From NCBI RefSeq assembly GCF_029891735.1, contig NZ_JANQDH010000106.1:1-64000 (forward strand): a stretch of 64,000 nt of DNA. Reading direction: 5' to 3'. Position 1 is the stretch's first letter; every line of letters begins with the position of its first letter. Source of the DNA: Chrysosporum bergii ANA360D (GTDB lineage Bacteria > Cyanobacteriota > Cyanobacteriia > Cyanobacteriales > Nostocaceae). The notes beneath the pieces are model-generated. The model was not told the DNA's origin, did no database searches, and saw only the letters and a program-made list of their open reading frames with translations. A program made the position numbers and the translations under genes. Shown here one piece after another: positions 1 to 64,000 of this stretch.

Positions 1-92
1 GCTTCGCCAGTGCCGTAGGCGATCGCATGATCTGGAGATCATAGATCATGTTTTTTGTCAATGCGTAAGTCCTATATAATTTCTTTGTATCA

Positions 93-1562
93 TTATTCCT
101 GCTTCTCCTCTTTCGCTTTTTGAATAATGTAATCTCGCGGTGGGTTAACAAACACGCGATCGCCCGGTTCCACACCCTGTAAAATTTGAGTTTTGTCTTC
201 AACTTGCGCCCCAATGGTAACTTCACGAAACAGGGGTTTATTTTTTTCATCTGCTATCAATACCCCGGTTTTTCCCTGTTCCGTAACAATTGCCACTGTA
301 GGTAACACCATAGCATCACTGAGGCGATCGCCCAAAAAAGTCAGATCCACATTTAAGCCAGAGCGCAGTTTATCTGTACCCGTACCCAGAGCCACCCGCA
401 CCTGAAAAGATGTCACACCTTGTTCCACCACAGCTTCAGGAGCAATCAAGCGCACATTCCCCTTAAATACTTGCTCAGGATAAGCATCAGCCACAATTTC
501 CACCTGTTGTCCCTGTTTTATTCTGCCAATATCCACTTCTGGAACTTGGGCCAGCACTTCTAAACCCTGGGCTACAGCCACAATAGAACTAGAAGTAGCC
601 GACGCACTAGCAGAAGCGGAAGTTGTGGGAGTAACAAAAGCACCCACATTAGCGTATTTCTGGGTAACAATTCCCCCAAAAGGCGCACGAATTACGGTAT
701 CTCGTAACCTCACTTCTGCCACTTCCACTTGAGCTTTAGCCCCCTTTACCACTGCTTCAAGTCGGGTAATTTCTTCCGGACGACTGCCATTTTCCAACAA
801 TACCAACGCAGCTTGGGCCTCAGTGACAGCGGCTTCCCTAACCACAATTTCCTCATTGCGGCTACCACTTTCTAATAGTGACAGTCGTTTTTGTGCTTCT
901 ACTAAACTTGCTTTTGCCCTTTTATCTTCATTAATATACCGTTCTAACTGCTCTGGAGAAACTGCCCCTTGTTTGGTTAATTCCCCATAGCGCCTTACCT
1001 GGGATTGAGTCAGGTTGACTTGTGCTTGGGCTGAATCCACTACCGCCTTGGCTTGGGCAATTTCTTGAGGGCGATTCCCCCCACGGGCTTGATCTAACTG
1101 CGCCTGTGCCTGGGTTAAACGCGCCTTAGCTTGGGCAATTTCTTGAGGGCGATTCCCCCCACGGGCTTGATGTAATTGTGCCTGTGCCTGGGCTAAATTA
1201 GCCTGACTCTGGCGGATTTGCGCCGGTATATCCCCCACATCCATTCTGGCGAGAACTTGCCCCTGCTCCACAGTATCCCCCTGTTCTACATATAACTTAG
1301 CTAGTACACCGGGATTTTTCGGACTAATATTCACACTTTGCATTGGCACAACCTTACCACTGGCAGTAATCCGTAAAGTTACATTTTCTGCTTCTACAGG
1401 AACAGTTAACTCAGTAATATTGTCTTCACGAGTTCTCTGACTGACTAAGTTATAGGTAATAGTTGTACCCACAGCCAAAGAACCCACAGCTATTAACCCA
1501 ACTGCCCAGCGTAATGGATATTTAACTTTGCCAATCAGGGGAAATTCTATTTGTGGAAGCAT
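93..1562 (-). CDS. HlyD/RND-type periplasmic adaptor (membrane fusion protein)
   Basis: A 489-residue efflux adaptor that would link an inner-membrane ABC or RND pump to the outer membrane. One N-terminal membrane segment lies at about residues 17-38. A lipoyl/barrel-sandwich half-motif follows at about 75-110 (VEQGDTVEQGQVLARMD), then a long Ala/Gln-rich coiled-coil hairpin (about 110-290), the second lipoyl half (RAPFGGIVTQKY) and beta-barrel domains. A Ser/Ala-rich loop (SASASASATSSS) sits just after the second lipoyl half. The coiled coil contains a 26-residue tandem duplication. The ATG start at 1562 is the first in frame. No pump gene is in view; a DevBCA-like or MacAB-like partner could lie left of the window, because the gene points that way. 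The family is clear, the substrate is unknown. Confidence 0.9.
   Translation of the reverse strand: MLPQIEFPLIGKVKYPLRWAVGLIAVGSLAVGTTITYNLVSQRTREDNITELTVPVEAENVTLRITASGKVVPMQSVNISPKNPGVLAKLYVEQGDTVEQGQVLARMDVGDIPAQIRQSQANLAQAQAQLHQARGGNRPQEIAQAKARLTQAQAQLDQARGGNRPQEIAQAKAVVDSAQAQVNLTQSQVRRYGELTKQGAVSPEQLERYINEDKRAKASLVEAQKRLSLLESGSRNEEIVVREAAVTEAQAALVLLENGSRPEEITRLEAVVKGAKAQVEVAEVRLRDTVIRAPFGGIVTQKYANVGAFVTPTTSASASASATSSSIVAVAQGLEVLAQVPEVDIGRIKQGQQVEIVADAYPEQVFKGNVRLIAPEAVVEQGVTSFQVRVALGTGTDKLRSGLNVDLTFLGDRLSDAMVLPTVAIVTEQGKTGVLIADEKNKPLFREVTIGAQVEDKTQILQGVEPGDRVFVNPPRDYIIQKAKEEKQE
1051..1206. repeat. 78-bp in-frame tandem duplication inside the adaptor gene
   Basis: Two adjacent 78-bp units (1051-1128 and 1129-1206). 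Their first 43 bases are identical and the rest nearly so. They encode two copies of a 26-residue coiled-coil segment containing ARGGNRPQEIAQAKA. Confidence 0.85.
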
Positions 1563-1834
1563 GAACAGTAGCCTACTAATATCACTGATGCCTATGAACT
1601 AAACAGTTTATAGTTGCTTAATCTTTCTTTATATTACCTTTTTGTCGTGGTTTACGTCTTCACCTGAGAGGCTAATTTTGCTAGTGGGAGCATCTCCCGC
1701 CCCTGGAGTAGGGTAGTTAATTTAACTCAAAAATACTGTACTTGCCTTGTAGGGTCAAATTTGCCTTTCTTCTCCAGTAGAGATAGTATAAGCTAACTGG
1801 AAGAATCCTTGAATTGTGGCTAAGAGGCGGTAGT

Positions 1835-2689
1835 GTGCCTAAAAATATAACTTTGATTTCTTTTCTATTGGTCTGTGGTTTGTGGAGTATGCCCAAAGCA
1901 GTTCACGCACAGGCACTGATACCACCTACACTGCAACTAGATGCAGAAAATTTAGAAAAACAGGGGTTGAGTTTGGCTCAAGAAGCGGCTCAACTGGGAC
2001 AATTTCAGCAGTTTGAGTTGGCTCTACCAAGGGCTATATTGGCCAGTCAGCTGGCTCCTAATAATCATAGAGTCTGGTTTCTGTTAGGTGGTTTGCATTT
2101 ACAAACCAAAGATTTTGATGCGGCTATGGTGGCCTTAAAAAAAGCACAATCCCTCAATCCCCAAAATCCAGACATTGTGTTTGCTTTGGGTTCGGCTAAT
2201 TTTCAGCAGCAAAATTACCAAGCAGCAGTAGCCCATTACCAAGCCGGTTTAAAGTTACAACCAGATAAACCAGAAGGATGGTTTGACTTAGGCAATGCTT
2301 ACTATATGTTAGGTCGATTGTCAGAAGCGATCGCTCAGTACAATAAATCCTTTTCCCTAGATCAAAAATTCTGGCCAGCCATAAATAACATCGGTTTAGT
2401 CCAATACGAACAGGGCGAGGTAAAAAGTGCCATTCAACAGTGGCGAACTTCTGTTAACATCGATAAACAAGCCGCAGAACCATTATTAGCATTGGCAGTG
2501 GCATTGTACAATCAAGGCAATGGCCAACAAGCTCTATCCATGGGAGAAACTGCCCTCCGCATTGATCAACGCTATGGTAATTTAGATTTCCTCAAAGAAA
2601 ATCTCTGGGGTGAACGATTACTATCTGATACAAAAAAATTCTTACAATTGCCACCCATTCAAGCGGCTTTACAGCAACAGGAAAACTAA
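1835..2689 (+). CDS. TPR-repeat protein with signal peptide
   Basis: A tetratricopeptide-repeat protein of about 284 residues, probably exported. The N-terminus is a signal peptide-like stretch (ITLISFLLVCGLWSMPKAVHA, cleavage after AHA-like VHA). At least four TPR units follow (ALPRAILASQLAPNNH, AMVALKKAQSLNPQNP, AVAHYQAGLKLQPDKP, AIAQYNKSFSLDQKF). A TTG at 1814 opens the frame earlier, but GAGG lies 7 bases before the GTG at 1835, which I prefer. It is a scaffold for protein-protein contacts; no partner can be deduced. It converges with the response regulator gene downstream. Confidence 0.8.
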   Translation: MPKNITLISFLLVCGLWSMPKAVHAQALIPPTLQLDAENLEKQGLSLAQEAAQLGQFQQFELALPRAILASQLAPNNHRVWFLLGGLHLQTKDFDAAMVALKKAQSLNPQNPDIVFALGSANFQQQNYQAAVAHYQAGLKLQPDKPEGWFDLGNAYYMLGRLSEAIAQYNKSFSLDQKFWPAINNIGLVQYEQGEVKSAIQQWRTSVNIDKQAAEPLLALAVALYNQGNGQQALSMGETALRIDQRYGNLDFLKENLWGERLLSDTKKFLQLPPIQAALQQQEN

Positions 2690-2807
2690 TCAGCTAAGGC
2701 GCTAATTGCTCATTCCTGTTGAAGAATGCCGTAAAATTACTCCAAAATCCCAAATTATCAGGCCACTTGTGCAACACACAATTTTATAGTACATATATAC
2801 TATCTAA

Positions 2808-2843
2808 AACAGGAACTATTCGCTCAAGCGAATAGTTCCTGTT
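2808..2843. repeat. Perfect 17-bp inverted repeat with 2-base loop
   Basis: AACAGGAACTATTCGCT, then CA, then its exact reverse complement. It sits between two convergent genes. There is no T-run after either arm, so a simple intrinsic terminator is not obvious, though it could end both transcripts. Confidence 0.85.
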
Positions 2844-2870
2844 GGGTGGCGTAGGTTGTGAGCGGATATC

Positions 2871-3263
2871 TCAAGGGAGAAGAGCAATGATTTGGTTAAC
2901 AAACTGTTGATGATCAACAACAGGCTTAGAGATGTAGCCATCAGCGCCGCTTTGGGTGAGAAAGTTCTCGCGATCGCCTTCCATGGCGTGTGCAGTCACC
3001 AGAATAACAGGTAAGTTAGCCGTTTTTGGATTTGACTTTAATATTTGTGTAATTTTGATACCATCAACAGACTGACCTTGGTAAACGCTTCTGGAGAGAG
3101 AAACATCCATTAAAATCAGGTCTGCTTCTCCTGAATGGGCGATTTTTATCACCTCTTCCACATTTTCCGTATGTTTCACATCCAATCCACCCCGCTTGGT
3201 CAAAATTTTAGAAAAAACCCGAGCGTTAATCAGATCATCCTCAACAATCAAAACAGTTCTCAT
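2871..3263 (-). CDS. Single-domain response regulator (CheY-like receiver)
   Basis: A stand-alone receiver domain of 130 residues, like CheY or the DivK/PatA-type cyanobacterial receivers. It has the acidic pair in VLIVEDD, the phospho-acceptor Asp in LILMDVSLS, the conserved Thr/Ala region VILVTAHAM and the Lys in YISKPV. There is no output domain, so it probably acts by protein contact in a phosphorelay. The frame is open upstream to 3338, but those 25 residues have no receiver homology and the ATG at 3263 begins exactly at the first beta strand (MRTVLIVEDD). No cognate kinase is adjacent; the nearest hybrid-type candidate in the window is the kinase at 32.4 kb, with no evidence of a link. 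Confidence 0.88.
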   Translation of the reverse strand: MRTVLIVEDDLINARVFSKILTKRGGLDVKHTENVEEVIKIAHSGEADLILMDVSLSRSVYQGQSVDGIKITQILKSNPKTANLPVILVTAHAMEGDRENFLTQSGADGYISKPVVDHQQFVNQIIALLP

Positions 3264-3468
3264 GAGAAATTTATTTAGAGAGGAAAAAGAAAAGACAACC
3301 AGAGTAAAACAGGTGTCTAACTCCTTTTTAATTATCAAATTGCAGACCCTTCATCAAGGATAATACCACTACATTGTGTGAGAAACCTCATTTTATCCCT
3401 TATGCTGTATTTACTTCAGTATTCCAGTCGAGCCACATTTGTGTAATTAAATTTCAGGGAAAAAACTC

Positions 3469-5952
3469 ATGGCAAAACAGTTAAACCTTATCCCCACAGG
3501 ACAGGTAATCACAACAGCCCTGCACACAGAAATGCAGCAATCTTACTTAGAATATGCCATGAGTGTGATTGTGGGGCGAGCCTTACCAGACGTGCGTGAT
3601 GGCTTAAAGCCCGTGCATCGGCGGATATTATATGCCATGCACGAACTAGGTCTAACCCCCGATAGACCCTATCGTAAGTGCGCCCGTGTAGTAGGAGATG
3701 TGCTGGGTAAATACCATCCCCACGGTGACCAAGCAGTTTATGATGCCTTAGTAAGATTAGTGCAGGAGTTTTCTAGCCGCTATCCCCTATTGGCAGGACA
3801 TGGCAACTTTGGCAGTGTCGATAATGACCCCCCAGCAGCCATGCGCTACACAGAAACACGTCTCGCCCCCATCAGCCATGAAGGAATGTTGGCAGAAATT
3901 GGCGATGAAACGGTGGATTTTATCGGTAACTTTGATAATTCCCAGCAAGAACCCACTGTACTTCCCGCTCAATTGCCGTTTTTACTGCTCAATGGCTGTT
4001 CCGGTATTGCTGTGGGTATGGCTACTAATATTCCTCCCCACAACTTAGGAGAATTAGTTGATGGCTTGATTGCTTTAATTGACCAACCAGAATTGTCAGA
4101 CGAAAAATTATGGGAATTCATCCCAGGACCTGACTTTCCCACCGGGGGAGAAATAGTCGGTAACTCAGGAATCCGGGAAGCATACACCAGTGGTAAAGGT
4201 GGAATTGTCCTGCGGGGTGTAGCTAAGATAGAAGAAATTATACCAGCCAAAGGTAGTAAGCGACGCACAGCAATTATTATTACCGAATTGCCTTATCAAG
4301 TGAATAAGTCCGGCTGGATTGAGAAAGTAGCAGATTTAGTCAATCAAGGCCGTCTCCAAGGAATTTCTGATCTGCGGGACGAAAGCGATCGCGAAGGAAT
4401 GCGGGTAGTAATTGAACTCAAACGTGATGCTAACCCCCAAGAAGTCCTGCACAACTTATATCACCAAACTGCCTTACAAACTACCTTTGGGGCTATCCTA
4501 TTAGCATTAGTAAATGGACAACCGCGCCAGCTAAATTTGCGGCAAATGTTACAAGAGTTTTTGACATTCCGCGAACAAACCCTCAACCGTCGCTACAGTT
4601 ATGAGTTAAATAAGGCAGAAAGTCGGCTGCATATAGTATCGGGGTTGCTAAAAGCACTATCTCAACTGGATCAAGTAATTGAAATTTTACGCCAAGCTGC
4701 TGATGGTAGTACAGCCAAAATTAACCTTTGTAGCCGTCTGGATTTGACCGAGGAACAAGGAGACGCTATACTGTCCATGCCATTGCGCCGACTCACAAGT
4801 TTAGAACAGCATAACCTACAGCAAGAATTTGACCAACTCAGCGCCCAAATTAGTTTATTGCAAAGATTACTCAGCGATCGCCGAGAACTACTCAAAACAC
4901 TCAAAAAAGATTTGCGATCGCTCAAGCGCAAATACAACAACCCCAGGAGGACAAAGCTCTTAACTCTCAGTAGTCAAAAATTAGCCGACAACAAAGCAGC
5001 CGAAACAGGTCAGCAAAAATCACCATCTGCTGAATTAGTAGAAGAAGTAGTTTTAGAATTTAGCCACCGGGGATATGTACGTCGCCTTCAGCCATCGGGA
5101 AAAAAATCCCAACCTGAAAACAATCTATCTGATCACGACTTCATGATCCAAAGCCACTTAACCACAACAGATAAAGAATTGCTGTTAATTACTAATAGTG
5201 GCAAAGTTTACCCTGTAAATGTAGGAGACATTCCCCCCACCAGTGGACGTTCTCCACGGGGAAAACCATTGATTACTATGCTCAGTAGTACAGCCCAAGG
5301 CGCTCAAGAATCGGTGGTTAGTCGTCTGATCCTACCAGAAAATTTGTCAATCAAGCAGATGGTTCTATTAACCAAGCAGGGGCGAATTAAGCGCCTATCT
5401 CTGGGAGAACTGACCAACTTGACCCGTCGGGGAATTACGATTTTGAAACTCAAAGAAGACGATGAATTGTTATTTACCCAGTTAACCACTCCCCAAGATC
5501 ATCTGATTTTAGCAAGTTCCGGCGGGCGCTTATTAAAGTTCGCCCCAGATGATCAACAACTCCCCATCATGGGGCGGACAGCCATGGGCTTGCAAGCATT
5601 CCGCCTGTTGAAACATCAACAAATGGTAGGCTGTGTCAGCGTAACCGGTGACAATAACTTGTTGCTAGTTACTGAGGAAGGATATGCCAAACGTCTGTCT
5701 GTGAGTGATTTAAAACAGGCTGATCGGGGTAACTTAGGCACACAATCGCTGAAATTTGCCAGCAAAACCGATAATTTAGCTGGTATGGTTCAGGCCATGG
5801 CCTCTGCTGAAGTGGTACTAGTTACCAATAAAGAACGTGTTGTAAGGCTACCTGTAGACACAGTGCCAATTTTGGGTAGGGATAGTCAAGGAAAAAGCAT
5901 TCTTCATCTCAACCGAGATGAAAGAATTATGGCAATAGTCGTTAGTCATTAG
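3469..5952 (+). CDS. gyrA: DNA topoisomerase (gyrase/topo IV) subunit A
   Basis: Breakage-reunion subunit of a type IIA topoisomerase, 827 residues. The N-terminal winged-helix/tower region is intact ([20 protein letters not shown]), the catalytic Tyr is Y127 in AAMRYTE, and the C-terminal half carries six degenerate beta-pinwheel blades. The position equal to E. coli GyrA Ser83 in the quinolone pocket is Gln88 (HGDQAVYD). I do not see a canonical GyrA box (QRRGGKG): blade 1 has [10 protein letters not shown] instead, which suggests a ParC-like decatenase or the second GyrA paralogue that many cyanobacteria carry. gyrB lies 2.8 kb away on the other strand. The symbol is provisional between gyrA and parC. 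Confidence 0.88.
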
Positions 5953-6014
5953 ATTTTTGTCCGGGAAGCGGGAATCTAATCAGGAGCAACAAACAAAATT
6001 ACAACTGATGGTAG

Positions 6015-6045
6015 CCTCTCACGAATTAGACGTGTGAGGTTTTTA
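6015..6045 (+). terminator. Intrinsic terminator after topoisomerase subunit A
   Basis: Stem CCTCTCACG / CGTGTGAGG with one mismatch and a 7-base loop, followed by TTTTT. It lies 63 bases after the stop codon. Confidence 0.75.
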
Positions 6046-6117
6046 GCTTTATCAATGCTAAATCCAAATCAAGATTATAAATAAACCTTGCATTTTGCAA
6101 AACATTTGTTATATTAG

Positions 6118-6145
6118 TTTACATAAAGCAATAATACTTTGTAAA
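6118..6145. promoter_or_regulatory. Dyad TTTACA...TGTAAA upstream of the HLIP gene
   Basis: Inverted hexamers TTTACA (6118-6123) and TGTAAA (6140-6145), 22 bases centre to centre (about two helical turns), 20 bases before the HLIP start. The half-site resembles the TTACA core of HLR1 elements bound by RpaB in cyanobacteria, but HLR1 is a direct repeat, so the assignment is tentative. Confidence 0.3.
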
Positions 6146-6165
6146 TCTAGTTTGGAGTGCTAACC

Positions 6166-6345
6166 ATGACTAACGCAACTAACGTGAATGCTCCTGTAAC
6201 TGAAGATCGCAACGCTTGGCGCTGGGGCTTCACACCCCAAGCCGAAATCTGGAACGGTCGCTTGGCAATGATTGGCTTTTTAGCAGCTGCGCTAATTGAG
6301 CTATTTTCCGGTCAAGGGTTCCTGCATTTTTGGGGCATTATGTAA
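6166..6345 (+). CDS. High-light-inducible protein (CAB/ELIP/HLIP family)
   Basis: A 59-residue single-helix chlorophyll-binding stress protein of the thylakoid membrane. It carries the family signature [20 protein letters not shown] (Glu, Asn, Arg for chlorophyll ligation and helix pairing) and a short C-terminal tail ending in HFWGIM. HLIPs dissipate excitation energy and help chlorophyll recycling and photosystem assembly. GGAG lies 8 bases before the ATG at 6166, favouring this over the in-frame GTG at 6157. It is monocistronic with its own terminator. Confidence 0.93.
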
Positions 6346-6385
6346 TTTAGATTACACACAATAGATACATAGAAACCAAAGAAAA

Positions 6386-6418
6386 TGGTAGCGATTACAC
6401 CGCTACCAAATTTTTTTA
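6386..6418 (+). terminator. Intrinsic terminator of the HLIP gene
   Basis: Perfect 8-bp stem TGGTAGCG / CGCTACCA with a 7-base loop and a run of seven Ts. It may also serve the converging sigma-factor gene. Confidence 0.85.
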
Positions 6419-6447
6419 TTTGCTTGTTATTCTTTAATTACCAGTTA

Positions 6448-7626
6448 CTAGCGAATATACTCCTTCAGAACGCTGTTGCGATTTGGATGGCGTAACTTAC
6501 GGAGTGCTTTCGCCTCAATTTGACGAATCCGTTCACGAGTGACATTGAAAATCTGCCCAATTTCCTCCAGGGTCTTCATCCGACCGTCATCCAAACCATA
6601 CCGGAGTCTGAGGACATCACGTTCACGAGGACTGAGGCTATCCAGGACTTTTTCTAAATCCTCACGCAGCAAAGTTTTGGCAACCTGATCCTCTGGAGTT
6701 TCACCGTCAGACTCAATAAAATCGCCCAATCGAGAATCTTCTTCTTTTCCGATGGGCGTTTCTAGTGAAATGGGCAATTGAGCAGATTTAGCAATAAACC
6801 GCAACTTCTCAATGGTAATTTCCATGCGAGTGGCAATTTCTTCTTCTGTGGGTTTGCGACCCATCTCTTGCGATAGCAGCTTAGTAGTTTTTTTGATCCG
6901 TGAAATGGTTTCATAAAGGTGAACAGGGAGGCGGATAGTACGAGATTGATCAGCGATCGCGCGAGTGATTGCTTGACGAATCCACCATGTAGCGTATGTA
7001 GAAAACTTATAACCTTTTTCGTGGTCAAACTTTTCTGCGGCGCGAATCAAACCCAGGCTACCTTCCTGAATTAAGTCTTGGAATGACAAACCACGATTCA
7101 TGTATTTCTTGGCAATTGACACCACAAGACGCAGGTTCGACTGTACCATTTTATCTTTTGCCCTGCGACCAGTATACAGGCGATAACGAAATGCTCGCTC
7201 TGGCAATTGTACAGCTTCAGCCCATTCTTTATCTTTAGGTTCCCGTTCCAACTCGTTCAGCAGCCTATCCCGCACCTTTTCTAATTCCAGCAAATCGGCG
7301 ATTTTCCGCGCCAATTCGATTTCTTCGTCCGCCCTTAATAAGCGAATCCGACCAATTTCTTGTAAATAAAGGCGAATCGAGTCTTCGGTGTAGTGCTTTT
7401 TCTTGCTTTGCGCCCGACGACGTGATTTAGCGGCTTTTCCAGACTTTGTTTCGTCCTCATCAGACTGAGGCTCTAAAAACTCTTCTTCGCCATCATCGTT
7501 AATCAGCAAGTCCTCTTCTTCTTCTTCTTCTTCTTCGACTAAGAGTTCTAACTCGAGATCAGGCTGATTTATTATTTCTAGGTCAGGCTGATATATGCTT
7601 TCGAGTACGTTGTTAGCCTGGTTCAT
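6448..7626 (-). CDS. sigA: Principal RNA polymerase sigma factor, group 1 sigma-70 (SigA/RpoD)
   Basis: A 392-residue vegetative sigma factor that directs core RNA polymerase to housekeeping promoters. Region 1.2 begins near residue 80 ([13 protein letters not shown]). Region 2 has [17 protein letters not shown] and the -10-reading motif [19 protein letters not shown]. Regions 3 and 4 follow, with the -35 helix-turn-helix [20 protein letters not shown]. The N-terminus is very acidic, with a run of eight Glu encoded by a GAA/GAG triplet tract, as in other cyanobacterial SigA proteins. It has a long gene-free upstream region of 1.16 kb. The ATG at 7626 gives the usual cyanobacterial length. Confidence 0.96.
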
Positions 7627-8502
7627 GCCGCGTTCCTCATGCTCCTTGCAGAATCAATTACTCAAGATGTGTTTACTGCTCTTTCAATTGAGCCAGTTAA
7701 ATACCGAAAATCGGGTTTTAGGCTGATTTACCGGAAATTTTTTCGGCAGTTTTGCTCCTCTATAAGAGGATGGTGGACTGTGTTTGCAAAGTCCCAGCTA
7801 CTGCTGACTTGTGTCTATCCCAAAAATCCACCATTCCATATCAACTATGAATGTAATATGAATTTTGGCATATTTTCCGATGAAGACTTTTCCGATTGTA
7901 GCCTGTTTCACAAAAATTGCACTATTTTTGTGTATTAATCATGATGCCACCCGCCAAGGTAAGGTAAATCACCACAAAATTGTAGTTATACCCCTATTTC
8001 CTCAAAGTTTTTAGCATCCTAGTGGCGTTATCTTGTCATTCCCAGGAAAATACACCCGCATTTACATCATTTTGTGTATGATTTGCAACATTATTTAATT
8101 AGACACTCTTTTGTTAATGTTAACTTCAGCGAGAAATATTAATCCGTCCATCTTTACATTTCCTTGATAAATAGCTCAATCTTTAGATTTGCAACCAGTT
8201 TATTACACGGTAAATACAGCAAGAAACATGATGCTTTCCAGAAATTTAACTTTATTTTTGCCCAATGCCCAAACTAGGGAGTTGAGGACGTGGCGGAATA
8301 GACCCAATGGCAAACAATTAAGGTTTGGCTAATTGGTCTTATTCACACATTAGCGCACTGCTGAGGTTTCAACCCTATGAAAGTTGACAAACTGTTTTTA
8401 TTGTATACACAAATATTTTAATCAATCCTACTAAAATTTAACATTCAAAATTACAGATGTTAGCCCAATTAGGAAAAATATTCAGATGATACAGCCTAAA
8501 TA

Positions 8503-8555
8503 AGAGCGAATTTTGCCCAAGTGACTGACATTTCACCTGTTTAAGAAATGCTATA
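8503..8555 (+). repeat. TATAGC element, copy A (internally shortened)
   Basis: Shares AGCGAATTTTGCCCAAGTGA at the left and CACCTGTTTAAGAAATGCTATA-type sequence at the right with four other copies, but lacks about 50 central bases. Confidence 0.7.
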
Positions 8556-8590
8556 ATAGGGGGTTTACGCAACTGGGACAGCGATCGCCT
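8550..8590 (+). repeat. Dispersed repeat with HIP1 core, copy 1
   Basis: Contains TTACGCAACTGGGACAGCG followed by ATCGC. It matches a second copy at 44602-44640 with one substitution over 24 bases. Confidence 0.65.
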
Positions 8591-8592
8591 CC

Positions 8593-8633
8593 AAAAAAAA
8601 AGCCGTCCTAGAAGGACGAGCTTCTAATCCCAT
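8593..8633 (-). repeat. IS200/IS605 left-end-type hairpin remnant
   Basis: Hairpin CGTCCTAGAAGGACG beside an A-run and CTAATCCCAT. It is the same arrangement found at 32356, 38303 and 61001, where the last copy adjoins a tnpA remnant. Here only the end survives. Confidence 0.6.
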
Positions 8634-8641
8634 TTGCATTT

Positions 8642-8747
8642 TATAGCGAATTTTGCCCAAGTGAGGTACATCCTTATTAGCAACCAGGACTCCTACTTAT
8701 ACTGAGCGCTACAAGAATTGTATCCCACGTGTTTAATCAATGCTATA
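8642..8747 (+). repeat. TATAGC element, copy B (full length)
   Basis: 106 bp that begins TATAGCGAATTTTGCCCAAG and ends GTTTAATCAATGCTATA. The ends form a short inverted repeat (TATAGC/GCTATA). Confidence 0.75.
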
Positions 8748-8783
8748 TCTAAATTCCCGTTTAGCTGGATATTTACACAAGAT

Positions 8784-11050
<2,267 letters not shown>

Positions 11051-11950
11051 ATGACTAAATTAATCGTCATTTGTGGTGCCACAGCCACTGGTAAGTCAGG
11101 CTTGGCCTTGAGTTTGGCTATGGGGCTAAGTTCTGTCATCCTCAGTGCTGACTCCCGTCAAGTTTACCGAGAATTTGATATTGGTACAGCAAAACCAACA
11201 TCAGCAGAACAAAAATTAGTACCACATTATTTAATAGATATCTGCCGCCCTACTGACATCATGACAGTAGCAGACTATCAGGAACAAGCTCAAAACTTAA
11301 TTAAAACTCTTCCTGTTGCCCCATTGCTATTAGTCGGAGGTACAGGATTGTACATACGCTCTATTGTTCAAGGAATGAAAATTCCCAGAGTTCCACCAGA
11401 TCAAAAATTGCGATCGCACCTGGAATCTTTGGGACAAACTACCCTATATGCCATACTACAACAAGTAGATGCCATCGCCGCCCAGAAAATTCACCCTCAT
11501 GATATTGTGCGAACCTTACGCGCATTGGAAGTATACTACATTACAGGCTCCCCAATTTCTCAGCAACAAGGAGAGAACCCACCAGATTATCCTATTTTGC
11601 AAATCGGTTTAGATTGCGACGTAGAAAAGTTAAGGTTACGCATTCAGAGGCGGACCGAACACATGATAGCTGATGGTTTGGTGGCTGAAGTTGAGTATCT
11701 TTGTCAAAAATACGGTGCTGACTTACCTTTGTTGAATACCTTGGGATATCAAGAAATCAAGCAATATTTAGCCGATGAAATTTCCTTAGAGTCAGCAAAA
11801 GAATTAACAGTTTTGCATACGCGACAATTTGCCAAGCGACAGCGCACTTGGTTTAAGGCATATCCACAAATTGAGTGGTTTGACGCAGATGATCCTGATT
11901 TGTTAGCCAAAGTTTGGCAGCGTGTGGAAGAATTTACCAAAAATGTGTAG
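11051..11950 (+). CDS. miaA: tRNA dimethylallyltransferase
   Basis: Transfers a dimethylallyl group from DMAPP to N6 of A37 in tRNAs reading UNN codons. 299 residues, family length. The P-loop is GATATGKS at residues 9-16, followed by the substrate-binding DSRQVYREFDIGTAKP motif, the conserved VGGTGLYIRSI loop and TRQFAKRQRTWF near the C-terminus. The ATG start lies inside the heptamer repeat, so the 5' end has no clear ribosome-binding site. It appears monocistronic and is followed by a hairpin overlapping its stop codon. Confidence 0.96.
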   Translation: MTKLIVICGATATGKSGLALSLAMGLSSVILSADSRQVYREFDIGTAKPTSAEQKLVPHYLIDICRPTDIMTVADYQEQAQNLIKTLPVAPLLLVGGTGLYIRSIVQGMKIPRVPPDQKLRSHLESLGQTTLYAILQQVDAIAAQKIHPHDIVRTLRALEVYYITGSPISQQQGENPPDYPILQIGLDCDVEKLRLRIQRRTEHMIADGLVAEVEYLCQKYGADLPLLNTLGYQEIKQYLADEISLESAKELTVLHTRQFAKRQRTWFKAYPQIEWFDADDPDLLAKVWQRVEEFTKNV

Positions 11951-11973
11951 AGATGCTGCATAACCATCTCTAC
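11947..11973 (+). terminator. Hairpin overlapping the miaA stop codon
   Basis: Perfect 9-bp stem GTAGAGATG / CATCTCTAC with a 9-base loop. The TAG stop is within the left arm. It lacks a T-run, so termination is uncertain. Confidence 0.5.
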
Positions 11974-12000
11974 CAAGTCTCTATGACCATATCACAAATG

Positions 12001-12036
12001 TACATTTTTAAATACATTTTTAAATACATTTTTAAA
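12001..12036. repeat. Three exact copies of a 12-bp AT-rich unit
   Basis: TACATTTTTAAA repeated three times without a mismatch. It is one of three loci in the window with the same three-by-twelve architecture but unrelated units. Confidence 0.9.
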
Positions 12037-12110
12037 AAATTAAATGTACCCCAGAAATAATTATAATCTTAAATAATATGTCAACATTTACCCCCCCATT
12101 ATAAAAAACT

Positions 12111-13580
12111 ATGCTTACCCGAGAAAAAAAGCAAGACAACTGGAAACCTATTATTAAAGCATTTGAGGCTGTACTTGGGCAAAAAGGCGTAATAAAACGC
12201 CGAGAAGAACTCATTACCTATGAGTGCGATGGTTTAACCAGTTATCGTCAACGTCCGGCTGTGGTACTACTACCCAGAACCACAGAACAAATTGCCCAAA
12301 TAGTCAAAATATGTAACAAATACTCTGTAACCTTTATCGCCCGTGGTTCTGGGACTGGTTTATCTGGCGGCGCTTTGCCTTTAGAAAACTCAGTGTTAAT
12401 TGTCACATCATTAATGCGACAAATCCTCAAGGTTGATTTAGATAATCAGCGCATTGTCGTACAGCCAGGAGTAATCAACAGCTGGGTAACACAAACTGTT
12501 AGTGGTGCTGGGTTTTATTATGCACCAGACCCCTCCAGCCAAATTATCTGCTCCATTGGCGGTAACATTGCCGAAAATTCTGGTGGCGTGCATTGTCTCA
12601 AGTACGGTGTCACCACTAACCACGTCTTAGGTTTAAAAATTGTCACCGCAGAAGGAGAAATTCTCGATTTAGGTGGACAAGTACCGGAAATGCCTGGTTA
12701 TGATTTAACGGGTGTGTTTGTTGGTTCTGAAGGTACTTTGGGTATCGCTACAGAAATTACCTTGCGGATTCTTAAAAGTGCGGAATCAATTTGTGTTTTA
12801 CTAGCAGATTTTACCAGCGTGGAAGCGGCTGGGGCAAGTGTTTCTGATATCATCAGTGCGGGTATTATTCCCGGTGGTATGGAAATGATGGACAACATTA
12901 GTATCAATGCAGTTGAGGATGTTGTGGCCACAAATTGCTATCCCCGGGATGCTCAAGCCATTTTATTAGTAGAAATTGATGGCTTAGATGTGGAAGTACA
13001 GGTAAATAAACAACGGGTAGCGGAAATTTGTAAAAAGAATGGAGCGCGTAATGTAACTTCTGCCAGTGACCCAGAAACACGATTAAAACTCTGGAAAGGT
13101 CGTAAAGCTGCTTTTGCTGCGGCTGGACATTTAAGCCCAGATTATTATGTACAAGATGGTGTAATTCCCCGGACTCAATTACCCTATGTTTTACAAGAAA
13201 TTGAGTCGCTTAGTCAAAAGTTTGGCTATAAAATTGCCAATGTATTTCATGCTGGGGATGGTAATCTCCACCCATTAATTCTGTTTGATAATGCCGTACC
13301 AGGAGCGTTAGAAAAAGTTGAGGAAGTTGGTGGAGAAATTCTCAAGCTTTGTGTTAAGGTAGGTGGTAGCATTTCTGGAGAACATGGCATTGGTGCAGAT
13401 AAAAAATGCTATATGCCAGATATGTTTAGCAATGCTGATTTAGAAAGTATGCAATGGGTACGCCAAGTTTTTAATCCCAAGGGCTTGGCAAATCCTGATA
13501 AGATATTCCCTACCCCCCGGACTTGTGGTGAAGCAGCAAATACCACTATGAAAAAATTTCCCGGTGTGGAACAATTCTAA
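12111..13580 (+). CDS. glcD: FAD-linked 2-hydroxyacid oxidase, glycolate oxidase subunit GlcD-like
   Basis: A 489-residue flavoprotein of the VAO/PCMH family. The N-terminal FAD-binding domain shows VTFIARGSGTGLSGGALP and IGGNIAENSGGVHCLKYG; the C-terminal domain has HAGDGNLHPLILFD and SGEHGIGADKK. It would oxidise glycolate (photorespiration) or D-lactate, passing electrons to the quinone pool or to partner subunits. GlcE and GlcF partners are not in the window, as is common in cyanobacteria, where glcD stands alone. Substrate choice between glycolate and D-lactate cannot be read from the sequence. Confidence 0.9.
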   Translation: MLTREKKQDNWKPIIKAFEAVLGQKGVIKRREELITYECDGLTSYRQRPAVVLLPRTTEQIAQIVKICNKYSVTFIARGSGTGLSGGALPLENSVLIVTSLMRQILKVDLDNQRIVVQPGVINSWVTQTVSGAGFYYAPDPSSQIICSIGGNIAENSGGVHCLKYGVTTNHVLGLKIVTAEGEILDLGGQVPEMPGYDLTGVFVGSEGTLGIATEITLRILKSAESICVLLADFTSVEAAGASVSDIISAGIIPGGMEMMDNISINAVEDVVATNCYPRDAQAILLVEIDGLDVEVQVNKQRVAEICKKNGARNVTSASDPETRLKLWKGRKAAFAAAGHLSPDYYVQDGVIPRTQLPYVLQEIESLSQKFGYKIANVFHAGDGNLHPLILFDNAVPGALEKVEEVGGEILKLCVKVGGSISGEHGIGADKKCYMPDMFSNADLESMQWVRQVFNPKGLANPDKIFPTPRTCGEAANTTMKKFPGVEQF

Positions 13581-13663
13581 TTTTACCCTAAGTACCCAGA
13601 GTTTTCAGCAAAAACCAGAATTGTGTTGTACACTGTCGCTGGTAATTGGTAAGTCAAAAACAT

Positions 13664-14071
13664 ATGATGCGGCTTTTGGTGATGGTGGTTTTGCTGGTGT
13701 TATTAACAGCTTGTGGAACTCTTGGACTGCTACCCAATAATGAGTTAGTTGAAAAAGCCCTCACACTCCAGGTAGAGCAAACTCAGCAGCAACTCAACCA
13801 AAAACTGGATCTAGATTTCCAAAGCTTTGAAATCAAACGCCTAAAAATTCGCCAGGAACAACCCTTAACTATTGAAAATTTGCCAGCTTTCCGCGTCCGG
13901 GGAACCTATGACTTAATTTTTCATCTACCAAAAAGACAGTTGACACAACTACAACAACCTTTTGAGGTGTATCTACAAGTTCAGCGAGAGGGTAAAAGCT
14001 GGCGGTTGTTAATTCCTGAACGGAATAACCAGGATGATCAACCAAATTGGCACAGCTATTTAATCCTGTGA
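13664..14071 (+). CDS. Small lipoprotein of unknown function
   Basis: About 135 residues. A short hydrophobic signal sequence ends in a lipobox LLTAC, so the mature protein would begin at the Cys and be lipid-anchored. The rest is an alpha/beta-like soluble domain with no motif I recognise. The frame opens at a TTG at 13646, but the ATG pair at 13664/13667 gives a normal lipoprotein signal. It follows the oxidase gene by 83 bases on the same strand and may be co-transcribed. Confidence 0.75.
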   Translation: MMRLLVMVVLLVLLTACGTLGLLPNNELVEKALTLQVEQTQQQLNQKLDLDFQSFEIKRLKIRQEQPLTIENLPAFRVRGTYDLIFHLPKRQLTQLQQPFEVYLQVQREGKSWRLLIPERNNQDDQPNWHSYLIL

Positions 14072-14218
14072 GCCATTGTGTATCTCAAAAAACCATGCAA
14101 GAATAAGGTATAAATGCAGCACCAGAATTAGCCCGAAGATGCTCATTACTGCTACTGCATGGTATGGTTGAGCAAGGTCACCTCCTAAAGGAAGCGGGTT
14201 ACCCCATGACAAATCAAA

Positions 14219-15571
14219 TTATAAAAGTCGTGCTGACTCATACAATCGTTTCATCATTGCTAAGATTTTTACACCATAGTCTAGATCAACTGACCAGCGC
14301 CCCGAAAGCTGATATATTGATGGCGCAATTCCACGGGTGATAAAGCGAAATCGTGGGTCTACAACTTCATTAACCAAAGGTTCTAAACTAGCATAGGCCT
14401 TTAAATGTTGAATATGCGCTCTAACGCCAATTCTAGCACTGGGAAAAGATGCAGTTTCCGCACCACCACCAATAGAACCTAAACCAGCAAAATTATTTTG
14501 CTGAGGTATGACATCCCCACCAAACCGTAAAAATCCGGTTTCTAAACACATTTGGCAGAAAGCAATATCATAGTTGACCCCCTCTGCGTTCCCTTCTTCT
14601 CGATATAGTTTCGGGATATCAGGAAAATTCAGCAAAGCGCTTTCATTATTGTTTCTCAGAAATAATTGTAACTCTACTTCTGATGTATTACCCCGTGACA
14701 TAATTTTGTCAAGTTTATCAACACATATTGATAAAATTGAGCGTAAAGTAATTGTACGGGTTGTTGTTTCCCAACCGATAGAAACATTAAAATCTCTCAG
14801 ATCCACGGCCTTTACATAAACTATTCTCCGGTAACTAATGCGGTTGACATTGGGTGATTTTGATAAATCAATCCGTAACTGATCAACTAAATCAATGGGA
14901 ATGTAAGAATTACCGTTAACTAATATTCCTTGTTCAGCATATTTTTGCCCATTGATATTGATATTAATTCCTGGATAGGTGGGTTGAATAGGACTGGGCG
15001 CAGTAGGATCAATTACCCGACTCCAAGATGCTAGACCATCAGCAATTCCCACAGCAAAATCACGACGGCGACTTTGCAGCAAAGAGCGATCTTCTGGATT
15101 ACTAAGAAAGCCTACTTGCATTAACAAAGAAGGAATGGTAAGTCGGCGACAGAATGCCAAACTCCCTAAACCGCTATCTGTATCTGGCTTGACTCCTCGA
15201 TGTGGTAACTGAGTTACACGGCGCAACAGCCCCATTAACACCAATTCCCCATTAGTCTTACGCTCTAGGTTATTGGCAATGTAGTAGACACTTGCACCCC
15301 GCACCCCAGGACTGGTCGCAGTATCAGCATGAATTTCTAAGGACACATCAACCCGACGACCACGGGAATTAATCCAAGCAATAGTCTCGGCGCTGCTGAG
15401 ATCATCCGGAACTGCCAAAACATCAAAACTCCGCGCCCTTAATTCTGTTACAATCAAATCTCGCAACAGAATCATTTCTCTAGCTTCGCTTGTACCACCT
15501 GCTATGGAGCCTGGGTCAAGACCTCCGATTTCTCTACCTCCGTGAGCAGCCGAAATAAAAATACGTCCCAT
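14219..15571 (-). CDS. N-acetylmuramoyl-L-alanine amidase (AmiC type) with C-terminal glucosaminidase-like domain
   Basis: 450 residues in two parts. Residues 1-190 form an Amidase_3 domain with zinc ligands H10 (SAAHGG), E29 and H81 (EIHAD). Residues about 300-450 resemble a glucosaminidase/lysozyme-like domain (FCQMCLETGFLRFGGDVIPQ, NNFAGLGSIGG). Amidases of this type remodel septal peptidoglycan in filamentous cyanobacteria. The catalytic Glu normally found in the EVGF motif is Gln152 here (MQVGFLSNP; codon CAA). No signal peptide is evident. The ATG at 15571 is used (MGRIFISAA). The family is sure; activity of the amidase half is doubtful. Confidence 0.85.
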   Translation of the reverse strand: MGRIFISAAHGGREIGGLDPGSIAGGTSEAREMILLRDLIVTELRARSFDVLAVPDDLSSAETIAWINSRGRRVDVSLEIHADTATSPGVRGASVYYIANNLERKTNGELVLMGLLRRVTQLPHRGVKPDTDSGLGSLAFCRRLTIPSLLMQVGFLSNPEDRSLLQSRRRDFAVGIADGLASWSRVIDPTAPSPIQPTYPGINININGQKYAEQGILVNGNSYIPIDLVDQLRIDLSKSPNVNRISYRRIVYVKAVDLRDFNVSIGWETTTRTITLRSILSICVDKLDKIMSRGNTSEVELQLFLRNNNESALLNFPDIPKLYREEGNAEGVNYDIAFCQMCLETGFLRFGGDVIPQQNNFAGLGSIGGGAETASFPSARIGVRAHIQHLKAYASLEPLVNEVVDPRFRFITRGIAPSIYQLSGRWSVDLDYGVKILAMMKRLYESARLL

Positions 15572-15698
15572 AGTCAGTATTTGCTCTAAAAACTAAGCTC
15601 AATAAATTTTATACATGATTATTACCTTGGAAGCAAGAATATAATAACTCTGAGTTAGTAGATTTAAAGTAGTGATAACTACGACCTAATGAACTAAA

Positions 15699-17612
15699 AT
15701 GCAAATTCCCCACTTACACCCGGACACAATTGAGGAAATTAAACAGCGCGCTGATATTGTAGATATTGTCTCCGAACACGTGGTTTTACGCAAGCGTGGT
15801 AAGGATTTTGTGGGTTTGTGTCCCTTCCATGATGAAAAAACCCCCAGTTTCACAGTCAGTCAGTCTAAGCAAATGTACTATTGCTTTGGCTGTCAAGCGG
15901 GAGGAAATACTATTAAGTTTTTAATGGAATTGGGAAAACAGTCTTTTGCAGAAGTAGTGTTGGATTTGGCGAGACGTTACCAAGTACCTATACAAACCCT
16001 CGCACCAGAACAACGCCAAGAATTACAGCGTCAAGTTTCTTTGCGGGAACAGTTATATCAGGTTCTGGGTTCTGCAACACAGTTTTATCAGCACGCTCTT
16101 AGACAAAACCAAGGCAAAAAAGCATATGAATATTTACAAAATAACCGCCAAATCCAAGAAGAAACAATTCAGCAGTTTGGATTAGGCTATGCTCCCGCAG
16201 GTTGGGAAACTCTGCACCGCTATCTTGTGGAAGATAAACATTACCCTGTGCAATTAGTGGAAAAAGCCGGACTGGTTAAACCACGTAAGGAAGAAGGCGG
16301 TTATTATGACGTGTTCCGCGATCGCTTGATGATTCCTATTCGCGATGTTCAAGGGAGAGTCATTGCCTTTGGTGGTAGAACTTTATCTGAAGAGCAACCG
16401 AAATATTTAAACTCACCAGAAACTGAACTTTTTAGTAAAAGTAAAACATTGTTTGCTCTGGATCAAGCCAAAACAGGGATTTCTCAACTTGACCAAGCCA
16501 TAGTGGTAGAGGGATATTTTGACGCGATCGCCCTCCATGCTGCGGGTATTACTAATGGTGTAGCTTCTCTGGGAACCGCTTTAAGCATTGAACAAGTAAA
16601 GTTAGTTTTACGCTACACAGAATCAAAAGAACTGATCCTCAACTTTGATGCTGACAAAGCCGGTTATATCGCCGCAGAAAGAGCCATTGGCGAAATTGCC
16701 AACTTAGCATACAAAGGAGAAGTTAAACTCAAGATTCTTAATATACCCCATGGCAAAGATGCTGATGAATACTTGCACACTCATACATCAGAAGACTATC
16801 TAAAATTATTGGCAAATGCTCCTTTGTGGCTAAACTGGCAGATTGACCAAATTATTCAAGAACGTGATTTAAAACAAGCTAGCGATTTTCAACAAGTTAG
16901 TCAGCAGCTTGTTAAATTACTCAAAAATATAGATAATAGCGATGCACGGAATTATTACGTTTCTCATTGTGCCGAAATCCTTAGTTTAGGTGATGCGCGA
17001 CTCATACCCTTGAGAGTAGAAAATTTATTAACTCAACTTACACCAACTACTGTTAGGTATTCTCAGCCGTTAACAATTAAGAAAAAACCAGTTAATAGAA
17101 AACCCCAGTCTTCAGTCACAGGGGAGCGTAGTCTTTTAGAATCAGCAGAAGCCTTACTGCTAAAAATTTACTTACATTGTCCTGAACAACGTCAAACTAT
17201 TTTAAACACTTTAGAAGAACGAGATTTAGAATTTAGCCTTTCCCACCATAGATTATTGTGGCAGAAAATTTTAGAATCAACATCTGAGGCAGTAGATTTA
17301 GTATCAAGTTTGCAAGATAGATATTTAGAATCATCAGAAAGCATAGAATCATTGTCCCATGTATTTCATGTCAATGAAACCAGTAAAAAAGAAATGCTGA
17401 GGACACCCCAAGTAGTTCAAGCGGCGATCGCTTGTATGGAAAGAGTATTGCGAGAGAAGCGCTATCGTTACTTTTTAGAACTTTGGCAACAAACAGATCC
17501 ACAAGCCGAACCAGAAAAATGGCAATCATATTATCAATCTTTTTACCATGAAAAAATGCGGCTACAAGAAGTAGACCGCCAGCGACAATTCTCAATTACA
17601 GACTTGCTTTGA
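15699..17612 (+). CDS. dnaG: DNA primase
   Basis: Synthesises RNA primers for replication; 637 residues. Order of domains: CHC2 zinc finger (CPFHDEKTPSFTVSQSK then YYCFGCQAGG), RNA polymerase core with TOPRIM (VVEGYFDAIALHAAG, NFDADKAGYIAAERA), and a helical C-terminal region for helicase contact. The start MQIPHLHPDTIEEIKQR is typical for the family. It stands alone and is not next to sigA as in the E. coli rpsU-dnaG-rpoD macromolecular synthesis operon, although sigA is 8 kb away on the other strand. Confidence 0.97.
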   Translation: MQIPHLHPDTIEEIKQRADIVDIVSEHVVLRKRGKDFVGLCPFHDEKTPSFTVSQSKQMYYCFGCQAGGNTIKFLMELGKQSFAEVVLDLARRYQVPIQTLAPEQRQELQRQVSLREQLYQVLGSATQFYQHALRQNQGKKAYEYLQNNRQIQEETIQQFGLGYAPAGWETLHRYLVEDKHYPVQLVEKAGLVKPRKEEGGYYDVFRDRLMIPIRDVQGRVIAFGGRTLSEEQPKYLNSPETELFSKSKTLFALDQAKTGISQLDQAIVVEGYFDAIALHAAGITNGVASLGTALSIEQVKLVLRYTESKELILNFDADKAGYIAAERAIGEIANLAYKGEVKLKILNIPHGKDADEYLHTHTSEDYLKLLANAPLWLNWQIDQIIQERDLKQASDFQQVSQQLVKLLKNIDNSDARNYYVSHCAEILSLGDARLIPLRVENLLTQLTPTTVRYSQPLTIKKKPVNRKPQSSVTGERSLLESAEALLLKIYLHCPEQRQTILNTLEERDLEFSLSHHRLLWQKILESTSEAVDLVSSLQDRYLESSESIESLSHVFHVNETSKKEMLRTPQVVQAAIACMERVLREKRYRYFLELWQQTDPQAEPEKWQSYYQSFYHEKMRLQEVDRQRQFSITDLL

Positions 17613-17762
17613 TATTTTTAAACTATGATTCACACTATCACCCGGATTAGAAAAGTTCATAGGAACCATGAGAAACTGTAGCGATCCTCCTCCTTATAAG
17701 CTTTCATGCCCCCAGAAGTTTCGCCAAGATGAAAAGTCCAATCTCGTTTCGCTCCTCCATTA

Positions 17763-20700
17763 CTATTCTTGAACTTGGGTTAGGTATTGTGCTAGTAATT
17801 CAATGGTGGGATGATTCCAAATTAGGGTAGGTTCTAAGGGCTGACCTATGCGCTTTTCCAAACTGTGTGTCAACTCTATAGCCATCAGTGAATCTATCCC
17901 ATAGCTAATAAAAGTAGCATCAGATTTAACTGACTGAGCATTTATGTTCAATTGTTTGGCAATGGTGTCTTTGATTACGTTTCTCACGTGATTAACATCA
18001 TGGATAAGATGATTCTCTGAAGCTTGATAATCAGAAGTGTTGAATAATTCTTTAGTGCCTTCATCATGATTAATTGCGTCAGTATCAGTAGACCTAATGT
18101 GGGATGAACTAAAGACCAAACTATCAACTGTCGGGTGAGGTTGAATCTTCAACATTTCATCGAAAGTATTTTCTTGCAGGTGGAGGGACTGTTCCACATC
18201 CCCGATGGACGTTTGCCAACCGTTAACTAATTCTGTGAGATGTTTAGGGTTGAGCAATGCTGTTTCTGCTGGTTGTCCCTTTAAAACATTAGAGACCGTT
18301 TGTTCCAAGCGTAGCCGTAGCCATTCCTGCACCTGCAACTCATGAGGAGAGGGATGGGCAGCAGTGGCAAATTGAATGATGGCCAACATCAGTGTTTGTA
18401 AGCCAATTTCTCCTGCTAGACTATAACCCCATTGCAACGCTGTCTGTTGATCAGCCAGTACAGCTGGAGCCTTCAAGCAGCGGCCTTGAATTTGTTCCAT
18501 TATGCCAGCCAACCAGTCTGCTAATGTTGGGTTTTGCAAAGTTACTCTGAGAAACTCAAATAGCTTGCCTTTATAATTCAAGATACTTGCCCCCACGTAT
18601 AAGGTCAGGGTCTCGGATGGACCTCCACCAATGCGCAAAATGCGAGCATCTCGGAGAATTTGCGGCACCAGATTATTTTCGTCGTAGCCCCGTCCTCCTA
18701 GCAGTTGCACTAGCCCGTCGGCGGTCTGCCAAAGCAGTTCTGATCCTGCCACCTTACAAAGAATCGACACCTCCTCCGGCAAGTTCATACCACGATCTAG
18801 CCAGATTGCGGTCTGATTAATTAGAATTTCCATCGCTGTTGTGGCTGCTGCAAACTCACTCATTTTCAACAGGGTCACTGGGTTATGCAACAGCAGTCCG
18901 GTACTAACGGAACGACGGGAGGTATATCGATGCATCAGTTGCAAGCAACGTTTCATCCCACCAACACTCATGGCACCAACACCCACACGTTCAACTTGAA
19001 ACGCATCCTTGGCTACTTCTAAACCATGACCTAAATGTCCCAGAATTTGGTGGGGTTGAACCTGGACATCCTCAAGCTCAAGGGTATTTTGGACCATTCC
19101 CCGCAGTCCCATTGTTAGGGTCTCGCCAATAATTCGCACTCCTGGGGAATGGCGAGGGAGGACAAAGCCGGTAATGCCGCAAGTAAGACCATTACCATCC
19201 ACAACTTGGGTGAACAAGTTCATGGTTCCCGCCCAAGCTGCATTACCAATCCAAATTTTTTTGCCCCGAATCCCCCAACCCCCGAGAGCATTGGGGACGG
19301 CTTGTGTTCTAATGGCGCGCGGATTAGAGCCAGCTACTGGTTCAGTAAGTGCAAAACAAGCTAATTGCTGTCCTGTAGCGAGTAAAGGTAGCAACTCTGC
19401 TTGTATGTGGCGATCAGCAAACTTTTGAATCGGCCAAATACCCAGATAAACGGATTGCGCCACCAAGACGGCCAGGGTGAGATCAATGGCTGCCAGTTGC
19501 GCTATCACTCGCAGTGAGTCTTGATGGAGTAAACCTAGTCCGTTGTATTCCGGGGAAATATGCATTCCAAATATCTTTTGACGGCCAAAATCCAGTACTA
19601 TTTGAGGTGGAATGCTGCGGCGTTCATCAATTTGGCGCGAATTGATGCGATCACGGGCGTACTCCCGTAACCAAGCGAGCAAATCTTCGGCATGGGTCTG
19701 CTTAGGGTCTAGGGACATTGGCATCTCTTGGTTTGGTTTCACTGTGGGGGTTGTGTTTACAATATTGATGTTTGTTTTTTCCTGTTCTTTTTTTAAGGTT
19801 TGACCAATATCTGGCACTGAAGCTACTGATAATCGCTTGTGGGCTAGTTCTGTCCAGGTTCCGGCTAAAAACATTTGTTGACAAGCCCGGCGCTGAATTT
19901 TGCCACTGGAGGTTTTGGCTATGCTTCCTGGTTTGAGGAATACTATGCTGTCTATGGCTAGTTCGTGTTCTGTTGCTACTGCTTGATTAATTGCTTCTAC
20001 TATTTCGTCTTTGTTGAGGTGGCGCAGGTGGGTGCGCTCTATTTCTTGCACTACTACTAGTTTCTGTTCTCCCTCTGTTTCTACTGTGAAGGCGGCTCCA
20101 CTATTAGCTCTCAGTGCTGGGTGGGATTTTTCTACTGTTATTTCTATGTCTTGGGGATAATGATTCCGCCCTCTGATGATGATCAGGTCTTTGAGTCTTC
20201 CGGTGATGAATAATTCTCCGGCGCTGATAAATCCTAGATCTCCTGTTCTTAGGTAGGCTGTTGCTTGGTTATCTGGGAGAACTGCTGAAAAGGTTTCGGC
20301 TGTGGCTTGGGGGCGTTGCCAATATCCGGCGGCTACGCTGGGGCTGGATACCCAAATTTCTCCTATTTCTCCTGGTTGATTTTCTGTTAGTGATTCTGGG
20401 TTGACTATGATGATGTTTGTGTCTTGGTGGGGATGACCACATCCTACTATTTCTCTACTGTCTGTCGATAATGTTTCTGCCTGTACTGCTAGGTTTTTTT
20501 CTAGCTCTGTGGCTTTTATTTGCTTGATGACTGGCTGTTGCTGTTTGTCTCCTCCTGTGGCAAATACGGTAATCTCTGCCATGCCATAGCATGGATAAAA
20601 GGCTCTGTGGTTAAACCCACATTTGGCAAATTTTTCACTAAATTGTCTGAGGGTTTCAGCTCTGACTGGTTCAGATCCGTTGAAGGCTAGTTCCCAACTG

Positions 20701-21554
20701 CTTAAGTCTAGATGTGCTAGTTCTTCTGGCTGAATTTTTTTGGTGCATAAATCATAGGCAAAGTTGGGTCCGCCACTGGTGGTGGCTCTATATTTAGAGA
20801 TGGCTTGCAACCAACGGAGGGGTTTTTGGATAAACGCTTCTGGGGGCATGAGAATACTGGGAATCCCTACGTACATTGTTTGTAAAAGGTTTCCTATCAG
20901 TCCCATGTCATGAAATAATGGCAACCAACATACATAGATACTCTCTTGAGTATTACCAAAGGCGGTTTTAATTAGCTCCTCGTTATGGATGATGTTGCCG
21001 TGGGTGACCATCACTCCTTTGGGTGTGCCTGTGGAGCCGGATGTGTATTGTAAAAAGGCTAAGGTTTGGGGTGTGATTGGTTGTGTGTCAAACTGGGCAT
21101 TGTGACCAGTTAATGTATCTGTGGCGATTAGATTTAATGGGGCTAATTGTGGTGATTGTTGCCACTGATTGTCTATGTTACCCAGGATTGAGGCTGTGGT
21201 GAGTGCGATTTTTGCCTGGGCATCTTGGGCAATGGAGAGTAACCGAGATAGTTTCTGGTTGCGCTTGGGAGGATACACGGGTACTGCTACCACCCCAGCA
21301 TACAAGCAGCCAAAGAAGGCTGTGATAAATTCTAATCCGGATGGATAGAGCAATAATGCCCGTTCTCCTTGCCAACATTGGAGATGGCTGGCTATGTTGA
21401 TAGCCTGTTGGTGCAGCTCTTGGTAGGTTAGACTACCCGTTTCTGTTTCTCCATCTTGGAGAAATATATAAGCTTGTTGCTGTGGTTGACTTTCTGCTCT
21501 TTCGCTGAGGATTTGTAGTAATGATGTGGCTGTGTTTTTTGTGGCTAACGACAT
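17763..21554 (-). CDS. Trimodular fatty acyl-AMP ligase / acyl-CoA dehydrogenase-like / acyl carrier protein
   Basis: A 1263-residue fusion. Residues about 10-590 form a fatty acyl-AMP ligase with the P-loop-like YTSGSTGTPKG, LPLFHDMGLIG and TGDLGFIS motifs; it should activate a fatty acid as its adenylate and load it on a carrier. Residues about 640-1030 form an acyl-CoA dehydrogenase fold (ACFALTEPVAGSNP, GLRGMVQNTLELEDV, LLGGRGYDENN). Residues about 1185-1263 form an acyl carrier protein with the pantetheine serine S1222 in GIDSLMAI. The likely job is activating a fatty acid and desaturating it on the carrier as a starter unit for a lipopeptide, polyketide or lipid. In the dehydrogenase the motif that usually carries the catalytic Glu (YEGT-like) reads RIGGGPSE, with Gly977 at that place. 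No synthase, thioesterase or tailoring gene is adjacent. Confidence 0.9.
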   Translation of the reverse strand: MSLATKNTATSLLQILSERAESQPQQQAYIFLQDGETETGSLTYQELHQQAINIASHLQCWQGERALLLYPSGLEFITAFFGCLYAGVVAVPVYPPKRNQKLSRLLSIAQDAQAKIALTTASILGNIDNQWQQSPQLAPLNLIATDTLTGHNAQFDTQPITPQTLAFLQYTSGSTGTPKGVMVTHGNIIHNEELIKTAFGNTQESIYVCWLPLFHDMGLIGNLLQTMYVGIPSILMPPEAFIQKPLRWLQAISKYRATTSGGPNFAYDLCTKKIQPEELAHLDLSSWELAFNGSEPVRAETLRQFSEKFAKCGFNHRAFYPCYGMAEITVFATGGDKQQQPVIKQIKATELEKNLAVQAETLSTDSREIVGCGHPHQDTNIIIVNPESLTENQPGEIGEIWVSSPSVAAGYWQRPQATAETFSAVLPDNQATAYLRTGDLGFISAGELFITGRLKDLIIIRGRNHYPQDIEITVEKSHPALRANSGAAFTVETEGEQKLVVVQEIERTHLRHLNKDEIVEAINQAVATEHELAIDSIVFLKPGSIAKTSSGKIQRRACQQMFLAGTWTELAHKRLSVASVPDIGQTLKKEQEKTNINIVNTTPTVKPNQEMPMSLDPKQTHAEDLLAWLREYARDRINSRQIDERRSIPPQIVLDFGRQKIFGMHISPEYNGLGLLHQDSLRVIAQLAAIDLTLAVLVAQSVYLGIWPIQKFADRHIQAELLPLLATGQQLACFALTEPVAGSNPRAIRTQAVPNALGGWGIRGKKIWIGNAAWAGTMNLFTQVVDGNGLTCGITGFVLPRHSPGVRIIGETLTMGLRGMVQNTLELEDVQVQPHQILGHLGHGLEVAKDAFQVERVGVGAMSVGGMKRCLQLMHRYTSRRSVSTGLLLHNPVTLLKMSEFAAATTAMEILINQTAIWLDRGMNLPEEVSILCKVAGSELLWQTADGLVQLLGGRGYDENNLVPQILRDARILRIGGGPSETLTLYVGASILNYKGKLFEFLRVTLQNPTLADWLAGIMEQIQGRCLKAPAVLADQQTALQWGYSLAGEIGLQTLMLAIIQFATAAHPSPHELQVQEWLRLRLEQTVSNVLKGQPAETALLNPKHLTELVNGWQTSIGDVEQSLHLQENTFDEMLKIQPHPTVDSLVFSSSHIRSTDTDAINHDEGTKELFNTSDYQASENHLIHDVNHVRNVIKDTIAKQLNINAQSVKSDATFISYGIDSLMAIELTHSLEKRIGQPLEPTLIWNHPTIELLAQYLTQVQE

Positions 21555-21769
21555 ATGACTGCCCTTTCAAATTAAGGTTTTTTTTGACACCAAACCACAA
21601 TATCATCATCTAATTTTTTTTGGGTTAAGAGAAGGTTAACGTTAGGTTAAATTTGGGTTAAATATCATTTTGTAGTGAAAATCACAATTTTTATCAACCT
21701 TTACCCCCTCGTAATTTTTCCAAAATTATGTAAAAAAAAAGCATTTTGTGGGTGAGTATGTGAAATATT

Positions 21770-21810
21770 AAAACGCCCCTCTCCTGTGAGGAAAGGGGCT
21801 GGGGGTGAGG
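21770..21810. repeat. Nostocales-type GC-rich intergenic hairpin
   Basis: CCCCTCTCCTGTGAGG, then AAAGGGGCTGGGGGTGAGG. It is a stem-loop of the kind repeated between genes in Nostocales genomes. It sits downstream of por and upstream of the trimodular gene. Confidence 0.55.
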
Positions 21811-21857
21811 TTTTGACACGAATTGCGGAACTAAGGTAACTGTTGTAAATTTAACTA

Positions 21858-22880
<1,023 letters not shown>

Positions 22881-22993
22881 CTATAATGATCTCATATCAC
22901 CAGGCCATCCAGTTTGAATTTTTGAAAACAGAATGAGAAAGAGGGAGGAATCATTTCCCTCTCCCCGGTTAAAAAAATTAACCGAGTAGTTCC

Positions 22994-23488
22994 CTAGGGA
23001 CAAAACAAAGTATCCCTGGTATCTCGCCCGGTAGTGGGATTAGTACCCTTAGCCAGTTTACATAATTTTGTTTCCTCATCGGGACGCAGAAGAACATCAG
23101 TAAAATCTGCTCCATCAATAACTGCGGCATCAAACCGAGCATTAGCAGCAAAAGCACCCTCCAAAATTGCGTTGGTTAAATTAGCCTTGATAAGTCTAGC
23201 TGAGTCTAAAGTGGCGAATGAGAGATCAGCACCTTGTAAATTTGCCGACTCTAAATTAGCCGCAAAAAAGCTCACACCCCGCAAATTAGCATAGCTAAAG
23301 TTACTCTGGCGGAGATTAGCTTTGGTAAAACTAGAGTCTGTTAAATCACGTCCAGAAAAGTCAGCCTCGGTCAAAATTTCTTTGTTATATTCCAGGGATA
23401 GGGCTACGGGCGCATACCCCAAAACTACTGTGATGCCTACTACTAGGCAAAGCAATACACTCAATATATTGGTCATATTTTTAACCAA
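22994..23488 (-). CDS. Exported pentapeptide-repeat protein (thylakoid-lumen type)
   Basis: 164 residues with an N-terminal hydrophobic export signal (ILSVLLCLVVGITVVLGYA). About twelve A(D/N)LXX pentapeptides follow (ADFSG RDLTD SSFTK ANLRQ and so on), which form a right-handed quadrilateral beta-helix. The C-terminal cap LRPDEETKLCKLA, NPTTGRDTRDTLFCP, with two Cys that could form a disulfide, resembles lumenal pentapeptide proteins such as TL15/TL17 and Rfr32; the exact role is unknown. I keep the TTG at 23488 because AGGAGGGGAG lies 7 bases before it; the in-frame ATG at 23476 is 12 bases further. Confidence 0.85.
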   Translation of the reverse strand: MVKNMTNILSVLLCLVVGITVVLGYAPVALSLEYNKEILTEADFSGRDLTDSSFTKANLRQSNFSYANLRGVSFFAANLESANLQGADLSFATLDSARLIKANLTNAILEGAFAANARFDAAVIDGADFTDVLLRPDEETKLCKLAKGTNPTTGRDTRDTLFCP

Positions 23489-23606
23489 TGGTAAACTCCC
23501 CTCCTTTTTATCTCAAAAATAGTTTACCTAAAGAATGATGTAAAACAGGGCGCACCACATCATAGTTTTATCATTTAAGTATGAAATTAAATATTTATAA
23601 ATTTTT

Positions 23607-24080
23607 ATGAAATGTCTAAATACTGGTAAGTTGGGAGAAGACCTGGTAACACAATGGTTACAGTCCACAGGCTGGAGTATTTTGCACCGTCGCTTTTCCA
23701 GCCGTTGGGGAGAAATAGACATTATTGCCCAGCTTGATGAAAAACAGCTAGACAATGAAACAAATCTCCTGGTTAACCAATTACCCCCAATAGCATTTAT
23801 TGAAGTGAAAACCCGTAGTCAAAGAAATTGGGATCTAGGGGGTAAAGGTGCCATCACACCACAAAAGCAGGCAAAAATCTGGCAAACCGCCACAATATTT
23901 CTAGCTCAGTATCCTGAAAAAACCCACTACCCATGTCGCTTTGATGTTGCTCTTGTGTACTATCAGCCAATATCAAAACAGCCTACTCAGCTGACATGGA
24001 CTCCACCACCCTTAGCTAGTTTATCCGCAGATGGATACCAATTTGATCTGCAAGAATATCTACCAGCAGCTTTTGACTGA
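23607..24080 (+). CDS. YraN/UPF0102 family endonuclease-like protein
   Basis: 157 residues. It has the family pattern GKLGEDLVTQWLQ, then RRFSSRWGEIDIIAQ, then IAFIEVKTRSQ, matching the E-D-ExK core of restriction-endonuclease-like folds. A role in recombination or DNA uptake has been suggested for the family but is not settled. An insertion of about 20 residues lies between the D and ExK motifs (DEKQLDNETNLLVNQLP). It is divergent from the pentapeptide gene. Confidence 0.88.
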   Translation: MKCLNTGKLGEDLVTQWLQSTGWSILHRRFSSRWGEIDIIAQLDEKQLDNETNLLVNQLPPIAFIEVKTRSQRNWDLGGKGAITPQKQAKIWQTATIFLAQYPEKTHYPCRFDVALVYYQPISKQPTQLTWTPPPLASLSADGYQFDLQEYLPAAFD

Positions 24081-24146
24081 TGCGTTTATGCCATACAACG
24101 CGATTTAATTGATGGCTGATAATTGCATGGCTTGAACAAAGCCGAG

Positions 24147-24536
24147 TTACGCCAATGTTTCTGGACAGTAACCCAACCCCCGGACAAATTGTTGTCGGAA
24201 TGTTTCTATTTCTTCCCTCTCTGGGCTACCATGGGAAACGATCGCCACTTGGTAGCGACGCATAACTTCCACTGATGGTTGTCCTGCTTCTAAACTCCAA
24301 AGTGCCATTTGTACCCGCATGGGTGGCGCATAGCTAATTCCTAATTCATTGAGAAAAGCCCGAAAGTTCCCATCTTCTTGGGGGGAAACTTGCTTTTTAA
24401 ATTTTATCCTCACAACCCAGCCATCAATTTGATGAATCACAGTGACGAAAGAAACTGGTATCTCAGGTCTGGCGTGGAGATGTTGTACAATCCTCATGGT
24501 GAGGCTGGCGTTGGCCAGGTAATATAAATATTCCAT
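24147..24536 (-). CDS. Conserved hypothetical protein, 129 residues
   Basis: I do not recognise a named family. The protein is soluble and compact, with no signal peptide or membrane segment. It contains a two-strand stretch (PVSFVTVIHQIDGWVVRIKF) and an Arg/Glu-rich helical C-terminus ending GLGYCPETLA. Codon use matches its neighbours, so it is a real native gene. It is on the same strand as trxA, 147 bases downstream of it, with a hairpin between. Confidence 0.7.
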   Translation of the reverse strand: MEYLYYLANASLTMRIVQHLHARPEIPVSFVTVIHQIDGWVVRIKFKKQVSPQEDGNFRAFLNELGISYAPPMRVQMALWSLEAGQPSVEVMRRYQVAIVSHGSPEREEIETFRQQFVRGLGYCPETLA

Positions 24537-24603
24537 AGTTGCTGGTGGGGATTAACGGCCATCCTACATTTCTATCTTCGTCAATAGATAGCTGTTCCCG
24601 GTA

Positions 24604-24641
24604 GGGTAAAAGCCCCCGTTTTTTGATGGGGAGATTTACCC
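24604..24641 (-). terminator. Hairpin downstream of trxA
   Basis: Two-part stem: GGGTAAA / TTTACCC outside and CCCC / GGGG inside. It lacks a long T-run, so it is only a possible terminator for trxA. Confidence 0.35.
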
Positions 24642-24683
24642 AATTTTTATGTTTGGAGGTTTAACGGCTGAGAGTTGGGTAGT

Positions 24684-25001
24684 TCATATGAAATTTTTAA
24701 GATGTTCTACCAGTTGTTTTGCTTGCACCACTCCCTCAATTCGTTGTATTGGTTGACCCTGCTTAAATAGTACCAATGTCGGCAAGGCGTTAATTTGGTA
24801 CTGACTTGCTAGTCCCTGATACTTTTCAGTGTCAATTTTTACAATACGCAATTGATTTTGTAGTTGGGTGTTAACTTGCTCTAAGATTGGTACCATCATC
24901 TGACAAGGACCACACCAATCAGCATAAAAATCCACTAACACCGGTAGATCGGAACTAGATAACATTTCTTCAAAACTGTTGAATTGTTTTTTGGTCGCCA
25001 T
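24684..25001 (-). CDS. trxA: Thioredoxin
   Basis: A 105-residue cytosolic dithiol-disulfide oxidoreductase with the active site W29-C-G-P-C33, the cis-Pro loop (NALPTLVLF) and the buried Asp of VLVDFYADW. Length is that of a canonical thioredoxin without extra domains. Cyanobacteria have several types (m, x, y); I cannot assign the type from this sequence alone. It starts at the ATG at 25001 (MATKKQFNSFEE). Confidence 0.95.
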   Translation of the reverse strand: MATKKQFNSFEEMLSSSDLPVLVDFYADWCGPCQMMVPILEQVNTQLQNQLRIVKIDTEKYQGLASQYQINALPTLVLFKQGQPIQRIEGVVQAKQLVEHLKNFI

Positions 25002-25204
25002 GTGACACCCACCAAATTTTTATTGCTTGCTTTTAATGTTAATGTGTAGTTGAAAAAATCGGCATATCATCATTTTGTTTTTATTGTTGCTAAATTTTCC
25101 ACTATTCCCCAAGGGATAGATGTGTGAATCAGGAAGGACAGTAAATCTAAAATGCTTAACTGTAGACCATGATTAGCGCGGTTATTTGAACACATGAGGA
25201 ATAA

Positions 25205-25951
<747 letters not shown>

Positions 25952-25962
25952 CTAAGAATTAA

Positions 25963-27045
25963 CTAAGAATTATTCAAGGTTCTGTGCCAAACAGTAAAGC
26001 CCAACAACAAAAAGATACTAATGGCAGTGGAAATAATCACCACCAAATTCACACCTTGTATTCTCATGGCCAGCAAATTAAAAACTAGAGTGATTGACCA
26101 AAGAGTAAAAGCAGCAAGCGGCTGAGAAAATCCCCAAGCCAATAAACGGTGGTGTAGGTGGTCTTTACCGGGGGTACTGAGAGGGTTTTTCCCAGCCAAT
26201 AACCTGCGGATAAATACCTGAGTAGTATCTACCACAGGCAAGACCAGAAATAATACTGTGGGAACCAGAGCAAAAATCGTATTTTGTTGGAGGTTCCCTA
26301 AAATACTAGTTGCACCAAGCACATAACCAAAAAAGTATGCACCTGCGTCGCCCATGATAATCCGTGAGGGGTGGAAGTTATGACGCAAAAAGCCCAAGGC
26401 TCCACCCCCTAAAGCTGCCAAAACTAAAATAGCTGCTGCTCGATTAGGAAATTGGGCTGCAACCCCCAACAAACTCATAGCAGTAATAAAACTCACCCCC
26501 CCCGCTAATCCATCCATACCATCCATTAAATTAATGGCGTTAGTGATACCCACTACCCAAAGTGTTGTCAGCGACATGGACAAAAGGGAGTCAATGGGCG
26601 TGTGAAGACCAACTTCAATGCTGATGCCGTTAGCATACAGCAACAATGCTGTGACAACCTGCGCCCACAAGCGAACAGAAGGCGGTAAACCGAACTGATC
26701 ATCAATAAAACCCACCAGCACTAAGATGGAACCTCCTAGTAGAATGGTTAGCACTTGAGCCAATACGTTTTGCAGAGCGATAGGTCGTAAAAGGGTAGCT
26801 AGTACCACTGCGGCAATCACTCCTGCATAAATAGCTAAACCGCCAGCATTGGGCAAAGGTTCATGGTTAAGTCGTCGAGCATTAGGTTGGTCAGCCCAAC
26901 CTACCCGCAAGGCAAACTTGCGTACTGTGGGAATCAAACGCCACGTCACAAGCCAAGCCAAAATAAATGTCAGCACTACTGCCAACCAGCCGGAACCGCG
27001 AGGGTCGGCAATGCCGAGGGACTTAAGAAAGTTGTATAGATTCAT
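25963..27045 (-). CDS. Polyprenyl-phosphate N-acetylhexosamine-1-phosphate transferase (WecA/TagO/MraY superfamily)
   Basis: A polytopic membrane enzyme with about 10-11 helices that moves a UDP-sugar phosphate to undecaprenyl phosphate, the first step of a cell-surface glycan. Signature motifs: LNHEPLPNAGGLAIY, GFIDDQFGLPP, the catalytic NAINLMDGMDGLAGG, IIMGDAGAYFFG and the nucleotide-sugar motif DHLHHRLL. The HxHH motif places it in the WecA/TagO branch and not in MraY proper. The ATG at 27045 is chosen; a TTG at 27057 is a second in-frame option. Confidence 0.9.
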   Translation of the reverse strand: MNLYNFLKSLGIADPRGSGWLAVVLTFILAWLVTWRLIPTVRKFALRVGWADQPNARRLNHEPLPNAGGLAIYAGVIAAVVLATLLRPIALQNVLAQVLTILLGGSILVLVGFIDDQFGLPPSVRLWAQVVTALLLYANGISIEVGLHTPIDSLLSMSLTTLWVVGITNAINLMDGMDGLAGGVSFITAMSLLGVAAQFPNRAAAILVLAALGGGALGFLRHNFHPSRIIMGDAGAYFFGYVLGATSILGNLQQNTIFALVPTVLFLVLPVVDTTQVFIRRLLAGKNPLSTPGKDHLHHRLLAWGFSQPLAAFTLWSITLVFNLLAMRIQGVNLVVIISTAISIFLLLGFTVWHRTLNNS

Positions 27046-27145
27046 CCCCCAATCCAAACATTACTGCTAGTGTCCTAATATGAGTATCAACTGTAATATT
27101 AATCAATTTTTTGATTTGCATTTATAATCTAAGCTGTTTGGCATA

Positions 27146-27172
27146 TTAGCACTCTGGTCTGGTGAGTGCTAA
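27146..27172 (+). promoter_or_regulatory. CIRCE operator of groEL
   Basis: TTAGCACTC, nine bases, GAGTGCTAA: a perfect match to the CIRCE inverted repeat bound by the heat-shock repressor HrcA. It ends 35 bases before the groEL start. Confidence 0.97.
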
Positions 27173-27207
27173 ATTATTGTCTAATGGAACCGCTAGAGAG
27201 ATAAATC

Positions 27208-28869
27208 ATGACCAAGATTATTTCATTTGATGAAGAGTCACGGCGAGCGCTAGAGAAAGGCATTAACGCCATAGCTGACGCGGTGAAAATCACCTTGGGT
27301 CCGAGAGGTCGTAACGTCCTTTTAGAAAAAAAATTTGGCGCACCCCAAATCGTCAATGACGGTATCACCGTTGCCAAAGAAGTTGAATTAGAAGACCCCT
27401 TAGAAAACACAGGTGCAAGACTAATTCAAGAAGTAGCATCCAAAACCAAGGACATTGCCGGGGATGGTACCACCACCGCCACAGTTTTGGCACAGGCCAT
27501 GATTAAAGAAGGGTTAAAAAACGTCGCTGCGGGTACTAACCCCATTAGCTTAAAGCGCGGCATCGATAAAACTGTTGAAGCACTGGTAAAAGAAATTGCC
27601 ACAGCAGCCAAGCCAGTACAAGGCAGTGCGATCGCTCAAGTAGCCACTGTTTCCTCCGGTAATGATGAAGAAGTGGGAGCGATGATTTCCGAGGCTATGG
27701 AAAGAGTCACCAAAGACGGTGTGATCACTGTTGAAGAGTCCAAATCTCTGACCACGGAACTGGAAGTAGTGGAAGGGATGCAAATTGACAGGGGTTACAT
27801 CTCTCCCTACTTCATCACCAATAATGACCGGCAGTTAGTAGAGTTTGACAATCCTCGGATCCTGATTACCGATAAAAAAATCAGCAGCATTCAGGATTTA
27901 GTGCCAATTTTAGAAAAAGTTGCCCGTCTCGGTCAACCCTTGCTGATTATTGCTGAAGACGTAGAAGGAGACGCTTTGGCAACTTTGGTGGTCAACAAAG
28001 CACGGGGTGTTCTAGCTGTAGCTGCCATTAAAGCACCAGGATTTGGCGATCGCCGCAAAGCATTGTTACAAGACATTGCTATCCTTACCAACGGACAGAT
28101 GATTTCTGAGGAAATTGGTTTAAGCCTAGATACTGCTACGGTAGAAATGCTAGGAACCGCCCGCAAAATCACCCTTGACAAGGAAAACACCACCATTGTG
28201 GCACTTGGTGACACCAAACCACAGGTACAAACTCGCATTGCTCAAATTCGTAAGCAATTGGCAGAAACTGACTCAGATTACGATAAAGAAAAACTACAAG
28301 AACGCATTGCCAAGTTAGCAGGTGGAGTGGCAGTCATTAAAGTGGGTGCTGCTACAGAAACCGAACTCAAAGACCGCAAACTGCGGATTGAAGACGCGCT
28401 CAACGCCACTAAAGCTGCTGTGGAAGAAGGTATAGTTCCCGGTGGTGGAACAACTTTGATTAACTTGATTAGCAAAATAGACGCAATCAAAGACAGCCTT
28501 CACGAAGAGGAGAAAATCGGGGCAGATATCGTCAGAAGGTCATTAGAAGCTCCTTTACGTCAAATAGCAGATAATGCTGGTGATGAAGGTTCTGTGATTG
28601 TGTCTCAAGTCAAGGAAAGCGATTTCAACATTGGTTACAATGCCGCTACTGGAAAATTTGAGGATTTAATTGCAGCTGGCATTATCGATCCCGCCAAAGT
28701 AGTGCGTTCAGCTTTACAAAATGCCGGTTCTATTGCAGGCATGGTCATTACCACTGAAGCCATTGTGGTGGAAAAACCAGAGAAGAAACCCGCAGGTCCT
28801 GCCCCTGATATGGGCGGTATGGGCGGTATGGGCGGTATGGGCGGCATGGGCGGCATGGGTATGTTCTAA
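27208..28869 (+). CDS. groL: Chaperonin GroEL (60 kDa)
   Basis: A 553-residue subunit of the double-ring chaperonin. The ATP site is intact ([29 protein letters not shown]), as is the equatorial GGGTTL motif, and it ends with a Gly-Gly-Met tail (about six repeats) as in cytosolic GroEL. No groES gene precedes it, so this is the monocistronic copy; cyanobacteria usually carry a second copy in a groES-groEL operon. HrcA/CIRCE regulation is expected from the upstream operator. A strong terminator follows after a 13-bp tandem repeat. Confidence 0.97.
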
Positions 28870-28874
28870 TCCCT

Positions 28875-28925
28875 GCTTGCTCATGTGGCTTGCTCATGTG
28901 GTTTGCTCATGTGGCTTGCTCATGT
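28875..28925. repeat. Four tandem copies of a 13-bp unit after groEL
   Basis: GCTTGCTCATGTG repeated four times, with one substitution in copy 3 and copy 4 one base short. It lies between the groEL stop and its terminator, so it would be transcribed. Confidence 0.9.
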
Positions 28926-28939
28926 AAACATTTCGTCGG

Positions 28940-28971
28940 CAGTTTGCCTACTCACGGCAAACTGTTTTTTT
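28940..28971 (+). terminator. Intrinsic terminator of groEL
   Basis: Perfect 9-bp stem CAGTTTGCC / GGCAAACTG, 7-base loop, then seven Ts. Confidence 0.92.
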
Positions 28972-29081
28972 ATCAAGAAAGCAGGCTGAAAACCCTTGAG
29001 TAACAGGTGCGTAGCCCCGTATTCCCTACTTTAGGCAAGGGATGAAAGCTGCCTTAATGCCTTTACGCCTCTGTGATGTTT

Positions 29082-29252
29082 TCAATCGCGCTGTTGTTCA
29101 ATATATCGTTTTACCGATTCTGTACTGATATTCCCAGCAGTCGATACAAAGTATCTGGGTGTCCCTAGAGTTGGTAGCTTGAGTAACTCTGGAAACTCTT
29201 TTCGTAATTGATGGCTAGCCCTTCCTTTGATTTTCAGTGATTTACCGGACAT
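29082..29252 (-). pseudogene. IS200/IS605 TnpA (Y1 transposase) C-terminal remnant
   Basis: A 56-codon open frame, too short for the intact protein (about 130-150 residues). It reads as the C-terminal part: LRKEFPELLKLP, then RYFVSTAGNISTESVKRYI, then EQQRD and stop, a recognisable IS200 TnpA ending. The catalytic HUH motif and Tyr region are lost. An element-end-like hairpin (ATCCC / GGGAT, about 29015-29045) follows its stop. The ATG at 29252 is probably fortuitous. Confidence 0.8.
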
Positions 29253-29345
29253 GATATGATATAATCAGAAGTCATATACTGATGTTAAATTTGACAAAAT
29301 CAAACAAGTACACAAAATTATTACCAAGAGTGAATATTCTGATTT

Positions 29346-30032
29346 ATGAGGAATGGCGACCAAAACTTAGTAATTTTGACCCTTTATATTATTGGGGTTT
29401 CCTACGTCTTTAATCGGATGATCGAATCCATCGACGATCAGATTAAGTTTGAATTTAAAAAAGCAGTGGTTGATGAACAACTCAAAGCTCAAAACCTCCA
29501 AGACAAAATAGGTATTGCTTTTAAATTCCAATCTTCATATCCGGTGGACGATCTCAAAGAATTAGCCCTGAGTATTCAAAATAAATCTGAGGATATCGCT
29601 ATATACGTTGATTGGGACAATAGCTCTTTAGTAGTGGAACATAGTAAGCAATCACGCCGGGTAATTCGCAAATCACCAGACTTAACCCGCGACTTAGCAG
29701 TGCCCCAAAGCCCTAGTTTGATTGCACCTCAAAAAACCCTTTCCGAAACCGTCACCGCAGAAGATGTTTTTCAGCGTGATCAAGCAACCGGGACTTACTC
29801 AGCCACAAAACCAATCATTAACATTAGCGGATTAAGCAAGGGACAAAAGAAATTGTATAACGACTTTATGAACGGCAGGAAAAAGTTGGAATTTTCACTA
29901 CAGCTAGTGCTACGCATCTCTGAAGTACGGGTAGGTCTAGCCCCCGGCGTTAATATCCCCCCCATGTGCATCATCAACTGTCCCTTCACCATTAGGAAAT
30001 TACCCTGGACTTATGCTCTGCCTTGGAATTAA
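29346..30032 (+). CDS. Conserved hypothetical protein with N-terminal membrane segment
   Basis: 228 residues with no family I can name. A hydrophobic segment at about residues 8-24 (LVILTLYIIGVSYVFNRM) is followed by a long charged helix, a small alpha/beta region (IAIYVDWDNSSLVVE), a Pro/Ser-rich linker and a C-terminal domain (LSKGQKKLYNDFMNGRKKLEF). The start is uncertain: an overlapping +2 frame from a GTG at 29330 reads YEEWRPKLSNFDPLYYWGF, which looks like a plausible N-terminus, so a frameshift near 29400 is possible. The IS remnant lies 93 bases upstream. Confidence 0.65.
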   Translation: MRNGDQNLVILTLYIIGVSYVFNRMIESIDDQIKFEFKKAVVDEQLKAQNLQDKIGIAFKFQSSYPVDDLKELALSIQNKSEDIAIYVDWDNSSLVVEHSKQSRRVIRKSPDLTRDLAVPQSPSLIAPQKTLSETVTAEDVFQRDQATGTYSATKPIINISGLSKGQKKLYNDFMNGRKKLEFSLQLVLRISEVRVGLAPGVNIPPMCIINCPFTIRKLPWTYALPWN

Positions 30033-30085
30033 AACTAATTAATCAAAACCAGACACATCACGCCATCCCGGATTACACTGGAGTT

Positions 30086-30487
30086 AGGGAGAGAGTAGGC
30101 GCAGGCGGTTGCAGATCAGTCAAGGTGACTGGTTTGAGGAAAGTCCGGGCTCCCTAAAGACCAGACTTGCTGGGTAACGCCCAGTGCGAGCGATCGCGAG
30201 GATAGTGCCACAGAAAAATACCGCCATTTTCCAGTCGCTTTGACTGAAAAATGGTAAGGGTGCAAAGGTGCGGTAAGAGCGCACCAGCACAACCGAGAGG
30301 TTGTGGCTCGGTAAACCCCGGTTGGGAGCAAGGCCACAAGAAACTACGGTTGGTCTTTTACCAGTTTCGTAAAATAGAGCCGCTAGAGGCGTTTGGTAAC
30401 AAACGTCCCAGATAGATAACTGCCCTCAAAGGTGTTTTAAACACTCTCTGAGAACAGAACCCGGCTTATGTCCGACTCTCTCCCCTC
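30086..30487 (+). ncRNA. rnpB: RNase P RNA (M1 RNA homologue), type A
   Basis: The catalytic RNA that trims the 5' leader of tRNAs. It has the universal 5' region GGCGGTTGCAGATCAG, GAGGAAAGTCCGGGCTCC, the conserved AGTGCGAGCGATCGCGAGGA-type P10/11 region (30183-30202), a purine-rich GGTAAACCCCGGTTGGGAGC core and the closing AGAACCCGGCTTATG. The 5' end AGGGAGAGAGT pairs with ACTCTCTCCCCT at the 3' end (helix P1). I see no heptamer STRR insertions, which occur in the rnpB of some Nostocales. RNase III follows 38 bases later. Confidence 0.95.
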
Positions 30488-30525
30488 TCTCAGCGATCGC
30501 ATTTCACTATATCCCCTCTTTCTTA

Positions 30526-31245
30526 ATGACACTTGTTTATCCACGTCGTCAGCGACAACTCGAAAACTTAGTCAGAAAGTTAGGTTTGCCAACAGGTTTA
30601 CCCATCAAATGGGAACTGTTGGATTTAGCACTAACTCATCCTACTGTTTCTGAGTCGGCAAATTATGAACAGTTAGAATTTGTCGGTGATGCAGTGGTCA
30701 GACTAGCGGCAGCAGTGGTGTTGTGGGAAACATATCCTGATTGTCCAGTGGGGGATTTTGCCGCCATTCGTTCTGTATTGGTTAGCGATCGCATCCTCGC
30801 TCAACTGGCGAGAGAATATGGTTTTGACTTATACTTACTGGTAGCTGGCAGTGCTACAAGTGATCAAATTGGGCAGGAATCAAGACTAGCAGATGCTTTT
30901 GAGGCTGTTCTGGGTGCCCTTTACCTCAGCACCAACAATTTGGAGTTAATTCGCCCTTGGCTAGATTTTCACATGAAAAAGCTAGCGGACGAAATTCGCC
31001 GCGATCCCGCCAGACTTAACTACAAAGCCGCCCTACAAGAATGGACACAGGCACAATTTAAAGTTTTGCCTGAATATCGCATTACTGAAGTTCATCCCAC
31101 TAACCAAAATCAAGAGCGTTTTGCTGCTGAGGTTTGGCTGCATGAAAACAAACTAGGCGAAGGTAAAGGACGCTCAATCAAGGCTGCTGAACAAGCCGCA
31201 GCTAAAGTGGCATTTCTAGGAATTTCTCAACAAAATAACCCCTAA
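30526..31245 (+). CDS. rnc: Ribonuclease III
   Basis: Cleaves double-stranded RNA in rRNA and mRNA processing; 239 residues. The catalytic domain shows LTHPTVSESANYEQLEFVGD (with E51 and D55) and the second acidic motif SRLADAFEAVLGALY. A double-stranded RNA-binding domain covers about 162-235 (NYKAALQEWTQAQF, GKGRSIKAAEQAAAKVAF). It is directly downstream of rnpB on the same strand. The ATG at 30526 gives the standard length. Confidence 0.94.
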   Translation: MTLVYPRRQRQLENLVRKLGLPTGLPIKWELLDLALTHPTVSESANYEQLEFVGDAVVRLAAAVVLWETYPDCPVGDFAAIRSVLVSDRILAQLAREYGFDLYLLVAGSATSDQIGQESRLADAFEAVLGALYLSTNNLELIRPWLDFHMKKLADEIRRDPARLNYKAALQEWTQAQFKVLPEYRITEVHPTNQNQERFAAEVWLHENKLGEGKGRSIKAAEQAAAKVAFLGISQQNNP

Positions 31246-31318
31246 GATTAATATTTTTAGACAACCTCCCCAATTAAAATCATCAGGATATCAACCCAAC
31301 TAGTTAATCAATCATTTT

Positions 31319-32347
31319 ATGAAAATTGCCGTTATTGGTGTAGGACGCTGGGGAGTACATTTATTGCGGAATTTTTTAGCACATCCCCAAGTGACTGTAG
31401 TGGCAGTAGTAGACCCCCAACCACAAAGACTGGCCGGGGTAAAGCAGCAGTTTAACTTAGAAGAAAACATATTATTAACTACTCAATGGTCAGCCTTACA
31501 GCAAATATCAGAACTGACAGCCGTAGCCATCGCCACCCCAGCAACCACCCACTATACTTTAATTAAGCAAGCCCTCAACCAGGGATACCATGTTTTGGCA
31601 GAAAAACCCCTAACTCTAGACCCGGTAGAATGTCTAGAACTTTGCCAACTGGCAGAAAAACGGCGTTTAATCCTCATGGTTGACCATACTTATTTATTTC
31701 ATCCAGCCGTTCAGCAAGGGCAAACTGTAGTTAAGGCGGGTACACTGGGTAATTTACGCTATGGCTATGCAGCAAGAACTCATTTAGGACCAGTGAGGCA
31801 AGATGTTGATGCTTTGTGGGATTTAGCCATTCATGATATTGCCATTTTTAACCACTGGCTGAGTGCAATACCTTTAAAAGTACAGGCTAAGGGGACCGTG
31901 TGGTTACAGACGGTAGAGAATAGGGAACTAACACACCCCCCATCAGGTTTGGCAGATTTAGTTTGGGTAACACTGACATATCCTAACGGGTTTGAGGCAT
32001 ATATTCACCTGTGCTGGGGAAATCCTGATAAACAGCGAAGACTGGCAATAGTGGGTAGCCGTGGTTGCTTAATTTTCGATGAAATGTCACCTTCATCACC
32101 CCTCACCCTTTTACATGGTGAGTTTCAACGTCAAGGAAATCAGTTTTTACCTGTGAATCAAAAACCAGAAGTGCTGGAATTTACCCCAGGGGAGCCATTG
32201 CAGCGAGTTTGCCATTACTTTATTCTCAGTATTATTGAGAACACCGCCCCAAACATCTCATCTGGTTGGGTAGGCACTACCTTAGTAAAGATTCTGTCTG
32301 GTCTGAGTGCATCTCTCCATCAAAGGGGCGAAACAGTAATTTTATGA
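31319..32347 (+). CDS. Gfo/Idh/MocA-family NAD(P)-dependent oxidoreductase
   Basis: 342 residues. The N-terminal Rossmann fold begins with IGVGRWGVHLLRNF and continues with the family motif AEKPLTLD (the catalytic-site Lys). The C-terminal alpha/beta domain includes DHTYLFHPAV and WDLAIHDIAIFNHWL. Members act on sugars or sugar nucleotides (C2-C3 oxidation or epimer-type steps), inositol or biliverdin-like substrates; I cannot assign this one. It is 73 bases from rnc on the same strand. Confidence 0.85.
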   Translation: MKIAVIGVGRWGVHLLRNFLAHPQVTVVAVVDPQPQRLAGVKQQFNLEENILLTTQWSALQQISELTAVAIATPATTHYTLIKQALNQGYHVLAEKPLTLDPVECLELCQLAEKRRLILMVDHTYLFHPAVQQGQTVVKAGTLGNLRYGYAARTHLGPVRQDVDALWDLAIHDIAIFNHWLSAIPLKVQAKGTVWLQTVENRELTHPPSGLADLVWVTLTYPNGFEAYIHLCWGNPDKQRRLAIVGSRGCLIFDEMSPSSPLTLLHGEFQRQGNQFLPVNQKPEVLEFTPGEPLQRVCHYFILSIIENTAPNISSGWVGTTLVKILSGLSASLHQRGETVIL

Positions 32348-32355
32348 TCAACAGA

Positions 32356-32397
32356 ATGGGATTAGAACCTGGTCCTTATAGGACGGCTTTTTTTGGT
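32356..32397. terminator. IS left-end-type hairpin acting as a probable bidirectional terminator
   Basis: ATGGGATTAGAACCTGG then GTCCTTATAGGAC and a run of Ts. It fills the 52-base gap between two convergent stop codons and matches the IS200/IS605 left-end hairpins at 38303 and 61001. Confidence 0.6.
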
Positions 32398-32399
32398 TT

Positions 32400-34382
32400 C
32401 TACTCTTGGCGTAAGCCTGGTTGAGCAAGTTTTGAAGATGAATGTAGAATCTGCGTCCCTTTAGGTCGCACAGTATCACATCCCTCTTCCAGCATTTCTT
32501 CTTCAGCAGCAACTTCTCGACGATTTAATAAGTAGCTATCAATCATGGGCATGGTAATCTTGACTGTAGTGCCTTGGTTTATACCTGCACTTTCTAAAGT
32601 AATGCTACCTCCCATCAGTTCAATTAAATTTCGGGAAATCGCTAGTCCTAGTCCTGTACCTTCTACCTTGCGTGTTGCACCCCCATCTAGCATCACGAAG
32701 GGGCGAAATAGTTTGTGCTGCTGGGCGGGTTCTATACCTAAACCTGTGTCTGTGATGCTGACAACCACTTGCAATTTGTCATGATTATATTTTGAAACAG
32801 CTGTAGCAATAGTGATGCTTCCCTCGTCGGTAAACTTAGTGGCATTACCAATAATATTAATTAGTACCTGCTTTAATTTAGCTGGATCTGCTTTTACGGG
32901 AATCAAGTTAGTACCTAAGTCAGTTTTTAACTGCAAACCTTTATTTTGCACATTAACTGATTGTAAATTAATCACTTCCAGCAGTATTTGTCGTAGATCA
33001 ATAGGTGTTGTCACTACCGAAAGTTTACCTGCTTCAATTTTGGAAATATCAAGTAAATCGTTAATAATACCCAGCAAGTGAATAGCTGTTTCATCAGCAC
33101 GTTTCAGAAAATCTATTTCTTCTTCCCGACTATCGCACAACCCATCATGAACCACACGCACACAGTTAATAATCACATTAAGTGGATTTCTCAATTCATG
33201 TGAAGTGGTGGCTAAAAACTGACTTTTAACGTGGTTAGCGGTTTTTGCCTCTTTCCAAGCAATTTCTAGTTCTTCTGCCCAGGCTTTGAGTCTCTCAACC
33301 ATTTGGTCAATTGCCTGGGCTAGTTGGTTAAACTCGCGAATTTTGAAGTTGCGGGGTACAGGTTGGGCAGCATGGTGGCTATGAAGATTCAAAGCATAGT
33401 CTCGCAGCTGTTCTAAGGGAACGGCTAAATAAGGAGCTAAATATAAAGATGCCAACAAACTAGCACCAATCAAACCAACTGTGAGAACTATGAGAATTAG
33501 TTTAATTTCTTCTAAACCTAGTAAAGCATTATCTACAGTTGTCACAGCTAACACTATCCATTTTTGCCCTTGTTCTTGTGTAGTAGGGTTAGCAATAGCC
33601 GTATAACCAACTATTAATTCTTGCCCTTGTTGAGAAAGTAAATTTATTGAGTTACTTTTTCCAGCCATGGCATTTTTAACAATTTGTCGCAGTGGCAGGG
33701 CATCTGGGTCTTGTTGAATATTACTGCCCACTAACTCTGGTGATGGGTGTACCAAAATCATGCCATTTTCAGCAATTACTAGAGTAGATCCTGTTAAAGA
33801 TCCTGGCTGATTTTTCGTCTGTTTGTATAGTCCTGATTGAATACTCAATACATATAGCAGTTCCCCAGTGCGATTATACACTGGGGCAGATAGCAGCAAT
33901 TGCAATTGATTGTCTGTATTTTTTTTACCTGTGGTTCCAGCCTGGGCAGGTAAGATTGTTTTGATATCAATTTTTTCTTTTTCAGAAATAACTAATCTAC
34001 TTTCGCTAATTTCTTGCTTACCACAGCTACTAGCGATGATTTTACGGCTTTGCAGATCAGTTAATTCCAGGCACTCTACCTGGGTGGGCAATTTTTTGGC
34101 AAGACTAGTGAGATATTGTTCTACTTCTGAAGACGAACCAGATTGAGTAACTGTTGTTTGACTTACAGTTAGTAAAAGAGTTTTGAGGGTGGCAATGGCA
34201 GTGGTAATTTTTTCACCTTTTAAAATAGCGCTTTCTGTGAGATTTTGACGCGCAGTTTTCAATAGGCTGGACCTTGCTTTATTCAAGGCCACAACCTCCC
34301 CTAGCAATAACACAGGGACAAAAACAAGTAAAATTCTTGTTAATAAAATACGTCGAAAGGATGATTGACGAGCCTTAGCCAT
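32400..34382 (-). CDS. Membrane sensor histidine kinase (Cache-HAMP-HisKA-HATPase)
   Basis: About 660 residues. A transmembrane helix near residue 20 (ILLVFVPVLLLGEVVAL) and a second near 300 (LILIVLTVGLIGASLLASLY) bracket a periplasmic dCache-like sensor domain. A HAMP linker follows (PLEQLRDYALNLHSH), then a long coiled coil, the phospho-acceptor box TTSHELRNPLNVI, and the ATPase N, G1 and G2 boxes (IGNATKFTDEG, DTGLGIEP, GTGLGLAIS). The kinase is complete and should autophosphorylate in response to an external small ligand; the ligand is unknown and no regulator is adjacent. The frame is open to 34430, but the ATG at 34382 (MAKARQSSF) gives a standard positively charged N-terminus. Confidence 0.9.
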   Translation of the reverse strand: MAKARQSSFRRILLTRILLVFVPVLLLGEVVALNKARSSLLKTARQNLTESAILKGEKITTAIATLKTLLLTVSQTTVTQSGSSSEVEQYLTSLAKKLPTQVECLELTDLQSRKIIASSCGKQEISESRLVISEKEKIDIKTILPAQAGTTGKKNTDNQLQLLLSAPVYNRTGELLYVLSIQSGLYKQTKNQPGSLTGSTLVIAENGMILVHPSPELVGSNIQQDPDALPLRQIVKNAMAGKSNSINLLSQQGQELIVGYTAIANPTTQEQGQKWIVLAVTTVDNALLGLEEIKLILIVLTVGLIGASLLASLYLAPYLAVPLEQLRDYALNLHSHHAAQPVPRNFKIREFNQLAQAIDQMVERLKAWAEELEIAWKEAKTANHVKSQFLATTSHELRNPLNVIINCVRVVHDGLCDSREEEIDFLKRADETAIHLLGIINDLLDISKIEAGKLSVVTTPIDLRQILLEVINLQSVNVQNKGLQLKTDLGTNLIPVKADPAKLKQVLINIIGNATKFTDEGSITIATAVSKYNHDKLQVVVSITDTGLGIEPAQQHKLFRPFVMLDGGATRKVEGTGLGLAISRNLIELMGGSITLESAGINQGTTVKITMPMIDSYLLNRREVAAEEEMLEEGCDTVRPKGTQILHSSSKLAQPGLRQE

Positions 34383-34798
34383 TGAGTATCTCACTTCGCA
34401 TCTGTAAACCACAAATGTAACGATATGCAATTAGAATAGCTCCCAGAGATATTCTGCTAAGTGTAATCGGGTGTTTTTGTCAAGTGGCAAAAGTGGTAAA
34501 TATTGAAAATATACCGGGAATCAGCTATACCAAAGTTCATATGGGGTAGATGTGAAAGTAACCGGTGTTGCATATGGATACACTTTAAAAATATAGGACT
34601 ATCGCGGCTGGAATTGAAGAGTGGATAGATAATTGATCATGAAAAAATAAAATCATACAACAGATTACAATGCCTGAAGGTTAGAGCCGCTGAGATTGCT
34701 GCTTAGTTTTTTTTGTTAATAGTAGCTTACAGGGAAATATTTTTTTCCATTCAATCCACTGACAACCAAAATCTCAAGACTATCCCACTAACCAAATT
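34383..34798. other. Gene-free interval, divergent promoters
   Basis: About 416 bp of AT-rich sequence between the divergent kinase and reductase genes. I see no repeats, hairpins or open frames of note. Confidence 0.6.
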
Positions 34799-35527
34799 AT
34801 GCAACATCGTCCTTATACCACAGTGGTTTTAGCCATGAGTGCCGATGGCAAAATAGCAGATTTTAGGCGATCGCCTGCCCGGTTTGGTTCAGGGGCTGAT
34901 AAAGCCCACCTGGAAAAACAAATTGCTGCTTCTGATGCCGTTTTACTAGGTGCTGGAACTCTTCGCGCCTACGGTACGACACTTACTGTATCACAACCAA
35001 TGCTGCTGCAACATCGAATCAAAGCGGGTAAGTCCCCCCAGCCAGTTCATATAGTCATTACGCAATCTGCTGACCTCGATCCGGAAATTAAGTTTTTTCA
35101 ACAGCCTATAGAACGTTGGTTGCTAACAACAACAATGGGGGCGCGTTCTTGGCAAAAACGGGAACAGAAACTTGATTCAACGGGGTTAACACTGGCAGAT
35201 AAGTCTCCCCCAAAATTTAATCATATTATGGTTTTTGACGCACCAACGGGAAATGTTGATACATCTACTGCTTTGCAACACATGGTTTCTCTACACATAA
35301 CACGTTTAGCTGTATTGGGAGGTGGTGAATTAGTAGCTGCTCTGCTCCAATCAAATTTAATTGATGAACTCTGGCTCACAGTTTGTCCACTGATTTTAGG
35401 TGGTGCTTCTGCACCCACACCAGTAGGAGGTGTAGGATTTTTATCTCAATTAGCCCCTAAGTTACAACTTTTGGAAGTACATCAAGTTGAGCAAGAGGTG
35501 TTTCTTCACTATCGTCTGCAACCTTGA
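34799..35527 (+). CDS. RibD C-terminal-domain (dihydrofolate-reductase-like) reductase
   Basis: 242 residues covering only the reductase half of bifunctional RibD. Motifs: VLAMSADGKIAD, the substrate loop AVLLGAGTLRAYGTTL, LAVLGGGELVAALL and CPLILGGASAPTP. In riboflavin synthesis the RibD C-terminal domain reduces the ribosylamino-pyrimidine with NADPH; stand-alone proteins of this type may be true pyrimidine reductases or unrelated NADPH reductases. The deaminase zinc motif is absent by construction, not by truncation, since the N-terminus is well formed. Confidence 0.85.
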   Translation: MQHRPYTTVVLAMSADGKIADFRRSPARFGSGADKAHLEKQIAASDAVLLGAGTLRAYGTTLTVSQPMLLQHRIKAGKSPQPVHIVITQSADLDPEIKFFQQPIERWLLTTTMGARSWQKREQKLDSTGLTLADKSPPKFNHIMVFDAPTGNVDTSTALQHMVSLHITRLAVLGGGELVAALLQSNLIDELWLTVCPLILGGASAPTPVGGVGFLSQLAPKLQLLEVHQVEQEVFLHYRLQP

Positions 35528-35555
35528 GCGGATTAGCCTATGCTAATAGTTATTG

Positions 35556-35580
35556 CTCATTAGTCATTGGTCATCAGTCA
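35556..35580. repeat. Short heptamer repeat (STRR-like) at a gene start
   Basis: CTCATTAGTCATTGGTCATC, the reverse-strand version of the repeat at 11024-11055. It overlaps the possible TTG start of the downstream gene. Confidence 0.55.
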
Positions 35581-35581
35581 G

Positions 35582-36766
35582 GTGGAACACATCAAACCTC
35601 GCTACTCTAGCCTTTGGGCTAACCAAATCGCACAAGTACCCCAAGATGCCTGGGATGCTTTAGCAATGCCACTCAAAACCCCTTTTTTAGAGTGGGACTG
35701 GCTAAATCATCTGGAAACGTCCCAGAGTGCTATAGCTAAAACCGGTTGGTTACCAAATCATTTAACCCTTTGGCGAGACCAGAGTTTAATTGCGGTGGCT
35801 CCACTTTATTTAAAAGGACATAGTTATGGTGAATTCGTTTTTGATCACCAATGGGCAGAATTAGCTCATCGCATAGGAGTACAGTATTATCCAAAGTTGC
35901 TGGGAATGACACCATTTACCCCGGCTGAAGGTTATCGCTTCTTAATTGCCCCGGGGGAAGATGAAAATGAAATTACAGCCATAATGCTGCATGAAATAGA
36001 TTCTTTCTGCATTAAGCATGGCGTTTCTGGTTGTCATTTTCTTTATGTTGATCCCCAATGGCGAGCAGTGCTAGAACGGCAAGGTTTTAGCACTTGGTTA
36101 CACCACAGCTACATTTGGGAAAATCTCGCTTTTAAAACTTTTGATGATTATTTAAAAATATTCAATGCTAATCAGCGCCGTAATATTAAGCGGGAACGCA
36201 AAGCTATAGAAAAAGTTGGTTTACGACTACAACCATTGACTGGTGATGCTATTCCTCAGTCTTTATTTTCTTTAATGTATCATTTCTATGCTGACACTTG
36301 TGATAAGTTTGGCTGGTGGGGTAGTAAATATCTGACTAAGCAATTTTTTGAGCAGTTACATAGTAATTATCGCCATCGAGTACTGTTCTTTGCTGCATAT
36401 ACAGAACAAGACCAACGCCAACCCCTAGGTATGTCCTTTTGTTTGTTTAAAGGCGATCGCTTATATGGACGCTATTGGGGCAGTTTTCAGGAAATAGATT
36501 GTTTACATTTCAACGCTTGCTATTATACACCCATTGAGTGGGCGATCGCTCACAATATCCAAAGCTTCGACCCTGGGGCCGGGGGAAGACACAAAAAACG
36601 TCGGGGTTTTCCGGCTATGCCTAATCACAGTTTACACCGCTTTTACAATAATCGTTTAGAACAAATTCTTTGTCGTTATATTCAAGAGGTCAATCAACTA
36701 GAAGAGGAAGAAATGGCAGCTATTAATGAGGATTTGCCATTTCACCAGGAAGGAAGAAATAACTAA
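35582..36766 (+). CDS. FemAB/GNAT-like protein (peptidoglycan biosynthesis/recognition family, DUF482)
   Basis: About 394 residues with the double acyl-transferase-like fold of the COG3146 family. Recognisable parts are SCHFLYVDP-like GCHFLYVDPQW, the NQRRNIKRERK stretch after an aromatic-rich region, and the C-terminal motif FDPGAGGRHKKRRGFPA. The family is named for similarity to FemAB peptidoglycan bridge enzymes; the true substrate is unproved. The frame opens with a TTG at 35567 inside the heptamer repeat; the GTG at 35582 (VEHIKPRYSS) is an equally possible start and is given here. A HIP1 site lies within the gene. Confidence 0.82.
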   Translation: MEHIKPRYSSLWANQIAQVPQDAWDALAMPLKTPFLEWDWLNHLETSQSAIAKTGWLPNHLTLWRDQSLIAVAPLYLKGHSYGEFVFDHQWAELAHRIGVQYYPKLLGMTPFTPAEGYRFLIAPGEDENEITAIMLHEIDSFCIKHGVSGCHFLYVDPQWRAVLERQGFSTWLHHSYIWENLAFKTFDDYLKIFNANQRRNIKRERKAIEKVGLRLQPLTGDAIPQSLFSLMYHFYADTCDKFGWWGSKYLTKQFFEQLHSNYRHRVLFFAAYTEQDQRQPLGMSFCLFKGDRLYGRYWGSFQEIDCLHFNACYYTPIEWAIAHNIQSFDPGAGGRHKKRRGFPAMPNHSLHRFYNNRLEQILCRYIQEVNQLEEEEMAAINEDLPFHQEGRNN

Positions 36767-36830
36767 TTCTACCTGAGTTGTGGTAGGTGACAACACACCG
36801 ATCTAACTAGCTAACTTCCCTCACAGTGGA

Positions 36831-37901
36831 CTATTTACCCCCAGAATCAGACTCACGACTGGGAATGGTCTCAACAACTACCTGACCAGGGGTGATAAGT
36901 TCCCCTTCCGTAGTAGGTGTTTGGAGGGCTTGTAGTTCTTGTTCAGCAATTAAATCAGTGATTTGCTGCTTTAATTTCTCAATTTTCTCGGCTTCCTGCA
37001 ATTCCCCTTGCAACTGGTATGCTGTGTAGGCGCGGTTTAATAATTGGTTGGCTTTTTTCAGTTCACCAAGGTTATATAAAAGCACTCCTAAGTTATAGTA
37101 GGCGGAGGCATTTTCAGGATTTTGGCGAATGGCTTGGCGATATACAGCTATGGCTTGTTCCGGGTCACCTTGAATTACTTTCAGACTTCCCAGGTTATTA
37201 TAGGCTGTATCATTTTTGGGATCAATTTCTATGACTTGCTTATAAGCGGCAATGGCTTCTTCTATTTTTCCTTGTCCCTGACGGGTGATGGCTAGGTTAA
37301 ATTGAGCCTTGGCGTTACTTCTATCTAATTTAATCGCTTCTTGGTATGCAGCGATGGCTTCTTCAATTCTTCCTAGTTCGTATAATGCTAATCCTAAATT
37401 ATAGTGAGTTGCTGTTTTATTGGGGTCGATAACTAATGCTTGTCTATAAGCGGTGATGGCTGCTTCTTTTTGTCCCTGTCGGTGCAAAGCTAACCCCAAG
37501 TTATAATAGGTTTCACCCAAATTAGGATTAATTCTCACCGCCTCTCCATATTCTTGCACTGCTACATCTAGGCGATTTTGCATCAGGAGAATATTACCTA
37601 AATAATGCCTTGCCAGAGCCAGGTTAGGATCTCTCTGCAAAGCCAGACGAAAGGCAGACTCCGCCCCTTGTAAATCATTACGGTTATAGCGTGTGACTCC
37701 TTGCTGGTAAAGACTAGCTGTTTTTAAATCCTGAGAAATTGCTTGTTCTGCTAGTAGCTTGTTTTCTGATAATTGCATGATTGCAGGCGCAGCACACAAC
37801 AAACAAGCCATAGCCGTACTCAGAACTCCTAAATACTGCTGCTTGTTGATGGCTCCATGGAACCAGGAAAATTTCTGGCGAATTCGATGCTGTTTATACA
37901 T
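36831..37901 (-). CDS. TPR-repeat protein with N-terminal membrane segment
   Basis: About 356 residues. A hydrophobic segment near residues 20-40 (YLGVLSTAMACLLCAAPAIM) suggests export or anchoring. Seven consecutive TPR units follow (for example AVQEYGEAVRINPN, AITAYRQALVIDPN, AIAAYQEAIKLDRS, AIAAYKQVIEIDPK, AIAVYRQAIRQNPE), then a Glu-rich coiled coil. It is a protein-interaction scaffold. The ATG at 37919 lies inside a dispersed palindromic repeat, so I prefer the ATG at 37901 (MYKQHRIRQKF). Confidence 0.82.
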   Translation of the reverse strand: MYKQHRIRQKFSWFHGAINKQQYLGVLSTAMACLLCAAPAIMQLSENKLLAEQAISQDLKTASLYQQGVTRYNRNDLQGAESAFRLALQRDPNLALARHYLGNILLMQNRLDVAVQEYGEAVRINPNLGETYYNLGLALHRQGQKEAAITAYRQALVIDPNKTATHYNLGLALYELGRIEEAIAAYQEAIKLDRSNAKAQFNLAITRQGQGKIEEAIAAYKQVIEIDPKNDTAYNNLGSLKVIQGDPEQAIAVYRQAIRQNPENASAYYNLGVLLYNLGELKKANQLLNRAYTAYQLQGELQEAEKIEKLKQQITDLIAEQELQALQTPTTEGELITPGQVVVETIPSRESDSGGK

Positions 37902-37907
37902 AAGTGG

Positions 37908-37930
37908 TAGTGCGAGCATCTAGCTCGCTG
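37908..37930. repeat. GAGCATC-TGCTCGC palindromic repeat, copy at the TPR gene start
   Basis: GTGCGAGCATCTAGCTCGCT. It is related to copies at 1683-1704, 38266-38290, 42424-42444 and 58244-58264, and it supplies the first ATG of the TPR gene frame. Confidence 0.6.
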
Positions 37931-37954
37931 CTATTCTGTAGTTTTTGAGAACTC

Positions 37955-38127
37955 TTTGACACTCCCCGCCTTCAAGTCAGAATTTGCTCGAATTCAGGTT
38001 TTCACCAACCAGAGTAGAGATTCCAGGGATCCCCTCCCCTAGTTGGCTTGGCAAGATTTAAATATTTACTGCTAAATATTGACTTCTGCATTTACATCTC
38101 TTTGAAGTTCGCAACCACAGTTACATT
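37955..38127 (-). pseudogene. tnpB 3' remnant plus IS605-type right end
   Basis: On the minus strand it reads CNCGCELQRDVNAEVNI, the second zinc-finger pair and the RuvC-III Asp region of TnpB, then stop codons, then a right-end hairpin and GGCGGGGAGTGTCAAA. Nucleotide similarity with the remnant at 58917-59375 is clear over the RDxNA region. All upstream parts are lost; copy C of the TATAGC element abuts the broken edge. Confidence 0.75.
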
Positions 38128-38229
38128 TATAGCATTTGTTAAACAGGTGACATACAAATGTAAATAATCGTCTTGTAGCACCAGTCCTGCTTGCTAAGAA
38201 TGTACCTCATTTGGGCAAAATTCGCTATA
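38128..38229 (-). repeat. TATAGC element, copy C
   Basis: A 102-bp copy on the minus strand with complete TATAGC/GCTATA ends. It is fused to the truncated tnpB remnant on its left. Confidence 0.75.
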
Positions 38230-38302
38230 AGAGCATTTTTTGAATTGTAATTGTTCAAGTTTCCTAGTGGTGTGAGCATCTTGCTCGCTGTTGACCAAAA
38301 GA

Positions 38303-38345
38303 ATGGGATACAAGCCCCGTCCTTCTAGGACGGCTTTTCTTGATT
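38303..38345 (-). mobile_element. IS200/IS605 left-end remnant overlapping the queA 3' end
   Basis: Minus-strand order: codons for YIKNQEKPS, stop TAG inside hairpin CCGTCCTAGAAGGACGG, then GGGCTTGTATCCCATTC. This is the same order as the tnpA remnant at 61001-61108 (YIQNLEKPS, TAG, hairpin, AACCCAT). Confidence 0.7.
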
Positions 38346-39500
38346 TTTGATATATTCTTCTCTGGCTTCTGGAAGAATTAGCATGGCATCACCGAAGGAA
38401 TAAAAACGATATTTCCAGGCGATCGCTTGTTGGTATATATTTAATAAACGTTCTCTACCAATCAACGCACTCACCAACATCAGTAAACTAGAACGTGGTA
38501 GGTGAAAATTGGTAATTAAACCATCTATTACCCGCCATTGGTAACGGGGATATATAAATAAGTCTGTTTTGCCACAAAATGGTTGTAATTGGTCGGTTTG
38601 GGCTGCTGCTTCCAAGGCACGGACTACCGTTGTACCCACGGCAATAATTCTACCCCCAGCTGCTTTAGTGGCGCGGATTTGTTCTACTGTTGCTGAGGGA
38701 ACGGAGATCCATTCTTCGTGCATCTGGTGGCTACTTACATCTTCTATTTCCACAGGGCGAAAAGTGCCTACGCCAACGTGTAGAGTAATGTAGGCTTGAT
38801 TAATACCGCTTTTTTGCAAGTTTGACAGTAGTTCTGGGGTGAAATGTAATCCAGCTGTGGGGGCGGCTATAGCTCCTGGGTTTTGGGCATAAACTGTTTG
38901 ATACTGTTCATCAGCCGCAGTTGATGTTGTGATGTAGGGAGGTAGGGGTATTTCACCGAATTGATCTAAGATTTCTACCAAGGGTTTTCCTTCAGGAACA
39001 TGAAATTCTAATACCCGCCCGGATGTGGCTGCATCTGTTTCTACTACTGTGGCGATTAATTCTTGGGGGAGTGGCTCAGAGTTTTGCTCTTCCTTCATTC
39101 CCTTTCCCCTGGGGGCAAAAAATATTTTTGCTCCTAATTTAAAGCGTTTTCCTGGTTTAACTAAGGCTAACCAGCGATTATATCCTTTTTCTTCTAAAAG
39201 CAAAATTTCTATTTCCGCACCAGTGGTTTTACGACCATACAACCGCGCTGGAATAACTTTTGTGTCATTAATTACCAATAAGTCATTAGGGTGTAATAAC
39301 TTTGGTAGGTCTCGAAAAATGTGGTTTAAGGGTGGGGTTTCTTTCCCTGTTGTGGGGGAATTTACTACTAGTAAGCGGGAGCTATCTCTGGGAAATACAG
39401 GATTTTGAGCAATTAGTTCGGTTGGTAATGAGTAATCATATCCTGTTAGCGAACGGTCTAAATTTACCTCTTGGGTTTCTGGTGCAGAAGGTTGATTCAA
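38325..39500 (-). CDS. queA: S-adenosylmethionine:tRNA ribosyltransferase-isomerase
   Basis: Makes epoxyqueuosine in tRNA by transferring the ribosyl part of SAM. Motifs are typical: [20 protein letters not shown], the hallmark [17 protein letters not shown] and [11 protein letters not shown], and [11 protein letters not shown] near the end. After DAMLILP the protein has about 12 extra residues ([14 protein letters not shown]) that match the end of an IS200 TnpA, and the stop codon lies in the IS hairpin. For the start I choose the TTG at 39500, which has AGGA 9 bases upstream; an ATG at 39560 is also in frame but would overlap prmA by 31 bases. Confidence 0.9.
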
Positions 39501-39529
39501 GTTACTATATCCTATTTGTTCGTTTTCAG

Positions 39530-40450
39530 CTAAGAACGCCGTACATTTAAGCAACACCATTCTTTCTTTTTCCATAGGGTAGCAACAATCCAACCGTTTT
39601 GTTCTAATACATCCGCAACAGCTTTAGACTGTTCCACTAAAATACCACTAAAAATTCCCCAAGTACTTGGTTTAACGATGGTGTTCATTTCCGGTAACAC
39701 CTGAATAATTACATCAGCCAAAATATTACAGACAATACCATCTACCGGCTCATGCACCAGTTTACTAACTATATCTACACTACCTTCTGCTGTTACCAAG
39801 CTTTCTGGGCTAATGTTGTTTAAAACAAGATTACTTAAAGTTGATTGCACCGCTAACGGGTCAGTATCCACTGCGTAGACTTTTTTCGCACCCAATAGCC
39901 ATGCTGCTATTGAAAGTATACCAGAACCACAGCCAATATCAGCAATTACCAGGGGTTGATGTTTACTGCCGTTATCCACCCCATCCCATGGTAAGCCAGT
40001 TAAACGCATTTCTAGGGATTCCAAACACAGTTGGGTAGTGGGATGGTTTCCCGTACCAAAAGCTACACCAGGATCAAGACGAATTACAAGCCGTTCTGAT
40101 GTGTTGGGTGGGGGTAGCCAAGCAGGATTAATCAAGAGGCGATCGCCTATTTTTTCGGGTTTCCAGTATTGTTTCCAGCTGGTGGCCCAATCCTCCTCGT
40201 CAATTAATTCCCAATCTAAAGTAGGAACAGACAACCCCACACAAAGAGCATCTTGACGCAACCACAGGGACAGAGCCGCTAAATCTAGTAAGTGTATTTT
40301 AATTTTCGGTAAGTAACCTTTAACTAAACTGGACTTACCCTTACTTTCACTTGCTGTACCACGACAACCAAAATTTTCCAGTCGCCAAAAGATTAAATCT
40401 TCCAGCGCTGGTTCACATAAAATCTGTAGTTCCCACCAAGTGTTTGCCAT
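39530..40450 (-). CDS. prmA: Ribosomal protein L11 methyltransferase
   Basis: SAM-dependent trimethylation of ribosomal protein L11; 306 residues. The N-terminal substrate domain begins [19 protein letters not shown]. The methyltransferase domain has [19 protein letters not shown], motif [16 protein letters not shown] and the NILADVI post-motif. It ends close to queA, which lies downstream on the same strand, and probably forms a two-gene unit with it. Confidence 0.93.
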
Positions 40451-40563
40451 TTTTATTACTTACTCCTAAGTGCTGAGTGTTAGAGATTTCCGAGTTTACC
40501 ACCATTCAGTTACTCCTAACCTTGTTAATTACTCAGCACTTTTTACACTTGTTAGGAGGGTTT

Positions 40564-42144
40564 TTATAAAGTTACCGTGTATGCGTCCCTAATTCCAGGT
40601 ACTTTAATGATTTCTGTGACAATACCTTCGGGTAAGGGATCATCAATACTGAGAGCCATTACCGCATCACCACGGACAATTTTACGTCCTACCTGCATAC
40701 TAGCAATGTTGACATTAAAACTGCCTAACAGTGAGCCGAGTTTGCCGATGATTCCTGGCATATCACGGTGTAGGGTAAAAAGCATATATTTACTGGGAGG
40801 TACATTAATGGGGAATCCATCTACATCGGTTAAATGAATTTCTTTCTCCCCTAACAAAGCCCCTGTGACAGAATGAGTACCTAAAGTACCTGTGGCTTCC
40901 AGACGCAATGAGCCGGCGTAGTCCCGAGCCGATGCGTCGCGGGTTTCAATCACCCGAATGCCCCGCTCTTTAGCTTCTATGCTGGCATTAACATAGTTTA
41001 CCCTTTCCCGCAGTGCTTGGTAAAGTAGTCCCTTGAGTGAGGCTACAACTAGGGGCTGACTTTTGTTGGTTGCTAGTTCGCCTTGTAGTCGCACATTTAG
41101 GGATTCTACTCTCCCCCCTGCTAGCTGTCCCACTAACTTACCCAGGGTTTCCGCCAGCTGCATATAAGGCTTGAGTTCTTCTAGTACGTCTGGTCCAAGT
41201 CCAGGGATGTTTACTGCTGAACGTGCTGGTAGTCCTAGGAGAACATCACGAATTTGTTCGGCTACGTCAATAGCTACATTGACCTGTGCTTCTGTTGTTG
41301 AGGCTCCTAAATGGGGGGTGAGGATTATTTCTTTACCGAGCGATCGCAATTCAGATTCACCCAGTGGCTCTGACTCGAACACATCCAAGGCTGCGCCCTT
41401 AATTCGCCCTTCTTTTATTGCTGCTGCTAAGGCTGACTCATCAATGATACCACCACGGGCGCAGTTGATGATTCTGGCTGTGGGTTTCATTTTGGCCAGG
41501 GTAGTGGCGTTAATTAGGTGGGTTGTTTCTGGTGTTTTGGGGATGTGTAGGGTAATGTAGTCCGCTTGCTGGATCAGCAAATCCATGTCCACTAACTGAC
41601 AGCCTAGTTGTTCTGCTCGTTCTGTGGAGATAAACGGGTCATAGGCTAGTAGTTTCATCCCCATGGCTTTGGCTACTGTAGCCACATGGGAACCTATTTT
41701 ACCTAAACCCACTACACCAAGAGTTTTTTTATAAACTTCCGCGCCTACAAAGGTTTTACGATCCCACTCGCCCCGTTTCACCGAAGCATTAGCATCAGGA
41801 ATGTGACGAGATAATGATAAAATCATGGCCAGCGCGTGTTCTGCCGCGGCGATAGTGTTACCTTCTGGGGAGTTAACAACCACTATTCCTCTGCGGGTGG
41901 CTGCGGGGACATCTACATTATCTACTCCTACGCCGGCGCGACCGATGATTTTTAATTGCGTCCCTGCTTCAATAATTTCTTGTGTGACTCGCGTACCTGA
42001 GCGAATCATTAGCGCGTCATATTCACCAATAATTTCGATCAGTTCTCCTGGTTGCAGACCTGTTTTCACATCTACACTAGCAACTTGAGTGAGAATGTCA
42101 ATTCCAGCTTGGTCAATGGGATCACAGACGATAACTTTAGACAT
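40564..42144 (-). CDS. serA: D-3-phosphoglycerate dehydrogenase
   Basis: First step of serine synthesis, oxidising 3-phosphoglycerate with NAD. 526 residues, the long form. Substrate domain (RSGTRVTQEIIEAG), Rossmann domain (GVVGLGKIGSHVA), catalytic Arg/Glu/His in NCARGGIIDE, ALDVFESEP and LTPHLGAST, an intervening domain, and a C-terminal ACT domain (HRDMPGIIGKLGSLLG) for serine feedback. The frame runs on to 42186, but the ATG at 42144 (MSKVIVCDPID) is the conserved start. Confidence 0.96.
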   Translation of the reverse strand: MSKVIVCDPIDQAGIDILTQVASVDVKTGLQPGELIEIIGEYDALMIRSGTRVTQEIIEAGTQLKIIGRAGVGVDNVDVPAATRRGIVVVNSPEGNTIAAAEHALAMILSLSRHIPDANASVKRGEWDRKTFVGAEVYKKTLGVVGLGKIGSHVATVAKAMGMKLLAYDPFISTERAEQLGCQLVDMDLLIQQADYITLHIPKTPETTHLINATTLAKMKPTARIINCARGGIIDESALAAAIKEGRIKGAALDVFESEPLGESELRSLGKEIILTPHLGASTTEAQVNVAIDVAEQIRDVLLGLPARSAVNIPGLGPDVLEELKPYMQLAETLGKLVGQLAGGRVESLNVRLQGELATNKSQPLVVASLKGLLYQALRERVNYVNASIEAKERGIRVIETRDASARDYAGSLRLEATGTLGTHSVTGALLGEKEIHLTDVDGFPINVPPSKYMLFTLHRDMPGIIGKLGSLLGSFNVNIASMQVGRKIVRGDAVMALSIDDPLPEGIVTEIIKVPGIRDAYTVTL

Positions 42145-42566
42145 GATTACTTCGTTTATTTTCAATTTACAGTCTTTGCAGCACAAGACTTTTTAGTTTA
42201 TTGACACTCCCCCAGACTTTAGCCTGGGGATTCAAGCTTCACTAACCTTTCTTGCTTGTACTGGACTTACGTCCAATAGAAGTAGAGGGAACATCTCTGC
42301 TGGCGTTACTTCTAAGTGCTTGCGAGCATAAACACCACGGGATTTTCTTCTACCAGATGACCCCTTCTTTTTCTTATAAATCCAGATTGTCCATAGCGAA
42401 TCCTACCAGAACTTGATGCAGTAGGGAAGATGCCCGCACTACAATATTTATTTTATTTATATTTGTGAACACACTGTGTTTAAGCCCTTTTTTGAGGAGT
42501 GTGAACTTTTAAAACTATGAAACTACTCCTGGTATTCAGTATATTTAATTAGGGTTTAATTAGGGT
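42145..42566. other. Interval with degraded IS605-type right end
   Basis: About 420 bp. A right-end motif lies at 42201-42234 (TTGACACTCCCCC, hairpin CCCCAG/CTGGGG, GATTC). About 190 bases of degraded coding-like sequence follow on the minus strand (for example GVYARKHLEVTPAEM), with a frameshift and stops, and a GCGGGCATCTTC repeat at 42424-42444. I could not place the peptide in a family; it is probably the 3' end of an IS accessory gene. Confidence 0.6.
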
Positions 42567-43337
42567 TTAGGGAAAACGGCGATCGCGCACTTCAGAAATA
42601 TAATCTTTAACCGCCTTAGTAATTGCTTCTCGCATATTTGTATAAACTTTGGCAAATGGTGGATGCTTTTCTGTTAGACCCAGCACATCTGAAGTCACTA
42701 ACACCTGTCCATCACAATGAACACCAGCACCGATACCAATGGTGGGAATAGTCAATTTTTTACTAATTTCCATAGCTAGATCAGCCGGAATATGCTCTAA
42801 AACTATAGAGAACACACCTGCTTGTTCCAAAGCCATGGCCTCGTTAAAAATTCTCTCTGCTGAGTCCTCAGTTTTTCCCTGTTGTTTCAGTCCCAGTTGA
42901 TGCACTGATTGGGGAGTCAAACCCACATGACCCATAACTGGTATTCCCGCCTGTACCAACCTGGCAATAGTTTCCACCATAGCCGGATAACCCCCTTCTA
43001 ACTTCACCGCTTGCGCGCCTGTTTCCTTCAACACTAAGCCCGCCGAGTGCATAGCTTGTGAGATGCTTTCTTGATAACTTAAAAACGGTAAATCAACCAC
43101 CACTAGAGCCTGTTTAACAGCACGACCCACAGCCTTGGCATGATGCAACATTTCCTCCAGGGTAACTGGTAGCGTTGTTTTATAACCTAACACAACTGCC
43201 ATAGAATCCCCCACTAAAATTAAGTCTACCCCCGCAGCGTCCATAAGTTGGGCAATGGCATAATCCCAAGCCGTTAATGCTACGATAGCTCGCCCCTGTT
43301 GTTTCCATTGAATTAACTGTTGAGCAGTAATTGCCAT
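42567..43337 (-). CDS. panB: 3-methyl-2-oxobutanoate hydroxymethyltransferase (ketopantoate hydroxymethyltransferase)
   Basis: Pantothenate and coenzyme A synthesis: adds a hydroxymethyl group from methylene-tetrahydrofolate to ketoisovalerate. 256 residues, TIM barrel. Motifs: [31 protein letters not shown] (Mg ligands), [23 protein letters not shown] with the catalytic Glu, and [18 protein letters not shown] at 43337 is chosen over a GTG two codons earlier. Confidence 0.95.
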
Positions 43338-43372
43338 ATTCACACAGATCCCCGGTTAACCAACTACAAATA

Positions 43373-43436
43373 TTTGACACTCCCCGCCTTAAAGGATCGG
43401 GGATTCTCAGTACTCTACCTTGCCACTTGCTGTAAG
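43373..43436 (-). mobile_element. IS605-type right-end remnant
   Basis: On the minus strand, GCAAGTGGCAAGGTAGAGTA is followed by GAGAATCCCCGATCC and a GGGGAGTGTCAAA terminus. This is almost the same as the end of the tnpB remnant at 58917-58975. In this IS group, the RNA that guides TnpB is transcribed from this end. No coding part survives. Confidence 0.7.
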
Positions 43437-43472
43437 AGGATTCGACAGCCCCCTGTCCCCGGACTCTCACCT

Positions 43473-44573
43473 TCACTTTACCGCCCGACTAAAAGCAAGA
43501 TGGGGTTTTGCACCTTCCATATTGGGCATCAACCAAGCCAGACCTTCACGAGTACCAATCCATAATTTATTGCCAACATCAGGCGCAAGGGCAAGAACTC
43601 GGGTTGAAGGTAGCCCGGCTACTATGTCTAATACAGCCCCTGTATATGGATTCAATCGTAATAAACCATTATTTGTCCCTACCCATACACTACCATCTTG
43701 GGCAAACCGTACTGCTGTCACACTTCGCCCCCGCAGTGGAGTTACAGACCGCAAAACTGCACCAGTTTTCGGATTAATCACCAGCAAATTATTCGGCATT
43801 CCTGCCCAAATTAAACCTTCTGGACTAATGGCTAATGTTTGTACTGTTGTTCCTGGTAACTCATTAATCCGCTTCATAATTAAGGCGCTGGCGGTATTTA
43901 CCCGCACCAGTCCATCTAAAGTCCCCACCCACAGATGACCTTGAGCATCTAAAGTCATGGCGTTAGCACTCACACCAGGCAACTTTTTTAACGTTGTCAT
44001 GATCAACCCTTGATCAGGACTAATTAGAGCTAAACCATTATCAGTTCCTACCCATAAATAACCCCGTTGATCAACCAACAATGACAACACTCGTTTAGAA
44101 GGCAAAAATAAATTTTGGGCTGTAATTTCACTCGTCCCCATGTCTACTCGCTTCAGTCCCTCATAGGTTCCTACCCACAAGCGACCCACTTTATCTTGGG
44201 CCAATGCGCCAATTGTTACACTTGGTAAACTAACACGAGTTAAAATTTTACCCGTATTGGGGTCAATTCGCGATAATCCCCGCCAAGACCCCACCCAGAG
44301 ATTGCCTGTAAAATCCCCTAACAGATCATTAACACGATAATCTACCTCTAGCGATCGCTCCTCAATTCCCCGTTCATCTGGCAAAGGTTCTACACCCGGA
44401 GGTGGTGGTTCTGGTCGATAAGAAGGTGTTAACTCAGAGGAATCAATATCAGGGGTTTTTCCCAGACCAGTTATACCTTTTTCATCTGCCCTTGCCACAC
44501 TTAGCAAAGCCATTAACCCCAGCAACATAGAAGTCAGTAATATTTTATGACCCTTGCGTAGTAATTCCACCAT
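43473..44573 (-). CDS. Exported seven-bladed beta-propeller protein
   Basis: 366 residues. An N-terminal signal peptide (ILLTSMLLGLMALLSVARA) is followed by a Pro/Glu-rich linker and seven repeats of the type GxLWVGTxxGLxRxxPxTG (for example GNLWVGSWRGLSRIDPNTG, GRLWVGTYEGLKRVD, GHLWVGTLDGLVRVN, NKLWIGTREGLAWL). These are the two-component-regulator propeller repeats usually seen in the sensor part of hybrid kinases, here with no kinase attached, so it is likely a free periplasmic or secreted ligand or protein-binding domain. ATG at 44573. Confidence 0.85.
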   Translation of the reverse strand: MVELLRKGHKILLTSMLLGLMALLSVARADEKGITGLGKTPDIDSSELTPSYRPEPPPPGVEPLPDERGIEERSLEVDYRVNDLLGDFTGNLWVGSWRGLSRIDPNTGKILTRVSLPSVTIGALAQDKVGRLWVGTYEGLKRVDMGTSEITAQNLFLPSKRVLSLLVDQRGYLWVGTDNGLALISPDQGLIMTTLKKLPGVSANAMTLDAQGHLWVGTLDGLVRVNTASALIMKRINELPGTTVQTLAISPEGLIWAGMPNNLLVINPKTGAVLRSVTPLRGRSVTAVRFAQDGSVWVGTNNGLLRLNPYTGAVLDIVAGLPSTRVLALAPDVGNKLWIGTREGLAWLMPNMEGAKPHLAFSRAVK

Positions 44574-44601
44574 CACATTTTATTTGGAGACAGTACTCAC
44601 A

Positions 44602-44640
44602 GCTATTATAGGACTTACGCAACTGGCACAGCGATCGCTA
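44602..44640 (+). repeat. Dispersed repeat with HIP1 core, copy 2
   Basis: TTACGCAACTGGCACAGCG followed by ATCGC. Partner of 8550-8590; both are preceded by GCTATNATAGG. Confidence 0.65.
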
Positions 44641-44650
44641 TAGCTATTGT

Positions 44651-44751
44651 GCCGCTAAATCCAAAAATCTGTATTTAATAAACATAATTAGTGCTGGCAT
44701 ACTCAGCGTAGTCGAGGTAAAGATTATACTAATTAAATGTGTAACAGCTGA
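44651..44751 (+). repeat. GCxGCTAAATCC dispersed repeat, copy 1
   Basis: Shares the blocks GCTAAATCCA, CTGTATTT, GGCATACT, CGTAG(TCGAG) and AATTAAATGTGTAACAGCT with 47242-47381, same orientation. It lies directly after the HIP1-core repeat. Confidence 0.65.
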
Positions 44752-44763
44752 TAATAAATCTGG

Positions 44764-45972
44764 CTAATTCTCAACTGCATAAGGACTTGATTGTACTTTC
44801 ACAGTTTTAACTTGACCATTCCGATTGATCTGAATTTTCAAGATATCTCCCACGGTGGTAGATTCAACCTGCTTCTGGACTAAAGCAGATGTTCTTACGG
44901 GTCTACCATTAATTTTTTCAATTACATCCCCAGGAAGTAACCCAGACTCCTCAGCTGGTGAATTTTCCATCACCCCCGAAATCACAACACCCGTTGTTTG
45001 CTGAATGTTGAGGTTTTTTTCTTGATTCAGCCGGCGTTGTATAGTGGGAGATAAATCTTTCATTTCAATGCCCAAAAAAGGATGTTCAGCCCGCCCATTG
45101 GTAAATAGTTCCTGAGCAACGCGAGCAGCAGTTTCAATGGGAATGGCAAAGCCCAATCCTTGAGCATCAGCCCGGATAGCAGTGTTAACACCAATCACCT
45201 CACCTTGGGCATTTAACAAAGGACCCCCAGAGTTACCAGGGTTAATTGCTGCATCAGTTTGGATAAAACTGACCCGCTTATGAGGCACACCCACTTGAGC
45301 GCTGGTGCGACCAGTGGCGCTAATAATGCCGATAGTCACAGTATTATCTAAACCTAAAGGATTGCCAATGGCGATCGCCCATTGTCCGGGGATTAAATTT
45401 TGGGAATTACCCAATTTAACCGTGGGTAATTTATTTTCAGGAATTTTCACCACCGCCACATCTGTAATCGGGTCAACTCCCACAACCCGGCCCTCGAAAG
45501 TTCGCCCATCTTTAAGAGTCACTTGCACAGTATCAGTATCCCCTACTACATGAGCATTAGTCAATAATTCACCATTTTCACTTAAAATAAAACCGGAACC
45601 AGTACCCCGCTCAATGCGTTCTTTGGGAATTGGTTGCTCATCCTCCCCAAAAAATCGCCGCAACAATGGATGTTTGAAAACATCTGAAATGGGATTAGCA
45701 ACTTTACGGGTAGCATTGATGCGTACCACTGCTGGTCCAACTTTCTGCACTGCCGAAGCAATAAAATTCAGTTTATCAACCCCAGTAACGCCAACTGATC
45801 CGCTCCCCGAATTAGTAACCACAGACTCCGGGGGCAAAGCTACCATCACATTTTTTAATTCTTGAAACGAGCCATTGTCTGGCAAAAGATAACGACTAGC
45901 CAAAAAACCAGCACCACCACCAATGGTTGCTAAAGACAGGTAAATAGCTAGTTGCTTTAAGGATAAATTCAT
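44764..45972 (-). CDS. HtrA/Deg-family serine protease (HhoA/HhoB/HtrA type)
   Basis: A 402-residue periplasmic or lumenal quality-control protease. N-terminal membrane anchor or signal (residues 8-27), trypsin-like domain with catalytic triad H141 (LLTNAHVV), D171 (DPITDVAVVKI) and S248 (INPGNSGGPLL), then one PDZ domain (about 300-395: GVVISGVMENSPAEESGLLPGDVI). One PDZ domain is normal for cyanobacterial Deg proteases, which degrade or refold damaged photosystem and envelope proteins. All catalytic residues are present. Which of the three paralogues it is cannot be told. Confidence 0.93.
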   Translation of the reverse strand: MNLSLKQLAIYLSLATIGGGAGFLASRYLLPDNGSFQELKNVMVALPPESVVTNSGSGSVGVTGVDKLNFIASAVQKVGPAVVRINATRKVANPISDVFKHPLLRRFFGEDEQPIPKERIERGTGSGFILSENGELLTNAHVVGDTDTVQVTLKDGRTFEGRVVGVDPITDVAVVKIPENKLPTVKLGNSQNLIPGQWAIAIGNPLGLDNTVTIGIISATGRTSAQVGVPHKRVSFIQTDAAINPGNSGGPLLNAQGEVIGVNTAIRADAQGLGFAIPIETAARVAQELFTNGRAEHPFLGIEMKDLSPTIQRRLNQEKNLNIQQTTGVVISGVMENSPAEESGLLPGDVIEKINGRPVRTSALVQKQVESTTVGDILKIQINRNGQVKTVKVQSSPYAVEN

Positions 45973-46044
45973 AATGATTACGTTTAGACAAAGCAGTGCC
46001 GTTGCTTATTCCTAAGTGTAATCAAGCAAAAGAAAAGTGGACAA

Positions 46045-46080
46045 ATAAATTTACATATAAATTTACATATAAATTTACAT
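46045..46080. repeat. Three exact copies of a 12-bp AT-rich unit
   Basis: ATAAATTTACAT three times without mismatch, upstream of the protease gene and touching TATAGC element copy D. Second of three such loci. Confidence 0.9.
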
Positions 46081-46157
46081 ATAGCGAATTTTGCCCAAAT
46101 CAGGTAAGTTATTTTGATCATTTATGCTTGTATCTCCCGTGTTTAGGAAACCCTATA
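46080..46157 (+). repeat. TATAGC element, copy D
   Basis: 78 bp; begins TATAGCGAATTTTGCCCAAA, contains TGTATCTCCCGTGTTTAGGAA and ends CCCTATA. More diverged than the other copies. Confidence 0.65.
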
Positions 46158-46241
46158 TAAATAAACTTAAAGAACTAAGTTCCTGCCACCACCTCATTCC
46201 CCCACTAAAATGTAGAGTTAGCCTTTTGTGAACTTTCAGCT

Positions 46242-47120
46242 ATGAATCTTCCCCATCGTCTACTGTTACTGTGTAGCCTAGCTGCCGCTATGGGTTTAAC
46301 ATCCACACCCATCAACTCCAATAGCGCCCATGCAGCAGCCAACTGTCCAACACCAGCTTTATCTCGCTTCCAACGCCATCAAGTTAATTCCGGTGAAACC
46401 TTGGCGACCATTGCACAGCGCTACAATCTCACACCCACAACCCTAATCAACATGAATCCTGTCATCAGAAACGGAAACCTTGCTGTTGGTAGTGAGTTGC
46501 AAATTCCTCCCCAGGATGGAATTGTAGTAGAAGTGGCTAGGGGAGAAACTTGGCGAGAACTAGCAAAAAAATATCAAATTCGCGCCGATGCACTCTTTGA
46601 AATCAATGGTTGTCAACCAGACCCCAAAATTGTCTTTATTCCCGAAGTCAACAGATCAGCAAATGGACTGATTACCAAATCTTCCACCCCCAGGGATACT
46701 CAACCAATATCCATTGCTGGGTATCCTCTGCAATCATTAGCAACTGTGGCACTTCCCTATGGCTGGCAAATCCACCCCAGCACTGGTGAAGTGTTTTTTC
46801 ATAGTGGTGTGGATTTTTTAGCCTCCGTGGGTAGTCCTGTACAAGCGATCGCCCCAGGAATTATAGTATTTGCTCAACCACAGGGTACTTATGGGAAGTT
46901 AGTCATCATTAACCACAGTGGCGGTCTTCAAAGCCGTTACGCCCATCTTAGTGATATTCAGGTTTCCCACGGTCAAAAAGTTAATCAAGGCGACATCCTC
47001 GGCACTGTAGGCACTACCGGAGAGCCTACCATCAGTCAATCACACCTTCATTTTGAAATGCGTTCTGGCTCTGATTTAGGTTGGGTGGCCGAAGATCCCA
47101 AAAGTTATTTACAGCATTGA
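46242..47120 (+). CDS. LysM-domain M23 metallopeptidase
   Basis: A 292-residue exported cell-wall protein. Signal peptide (LLLLCSLAAAMGLTS, cleavage near AHAA). Two LysM-like peptidoglycan-binding repeats (HQVNSGETLATIAQRYNLTP, and VARGETWRELAKKYQIRAD). A C-terminal peptidase M23 domain follows with zinc ligands in FHSGVDFLA (H and D) and SHLHFEMR (HxH), plus the QSRYAHLS motif. The set is complete, so it is probably an active endopeptidase rather than an EnvC/NlpD-type activator. It acts in peptidoglycan turnover. Confidence 0.92.
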   Translation: MNLPHRLLLLCSLAAAMGLTSTPINSNSAHAAANCPTPALSRFQRHQVNSGETLATIAQRYNLTPTTLINMNPVIRNGNLAVGSELQIPPQDGIVVEVARGETWRELAKKYQIRADALFEINGCQPDPKIVFIPEVNRSANGLITKSSTPRDTQPISIAGYPLQSLATVALPYGWQIHPSTGEVFFHSGVDFLASVGSPVQAIAPGIIVFAQPQGTYGKLVIINHSGGLQSRYAHLSDIQVSHGQKVNQGDILGTVGTTGEPTISQSHLHFEMRSGSDLGWVAEDPKSYLQH

Positions 47121-47204
47121 CCGAAATATCAATCTCCGTATTCAAAAGTTTTGAGAAATATTAAAAGCCAAAGAATGGTTCAAAGATCCCCTGAGTGTGG
47201 CAAT

Positions 47205-47225
47205 CTGAAAGACAGAGACTTTCAG
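47205..47225 (+). terminator. Small hairpin after the M23 gene
   Basis: CTGAAAG / CTTTCAG with a 7-base loop and no strong T-run. Confidence 0.35.
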
Positions 47226-47241
47226 TCTAATAAGCTATTAA

Positions 47242-47381
47242 GCAGCTAAATCCAGTAACCTGTATTTCATCAATACAGGTAGTGCGGGCATACTATGGCT
47301 ATACTTCGACTACGCTCAGTACTAAGCGCTCTGTACAAGTCTTACCCGCTACGGTTATACAGATTAAATGCGTAACAGCTT
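47242..47381 (+). repeat. GCxGCTAAATCC dispersed repeat, copy 2
   Basis: A longer copy, 140 bp, with an extra internal segment (CTTCGACTACGCTCAGTACT). Same orientation as 44651-44751, so the protease and M23 genes lie between direct repeats. Confidence 0.65.
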
Positions 47382-47414
47382 ATTTCCACCACAGCAAACT
47401 TACCCTCATTGGTT

Positions 47415-48641
47415 ATGCCAACTCTGCCAACTCCCACAACCATTGATAACGCAGCAAATCAACCCATCTTTGACACCCAAATTAAGCGGCGTAAAACCCG
47501 ACCCGTCAAAGTGGGTAATGTCACCATTGGAGGTAACCACCCAGTGGTAGTACAGTCTATGATTAATGAGGACACCCTAGATGTTGATGGTTCCGTAGCT
47601 GCCATTCGGCGTTTACACGAAATTGGCTGTGAAATAGTCCGCGTCACAGTACCAAGCATGGCTCACGCCAAAGTAATGGCGGAAATTAAACAAAAATTAA
47701 TAAAAACTTACCGAGATGTGCCGATTGTAGCTGATGTCCATCACAACGGCATGAAAATTGCTCTGGAAGTTGCCAAACACATCGAAAAAGTCCGGATTAA
47801 CCCCGGTTTGTATGTATTTGAAAAACCAAACTCCAACAGAACCGAATATAGTCAAAGCGAATTTGAAGAAATAGGCGACAAAATCCGCGTAACTTTGGAA
47901 CCCTTAGTAGTTGCCTTGCGAGATCAAGGTAAAGCCATGCGAATAGGCGTAAATCATGGTTCTCTGGCCGAAAGAATGCTATTTACCTACGGTGACACCC
48001 CAGAGGGCATGGTAGAATCAGCCCTAGAGTTTATTCGCATTTGTGAATCCTTAGATTTCCGTAACTTGGTAATTTCCATGAAAGCCTCACGAGTACCCGT
48101 GATGTTAGCCGCTTATCGCCTCATGGTTAAGCGCATGGATGAACTGGACATGGACTATCCCTTACATTTAGGCGTTACAGAAGCCGGTGATGGGGAATAT
48201 GGGCGGATTAAATCCACAGCTGGAATAGCCACATTACTCGCTGATGGTATCGGCGACACAATTCGCGCATCACTCACAGAAGCACCAGAAAAAGAAATTC
48301 CCGTTTGTTACAGCATTCTCCAAGCCTTGGGACTGCGGAAAACAATGGTGGAATATGTCGCCTGTCCTTCTTGTGGACGTACTTTATTCAATTTAGAGGA
48401 CGTTTTACATAAAGTTCGAGAAGCCACCAAACACCTCACAGGTTTAGATATAGCCGTTATGGGCTGCATTGTCAACGGACCAGGAGAAATGGCAGATGCT
48501 GACTATGGTTACGTTGGCAAAACACCAGGTTACATTTCCTTATATCGTGGACGGGAAGAAATTAAAAAAGTCCCAGAAACACAAGGAGTTGAAGAATTGA
48601 TTAACCTGATTAAAGCAGATGGACGTTGGATAGAACCTTAA
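47415..48641 (+). CDS. ispG: 4-hydroxy-3-methylbut-2-enyl diphosphate synthase (ferredoxin/flavodoxin)
   Basis: Penultimate step of the MEP isoprenoid pathway: reduces MEcPP to HMBPP with a [4Fe-4S] cluster. 408 residues. TIM-barrel part with the [14 protein letters not shown] start, VADVHHNG and RINPG; cluster ligands C317 and C320 (CPSCGR), C351 ([10 protein letters not shown]) and the fourth ligand E358. ATG at 47415 is preferred over the TTG at 47409. It needs ferredoxin from photosynthesis as reductant in cyanobacteria. Confidence 0.96.
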
Positions 48642-49154
48642 GACAAAAATGGGGACTAGGGAACACAAATCAACAAACTTCTTGATCCCATTCCCCATTT
48701 GCTATCAAAATGCTATCAAAACATAGTGAGACCGTGAGAAACCCTAAGCTATGATTTATCCTGTGGTATCCTTAACAAAAGGCGATGGGTATTCTAAAAG
48801 CATTTTTGTTCAGTTAAAATAAAAAAAACATCCACTTGGTGAAAAAACCATAAGATGCAAATTCAAGTAGTCACAAAGCTAAGTATAATCTAAGTCAAGA
48901 TGAGTAGGGGAGCGTTGACACTCCCAAGACAATATCATTTATTAAATCATATCGTAAACGTTGCCTAGCGCGTCTGATGACCGCGTAGCAATATCAGTTT
49001 AGAATCCCCCGTGTTTCAACCAGGGGAGATATCAATCCCCCGGATCGTCGAGTATTTTAACGAAATTAGTAACACGTGCCTTGTCTGGACAGTGCAACCT
49101 TGTGTTAGATTGGGCATACTGACAATAAACTCTCCCTCTGACGCAGCTGTCATT
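48642..49154. other. Interval upstream of the processing protease, with a MITE-like element
   Basis: About 510 bp. It contains an A-rich stretch near 48815-48830 and, at 48915-49035, a segment with inverted ends (TTGACACTCCC and GGGGAGATATCAA) related to the IS605-type right end. The coding frame of the protease is open through the end of this element. Confidence 0.55.
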
Positions 49155-50441
49155 ATGGTGATTACAAAAAGTAGACTTGTTTTGGGTGCTACAGCAGTGG
49201 CGCTTTCCACGATTGCCGTTACTAGTCTTGGCATTCACTCCCGAGGTCAGGCTTTATTTAAAGCAAGTCCCAAAGAATTAGTAGACGAAGTTTGGCAAAT
49301 AGTACAGCGCCAATATGTGGACGGTACTTTTAATCAGGTGGACTGGCTAGCTGTGCGGAAGGAGTACTTGAGCAAGTCCTACAGTAGTCGGGAAGAAGCC
49401 TACACATCCATCCGGGAAATGCTTGACAAGCTAGATGACCCCTACACCCGGTTTATGGACCCAGAAGAATTCAAAAATATGCAAGTGGACACCTCTGGAG
49501 AACTCACAGGTGTTGGCATTACCATCAGTCAAGATGAAAAAACAAAGCAAATTGTGGTCATTTCCCCAATTGATGATACACCGGCATTTAAAGCCGGCAT
49601 TTTAGCCAAGGATGTGATCATCAAAATCAACGGTCAAAGCACTGAAGGTATGGATACTAACCAGGCCGTATCTCTGATTCGTGGTGAACCAGGAACAAAA
49701 GTCAACCTGATCATTGAACGAGACGGTCAAGTAAAGGAATTTCAAATCACACGGGCCCGCATTGAAATTCATCCAGTCAAGTATTCGGAAAGGCAAACCC
49801 CAGCAGGTAAACTCGGTTATATCCGCCTCAATCAATTCAGTGCCAATGCTAGCGGAGAAATGCAGAGCGCCATTAAAGACTTAGAAAGAAAACGAGTAGC
49901 TGGATATATCCTCGATTTACGTGGTAACCCCGGTGGTTTACTCTACTCCAGTGTGGAAATTGCTCGTATGTGGATGGACTCAGGTACAATTGTTTCCACC
50001 ATTGATCGCCAGGGTGAACAAGAACGGGAAGTAGCCAGGGGAAATGCTTTGACTAATAAACCCCTAGTGGTATTAGTTGACAAAGGATCAGCCAGTGCTA
50101 GTGAAATTCTTTCCGGAGCTTTGCAAGACCATAAACGGGCTGTTATAGTGGGTTCTCAAACTTTCGGTAAAGGTTTAGTGCAATCAGTGCGTCCTTTAGA
50201 GGATGGTTCAGGACTAGCAGTAACAATTGCTAAATATCACACACCCAATGGTAAAGATATTAATAAACACGGCATTGATCCTGATGTAACCGTGGATCTG
50301 TCTGATGAGCAGCGCCAGGAATTATGGTTAAATGAGCGTGATAAACTAGCCACACTAGCAGATCCCCAATTTGCCAAAGCTGTAGAAGTTTTGGGTCAAG
50401 AAATTGCTGCTAGAAATATAACCAGTTCCCAGAAAAAATAA
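49155..50441 (+). CDS. Carboxyl-terminal processing peptidase (CtpA/B/C family, S41)
   Basis: About 428 residues. N-terminal export signal (TKSRLVLGATAVALSTIAVTS), a PDZ domain (about 110-190: GVGITISQDEKTKQIVVISP, AGILAKDVI) and the tail-specific protease core with the Ser in KGSASASEILSGAL and the Lys in QTFGKGLVQ. Members process the D1 C-terminus (CtpA) or other lumenal or periplasmic proteins; the paralogue is not resolved. The frame is open back to 49011, but the ATG at 49155 is the natural start of the signal peptide; the extra 48 codons overlap IS-like sequence. Confidence 0.92.
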   Translation: MVITKSRLVLGATAVALSTIAVTSLGIHSRGQALFKASPKELVDEVWQIVQRQYVDGTFNQVDWLAVRKEYLSKSYSSREEAYTSIREMLDKLDDPYTRFMDPEEFKNMQVDTSGELTGVGITISQDEKTKQIVVISPIDDTPAFKAGILAKDVIIKINGQSTEGMDTNQAVSLIRGEPGTKVNLIIERDGQVKEFQITRARIEIHPVKYSERQTPAGKLGYIRLNQFSANASGEMQSAIKDLERKRVAGYILDLRGNPGGLLYSSVEIARMWMDSGTIVSTIDRQGEQEREVARGNALTNKPLVVLVDKGSASASEILSGALQDHKRAVIVGSQTFGKGLVQSVRPLEDGSGLAVTIAKYHTPNGKDINKHGIDPDVTVDLSDEQRQELWLNERDKLATLADPQFAKAVEVLGQEIAARNITSSQKK

Positions 50442-50537
50442 ATTTGTTGTCAACAAGTCCAGGGGAGTAAAGTTTTCGCTACTTAATTCCTCCCCATTGA
50501 TACAAAACTTCCTAGCAATGAACCATATTTTTATATC

Positions 50538-50576
50538 TCACGCTCCAGGCGCGACCATCGCCGAGGGAGCGTGAGC
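50538..50576. terminator. GC-rich hairpin after the processing protease gene
   Basis: CTCACGCTCC and GGGAGCGTGAG form a long stem around GGCGCGACCATCGCC. No T-run is adjacent; it also marks the broken 5' side of the following pseudogene. Confidence 0.45.
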
Positions 50577-50585
50577 CAGGGGTAG

Positions 50586-50867
50586 AATACAGATATCAGC
50601 CTGTGGTTTAAATACGTTAAAACTGCTGTAAATGGAAAAGCTGACTTTTGGATCGTTGATAGGGAAGTACACAAACCGCAACAAGTTCATGTTGCTTTTA
50701 CAGTGGAATCTTGCCATCAAGTCAGCGCTTTTTACGCAGCAGCCATTAAAGTAGGTGGTAAAGATTATGGCTCACCCAGTTGGCGATCGCATTATTATTA
50801 TTCACAGTACTATGGAGTATTTGTTTTAGACCCAGATGATCATAATATTGAAGTAGTGTGTTATTAA
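50586..50867 (+). pseudogene. VOC/glyoxalase-family protein, N-terminally truncated
   Basis: 93 codons in frame with no plausible start. They read WFKYVKTAVNGKADFWIVD, then VHVAFTVESCHQVSAFYAAA, then YYGVFVLDPDDHNIEVVCY and stop. This is the second half of a vicinal-oxygen-chelate (glyoxalase/bleomycin-resistance-like) protein, ending normally. About 45 N-terminal residues, including one metal ligand, are missing and are replaced by the GC-rich hairpin. Confidence 0.75.
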
Positions 50868-50942
50868 CCATTAAACCATCAAGCTCCAATTTCTCACTAT
50901 TTGATTCTATTACCAGAGAGAAACTAATACAAATCATCAAAA

Positions 50943-51818
50943 CTATGTAATGTCAGCATCTTCCCCGCTAGTGTACCTACTGACATCAAATGGGTTGTAT
51001 TTTCCATCAGCGATTACACTTTTATTACGTCTCAACACAACACCAATTAAACCAGTGCTAACAATTAAACCAACTATGATTGAGGGTTCAGGAGTTGAAA
51101 CCATAACTTCATTACTCTTCACCTGAACTAAAGCTAGAGTGGTTGGGTGAGTAAAATAACGTTTTACATAACCGTCAACATCAGCAGTGGCAAACTTTTG
51201 ATTACCAACAAAATCATAATCAGTCTTTGCATGATTTAATATAACATTACCTTCATTTTCATAGCCAACAAAGTTATTATCACCTTGTTTAGTTAAATCA
51301 CCCGCCAGACTAAAATAGTCTAAAAGGGTATTTTCCTGAACATCAAATAAAGCAAAAAATAACCCACCACTGGCGCTGGCGCTTTCTCTTCCTGGTCTAT
51401 CTACTGATGTGGCTAAATTTAAATTAGTGGCAAAATCAAAGGAAAAAATACTGTCTTGGTTTATATCAAAAATCCCTTTAATTGTAGCCTCACTTTCAGC
51501 GAGTCCTAAATAAGCTGTATTTTCTCCCCTTGCAATACTAGAAGAAAAATTTAAAGCCTCTGTGGGAGTACCGCCGAAAAATGCTATGGCTTCACCCTGA
51601 GTAAATACATTATTATCATCAGAAACCACCAAAGCATTAGTATTAGTATCAGTCAAGGTACTCCTGGGACTTTGACTAAAGTTAGTAAAGATTAATTCTC
51701 CTTCAGATAAAGCAAAAGTAGCAGCTTCACTAGGTGAAGTCAGCAACACTGAACCAGCTAAAACCGGACTAACTATTAGTAAAAACTTATTCACTAATCG
51801 TAGATATTGTTGAATCAT
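50943..51818 (-). CDS. PEP-CTERM sorting-domain protein
   Basis: 291 residues. N-terminal signal peptide (FLLIVSPVLAGSVLLTSPSEA), a mostly beta extracellular domain rich in Asn, Thr and Ser, and a PEP-CTERM anchor near the C-terminus: STPEPSIIVGLIVSTG, hydrophobic helix, RRNK. Such tails are sorted by exosortase (EpsH/CrtC family). The protein continues 25 residues past the basic cluster (YNPFDVSRYTSGEDADIT), which is unusual since the cluster is normally at the very end. It is downstream of the precursor gene on the same strand, 89 bases away. ATG at 51818. Confidence 0.85.
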   Translation of the reverse strand: MIQQYLRLVNKFLLIVSPVLAGSVLLTSPSEAATFALSEGELIFTNFSQSPRSTLTDTNTNALVVSDDNNVFTQGEAIAFFGGTPTEALNFSSSIARGENTAYLGLAESEATIKGIFDINQDSIFSFDFATNLNLATSVDRPGRESASASGGLFFALFDVQENTLLDYFSLAGDLTKQGDNNFVGYENEGNVILNHAKTDYDFVGNQKFATADVDGYVKRYFTHPTTLALVQVKSNEVMVSTPEPSIIVGLIVSTGLIGVVLRRNKSVIADGKYNPFDVSRYTSGEDADIT

Positions 51819-51906
51819 CACTTATACTTCTACTATGATTAGAGCCAGTAAAAGAGATAGATAGTGGCTTTTAGTCACTCTCTATCTCTAGAATTATCTC
51901 AATGCC

Positions 51907-52230
51907 TTAGTAAGCATTGTAGTTTTCATATTCATATCCAGGGAAGGCTGCTGCTGTGGAACGGGAAGCCGCATCAGAATAAACACCTTCTTCTACTTCT
52001 GCAAAGGTTATAGTTTCAGCATCAGTGTTTTTACCGTATGCTTGGGCTACTGCTTGAGCATCAGCAAAGTTGCCTAAGATGTCAACTTGTACGTTAAGTG
52101 CCTTATTTATATTGACATTGACCGCACTCTCGATATTTTCAAACTTCTCGTTAAAGATGCTAAAACCGCCACCACCAACAATGGCAGAACCTTCAACAGC
52201 TTCTAAAATGTTCAAATCAGAAATAACCAT
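51907..52230 (-). CDS. Double-glycine-leader precursor of a secreted peptide/small protein
   Basis: 107 residues, acidic, no Cys. The leader MVISDLNILEAVEGSAIVGG fits the double-glycine consensus (Leu -12, Glu -8, Ile -4, Gly -2, Gly -1), so the C39 peptidase would cut after residue 20 (or after G22). The mature part of about 87 residues has an Asn/Val-rich amphipathic middle (NVNINKALNVQVDILGNFAD, AQAVAQAYGKNTD) and a Tyr-rich end (GYEYENYNAY). A strong GGAG lies 6 bases before the ATG. It lies 362 bases downstream of the isomerase gene and has a hairpin in its own leader. Related (I)SDLNxLE...GG proteins are common in cyanobacteria, with unknown function. Bacteriocin, signalling or surface roles are all possible. 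Confidence 0.8.
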   Translation of the reverse strand: MVISDLNILEAVEGSAIVGGGGFSIFNEKFENIESAVNVNINKALNVQVDILGNFADAQAVAQAYGKNTDAETITFAEVEEGVYSDAASRSTAAAFPGYEYENYNAY

Positions 52231-52270
52231 GATTTTCTCCTAAGTTGTAGTTATCTTGAAGAACTTTTGC

Positions 52271-52298
52271 CATAACCAATTGTTTGTGATTGGTTATG
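52271..52298 (-). promoter_or_regulatory. Hairpin or operator upstream of the precursor gene
   Basis: Perfect 10-bp inverted repeat CATAACCAAT / ATTGGTTATG with an 8-base spacer, 41 bases before the precursor start. It could be a transcription-factor site or an mRNA leader stem. Confidence 0.6.
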
Positions 52299-52497
52299 TC
52301 CCTACAATAGCTAAATGCCATCATAAATTAACTAGATTTTTATTAGATGATTTCTAAAAATAATCCATATTTTCTCAGCTAAAAAACCAGCATAAGCACG
52401 TATAAATGCAAATAAAAATATATCGCTAGAATGATTTTAAATTCATCCAAGCGATATTCTTAATATCTTGTTATCTGTGCCTTTTTAGTTGGTGATT

Positions 52498-52578
52498 ATA
52501 GCGAATTTTGCCCAAGTAAGGTACATTCTTACAAGACGATCATTTACATTTGTATCTCACCTGTTTAAGAAGTGCTAG
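52498..52578 (+). repeat. TATAGC element, copy E
   Basis: 81 bp; TATAGCGAATTTTGCCCAAG at the left and TCACCTGTTTAAGAAGTGCTA at the right. It lies between precursor and isomerase genes of the export cassette. Confidence 0.75.
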
Positions 52579-52592
52579 AAAAATTTAAGTAA

Positions 52593-53351
52593 TTAGTGAG
52601 AAGGGAGTAGTGCTTTATCTAGCTCAGTAACTATTTGACGACACTCTATTTGTTGCTTTAACCAAGCAGTGAATAATTCTGTAATTATTTTTTCCGTTAT
52701 CGACTCATCTAATTGGGGTTGAATAATTTGCTCCACCCAAATTAAATAAACTCCTTTTACAGTAACAATGGGCTTGAGAATCTGCGGCGGAGTTGCTGCA
52801 AATATAGCAGCAGCAATTTCTGGGCGAAAATCTTTGCGATGTTGTCTTCCCTGATATCCATAATTACCACTAAATTCTGGTTCAGGAATATATTGACGAG
52901 CAATTTCTGGAAAAGTAACTTCTCCCTCCTGCACAGCATAAAACAGTTCTAAAGCCAAGTCTTTATCATCGAAAATCACTTGATATGTAATGGCAACCAG
53001 ATAATCTAGTTGGTGTTGATAAAAAAAACGTTCAACTTGAGGGGCAAATAAATAATGAGCTAACTTCTGAGCTAAAACTTTATTATAGATTGATTCCTCA
53101 AACTCAGGTATAGAAAGATAATGTTTCTCTAGCCATGATAATGTATCTTCAGCCTTGACAAGCTTTTTAGCTAAACGTAAATTATCTCCTTCTTCCTGGA
53201 TTTCCTCTGGTGTAACTGTAATTCCTGATTTCTGGGCTACTTCGGCAATAATCTTTTGAGATGCGATCGCCTCCACAATACCAGGAACTTGAGAAGATAA
53301 TTTCAGATTGCGAATAATATCTGAACCAGAAATAGTCAAAATTTGAGACAT
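52593..53351 (-). CDS. SurA/parvulin-like peptidylprolyl isomerase of the export cassette
   Basis: 252 residues. An N-terminal SurA-type helical region (PGIVEAIASQKIIAEVAQ, TPEEIQEEGDNLRLAKKL) is followed by a parvulin-like rotamase domain at about 110-215 (ITYQVIFDDKDLALELFYAV, FPEIARQYIPEPE, LKPIVTVKGVYLIWVEQI). No signal peptide is seen, so it may act on the cytosolic side or be part of the transporter complex. Parvulin genes of this kind commonly accompany HlyD and C39-ABC genes in cyanobacteria. GGGAG lies 7 bases before the ATG; 38 bases separate it from the adaptor gene, implying one operon. Confidence 0.85.
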   Translation of the reverse strand: MSQILTISGSDIIRNLKLSSQVPGIVEAIASQKIIAEVAQKSGITVTPEEIQEEGDNLRLAKKLVKAEDTLSWLEKHYLSIPEFEESIYNKVLAQKLAHYLFAPQVERFFYQHQLDYLVAITYQVIFDDKDLALELFYAVQEGEVTFPEIARQYIPEPEFSGNYGYQGRQHRKDFRPEIAAAIFAATPPQILKPIVTVKGVYLIWVEQIIQPQLDESITEKIITELFTAWLKQQIECRQIVTELDKALLPSH

Positions 53352-53389
53352 AATATAACTCCCATGCTCATCTCACTAATAAACCATCA

Positions 53390-54943
53390 CTAAAGCTCTA
53401 AACCATTTTCCTGCAACTTCTTAAACGGATCTAAAACAAAATCAATTACCCGTCGTTGACGCACAATAACTTCCGCGTTTGCTGTTTGCCCTGGAGTTAA
53501 AGGAATACGTTTTGTACCGCTTTCAATATACTTCTGTTCTAAAGTAATTTCTAACTCATAGGTTTCCATATTTCCTTGGGGTGTTTGAGTTACCTTAGCA
53601 TCGGGAGAAATACGAGTCACTTTCCCTTGTATAATGCCGTATTCCTGGAATGAGTAGGCATCAAACTTAATTTTTACCGGCATTCCCACATTTAAAAAGC
53701 CACTGTCCTCAATGGGCATATGAGCTTTAAGGACAATTTCGGTATTTTTAGGTGCAATATCGGCAATTCTCTGACCAACCTGTACCACTTGTCCCGGCTT
53801 ACTAACTGGTAACTCAAAAATTATCCCATCAACAGGCGATCGCACCACTCGTTGCTGCATTTGTAGATTTAAAGATGTAATTTTGCTTTGAGTTTGAGCG
53901 ATACTAGCTTGTAAATTAGTAAGTTGTGTTTCTAGTTCCTGGAGTTGTTCCTGATATTTAAGTAGCGCCAACTTACCAGACTGTAGTAAACTTTGATAAC
54001 TATTTTGTTCCCCTTGCACTTGATGTTTTGCTTGTTCAATATCAGACTGTAACTGACTCATTTTTGCTTCATAGCGGTTAGTTTCTTCCGCTAACCGTAA
54101 CTTTGCTTGTTGAACATCAGATTCCGCCTTGGTGTAGAGTCGTCTGCTTTCTTGTTCTTCTTTTTTCAATTGCTCAACTTGATAAACCGAAACCGCACCA
54201 TCATTGACAAGTTGCTCAAAGCGTTGTACTTGCCGGGAATCTATACTCAAGCGCTCCTGGGCTGCCTGTAAATCATTTTCAGCAATTTTAATCTGCTCCT
54301 GCACTTGCTTAATTAGTGCCTGTTTTTCCAACTTTTGCAGATCATAAACACTTTGTTTAAAACGTAGGTTTTGTTTAGCCTGGTTCAGTTGGGACATTTT
54401 TTCTAAAGCTTGAAACTGATTTTGTTGTTTCTGAATACTCATAGTTAACTGTAATTGAGTTTTCAGCACATCAAACTGCGCGGCTTGATTAAGCAATGCA
54501 GACAACTTAGCTTCAGCTTGCTGAAGTTCAGTTTGCAAAATATCAGAGTCAAGTTCTACCAGCACTTGTCCCCTAGTGACAGTGTCCCCTTCTGCTACCT
54601 TCACAGCTTTAACACTTCCCCCCGCTTGGGAATCTAACTTTTGAGTTGCTCCTTTAGGTTCTATACGTCCTCTGGCGCTACCAGTTTCATCCACCCTAGA
54701 AAAACTTGCCCAAGGTAAAGCCAGAGATGCAAAGCCCAACAGAGTATAAAACACACCGCGAGTCCAGACCCTAGGTAAACCATCTAGTAATTCTTCAGTA
54801 CCATAATATAAATCCTCCGTATTACTTTCTGAAATTGTTTGATTAAATTTAGTAGTTTCTTCACCAGGTTGAATATAATTTTTATACTCATCCTGTTCTT
54901 GGTTCACAAGTATAGAGGAAGAATTGGGAGAGGTATGAGGCAT
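53390..54943 (-). CDS. HlyD-family adaptor of the export cassette
   Basis: 517 residues. A cytosolic N-terminus of about 60 residues, one membrane helix (about 62-80: RGVFYTLLGFASLALPWAS), first lipoyl half (SVKAVKVAEGDTVTRGQV), an exceptionally long coiled-coil hairpin (about 130-370), second lipoyl half (RSPVDGIIFELPVSKPGQVV) and a C-terminal beta-barrel ending in the HlyD-like PLTPGQTANAEVIVRQRRV. It would bridge the ABC transporter to an outer-membrane channel such as TolC. It sits between the isomerase and transporter genes with 36-38-base gaps. Confidence 0.92.
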   Translation of the reverse strand: MPHTSPNSSSILVNQEQDEYKNYIQPGEETTKFNQTISESNTEDLYYGTEELLDGLPRVWTRGVFYTLLGFASLALPWASFSRVDETGSARGRIEPKGATQKLDSQAGGSVKAVKVAEGDTVTRGQVLVELDSDILQTELQQAEAKLSALLNQAAQFDVLKTQLQLTMSIQKQQNQFQALEKMSQLNQAKQNLRFKQSVYDLQKLEKQALIKQVQEQIKIAENDLQAAQERLSIDSRQVQRFEQLVNDGAVSVYQVEQLKKEEQESRRLYTKAESDVQQAKLRLAEETNRYEAKMSQLQSDIEQAKHQVQGEQNSYQSLLQSGKLALLKYQEQLQELETQLTNLQASIAQTQSKITSLNLQMQQRVVRSPVDGIIFELPVSKPGQVVQVGQRIADIAPKNTEIVLKAHMPIEDSGFLNVGMPVKIKFDAYSFQEYGIIQGKVTRISPDAKVTQTPQGNMETYELEITLEQKYIESGTKRIPLTPGQTANAEVIVRQRRVIDFVLDPFKKLQENGLEL

Positions 54944-54979
54944 AATTGGAGTTTTATAAATGGAGAATTATTGATAACA

Positions 54980-57900
54980 TCAAACTACTTCAGCTAATTG
55001 TTGTTGATTCAGATAGTAATAATGTCCCTTTTTAGCAATTAATTCCTCATGAGTCCCGCTTTCTACTAATACCCCCCGATCTAAAACTAAAATTACGTCA
55101 GCATTACGGACTGTAGATAAGCGATGAGCAATAATTACACTTGTACGTCCTTGGAGAATACTTTTTAAGTTATTCTGAATAATCCTTTCTGATTCCGAAT
55201 CTAAATGACTAGTAGCTTCATCAAAAAGTAATAACCGGGGGTTACCCATTAAAGCCCTAGCAATAGCTAAACGTTGCCGTTGTCCACCAGAGAGCATTCC
55301 TCCACTTTCACCAATTTGGGACTCATAACCCATAGGCAATTGCTGAATAAATTCATCAGCCCCTGCTAATCGTGCTGCTTGAGTAATTTCTGCTAAAGAA
55401 GCCTCTGGGTGAGCAATGGCTATATTTTCGCGAATCGTCCCCCCAAAAAGAAAAGTATCTTGATCAACAACACCTATTTGAGAACGCAGCGATCGCAAAG
55501 AAATATTAGTAATATCAAAACCATCAATCAAAATTTTGCCCTCCGTTGGTGGATATAAACCCAGAATCAACTTAGTCAAAGTTGTTTTTCCCGAACCACT
55601 GCGCCCCACCACTGCGATCATTTGCTCAGGCTTAATCTCAAAACTAATATTTTGCAACACATTACTCTCACTTTCCTGATGATAACGAAAACTGACATTT
55701 TCAAAGCAAATATGCCCCTGCAATTTACCCAAAACCTTACGGGGTTTATCTAGCAAATTTTCTTCTGGTTCTGCATCTAAAACATCATTAATTCTTTCTG
55801 TAGAAATAATAATTTCTTGTAATCCATTCCACAACATTGACAACCGTTGGAAAGGACTCAAAACCTTACCCACCAACATATTAAAAGCAACTAACTGCCC
55901 CATAGTCAAATCCCCTTGGATAACTTGCCATGCTCCAAACCACATCAAAGCAGCATTGACAAAAGTTTGAATAATACCACTGACAATTCGCAAACGGTTC
56001 CCAATCACATGGGCATGAAAACCTTTTTTCACCAAATCATTCAGTAGTTCTTCCCAATGCCAGCGTACAGTTTGTTCAATAGCCAATGAACGCACCGTGC
56101 GGACACCAGTGAGAGATTCAATCAAGTAACTATTTTCCTTAGCTCCAGCATTAAAAACTTCTCTAGAAATACGCCGCAAAATGTTGGTGCTAGCCAGCGC
56201 CAAAATAAAAAAAGGTGGCACTGTCAACAACACAAACAAAGTCATACGCCAGCTATACCAAAACATAATGCCCAGATAAACTGCTAATGTCAGCATATCC
56301 AGCATGATAGATAGAGTTTCCCCAGTTAAGAAACGCTGAATTTTTTGGTTTTCCTGAATGCGAGAAATAATATCTCCCACATAACGAGACTCAAAATAAG
56401 CCAAAGGTAAGCGGAAAGTATGTTTAATAAATCCCACCAGTAAAGAAACACTCACACGATGGGCTGTATGAGCTAACAGATATTGCCGTACTCCATTCAT
56501 AGCAATACCGAACAAACCAAACACAATCATCCCCACACCCACAGCATTTAAAGTGGGAATACTGCGCTGTACCAGCACTCGATCCAGTAATAACTGAGTA
56601 AACACTGGGGTTACTAGTCCAAATACCTGCATCAACACACTGGCAATAAAAACTTCTAGCAATACCCAATAATGAGGCTTGACTAACTCAAAAAACTTCC
56701 AAAAACTAGCACTCTGATTCTCACTAGCCTTCAGTAGCTCTGTGGGTTGCAGTAACAAAGCATAACCAGTCCAACCACTATTAAATTCCCTTCTCGTCAA
56801 ACTGCGTTGACCAATGGCAGGATCACCCACAATCACCCGCTTCTTAGTCATCTCATATACAACAATAAAATGATTACCTTGCCAGTGAGCGATCGCTGGT
56901 AGAGATTGTTCTGCCAACTTATCAAAAGTCGCCTTCACAGGACGAGTAGCAAAACCCAGGTTTTCTCCCACGGCGGCTAAAGCGCGTAGAGATGCACCAC
57001 TGCGGTTAACATTGGTCATATCCCGCAAGCGATTAACACTAAAGTGCTTACCCCAATACTTACCAATCATCACCAAGCAAGCCGAGCCACAATCCGTCGC
57101 ACTTTGTTGAGCATAGAAAGGATAGCTTTTACTCAAACGCTTCCACCAATGCCCCATTTGCACCTTTGGGCTGGGAAAGTACGGGCGTGGTTGATTGTCC
57201 CTGGCTGTTGATTTTGCTCCTGGCTGGGGGAAAGGTATAACCCTAGCCCCAGAATGTTGGCGTGGTTTTGCCCTGTGATTTTCAGGTGCTAAACTCTGGT
57301 GATGTTCATAGTCAGAAAGAAAAAAACCTAGACCTTGACAATGTTCCACGGCCTTTTGCCAGTGAGAACTTTTAAGGATATAAGCAATGGTGGGTTGTAT
57401 CGCTTGCCAAGTCCCCTGTTTCAGTTCCCCGGAAATTTGCCCCGCTGTAAAAGACTTACCCTCAGAACTCAGCAACTCACCCTGGTACAACACCCACAAA
57501 CAAGAATCTGGGAATTGTGTATTTACAGAACCAATTTCTAGTCCGTGGCGCTCAAATAAAGCCAACGCATTCAGCATAGCCATAAATTCCCCAGGATGTC
57601 CGGGGAACTGTGAATTTTGGCGACATGACAGCAGCAAATCCCACATTTCAGCACGAATAAACAAGCGATCGCGCATCTGCGGATATTTTTCCATCAGCCC
57701 TTGTAATACATCTTGGCTGAGATACCCCAGTTCTAAATTATGTGAACTTCTCGCCGTGTAATCACTAAAATTCTGCTTTGGAAATAAAGTTATTTCACCA
57801 AAAGAAGACCACGGGGACAAAGTAGTAATTAAGTTATCAAAACTATCTGACAATCTCACCTTACCAGCCAAAATAATATAAATACCAGCCTTCATTTCTG

Positions 57901-58045
57901 CCGATTGCCAGAACTGCCTTGCCACCGGTGGGCTGACAAATTCCATAGATGCTAAACAAGTTTGTAACTCTTGTTTGGTCAGCACCTTGCCTAAAGTTTC
58001 ACTGATTTTTTCACCTAGAGATTCCTGGGTAAATACCCTATTCAT
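54980..58045 (-). CDS. Peptidase-containing ABC transporter (C39) with N-terminal cyclic-nucleotide-binding-like region
   Basis: 1021 residues, bacteriocin-type secretion ATPase. Residues about 35-140 resemble a Crp/cNMP-binding domain (IYIILAGKVRLSDSF, SSFGEITLFPKQNFSDYTAR), with a degenerate second one to about 235. A C39 peptidase follows at about 305-435 with all catalytic residues: Q314, C319 (QQSATDCGSACLVMIGKYWG), H392 (GNHFIVV) and D408 (VGDPA). Then come six membrane helices and the ATPase with Walker A VVGRSGSGKTTLTK, signature LSGGQRQRLAIARAL, Walker B LLLFDEATSHLDSES and the H-loop IIAHRLSTV. It should cut double-glycine leaders and export the product. GGAGG sits 7 bases before the ATG. 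Confidence 0.94.
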   Translation of the reverse strand: MNRVFTQESLGEKISETLGKVLTKQELQTCLASMEFVSPPVARQFWQSAEMKAGIYIILAGKVRLSDSFDNLITTLSPWSSFGEITLFPKQNFSDYTARSSHNLELGYLSQDVLQGLMEKYPQMRDRLFIRAEMWDLLLSCRQNSQFPGHPGEFMAMLNALALFERHGLEIGSVNTQFPDSCLWVLYQGELLSSEGKSFTAGQISGELKQGTWQAIQPTIAYILKSSHWQKAVEHCQGLGFFLSDYEHHQSLAPENHRAKPRQHSGARVIPFPQPGAKSTARDNQPRPYFPSPKVQMGHWWKRLSKSYPFYAQQSATDCGSACLVMIGKYWGKHFSVNRLRDMTNVNRSGASLRALAAVGENLGFATRPVKATFDKLAEQSLPAIAHWQGNHFIVVYEMTKKRVIVGDPAIGQRSLTRREFNSGWTGYALLLQPTELLKASENQSASFWKFFELVKPHYWVLLEVFIASVLMQVFGLVTPVFTQLLLDRVLVQRSIPTLNAVGVGMIVFGLFGIAMNGVRQYLLAHTAHRVSVSLLVGFIKHTFRLPLAYFESRYVGDIISRIQENQKIQRFLTGETLSIMLDMLTLAVYLGIMFWYSWRMTLFVLLTVPPFFILALASTNILRRISREVFNAGAKENSYLIESLTGVRTVRSLAIEQTVRWHWEELLNDLVKKGFHAHVIGNRLRIVSGIIQTFVNAALMWFGAWQVIQGDLTMGQLVAFNMLVGKVLSPFQRLSMLWNGLQEIIISTERINDVLDAEPEENLLDKPRKVLGKLQGHICFENVSFRYHQESESNVLQNISFEIKPEQMIAVVGRSGSGKTTLTKLILGLYPPTEGKILIDGFDITNISLRSLRSQIGVVDQDTFLFGGTIRENIAIAHPEASLAEITQAARLAGADEFIQQLPMGYESQIGESGGMLSGGQRQRLAIARALMGNPRLLLFDEATSHLDSESERIIQNNLKSILQGRTSVIIAHRLSTVRNADVILVLDRGVLVESGTHEELIAKKGHYYYLNQQQLAEVV

Positions 58046-58243
58046 TACCTAACCTCCACGCCTAGAATTAGTTTTAGTTTCAGAGGGTGTTGGAAAAATT
58101 TTAGTTGACTATAATTGGATTGATAATAAATAAAATTACTAACAGGTTTCTAGTAAATATGTCACGTCAAATTGGCAATACCAACCAGATCACCAAAAAA
58201 AAACCATGAAAACAAAATATTTAACAATAATAAAAATCTTGTA

Positions 58244-58318
58244 TTGCGGGTATCTTGCCCGCTACCCCACCGACTCACATCCCATACCTACCCGGTGGGG
58301 GCGTATTGCAATACGCCC
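58244..58318. repeat. Palindromic repeats downstream of ilvH
   Basis: A GCGGGTATCTTGCCCGC palindrome (58246-58262) and, at 58299-58318, the perfect 20-bp palindrome GGGCGTATTGCAATACGCCC, both of types common in cyanobacterial intergenic DNA. The second ends 14 bases from the ilvH stop and may terminate it. Confidence 0.75.
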
Positions 58319-58332
58319 TCAACCAACATCAT

Positions 58333-58851
58333 CTAAACCTTAGCTTCCAAAGACTTCAGCAACTCAGTATTCACACCCGACTCACGAGTCAGAGCAATCT
58401 TACCAGTGCGGGCGATTTCCTTCAAACCAAATTTTTGTAAAACTTGGACGATGGCCACCATCTTACCGGGATCTCCCACAACTTCTAAAGTCAGAGAATC
58501 TTCCGCCACATCCACCACTCGCGCCCGAAAAATTTGCGCCAGTTCAACCACCTCCGAGCGATTGCTGCTGGTAGCATTTACCTTTAAAAGCATCAATTCT
58601 CGCTCGACACAGGGAATTTCCGTAATATCTTGGACTTTAAGCACATTCACCAACTTATATAATTGCTTGGTCAGTTGCTCAATCACCCGATCGTCTCCAG
58701 GTACAATCATCGTAATCCGGGAAACCCCTCCTTGCTCTGCTGGTCCAACCGCAAGGCTTTCGATATTAAAACCGCGACGGGCAAACAAACCAGAAATACG
58801 GGAAAGAACACCCGCCTCATCTTCTACTAAAACAGAAAGAGTATGTTTCAT
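58333..58851 (-). CDS. ilvH: Acetolactate synthase small (regulatory) subunit
   Basis: The valine-sensitive regulatory subunit of acetohydroxyacid synthase; 172 residues. N-terminal ACT domain ([33 protein letters not shown]) and the C-terminal domain ([30 protein letters not shown]). It joins the large subunit IlvB (not in the window) in branched-chain amino acid synthesis. The ATG at 58851 ([11 protein letters not shown]) is chosen over a TTG at 58860. Confidence 0.95.
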
Positions 58852-58916
58852 CTTCGCCAATACCGACTCAGGCCACCCCTTAAAGCTACCCTAAAAGCAC
58901 TGCTACACTAAATTGC

Positions 58917-59375
58917 TTTGACACTCACCGATCCTTTAGGTCGGGGATTCTGTACTCTACCTTGCCACTTGCTCTAATAGACTTTCGCCTAAAACAGTAG
59001 AGGTCGCGAGTCCTACAGCGTAACTTCGGGACTGTCCGCCCCTAGCTTGCCTAGCAAGACTTAAAATATTAATTGCTGCATTTGTGTCTCTATGTAACTC
59101 CCATCCACAAACACATCCTCTGAGTGCGAGTTGATAGAGTTTTTTTCACAATGTGCCCACAATTACTGCATTGTTGACTTGTGTAATGTGGTGCTACAGC
59201 AACAGCCATTTTACCAAATTTACCAGCAAAATACTCAATCCATTCCCTAAACACATACCAGCTAGCGTCACCAATTGACTTAGCTAAACCATGATTTTTA
59301 AGTAAATTACGCAATTGTAAGTTTTCATAGGCTACTAATTCGTTAGACTTGCACACTTTACGCGCTATCTTGATA
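58917..59375 (-). pseudogene. tnpB (IS605 OrfB, RNA-guided nuclease family) remnant with right end
   Basis: Keeps about the last 150 codons in two frames. The upstream frame reads KIARKVCKSNELVAYENL (RuvC-II Glu region), FGKMAVAVAPHYTSQQCSNC and GHIVKK, the first zinc-finger pair. After a frameshift near 59145 it continues GCVCGWELHRDTNAAINILS (second Cys pair and the RuvC-III Asp) to the stop TAG at 58957. A right-end hairpin and GAGTGTCAAA follow. RuvC-I and the N-terminus are gone, so it is inactive. No matching left end was found on its 5' side. Confidence 0.88.
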
Positions 59376-59569
59376 ATTTATCCTAGGTTCTATTTTAAAC
59401 ACAAGTCAACACCACTAACATTTTCTCCCCAAAATCTCCCAGACAATTAAACCCACCAACCTTTAACAGCGCATATCTTGTCATCGGTAGATGTAAATCA
59501 TTCACCCATATGTTAATCTTCAAATGTGAGATATGACCAGAATTAACCAAAAATCGGAGAAAAGCTCTT

Positions 59570-59908
59570 ATGGGTTGGTTACAAAGACTGTTTGGATTAG
59601 AAAAACCACAAAAAGCCCAAGTAAATCCTCAACCCCAACCAACAGACCCCACGGAAACAATTCCCCCAGAACGTTTAGGATTGCAAGGAGAATATGACCA
59701 AAGTGGTTTAGCCAAGCGAGTGGCCTTAGCATTTGATCAAGACTCCCAACTAAAAGACATTGAGACTCTCTGGGTTGCTCAAACCGGTAGCACTGTAGTA
59801 CTCAAAGGTAAAGTCCCCAGCCAAGAAATCCTCAACAAAATGGTTACCGTAGCTCGTTCTGTTCATGGCGCTACAGACGTTCAAACTGATCAGGTGACCA
59901 TTGAGTAA
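59570..59908 (+). CDS. BON-domain protein
   Basis: 112 residues. A short N-terminus (MGWLQRLFGLEKPQ), a Pro/Gln/Thr-rich linker and a single BON domain at about 45-112 (ALAFDQDSQLKDIETLWVA, GSTVVLKGKVPSQEILNKMV, VHGATDVQTDQV). BON domains bind phospholipids or peptidoglycan; no signal peptide is evident, so it may be cytosolic. It converges with the hydrolase gene, 12 bases between stops. Confidence 0.85.
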   Translation: MGWLQRLFGLEKPQKAQVNPQPQPTDPTETIPPERLGLQGEYDQSGLAKRVALAFDQDSQLKDIETLWVAQTGSTVVLKGKVPSQEILNKMVTVARSVHGATDVQTDQVTIE

Positions 59909-59920
59909 TATTATTAACAG

Positions 59921-60832
59921 CTAACTGTTAACCCGTCTCCTCATCCAATCCAAAATCAACTGATTAACTATTTCTGGGCTTTCATCATGGGGACAGTGAC
60001 CAACATCTTCTAAATTCACTAATTCTAACCTCTCATTGTACTGAGTAAATCTTTTACCAAATACAGCAGGTACAAATTTATCTTTTTGTCCCCAAATTAA
60101 CAGCATTGGTACTGTTACTTGGGGTAATATTGCCTTGACACTAGGACTAAAATTAACAGCGATCGCAGCTGTAAACAAAGCAGTAAAAGCACGAGCCGAA
60201 CCCCTATCTTGGGGGGGTCCCGCTAAAATATCTATTAATTCATCGCTGACAGCTTCGGGATTAACATAAGCCAGACTCGCCCACCGACGTAGCACACTTG
60301 GTCGCCGCACAAAGTAAAACACTGGTTTCAGGATCAAGGGCGAAGCCACTAACTTTTTCATCCCCATCACCACAGGTCGCAGCCAAGACGGGATAGCCTC
60401 TTGTTCTAAAGTCGGGTCTGGTAAACTCATCATCACTATCCCCTGAACCATTTCTGGATAAGCAACCGCAGCAGCCAAAGAAATCAAAGAACCATTAGAA
60501 TTACCAATTAATATCACCGGTTGGCGGATAAATGCTTGCCAAAATTCATATACTTGATCCACCCATAACTGTATACTGTAATGAGCGGCGGCTTTTTTAG
60601 AAGCACCAAAACCCAGCATATCCAAAGCATAAACAGTATGCTGTTCCCCTAACACCTGCATATTATGTCGCCAATGACCAATAGAAGCACCAAAACCATG
60701 AAGCAGAATTAAAGGCATACTATTTTGGTCACGTTCCCCGGGTCGGATATAAGTGTAACGAGTTTGCCAACCCCGCCAAACCCAATCTCTTTGATTGCCA
60801 ACTCGTTCTTGCCAGTGTAGCGTAGTGGTCAC
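59921..60832 (-). CDS. Alpha/beta-fold hydrolase
   Basis: 303 residues with the full catalytic set: oxyanion motif LLHGFGASIGHW, nucleophile S112 in IGNSNGS, an Asp near WGQKDKFV and the His in VGHCPHDESP. Homologues in cyanobacteria and chloroplasts include pheophytinase-like and haloperoxidase-like enzymes; the substrate cannot be told. Cytosolic, no signal. Confidence 0.88.
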   Translation of the reverse strand: MTTTLHWQERVGNQRDWVWRGWQTRYTYIRPGERDQNSMPLILLHGFGASIGHWRHNMQVLGEQHTVYALDMLGFGASKKAAAHYSIQLWVDQVYEFWQAFIRQPVILIGNSNGSLISLAAAVAYPEMVQGIVMMSLPDPTLEQEAIPSWLRPVVMGMKKLVASPLILKPVFYFVRRPSVLRRWASLAYVNPEAVSDELIDILAGPPQDRGSARAFTALFTAAIAVNFSPSVKAILPQVTVPMLLIWGQKDKFVPAVFGKRFTQYNERLELVNLEDVGHCPHDESPEIVNQLILDWMRRRVNS

Positions 60833-61365
60833 ATTTTCCTCCTATTTTCCCCCTCTACTCACCAGCTAGGTAATATTATAAGTCTATAAGTCATCTCCCA
60901 CGCCACGGTCTTCAACCAGCACTCAAGATGAAATAACATAACCTTAGCCATTTCATGTTAAAATATCTGAAAAATTAAGAATTATTCAGTTATGTAAAAA
61001 ATGGGTTGAAAACCCCGTCGTTCTACGACGGCTTTTCTAGATTCTGGATATATTTCTTCAGCACCTCAAGTGGCGCACCACCAACAGAAGACACAAAGTA
61101 ACAGAATATAAAAATGGTCGGCATGGGGCATCGGCACGACCTAAAATGGACAGGGAGTGACTGTAAGACTGTTTCGGCAGCTAGTTACTGTGAACTGTCA
61201 AGAATCACCCACCTTCAAGGTCGGTGAGTATGTCAACCTAGGAAGATACATTCTATCTTAAGTCCTCAGTTAAATTAAGCATCGTGCTGCTGAGGCAATC
61301 CCAAGAAAACCAAACAAACCAAGTCAAAACCACATCTTAACAACTAGAGAGCTTCCAAAATCATA
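60833..61365. other. Interval upstream of infC
   Basis: About 530 bp. It contains the 236-bp IS200/IS605 derivative (61001-61236). The last 130 bases should hold the infC promoter. No native gene is supported. Confidence 0.65.
61001..61236. mobile_element. 236-bp internal-deletion derivative of an IS200/IS605 element
   Basis: Left: ATGGGTT, hairpin CCGTCGTTCTACGACGG and, on the minus strand, a tnpA 3' fragment reading YFVSSVGGAPLEVLKKYIQ, NLEKPS, stop (61023-61108). Right: a right-end motif AGAATCACCCACCTTCAAGG then TCGGTGAGTATGTCAA on the plus strand. Nearly all of tnpA and tnpB is gone but both ends remain, so it could be moved by an intact relative. Confidence 0.75.
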
Positions 61366-61899
61366 ATGCCTGTGATTGAGAAAAAACGAACTCGCGATTT
61401 GCCCCAAATCAATGAGCGCATCCGGTTTCCTAAGATTCGAGTCATTGATACTGATGGCGGACAATTAGGAATTATACCCCCACACGAAGCGTTAAAACTA
61501 GCCGAAGAAAAAGAGCTAGATTTAGTACTGATCAGTGACAAGGCTGACCCACCGGTTTGTCGGATCATGGATTATGGGAAGTACAAGTTTGAGCAGGAGA
61601 AGAAAGCGCGGGAAGCCCGGAAGAAGCAGCACACGGCTGATGTCAAAGAAGTGAAGATGCGCTACAAAATCGAAGAACACGACTACAATGTTCGTGTCAA
61701 GCAAGCGGAGCGCTTCCTCAAAGAAGGTGATAAAGTAAAAGCGACTGTGATGTTCCGGGGTCGAGAAATTCAACACAGTGACCTAGCAGAAGACTTGCTC
61801 AAGCGCATGGCCAAGGATTTAGAATCCATTGGTGAAGTGCAGCAAGCACCGAAAAAAGAAGGTAGAAATATGATGATGCTGATTTCCCCTAAAAAATAA
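61366..61899 (+). CDS. infC: Translation initiation factor IF-3
   Basis: Keeps 30S subunits free and checks start-codon pairing; 177 residues. N-terminal domain [19 protein letters not shown], the linker helix with [20 protein letters not shown] and the C-terminal domain [36 protein letters not shown]. The start is a normal ATG, not the AUU used for autoregulation in E. coli. rpmI and rplT do not follow directly; a strong terminator does. Confidence 0.97.
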
Positions 61900-61997
61900 T
61901 TCCCTCATTAATGGAAATATCAACGATCACAACCATAATTTATCACTGATAACTTCTCACCCTCCCTGATCGGTGGAAATTTTCAGCCAACTGATAC

Positions 61998-62045
61998 TCC
62001 TGAGAACTGAGTGGGAAAAATAATACTCAGTTACTCAGGATTTTT
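61998..62045 (+). terminator. Intrinsic terminator of infC
   Basis: 15-bp stem with one bulged base (TCCTGAGAACTGAGT pairing with ACTCAGTTACTCAGGA), a 12-base loop and TTTTT. Confidence 0.88.
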
Positions 62046-62090
62046 GCTGTTTATGATCATAATAAAGAGAAAAACAAAAAGGATAAGTGG

Positions 62091-62126
62091 AAATAATAGT
62101 TTAAATAATAGTTTAAATAATAGTTT
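62091..62126. repeat. Three exact copies of a 12-bp AT-rich unit
   Basis: AAATAATAGTTT three times without mismatch, 51 bases before the translocase-like gene. Third of three such loci. Confidence 0.9.
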
Positions 62127-62176
62127 ATATTCTCCCTTATCAGAGTGTGAATTTAACTTAGTCTAGCTCATAGTGC

Positions 62177-64000
62177 ATGGAACTGAAAAATGACTGGTTT
62201 GCTGCCAAAAAAAGCCTTGCAGCACGACTATTACAGTGGGTAAATCTTCGACCAGAAGAAAGCGCACGGACAGCAATGATGTTTGTTTTTTACACTATTG
62301 TATCAGTAGGGTTGCGCTGGGCAGAAGATAGTACAGTGGCTCTGTTTTTAGATGAATATGGGGTTGGCCCCTTGCCTTGGATGTACATTGCCAGTGCTGT
62401 AATGAGTATGGGACTTGTATTTGTTTATTCCTGGCTGCAAAAAATATTCCCATTGCGTTGGGTGATAGTGGCGATCGCACCTTGTATGGTGATGCCATTA
62501 ATGTTGATGGTATCCTTGCGGGGGGAAACACATATCTCCTATTTAACAGTAGCTTTAGTTTTTCTCCTGCGGCTATGGGTAGACGCAATTTATGTCATCA
62601 ACGACCTCAACACCTCCATTCTGGCTAATCAATTATTTAATATCCGAGAAATAAAACGTACCTATCCCTTAGTGAGCAGTGGGTTATTAGTAGCTGATGT
62701 TATCAGTGGTTTTACCTTGCCGGGGATGCTGCAATTTATCAAATTAGAGTCAGTCATTCTCATCGGTTGCGGTGTGATTATATTAGGAACGGGTATTTTA
62801 TTTTACTTAATTCATCACCACCGAGAAGCCTTTCCTGATGCTCCCCAACGCCTAATTACCCCAGAACAAGCAAGCAAACACCGTCGCCTCAAAACTCCCA
62901 TCAAGCGCTACACATGGCAGTTATTCGCCTTTGTGGGTCTTTTACAAATTATTGGATTATTGGTAGATTTTCAATACCTACGTGAACTTAATATTTCTTT
63001 AAACAGCCGAGAATTAGCCAGCTTTTTAGGTTTATTTGGTGGCATAGTCGGACTAAGTGAGTTAATTACTCAATGGTTTCTCTCCAGCCGCATAACTGAA
63101 CGCTTTGGCGTATTTTTTACAGCGGCATTGCTACCCATAGCAGTAGGCTTTATTTTACCGGGGACAATCATATTACTCAACTTATTGCCAGTCCTGCAAA
63201 CCCAAAGTTTCTTTTGGGGATTAGTGGGATTAAAATTTGTAGATGAACTATTACGCTACACCTTTGTGGTTAGTAGTGGACCTGTTCTATACCAACCCAT
63301 ACCAGAACGTATCCGCAGCAGCACTCAGACATTATCAGGAGGAACCGCCGAAGCCATCGCCACTGGTGTGGCTGGTATCATTATTTTAGTAACTTTGTTT
63401 CTTGGCAATCAATTCATAAACCCGGAAATGCAAAGGTGGGTATTAGTAGCAGAAACAGTGATCATAGCAGCAGCTTGTTTAAGAGTAGTTTTAGTACTGC
63501 GATCGCGTTATGTTGATTTACTAGTATTAAGTGCAGAACGGGGAGAACTGAGTGCAGTAAATGTTGGTCTGCGTGCTTTTCAACAGGGAGTAGTGAAAGC
63601 TTTATCAGAAAAAGGCAGTACTGCTGATAAAAGCTCTTGTATTGAAGTATTAGCACAAATCGACCTCCAAGGAGCATCACAGGTTTTAGCTCCCTTACTG
63701 AAAAAATTACCTCCAGACCTACAGCGTCAAAGCTTAGAAGTCATGCTCATGGCAAATATCAATCCTACTTATGCCCCAGACGTGCGATCATTATTAGAAC
63801 AACCACCAGAAACAGTTGACCCAGAAGTTTTTGCCTTAGCTCTGCGATACGTTTGGCTAGCCGATACCAACCCCAATCTCAGTAGACTAGAAGAATACCT
63901 GCAACCCCGACATCATTCATTGATCCGGGCTACAGCAGCCGCCTTAATTTTGCGTCAGGGAACACCCCTACAAAAAGTAGCAGCCGCAAAAACTATGCGC
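62177..64000 (+). CDS. Nucleotide-translocase-like (Npt1/Tlc, MFS-type) membrane protein with HEAT-like repeats, 5' part
   Basis: Open from the ATG at 62177 to the window end (608 codons, no stop). The first 430 residues have about ten to twelve membrane helices of the ATP:ADP antiporter/MFS type (RTAMMFVFYTIVSVGLRW, LLRLWVDAIYVINDLNTS, GLLQIIGLLVDFQYLRELNI). The remainder is soluble helical repeats (VEVLAQIDLQGASQ-like IEVLAQIDLQGASQVLAPLL, PDLQRQSLEVMLMANI, LIRATAAALILRQGTP) of HEAT type. Free-living cyanobacteria carry such fusions with unknown substrate; true ATP/ADP exchange is not implied. Confidence 0.85.
   Translation, partial: MELKNDWFAAKKSLAARLLQWVNLRPEESARTAMMFVFYTIVSVGLRWAEDSTVALFLDEYGVGPLPWMYIASAVMSMGLVFVYSWLQKIFPLRWVIVAIAPCMVMPLMLMVSLRGETHISYLTVALVFLLRLWVDAIYVINDLNTSILANQLFNIREIKRTYPLVSSGLLVADVISGFTLPGMLQFIKLESVILIGCGVIILGTGILFYLIHHHREAFPDAPQRLITPEQASKHRRLKTPIKRYTWQLFAFVGLLQIIGLLVDFQYLRELNISLNSRELASFLGLFGGIVGLSELITQWFLSSRITERFGVFFTAALLPIAVGFILPGTIILLNLLPVLQTQSFFWGLVGLKFVDELLRYTFVVSSGPVLYQPIPERIRSSTQTLSGGTAEAIATGVAGIIILVTLFLGNQFINPEMQRWVLVAETVIIAAACLRVVLVLRSRYVDLLVLSAERGELSAVNVGLRAFQQGVVKALSEKGSTADKSSCIEVLAQIDLQGASQVLAPLLKKLPPDLQRQSLEVMLMANINPTYAPDVRSLLEQPPETVDPEVFALALRYVWLADTNPNLSRLEEYLQPRHHSLIRATAAALILRQGTPLQKVAAAKTMR

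Follow-up and report, generated by a model that had tools for sequence, protein, structure and literature searches.

The C-terminus and stop codon of a cyanobacterial queA gene come from an IS200/IS605 transposase gene

We identified a queA gene that ends in the last codons and the stop codon of an IS200/IS605 transposase gene. The gene lies in a 64,000-nucleotide stretch of the Chrysosporum bergii ANA360D genome (the window; its source assembly is a 120-contig draft) and encodes S-adenosylmethionine:tRNA ribosyltransferase-isomerase. As read from the sequence, its C-terminal tail (YIKNQEKPS) is letter for letter the C-terminus of the transposase TnpA and its stop is the tnpA stop, because matching element left ends (LEs) with tnpA ends elsewhere encode Y1_Tnp proteins ending in EKPS. 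We consider it highly probable (about 0.9) that an element inserted into the spacer beside queA and that a later deletion fused queA in frame to tnpA, leaving the enzyme core intact and adding a tail that is probably neutral. It is firm that the tail and stop derive from the element and that the other queA genes compared lack them, and so is the gene order; insertion probably preceded deletion.

The features at the site are:

38325-39593, minus strand: queA, a 422-residue open reading frame from TTG, with a further ATG at 39575
38325-38360, minus strand: element-derived queA end (junction codon 412, codons 413-422 and TAG stop), recognised by identity to TnpA C-termini in other genomes and missing from 109 other queA loci
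38296-38359, plus strand: IS200/IS605 LE relic with its outer end at 38296, a hairpin and the last tnpA codons, with 94-98% identity across 61-68 bp to the closest LE and tnpA ends in other Nostocaceae
38291-38295, plus strand: TTGAC, presumed target/cleavage pentanucleotide beside the LE, from pentanucleotide counts and analogy to the TTGAT of ISDra2
38317-38333, plus strand: LE hairpin CCGTCC...GGACGG, followed by CTTTTCTTGATTTTT, from a terminator scan; it holds the tnpA/queA stop
36831-37919, minus strand: TPR-repeat protein gene (Pfam TPR), the usual downstream neighbour of queA

The QueA protein has a complete Queuosine_synth domain (Pfam accession PF02547, E 9.6e-135, residues 50-406, profile positions 2-322 of 322) and its core is intact. 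The tail lies outside the domain, because the domain stops at residue 406. Native queA sequence reaches residue 411 (38361), and alignment places the inner cut of the LE at about 38359/38360, where it joins queA codon 411/412. Window positions 38291-38359 consist of the LE and the tnpA 3' end and contain the last ~10 queA codons, the TAG stop (38325-38327, inside the hairpin) and the CCGTCC/GGACGG hairpin itself, which gives the LE a subterminal imperfect hairpin. The original prediction had placed the element-derived sequence at 38303-38400, a span that is slightly off: the element part (plus strand) is 38291-38359, and 38361-38400 (minus strand) is native queA. The LE extends beyond queA into the queA-TPR spacer, because its outer end lies at 38296, after the TTGAC and 29 bp past the queA stop. 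A 20-base hairpin pattern allowing up to three mismatches occurs four times in the window, against 0.01 expected. Only ten TnpA codons are left, and reading from 38359 towards queA showed no right end. What the site holds is a dead fragment of an IS200/IS605 sequence and not an element.

Related LEs are numerous in the C. bergii genome. With 38290-38400 as query, 40 of 58 first-look candidate places were scored, the queA site included, and all 40 match at E <= 1.1e-4. Sorted by eye, type A copies match about bases 1-49 to 1-57 at 80-100% identity (100% for L031, for example), and many of them reach right-end-like sequence within 200 bp with no tnpA. Type B copies match about bases 9-71 at 78-88% and carry a tnpA 3' end after the hairpin. 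They include the copy to which the original prediction had compared the queA end:

60996-61059, plus strand: LE and tnpA 3' end of another subfamily, from an own-genome match

The likeness between the two is real and much greater than chance would give (bases 9-71 of the query, 83%, E = 3.3e-11), and the frame at 61023-61124 does end in KKYIQNLEKPS. By eye, 60996-61250 is an internally deleted mini-element, in which a type-B LE and a tnpA 3' remnant are joined straight to a right end that looks like the 3' portion of a TnpB guide RNA. The queA copy has a type-A outer end, its first 49 bases being 100% identical to a copy on contig C42, together with a tnpA 3' end; no other copy read in this genome (40 scored of 58 candidates) shows this combination. 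The genome has 18 Y1_Tnp matches, the ends of which were read for part of them.

The combination is frequent in other Nostocaceae. We searched 217 genomes of the family, C. bergii included, and 192 gave a match at E <= 0.001. The best LE and tnpA matches are in G034 (97% over bases 2-68) and G024 (98% over bases 8-68), and further matches at 94% are found in G003 (bases 3-70), G131 and G146. Among the matches listed, more than 40 genomes have one that reaches base 65 or beyond, and tnpA-bearing matches mostly stop at query base 65-70, with three reaching base 81 at 83-89%. We considered a recurrent internal breakpoint at LE base ~65-70 and rejected it: the alignments stop there since the query becomes queA, and the near-identical G233 copies L182 and L186 run on into tnpA, only L159 being truncated. 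In G148, query bases 64-111 alone match at 94%, which corresponds to the native queA part without the LE.

Among 29 loci read, 21 have a frame on the tnpA strand ending in GG(A/V)P...EKPS or a near variant, four have only a short stub ending in EKPS (including the two best, G034 and G024, where tnpA is broken) and four have no EKPS-type frame on that strand. All three LE-ending open reading frames tested (129-133 residues) match Y1_Tnp (Pfam accession PF01797): L164 at 2.9e-35, L050 at 1e-36 and L152 at 3.6e-37. The LE of L164 and L152 is of the type nearest to the queA copy, and that of L050 is of the 61-kb type. Elements sharing this LE encode a Y1 (HUH) transposase, TnpA, and the fragment is of IS200/IS605 origin. 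The proposal that the tail and stop come from an IS200/IS605 tnpA 3' end and LE is therefore borne out by the 94-98% matches in relatives and their Y1_Tnp reading frames. The 61-kb subfamily, which had been named as the source, is only 83% identical, and a closer subfamily exists whose tnpA-bearing copies, among those read, are all in other genomes. Judged from these comparisons, the parent of the queA-site fragment would be a subfamily related to the 61-kb one and known only from other genera, because no tnpA-bearing copy of it is among the 40 own copies scored.

We compared 109 other queA loci (102 distinct matched segments), 29 from one search, in which 49 of 78 other matching genomes yielded no locus, and the best 80 of 573 from another. 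Some genomes occur in both sets, and 29 of the 109 loci are distant and non-cyanobacterial, mostly from Lachnospiraceae and relatives. QueA C-termini elsewhere end near LPEAR; past FGDAM(L/F)I the proteins either end at once or carry a short tail that varies by lineage. The original prediction had pointed to the same tail in other QueA proteins as the critical comparison: YIKNQEKPS ends none of the 109, and a search of their loci with the 70-bp LE gave nothing at E <= 1e-3. It had also called for a comparison of QueA ends in close relatives. In G001, the sole other species of the genus compared, QueA ends in LPEGRGVIS, with no hairpin of the kind seen here in the 80 bp that follow the stop.

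In 60 of the 79 other loci checked, the short locus that holds queA also contains a TPR homologue, so both sides of the queA-LE junction belong together. No TPR homologue was found beside queA in G001 (L002), Anabaenopsis elenkinii (L072) or L008. In these three loci a homologue of window 35567-36766 directly adjoins queA. The queA-TPR spacer, projected for 60 of the 109 loci, has a median of ~120 bp, with one value (-500) being an artefact, and exceeds the 405 bp seen here in 7 of the 60. The C. bergii spacer also holds two other repeat-derived features:

38127-38230, no strand assigned: copy of a high-copy ~104-bp repeat (MITE-like), from an own-genome search with 37940-38260
37961-38130, minus strand: probable tnpB 3' remnant with its right end, belonging to a different element that faces the other way, from two own-genome matches at 74-75% (query 37-191 and 37-164)

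The ~104-bp repeat gave 190 first-look candidates in the genome, of which 40 were scored, most covering about query 188-291. It is also present at about 8480-8760, and its ends read by eye like TATAGCGAATTTTGCCC and AAATGCTATA. We take 37961-38130 to be tnpB from a zinc-finger-like KCNCGCELQRD seen by eye. The tnpB extent first seen was reduced, as much of it (38127-38230) is the high-copy repeat. A single element made of this remnant and the LE at 38296 was rejected, since the orientation forbids it without rearrangement.

The outer boundary of the LE suggests a conserved target. In 92 distinct copies the pentanucleotide before the LE is TTGAC (42), TTTAC (18), CTGAC (13), ATGAC (11), GTGAC (4) or another (4); these counts favour conservation, as only copies whose alignment reaches that point were taken. 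NTGAC precedes the LE in 70 of the 92, and there is no conservation further out. We therefore presume that TTGAC is the target/cleavage pentanucleotide of this LE. No target duplication is expected on insertion in the IS200/IS605 family. At the one site tried, the type-A mini-element L031, 159 bp lie between TTGAC and the right flank, and in the orthologous G001 site (an 82-83% identical region) the element is missing and both flanks are present, their aligned parts 20 bp apart, with no target duplication apparent. This empty site is imperfect, with CTAAC in G001 in place of the expected TTGAC.

These observations lead us to propose the following history. A tnpA-carrying IS200/IS605 element would have entered the queA-TPR spacer 3' of TTGAC, with its left end, which contains the tnpA 3' end, directed away from queA and with tnpA in the same reading direction as queA. 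A later deletion would have removed what remained of the element and, with it, the short, dispensable end of queA itself. Codon ~411 of queA would thereby have been joined in frame to the final ten codons of tnpA, so that the transposase stop would now serve queA. The original prediction had the left end landing inside queA. Spacer insertion followed by deletion fits better, because the outer boundary and the presumed TTGAC lie outside the gene and the join falls at a truncated internal point of the element. An intermediate, with an intact element beside queA, was not found in a genus sample of one other species. The resulting QueA tail is probably neutral.

A possible but unlikely alternative is that the LE-tnpA stub arrived as a ready-made mini-element (LE, ~20 bp of tnpA, right end), so that only the right end was lost at the fusion. 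Such structures exist in the genome: L045 has an LE and ~17 bp of tnpA end joined directly to right-end-like sequence, and by eye many type-A copies lack tnpA and pass from the LE to right-end-like sequence within 200 bp. This alternative is countered by the missing right-end sequence between 38359 and queA, and by the fact that none of the own copies read combines a type-A LE with a tnpA stub.

We also considered whether the LE was kept for a function, its hairpin serving as a queA terminator, a protector of the mRNA 3' end or a block to antisense transcription, and judge this improbable. The hairpin is terminator-like on the plus strand only. Scanning 37900-38700 detected a single hairpin with T-run, on that strand, and none on the queA strand, against 0.7 sites expected in shuffles. 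The terminator that the element was said to have supplied to queA is thus not evident, because the T-run is on the opposite strand. The predicted plus-strand terminator could stop transcription into the antisense strand of queA, and the window contains a second LE:

32345-32402, plus strand: second LE relic, lying between two convergent genes and belonging to another IS200/IS605 subfamily, from an own-genome match and alignment

This LE has a similar terminator call (one found, 0.4 expected). At both LEs, however, the counts are close to shuffle values, and the queA hairpin folds only 0.95-1.7 s.d. better than shuffles (z-scores -0.95 to -1.68). The gene downstream of queA shares its strand, which leaves no obvious convergent gene to block. 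With QueA tails variable and the hairpin terminator-like on the plus strand alone, we see no sign of a functional role for the LE at queA.

An assembly artefact, in which reads from an insertion sequence end were joined to queA, is very improbable. The genome is a draft, the LE shares its 49 identical bases with another copy, and for several LE copies a contig end is no more than ~300 bp away. The tnpA-derived 38339-38359, however, is absent in its queA form from the other own copies scored, and the genes flanking the junction are neighbours in relatives. That the tail is native and resembles TnpA by convergence or chance is scarcely conceivable: QueA tails are short and variable and the unrelated QueA of L073 ends in REKPEV, but only 'EKP' is common to that tail and ours, none of 109 others shares it, and the likeness is at the DNA level (94-98%) and extends across the stop and the hairpin to 29 bp past the stop.

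We asked how often LEs end genes of the host. The own-genome survey comprised 41 copies (37 loci and the four in the window), and in two of them a long non-transposase frame ends in the LE: queA and a histidine kinase gene (32400-34430, minus strand). The stop codon of the latter (32400-32402) falls in LE-like sequence, with GGTTTCTA common to L058, and the second LE may supply it. The start of this LE overlaps the stop of a 342-residue open reading frame (31319-32347, plus strand) that looks oxidoreductase-like by eye. We do not count the kinase as a case equal to queA; it is weaker, because kinase C-termini vary in relatives and only its stop codon lies in LE-like sequence, and its capping is suggestive. 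Of the remaining copies, six are met by tnpA frames, L058 by a 74-residue frame and 32 by no frame of at least 60 residues.

In other genomes we surveyed 78 loci (L150-L227, 76 distinct), 29 from the family search and the rest from four genomes searched whole (51 matches, with one 27-base match left out). A TnpA frame of at least 70 residues meets 17 of the 76 distinct copies, no frame meets 49 and an 'other' frame meets 10. Among the ten, L190 and L194 look like frame-shifted tnpA, the frames at L179, L189 and L220 stop 7-11 nt before the LE stretch, and L223 looks by eye like what we take to be an IscB-type protein. The frames at L199, L211, L212 and L213 presumably end in a small ribbon-helix-helix-like sequence (by eye), and L211 may be a host gene cut by insertion. 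These four G233 loci have related LEs in which the ribbon-helix-helix-like 3' end (..SDVLRELIRKLK..) replaces the tnpA end. No capped host gene was confirmed among the 76 distinct copies and their ten 'other' frames.

It is quite improbable that LEs with tnpA running through the hairpin are ready-made 'stop cassettes', whose decaying stubs repeatedly cap neighbouring genes. If true, they would have capped two genes in 41 own copies, queA and, with less certainty, the histidine kinase gene.

Two further loci carry in-frame transposase sequence. L271 (C32:63807-63998) has a TnpA fragment (..EVMPDNVHLLIE..) that continues in frame into a protein (..ISIIIPTRNEAENIK..) that is glycosyltransferase-like by eye; this is possibly an N-terminal counterpart of the queA fusion. 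At L277 (C41:55013-55243), a Y1_Tnp-like stretch lies in frame within a 1568-residue open frame that is otherwise DNA methyltransferase-like by eye, with ASSVSPKQNIEKVTQ-type repeats.

The closest precedent is in Borrelia plasmids, where IS605B stem-loops occur at the 3' ends of lipoprotein genes (Delihas, 2009, PMC2775950). According to the accessible part of that paper, the Borrelia sequences likewise consist of an LE stem-loop without transposase or right end, which overlaps the host coding 3' end and continues past the stem-loop. The Borrelia overlap is 8 nt and no transposase residues were found in what the source presents, whereas the queA overlap spans ~35 nt and takes in ten TnpA codons, in frame, and their stop; the Borrelia hosts are lipoprotein genes, and queA encodes a housekeeping enzyme. 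Rickettsia palindromic elements are, per the portion available of a review on MITEs (PMC10969869), inserted in frame in coding genes, and similarly bring a short, mobile palindrome into a host protein. They are ~150-bp repeats inserted in open reading frames many times, in contrast to the single truncated insertion sequence end at the QueA C-terminus.

In Deinococcus radiodurans, ISDra2 inserts 3' of TTGAT and shares with our elements a subterminal secondary structure in the LE, a fixed pentanucleotide before it and TnpA, as far as the accessible text goes (PMC2806898). The presumed target here is of TTGAC type, the LE hairpin and the end of tnpA overlap, and the queA-site sequence is a dead fragment. 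The filamentous cyanobacterium Anabaena sp. 90 has several elements of the IS200/IS605 family and 147 MITEs, complete or partial, and the part of its genome report that was accessible describes no host-gene fusion for the IS200/IS605 elements, unlike queA (PMC3542288). A TnpA C-terminus ending a housekeeping gene was not reported in the titles and abstract openings searched, which mostly exclude the subscription literature.

The queA fusion is a real, harmless-looking genome scar, of an event kind that has precedent in the Borrelia IS605 stem-loops, as far as the available text of that source goes. It is a clear example of a dying insertion sequence giving a housekeeping enzyme its final residues and stop, and comparison shows QueA to be free to vary in the short tail past its conserved FGDAM. 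Its main weight is for annotation: the ten C-terminal residues do not belong to QueA. It also makes a case for asking how often insertion sequence ends cap host genes.
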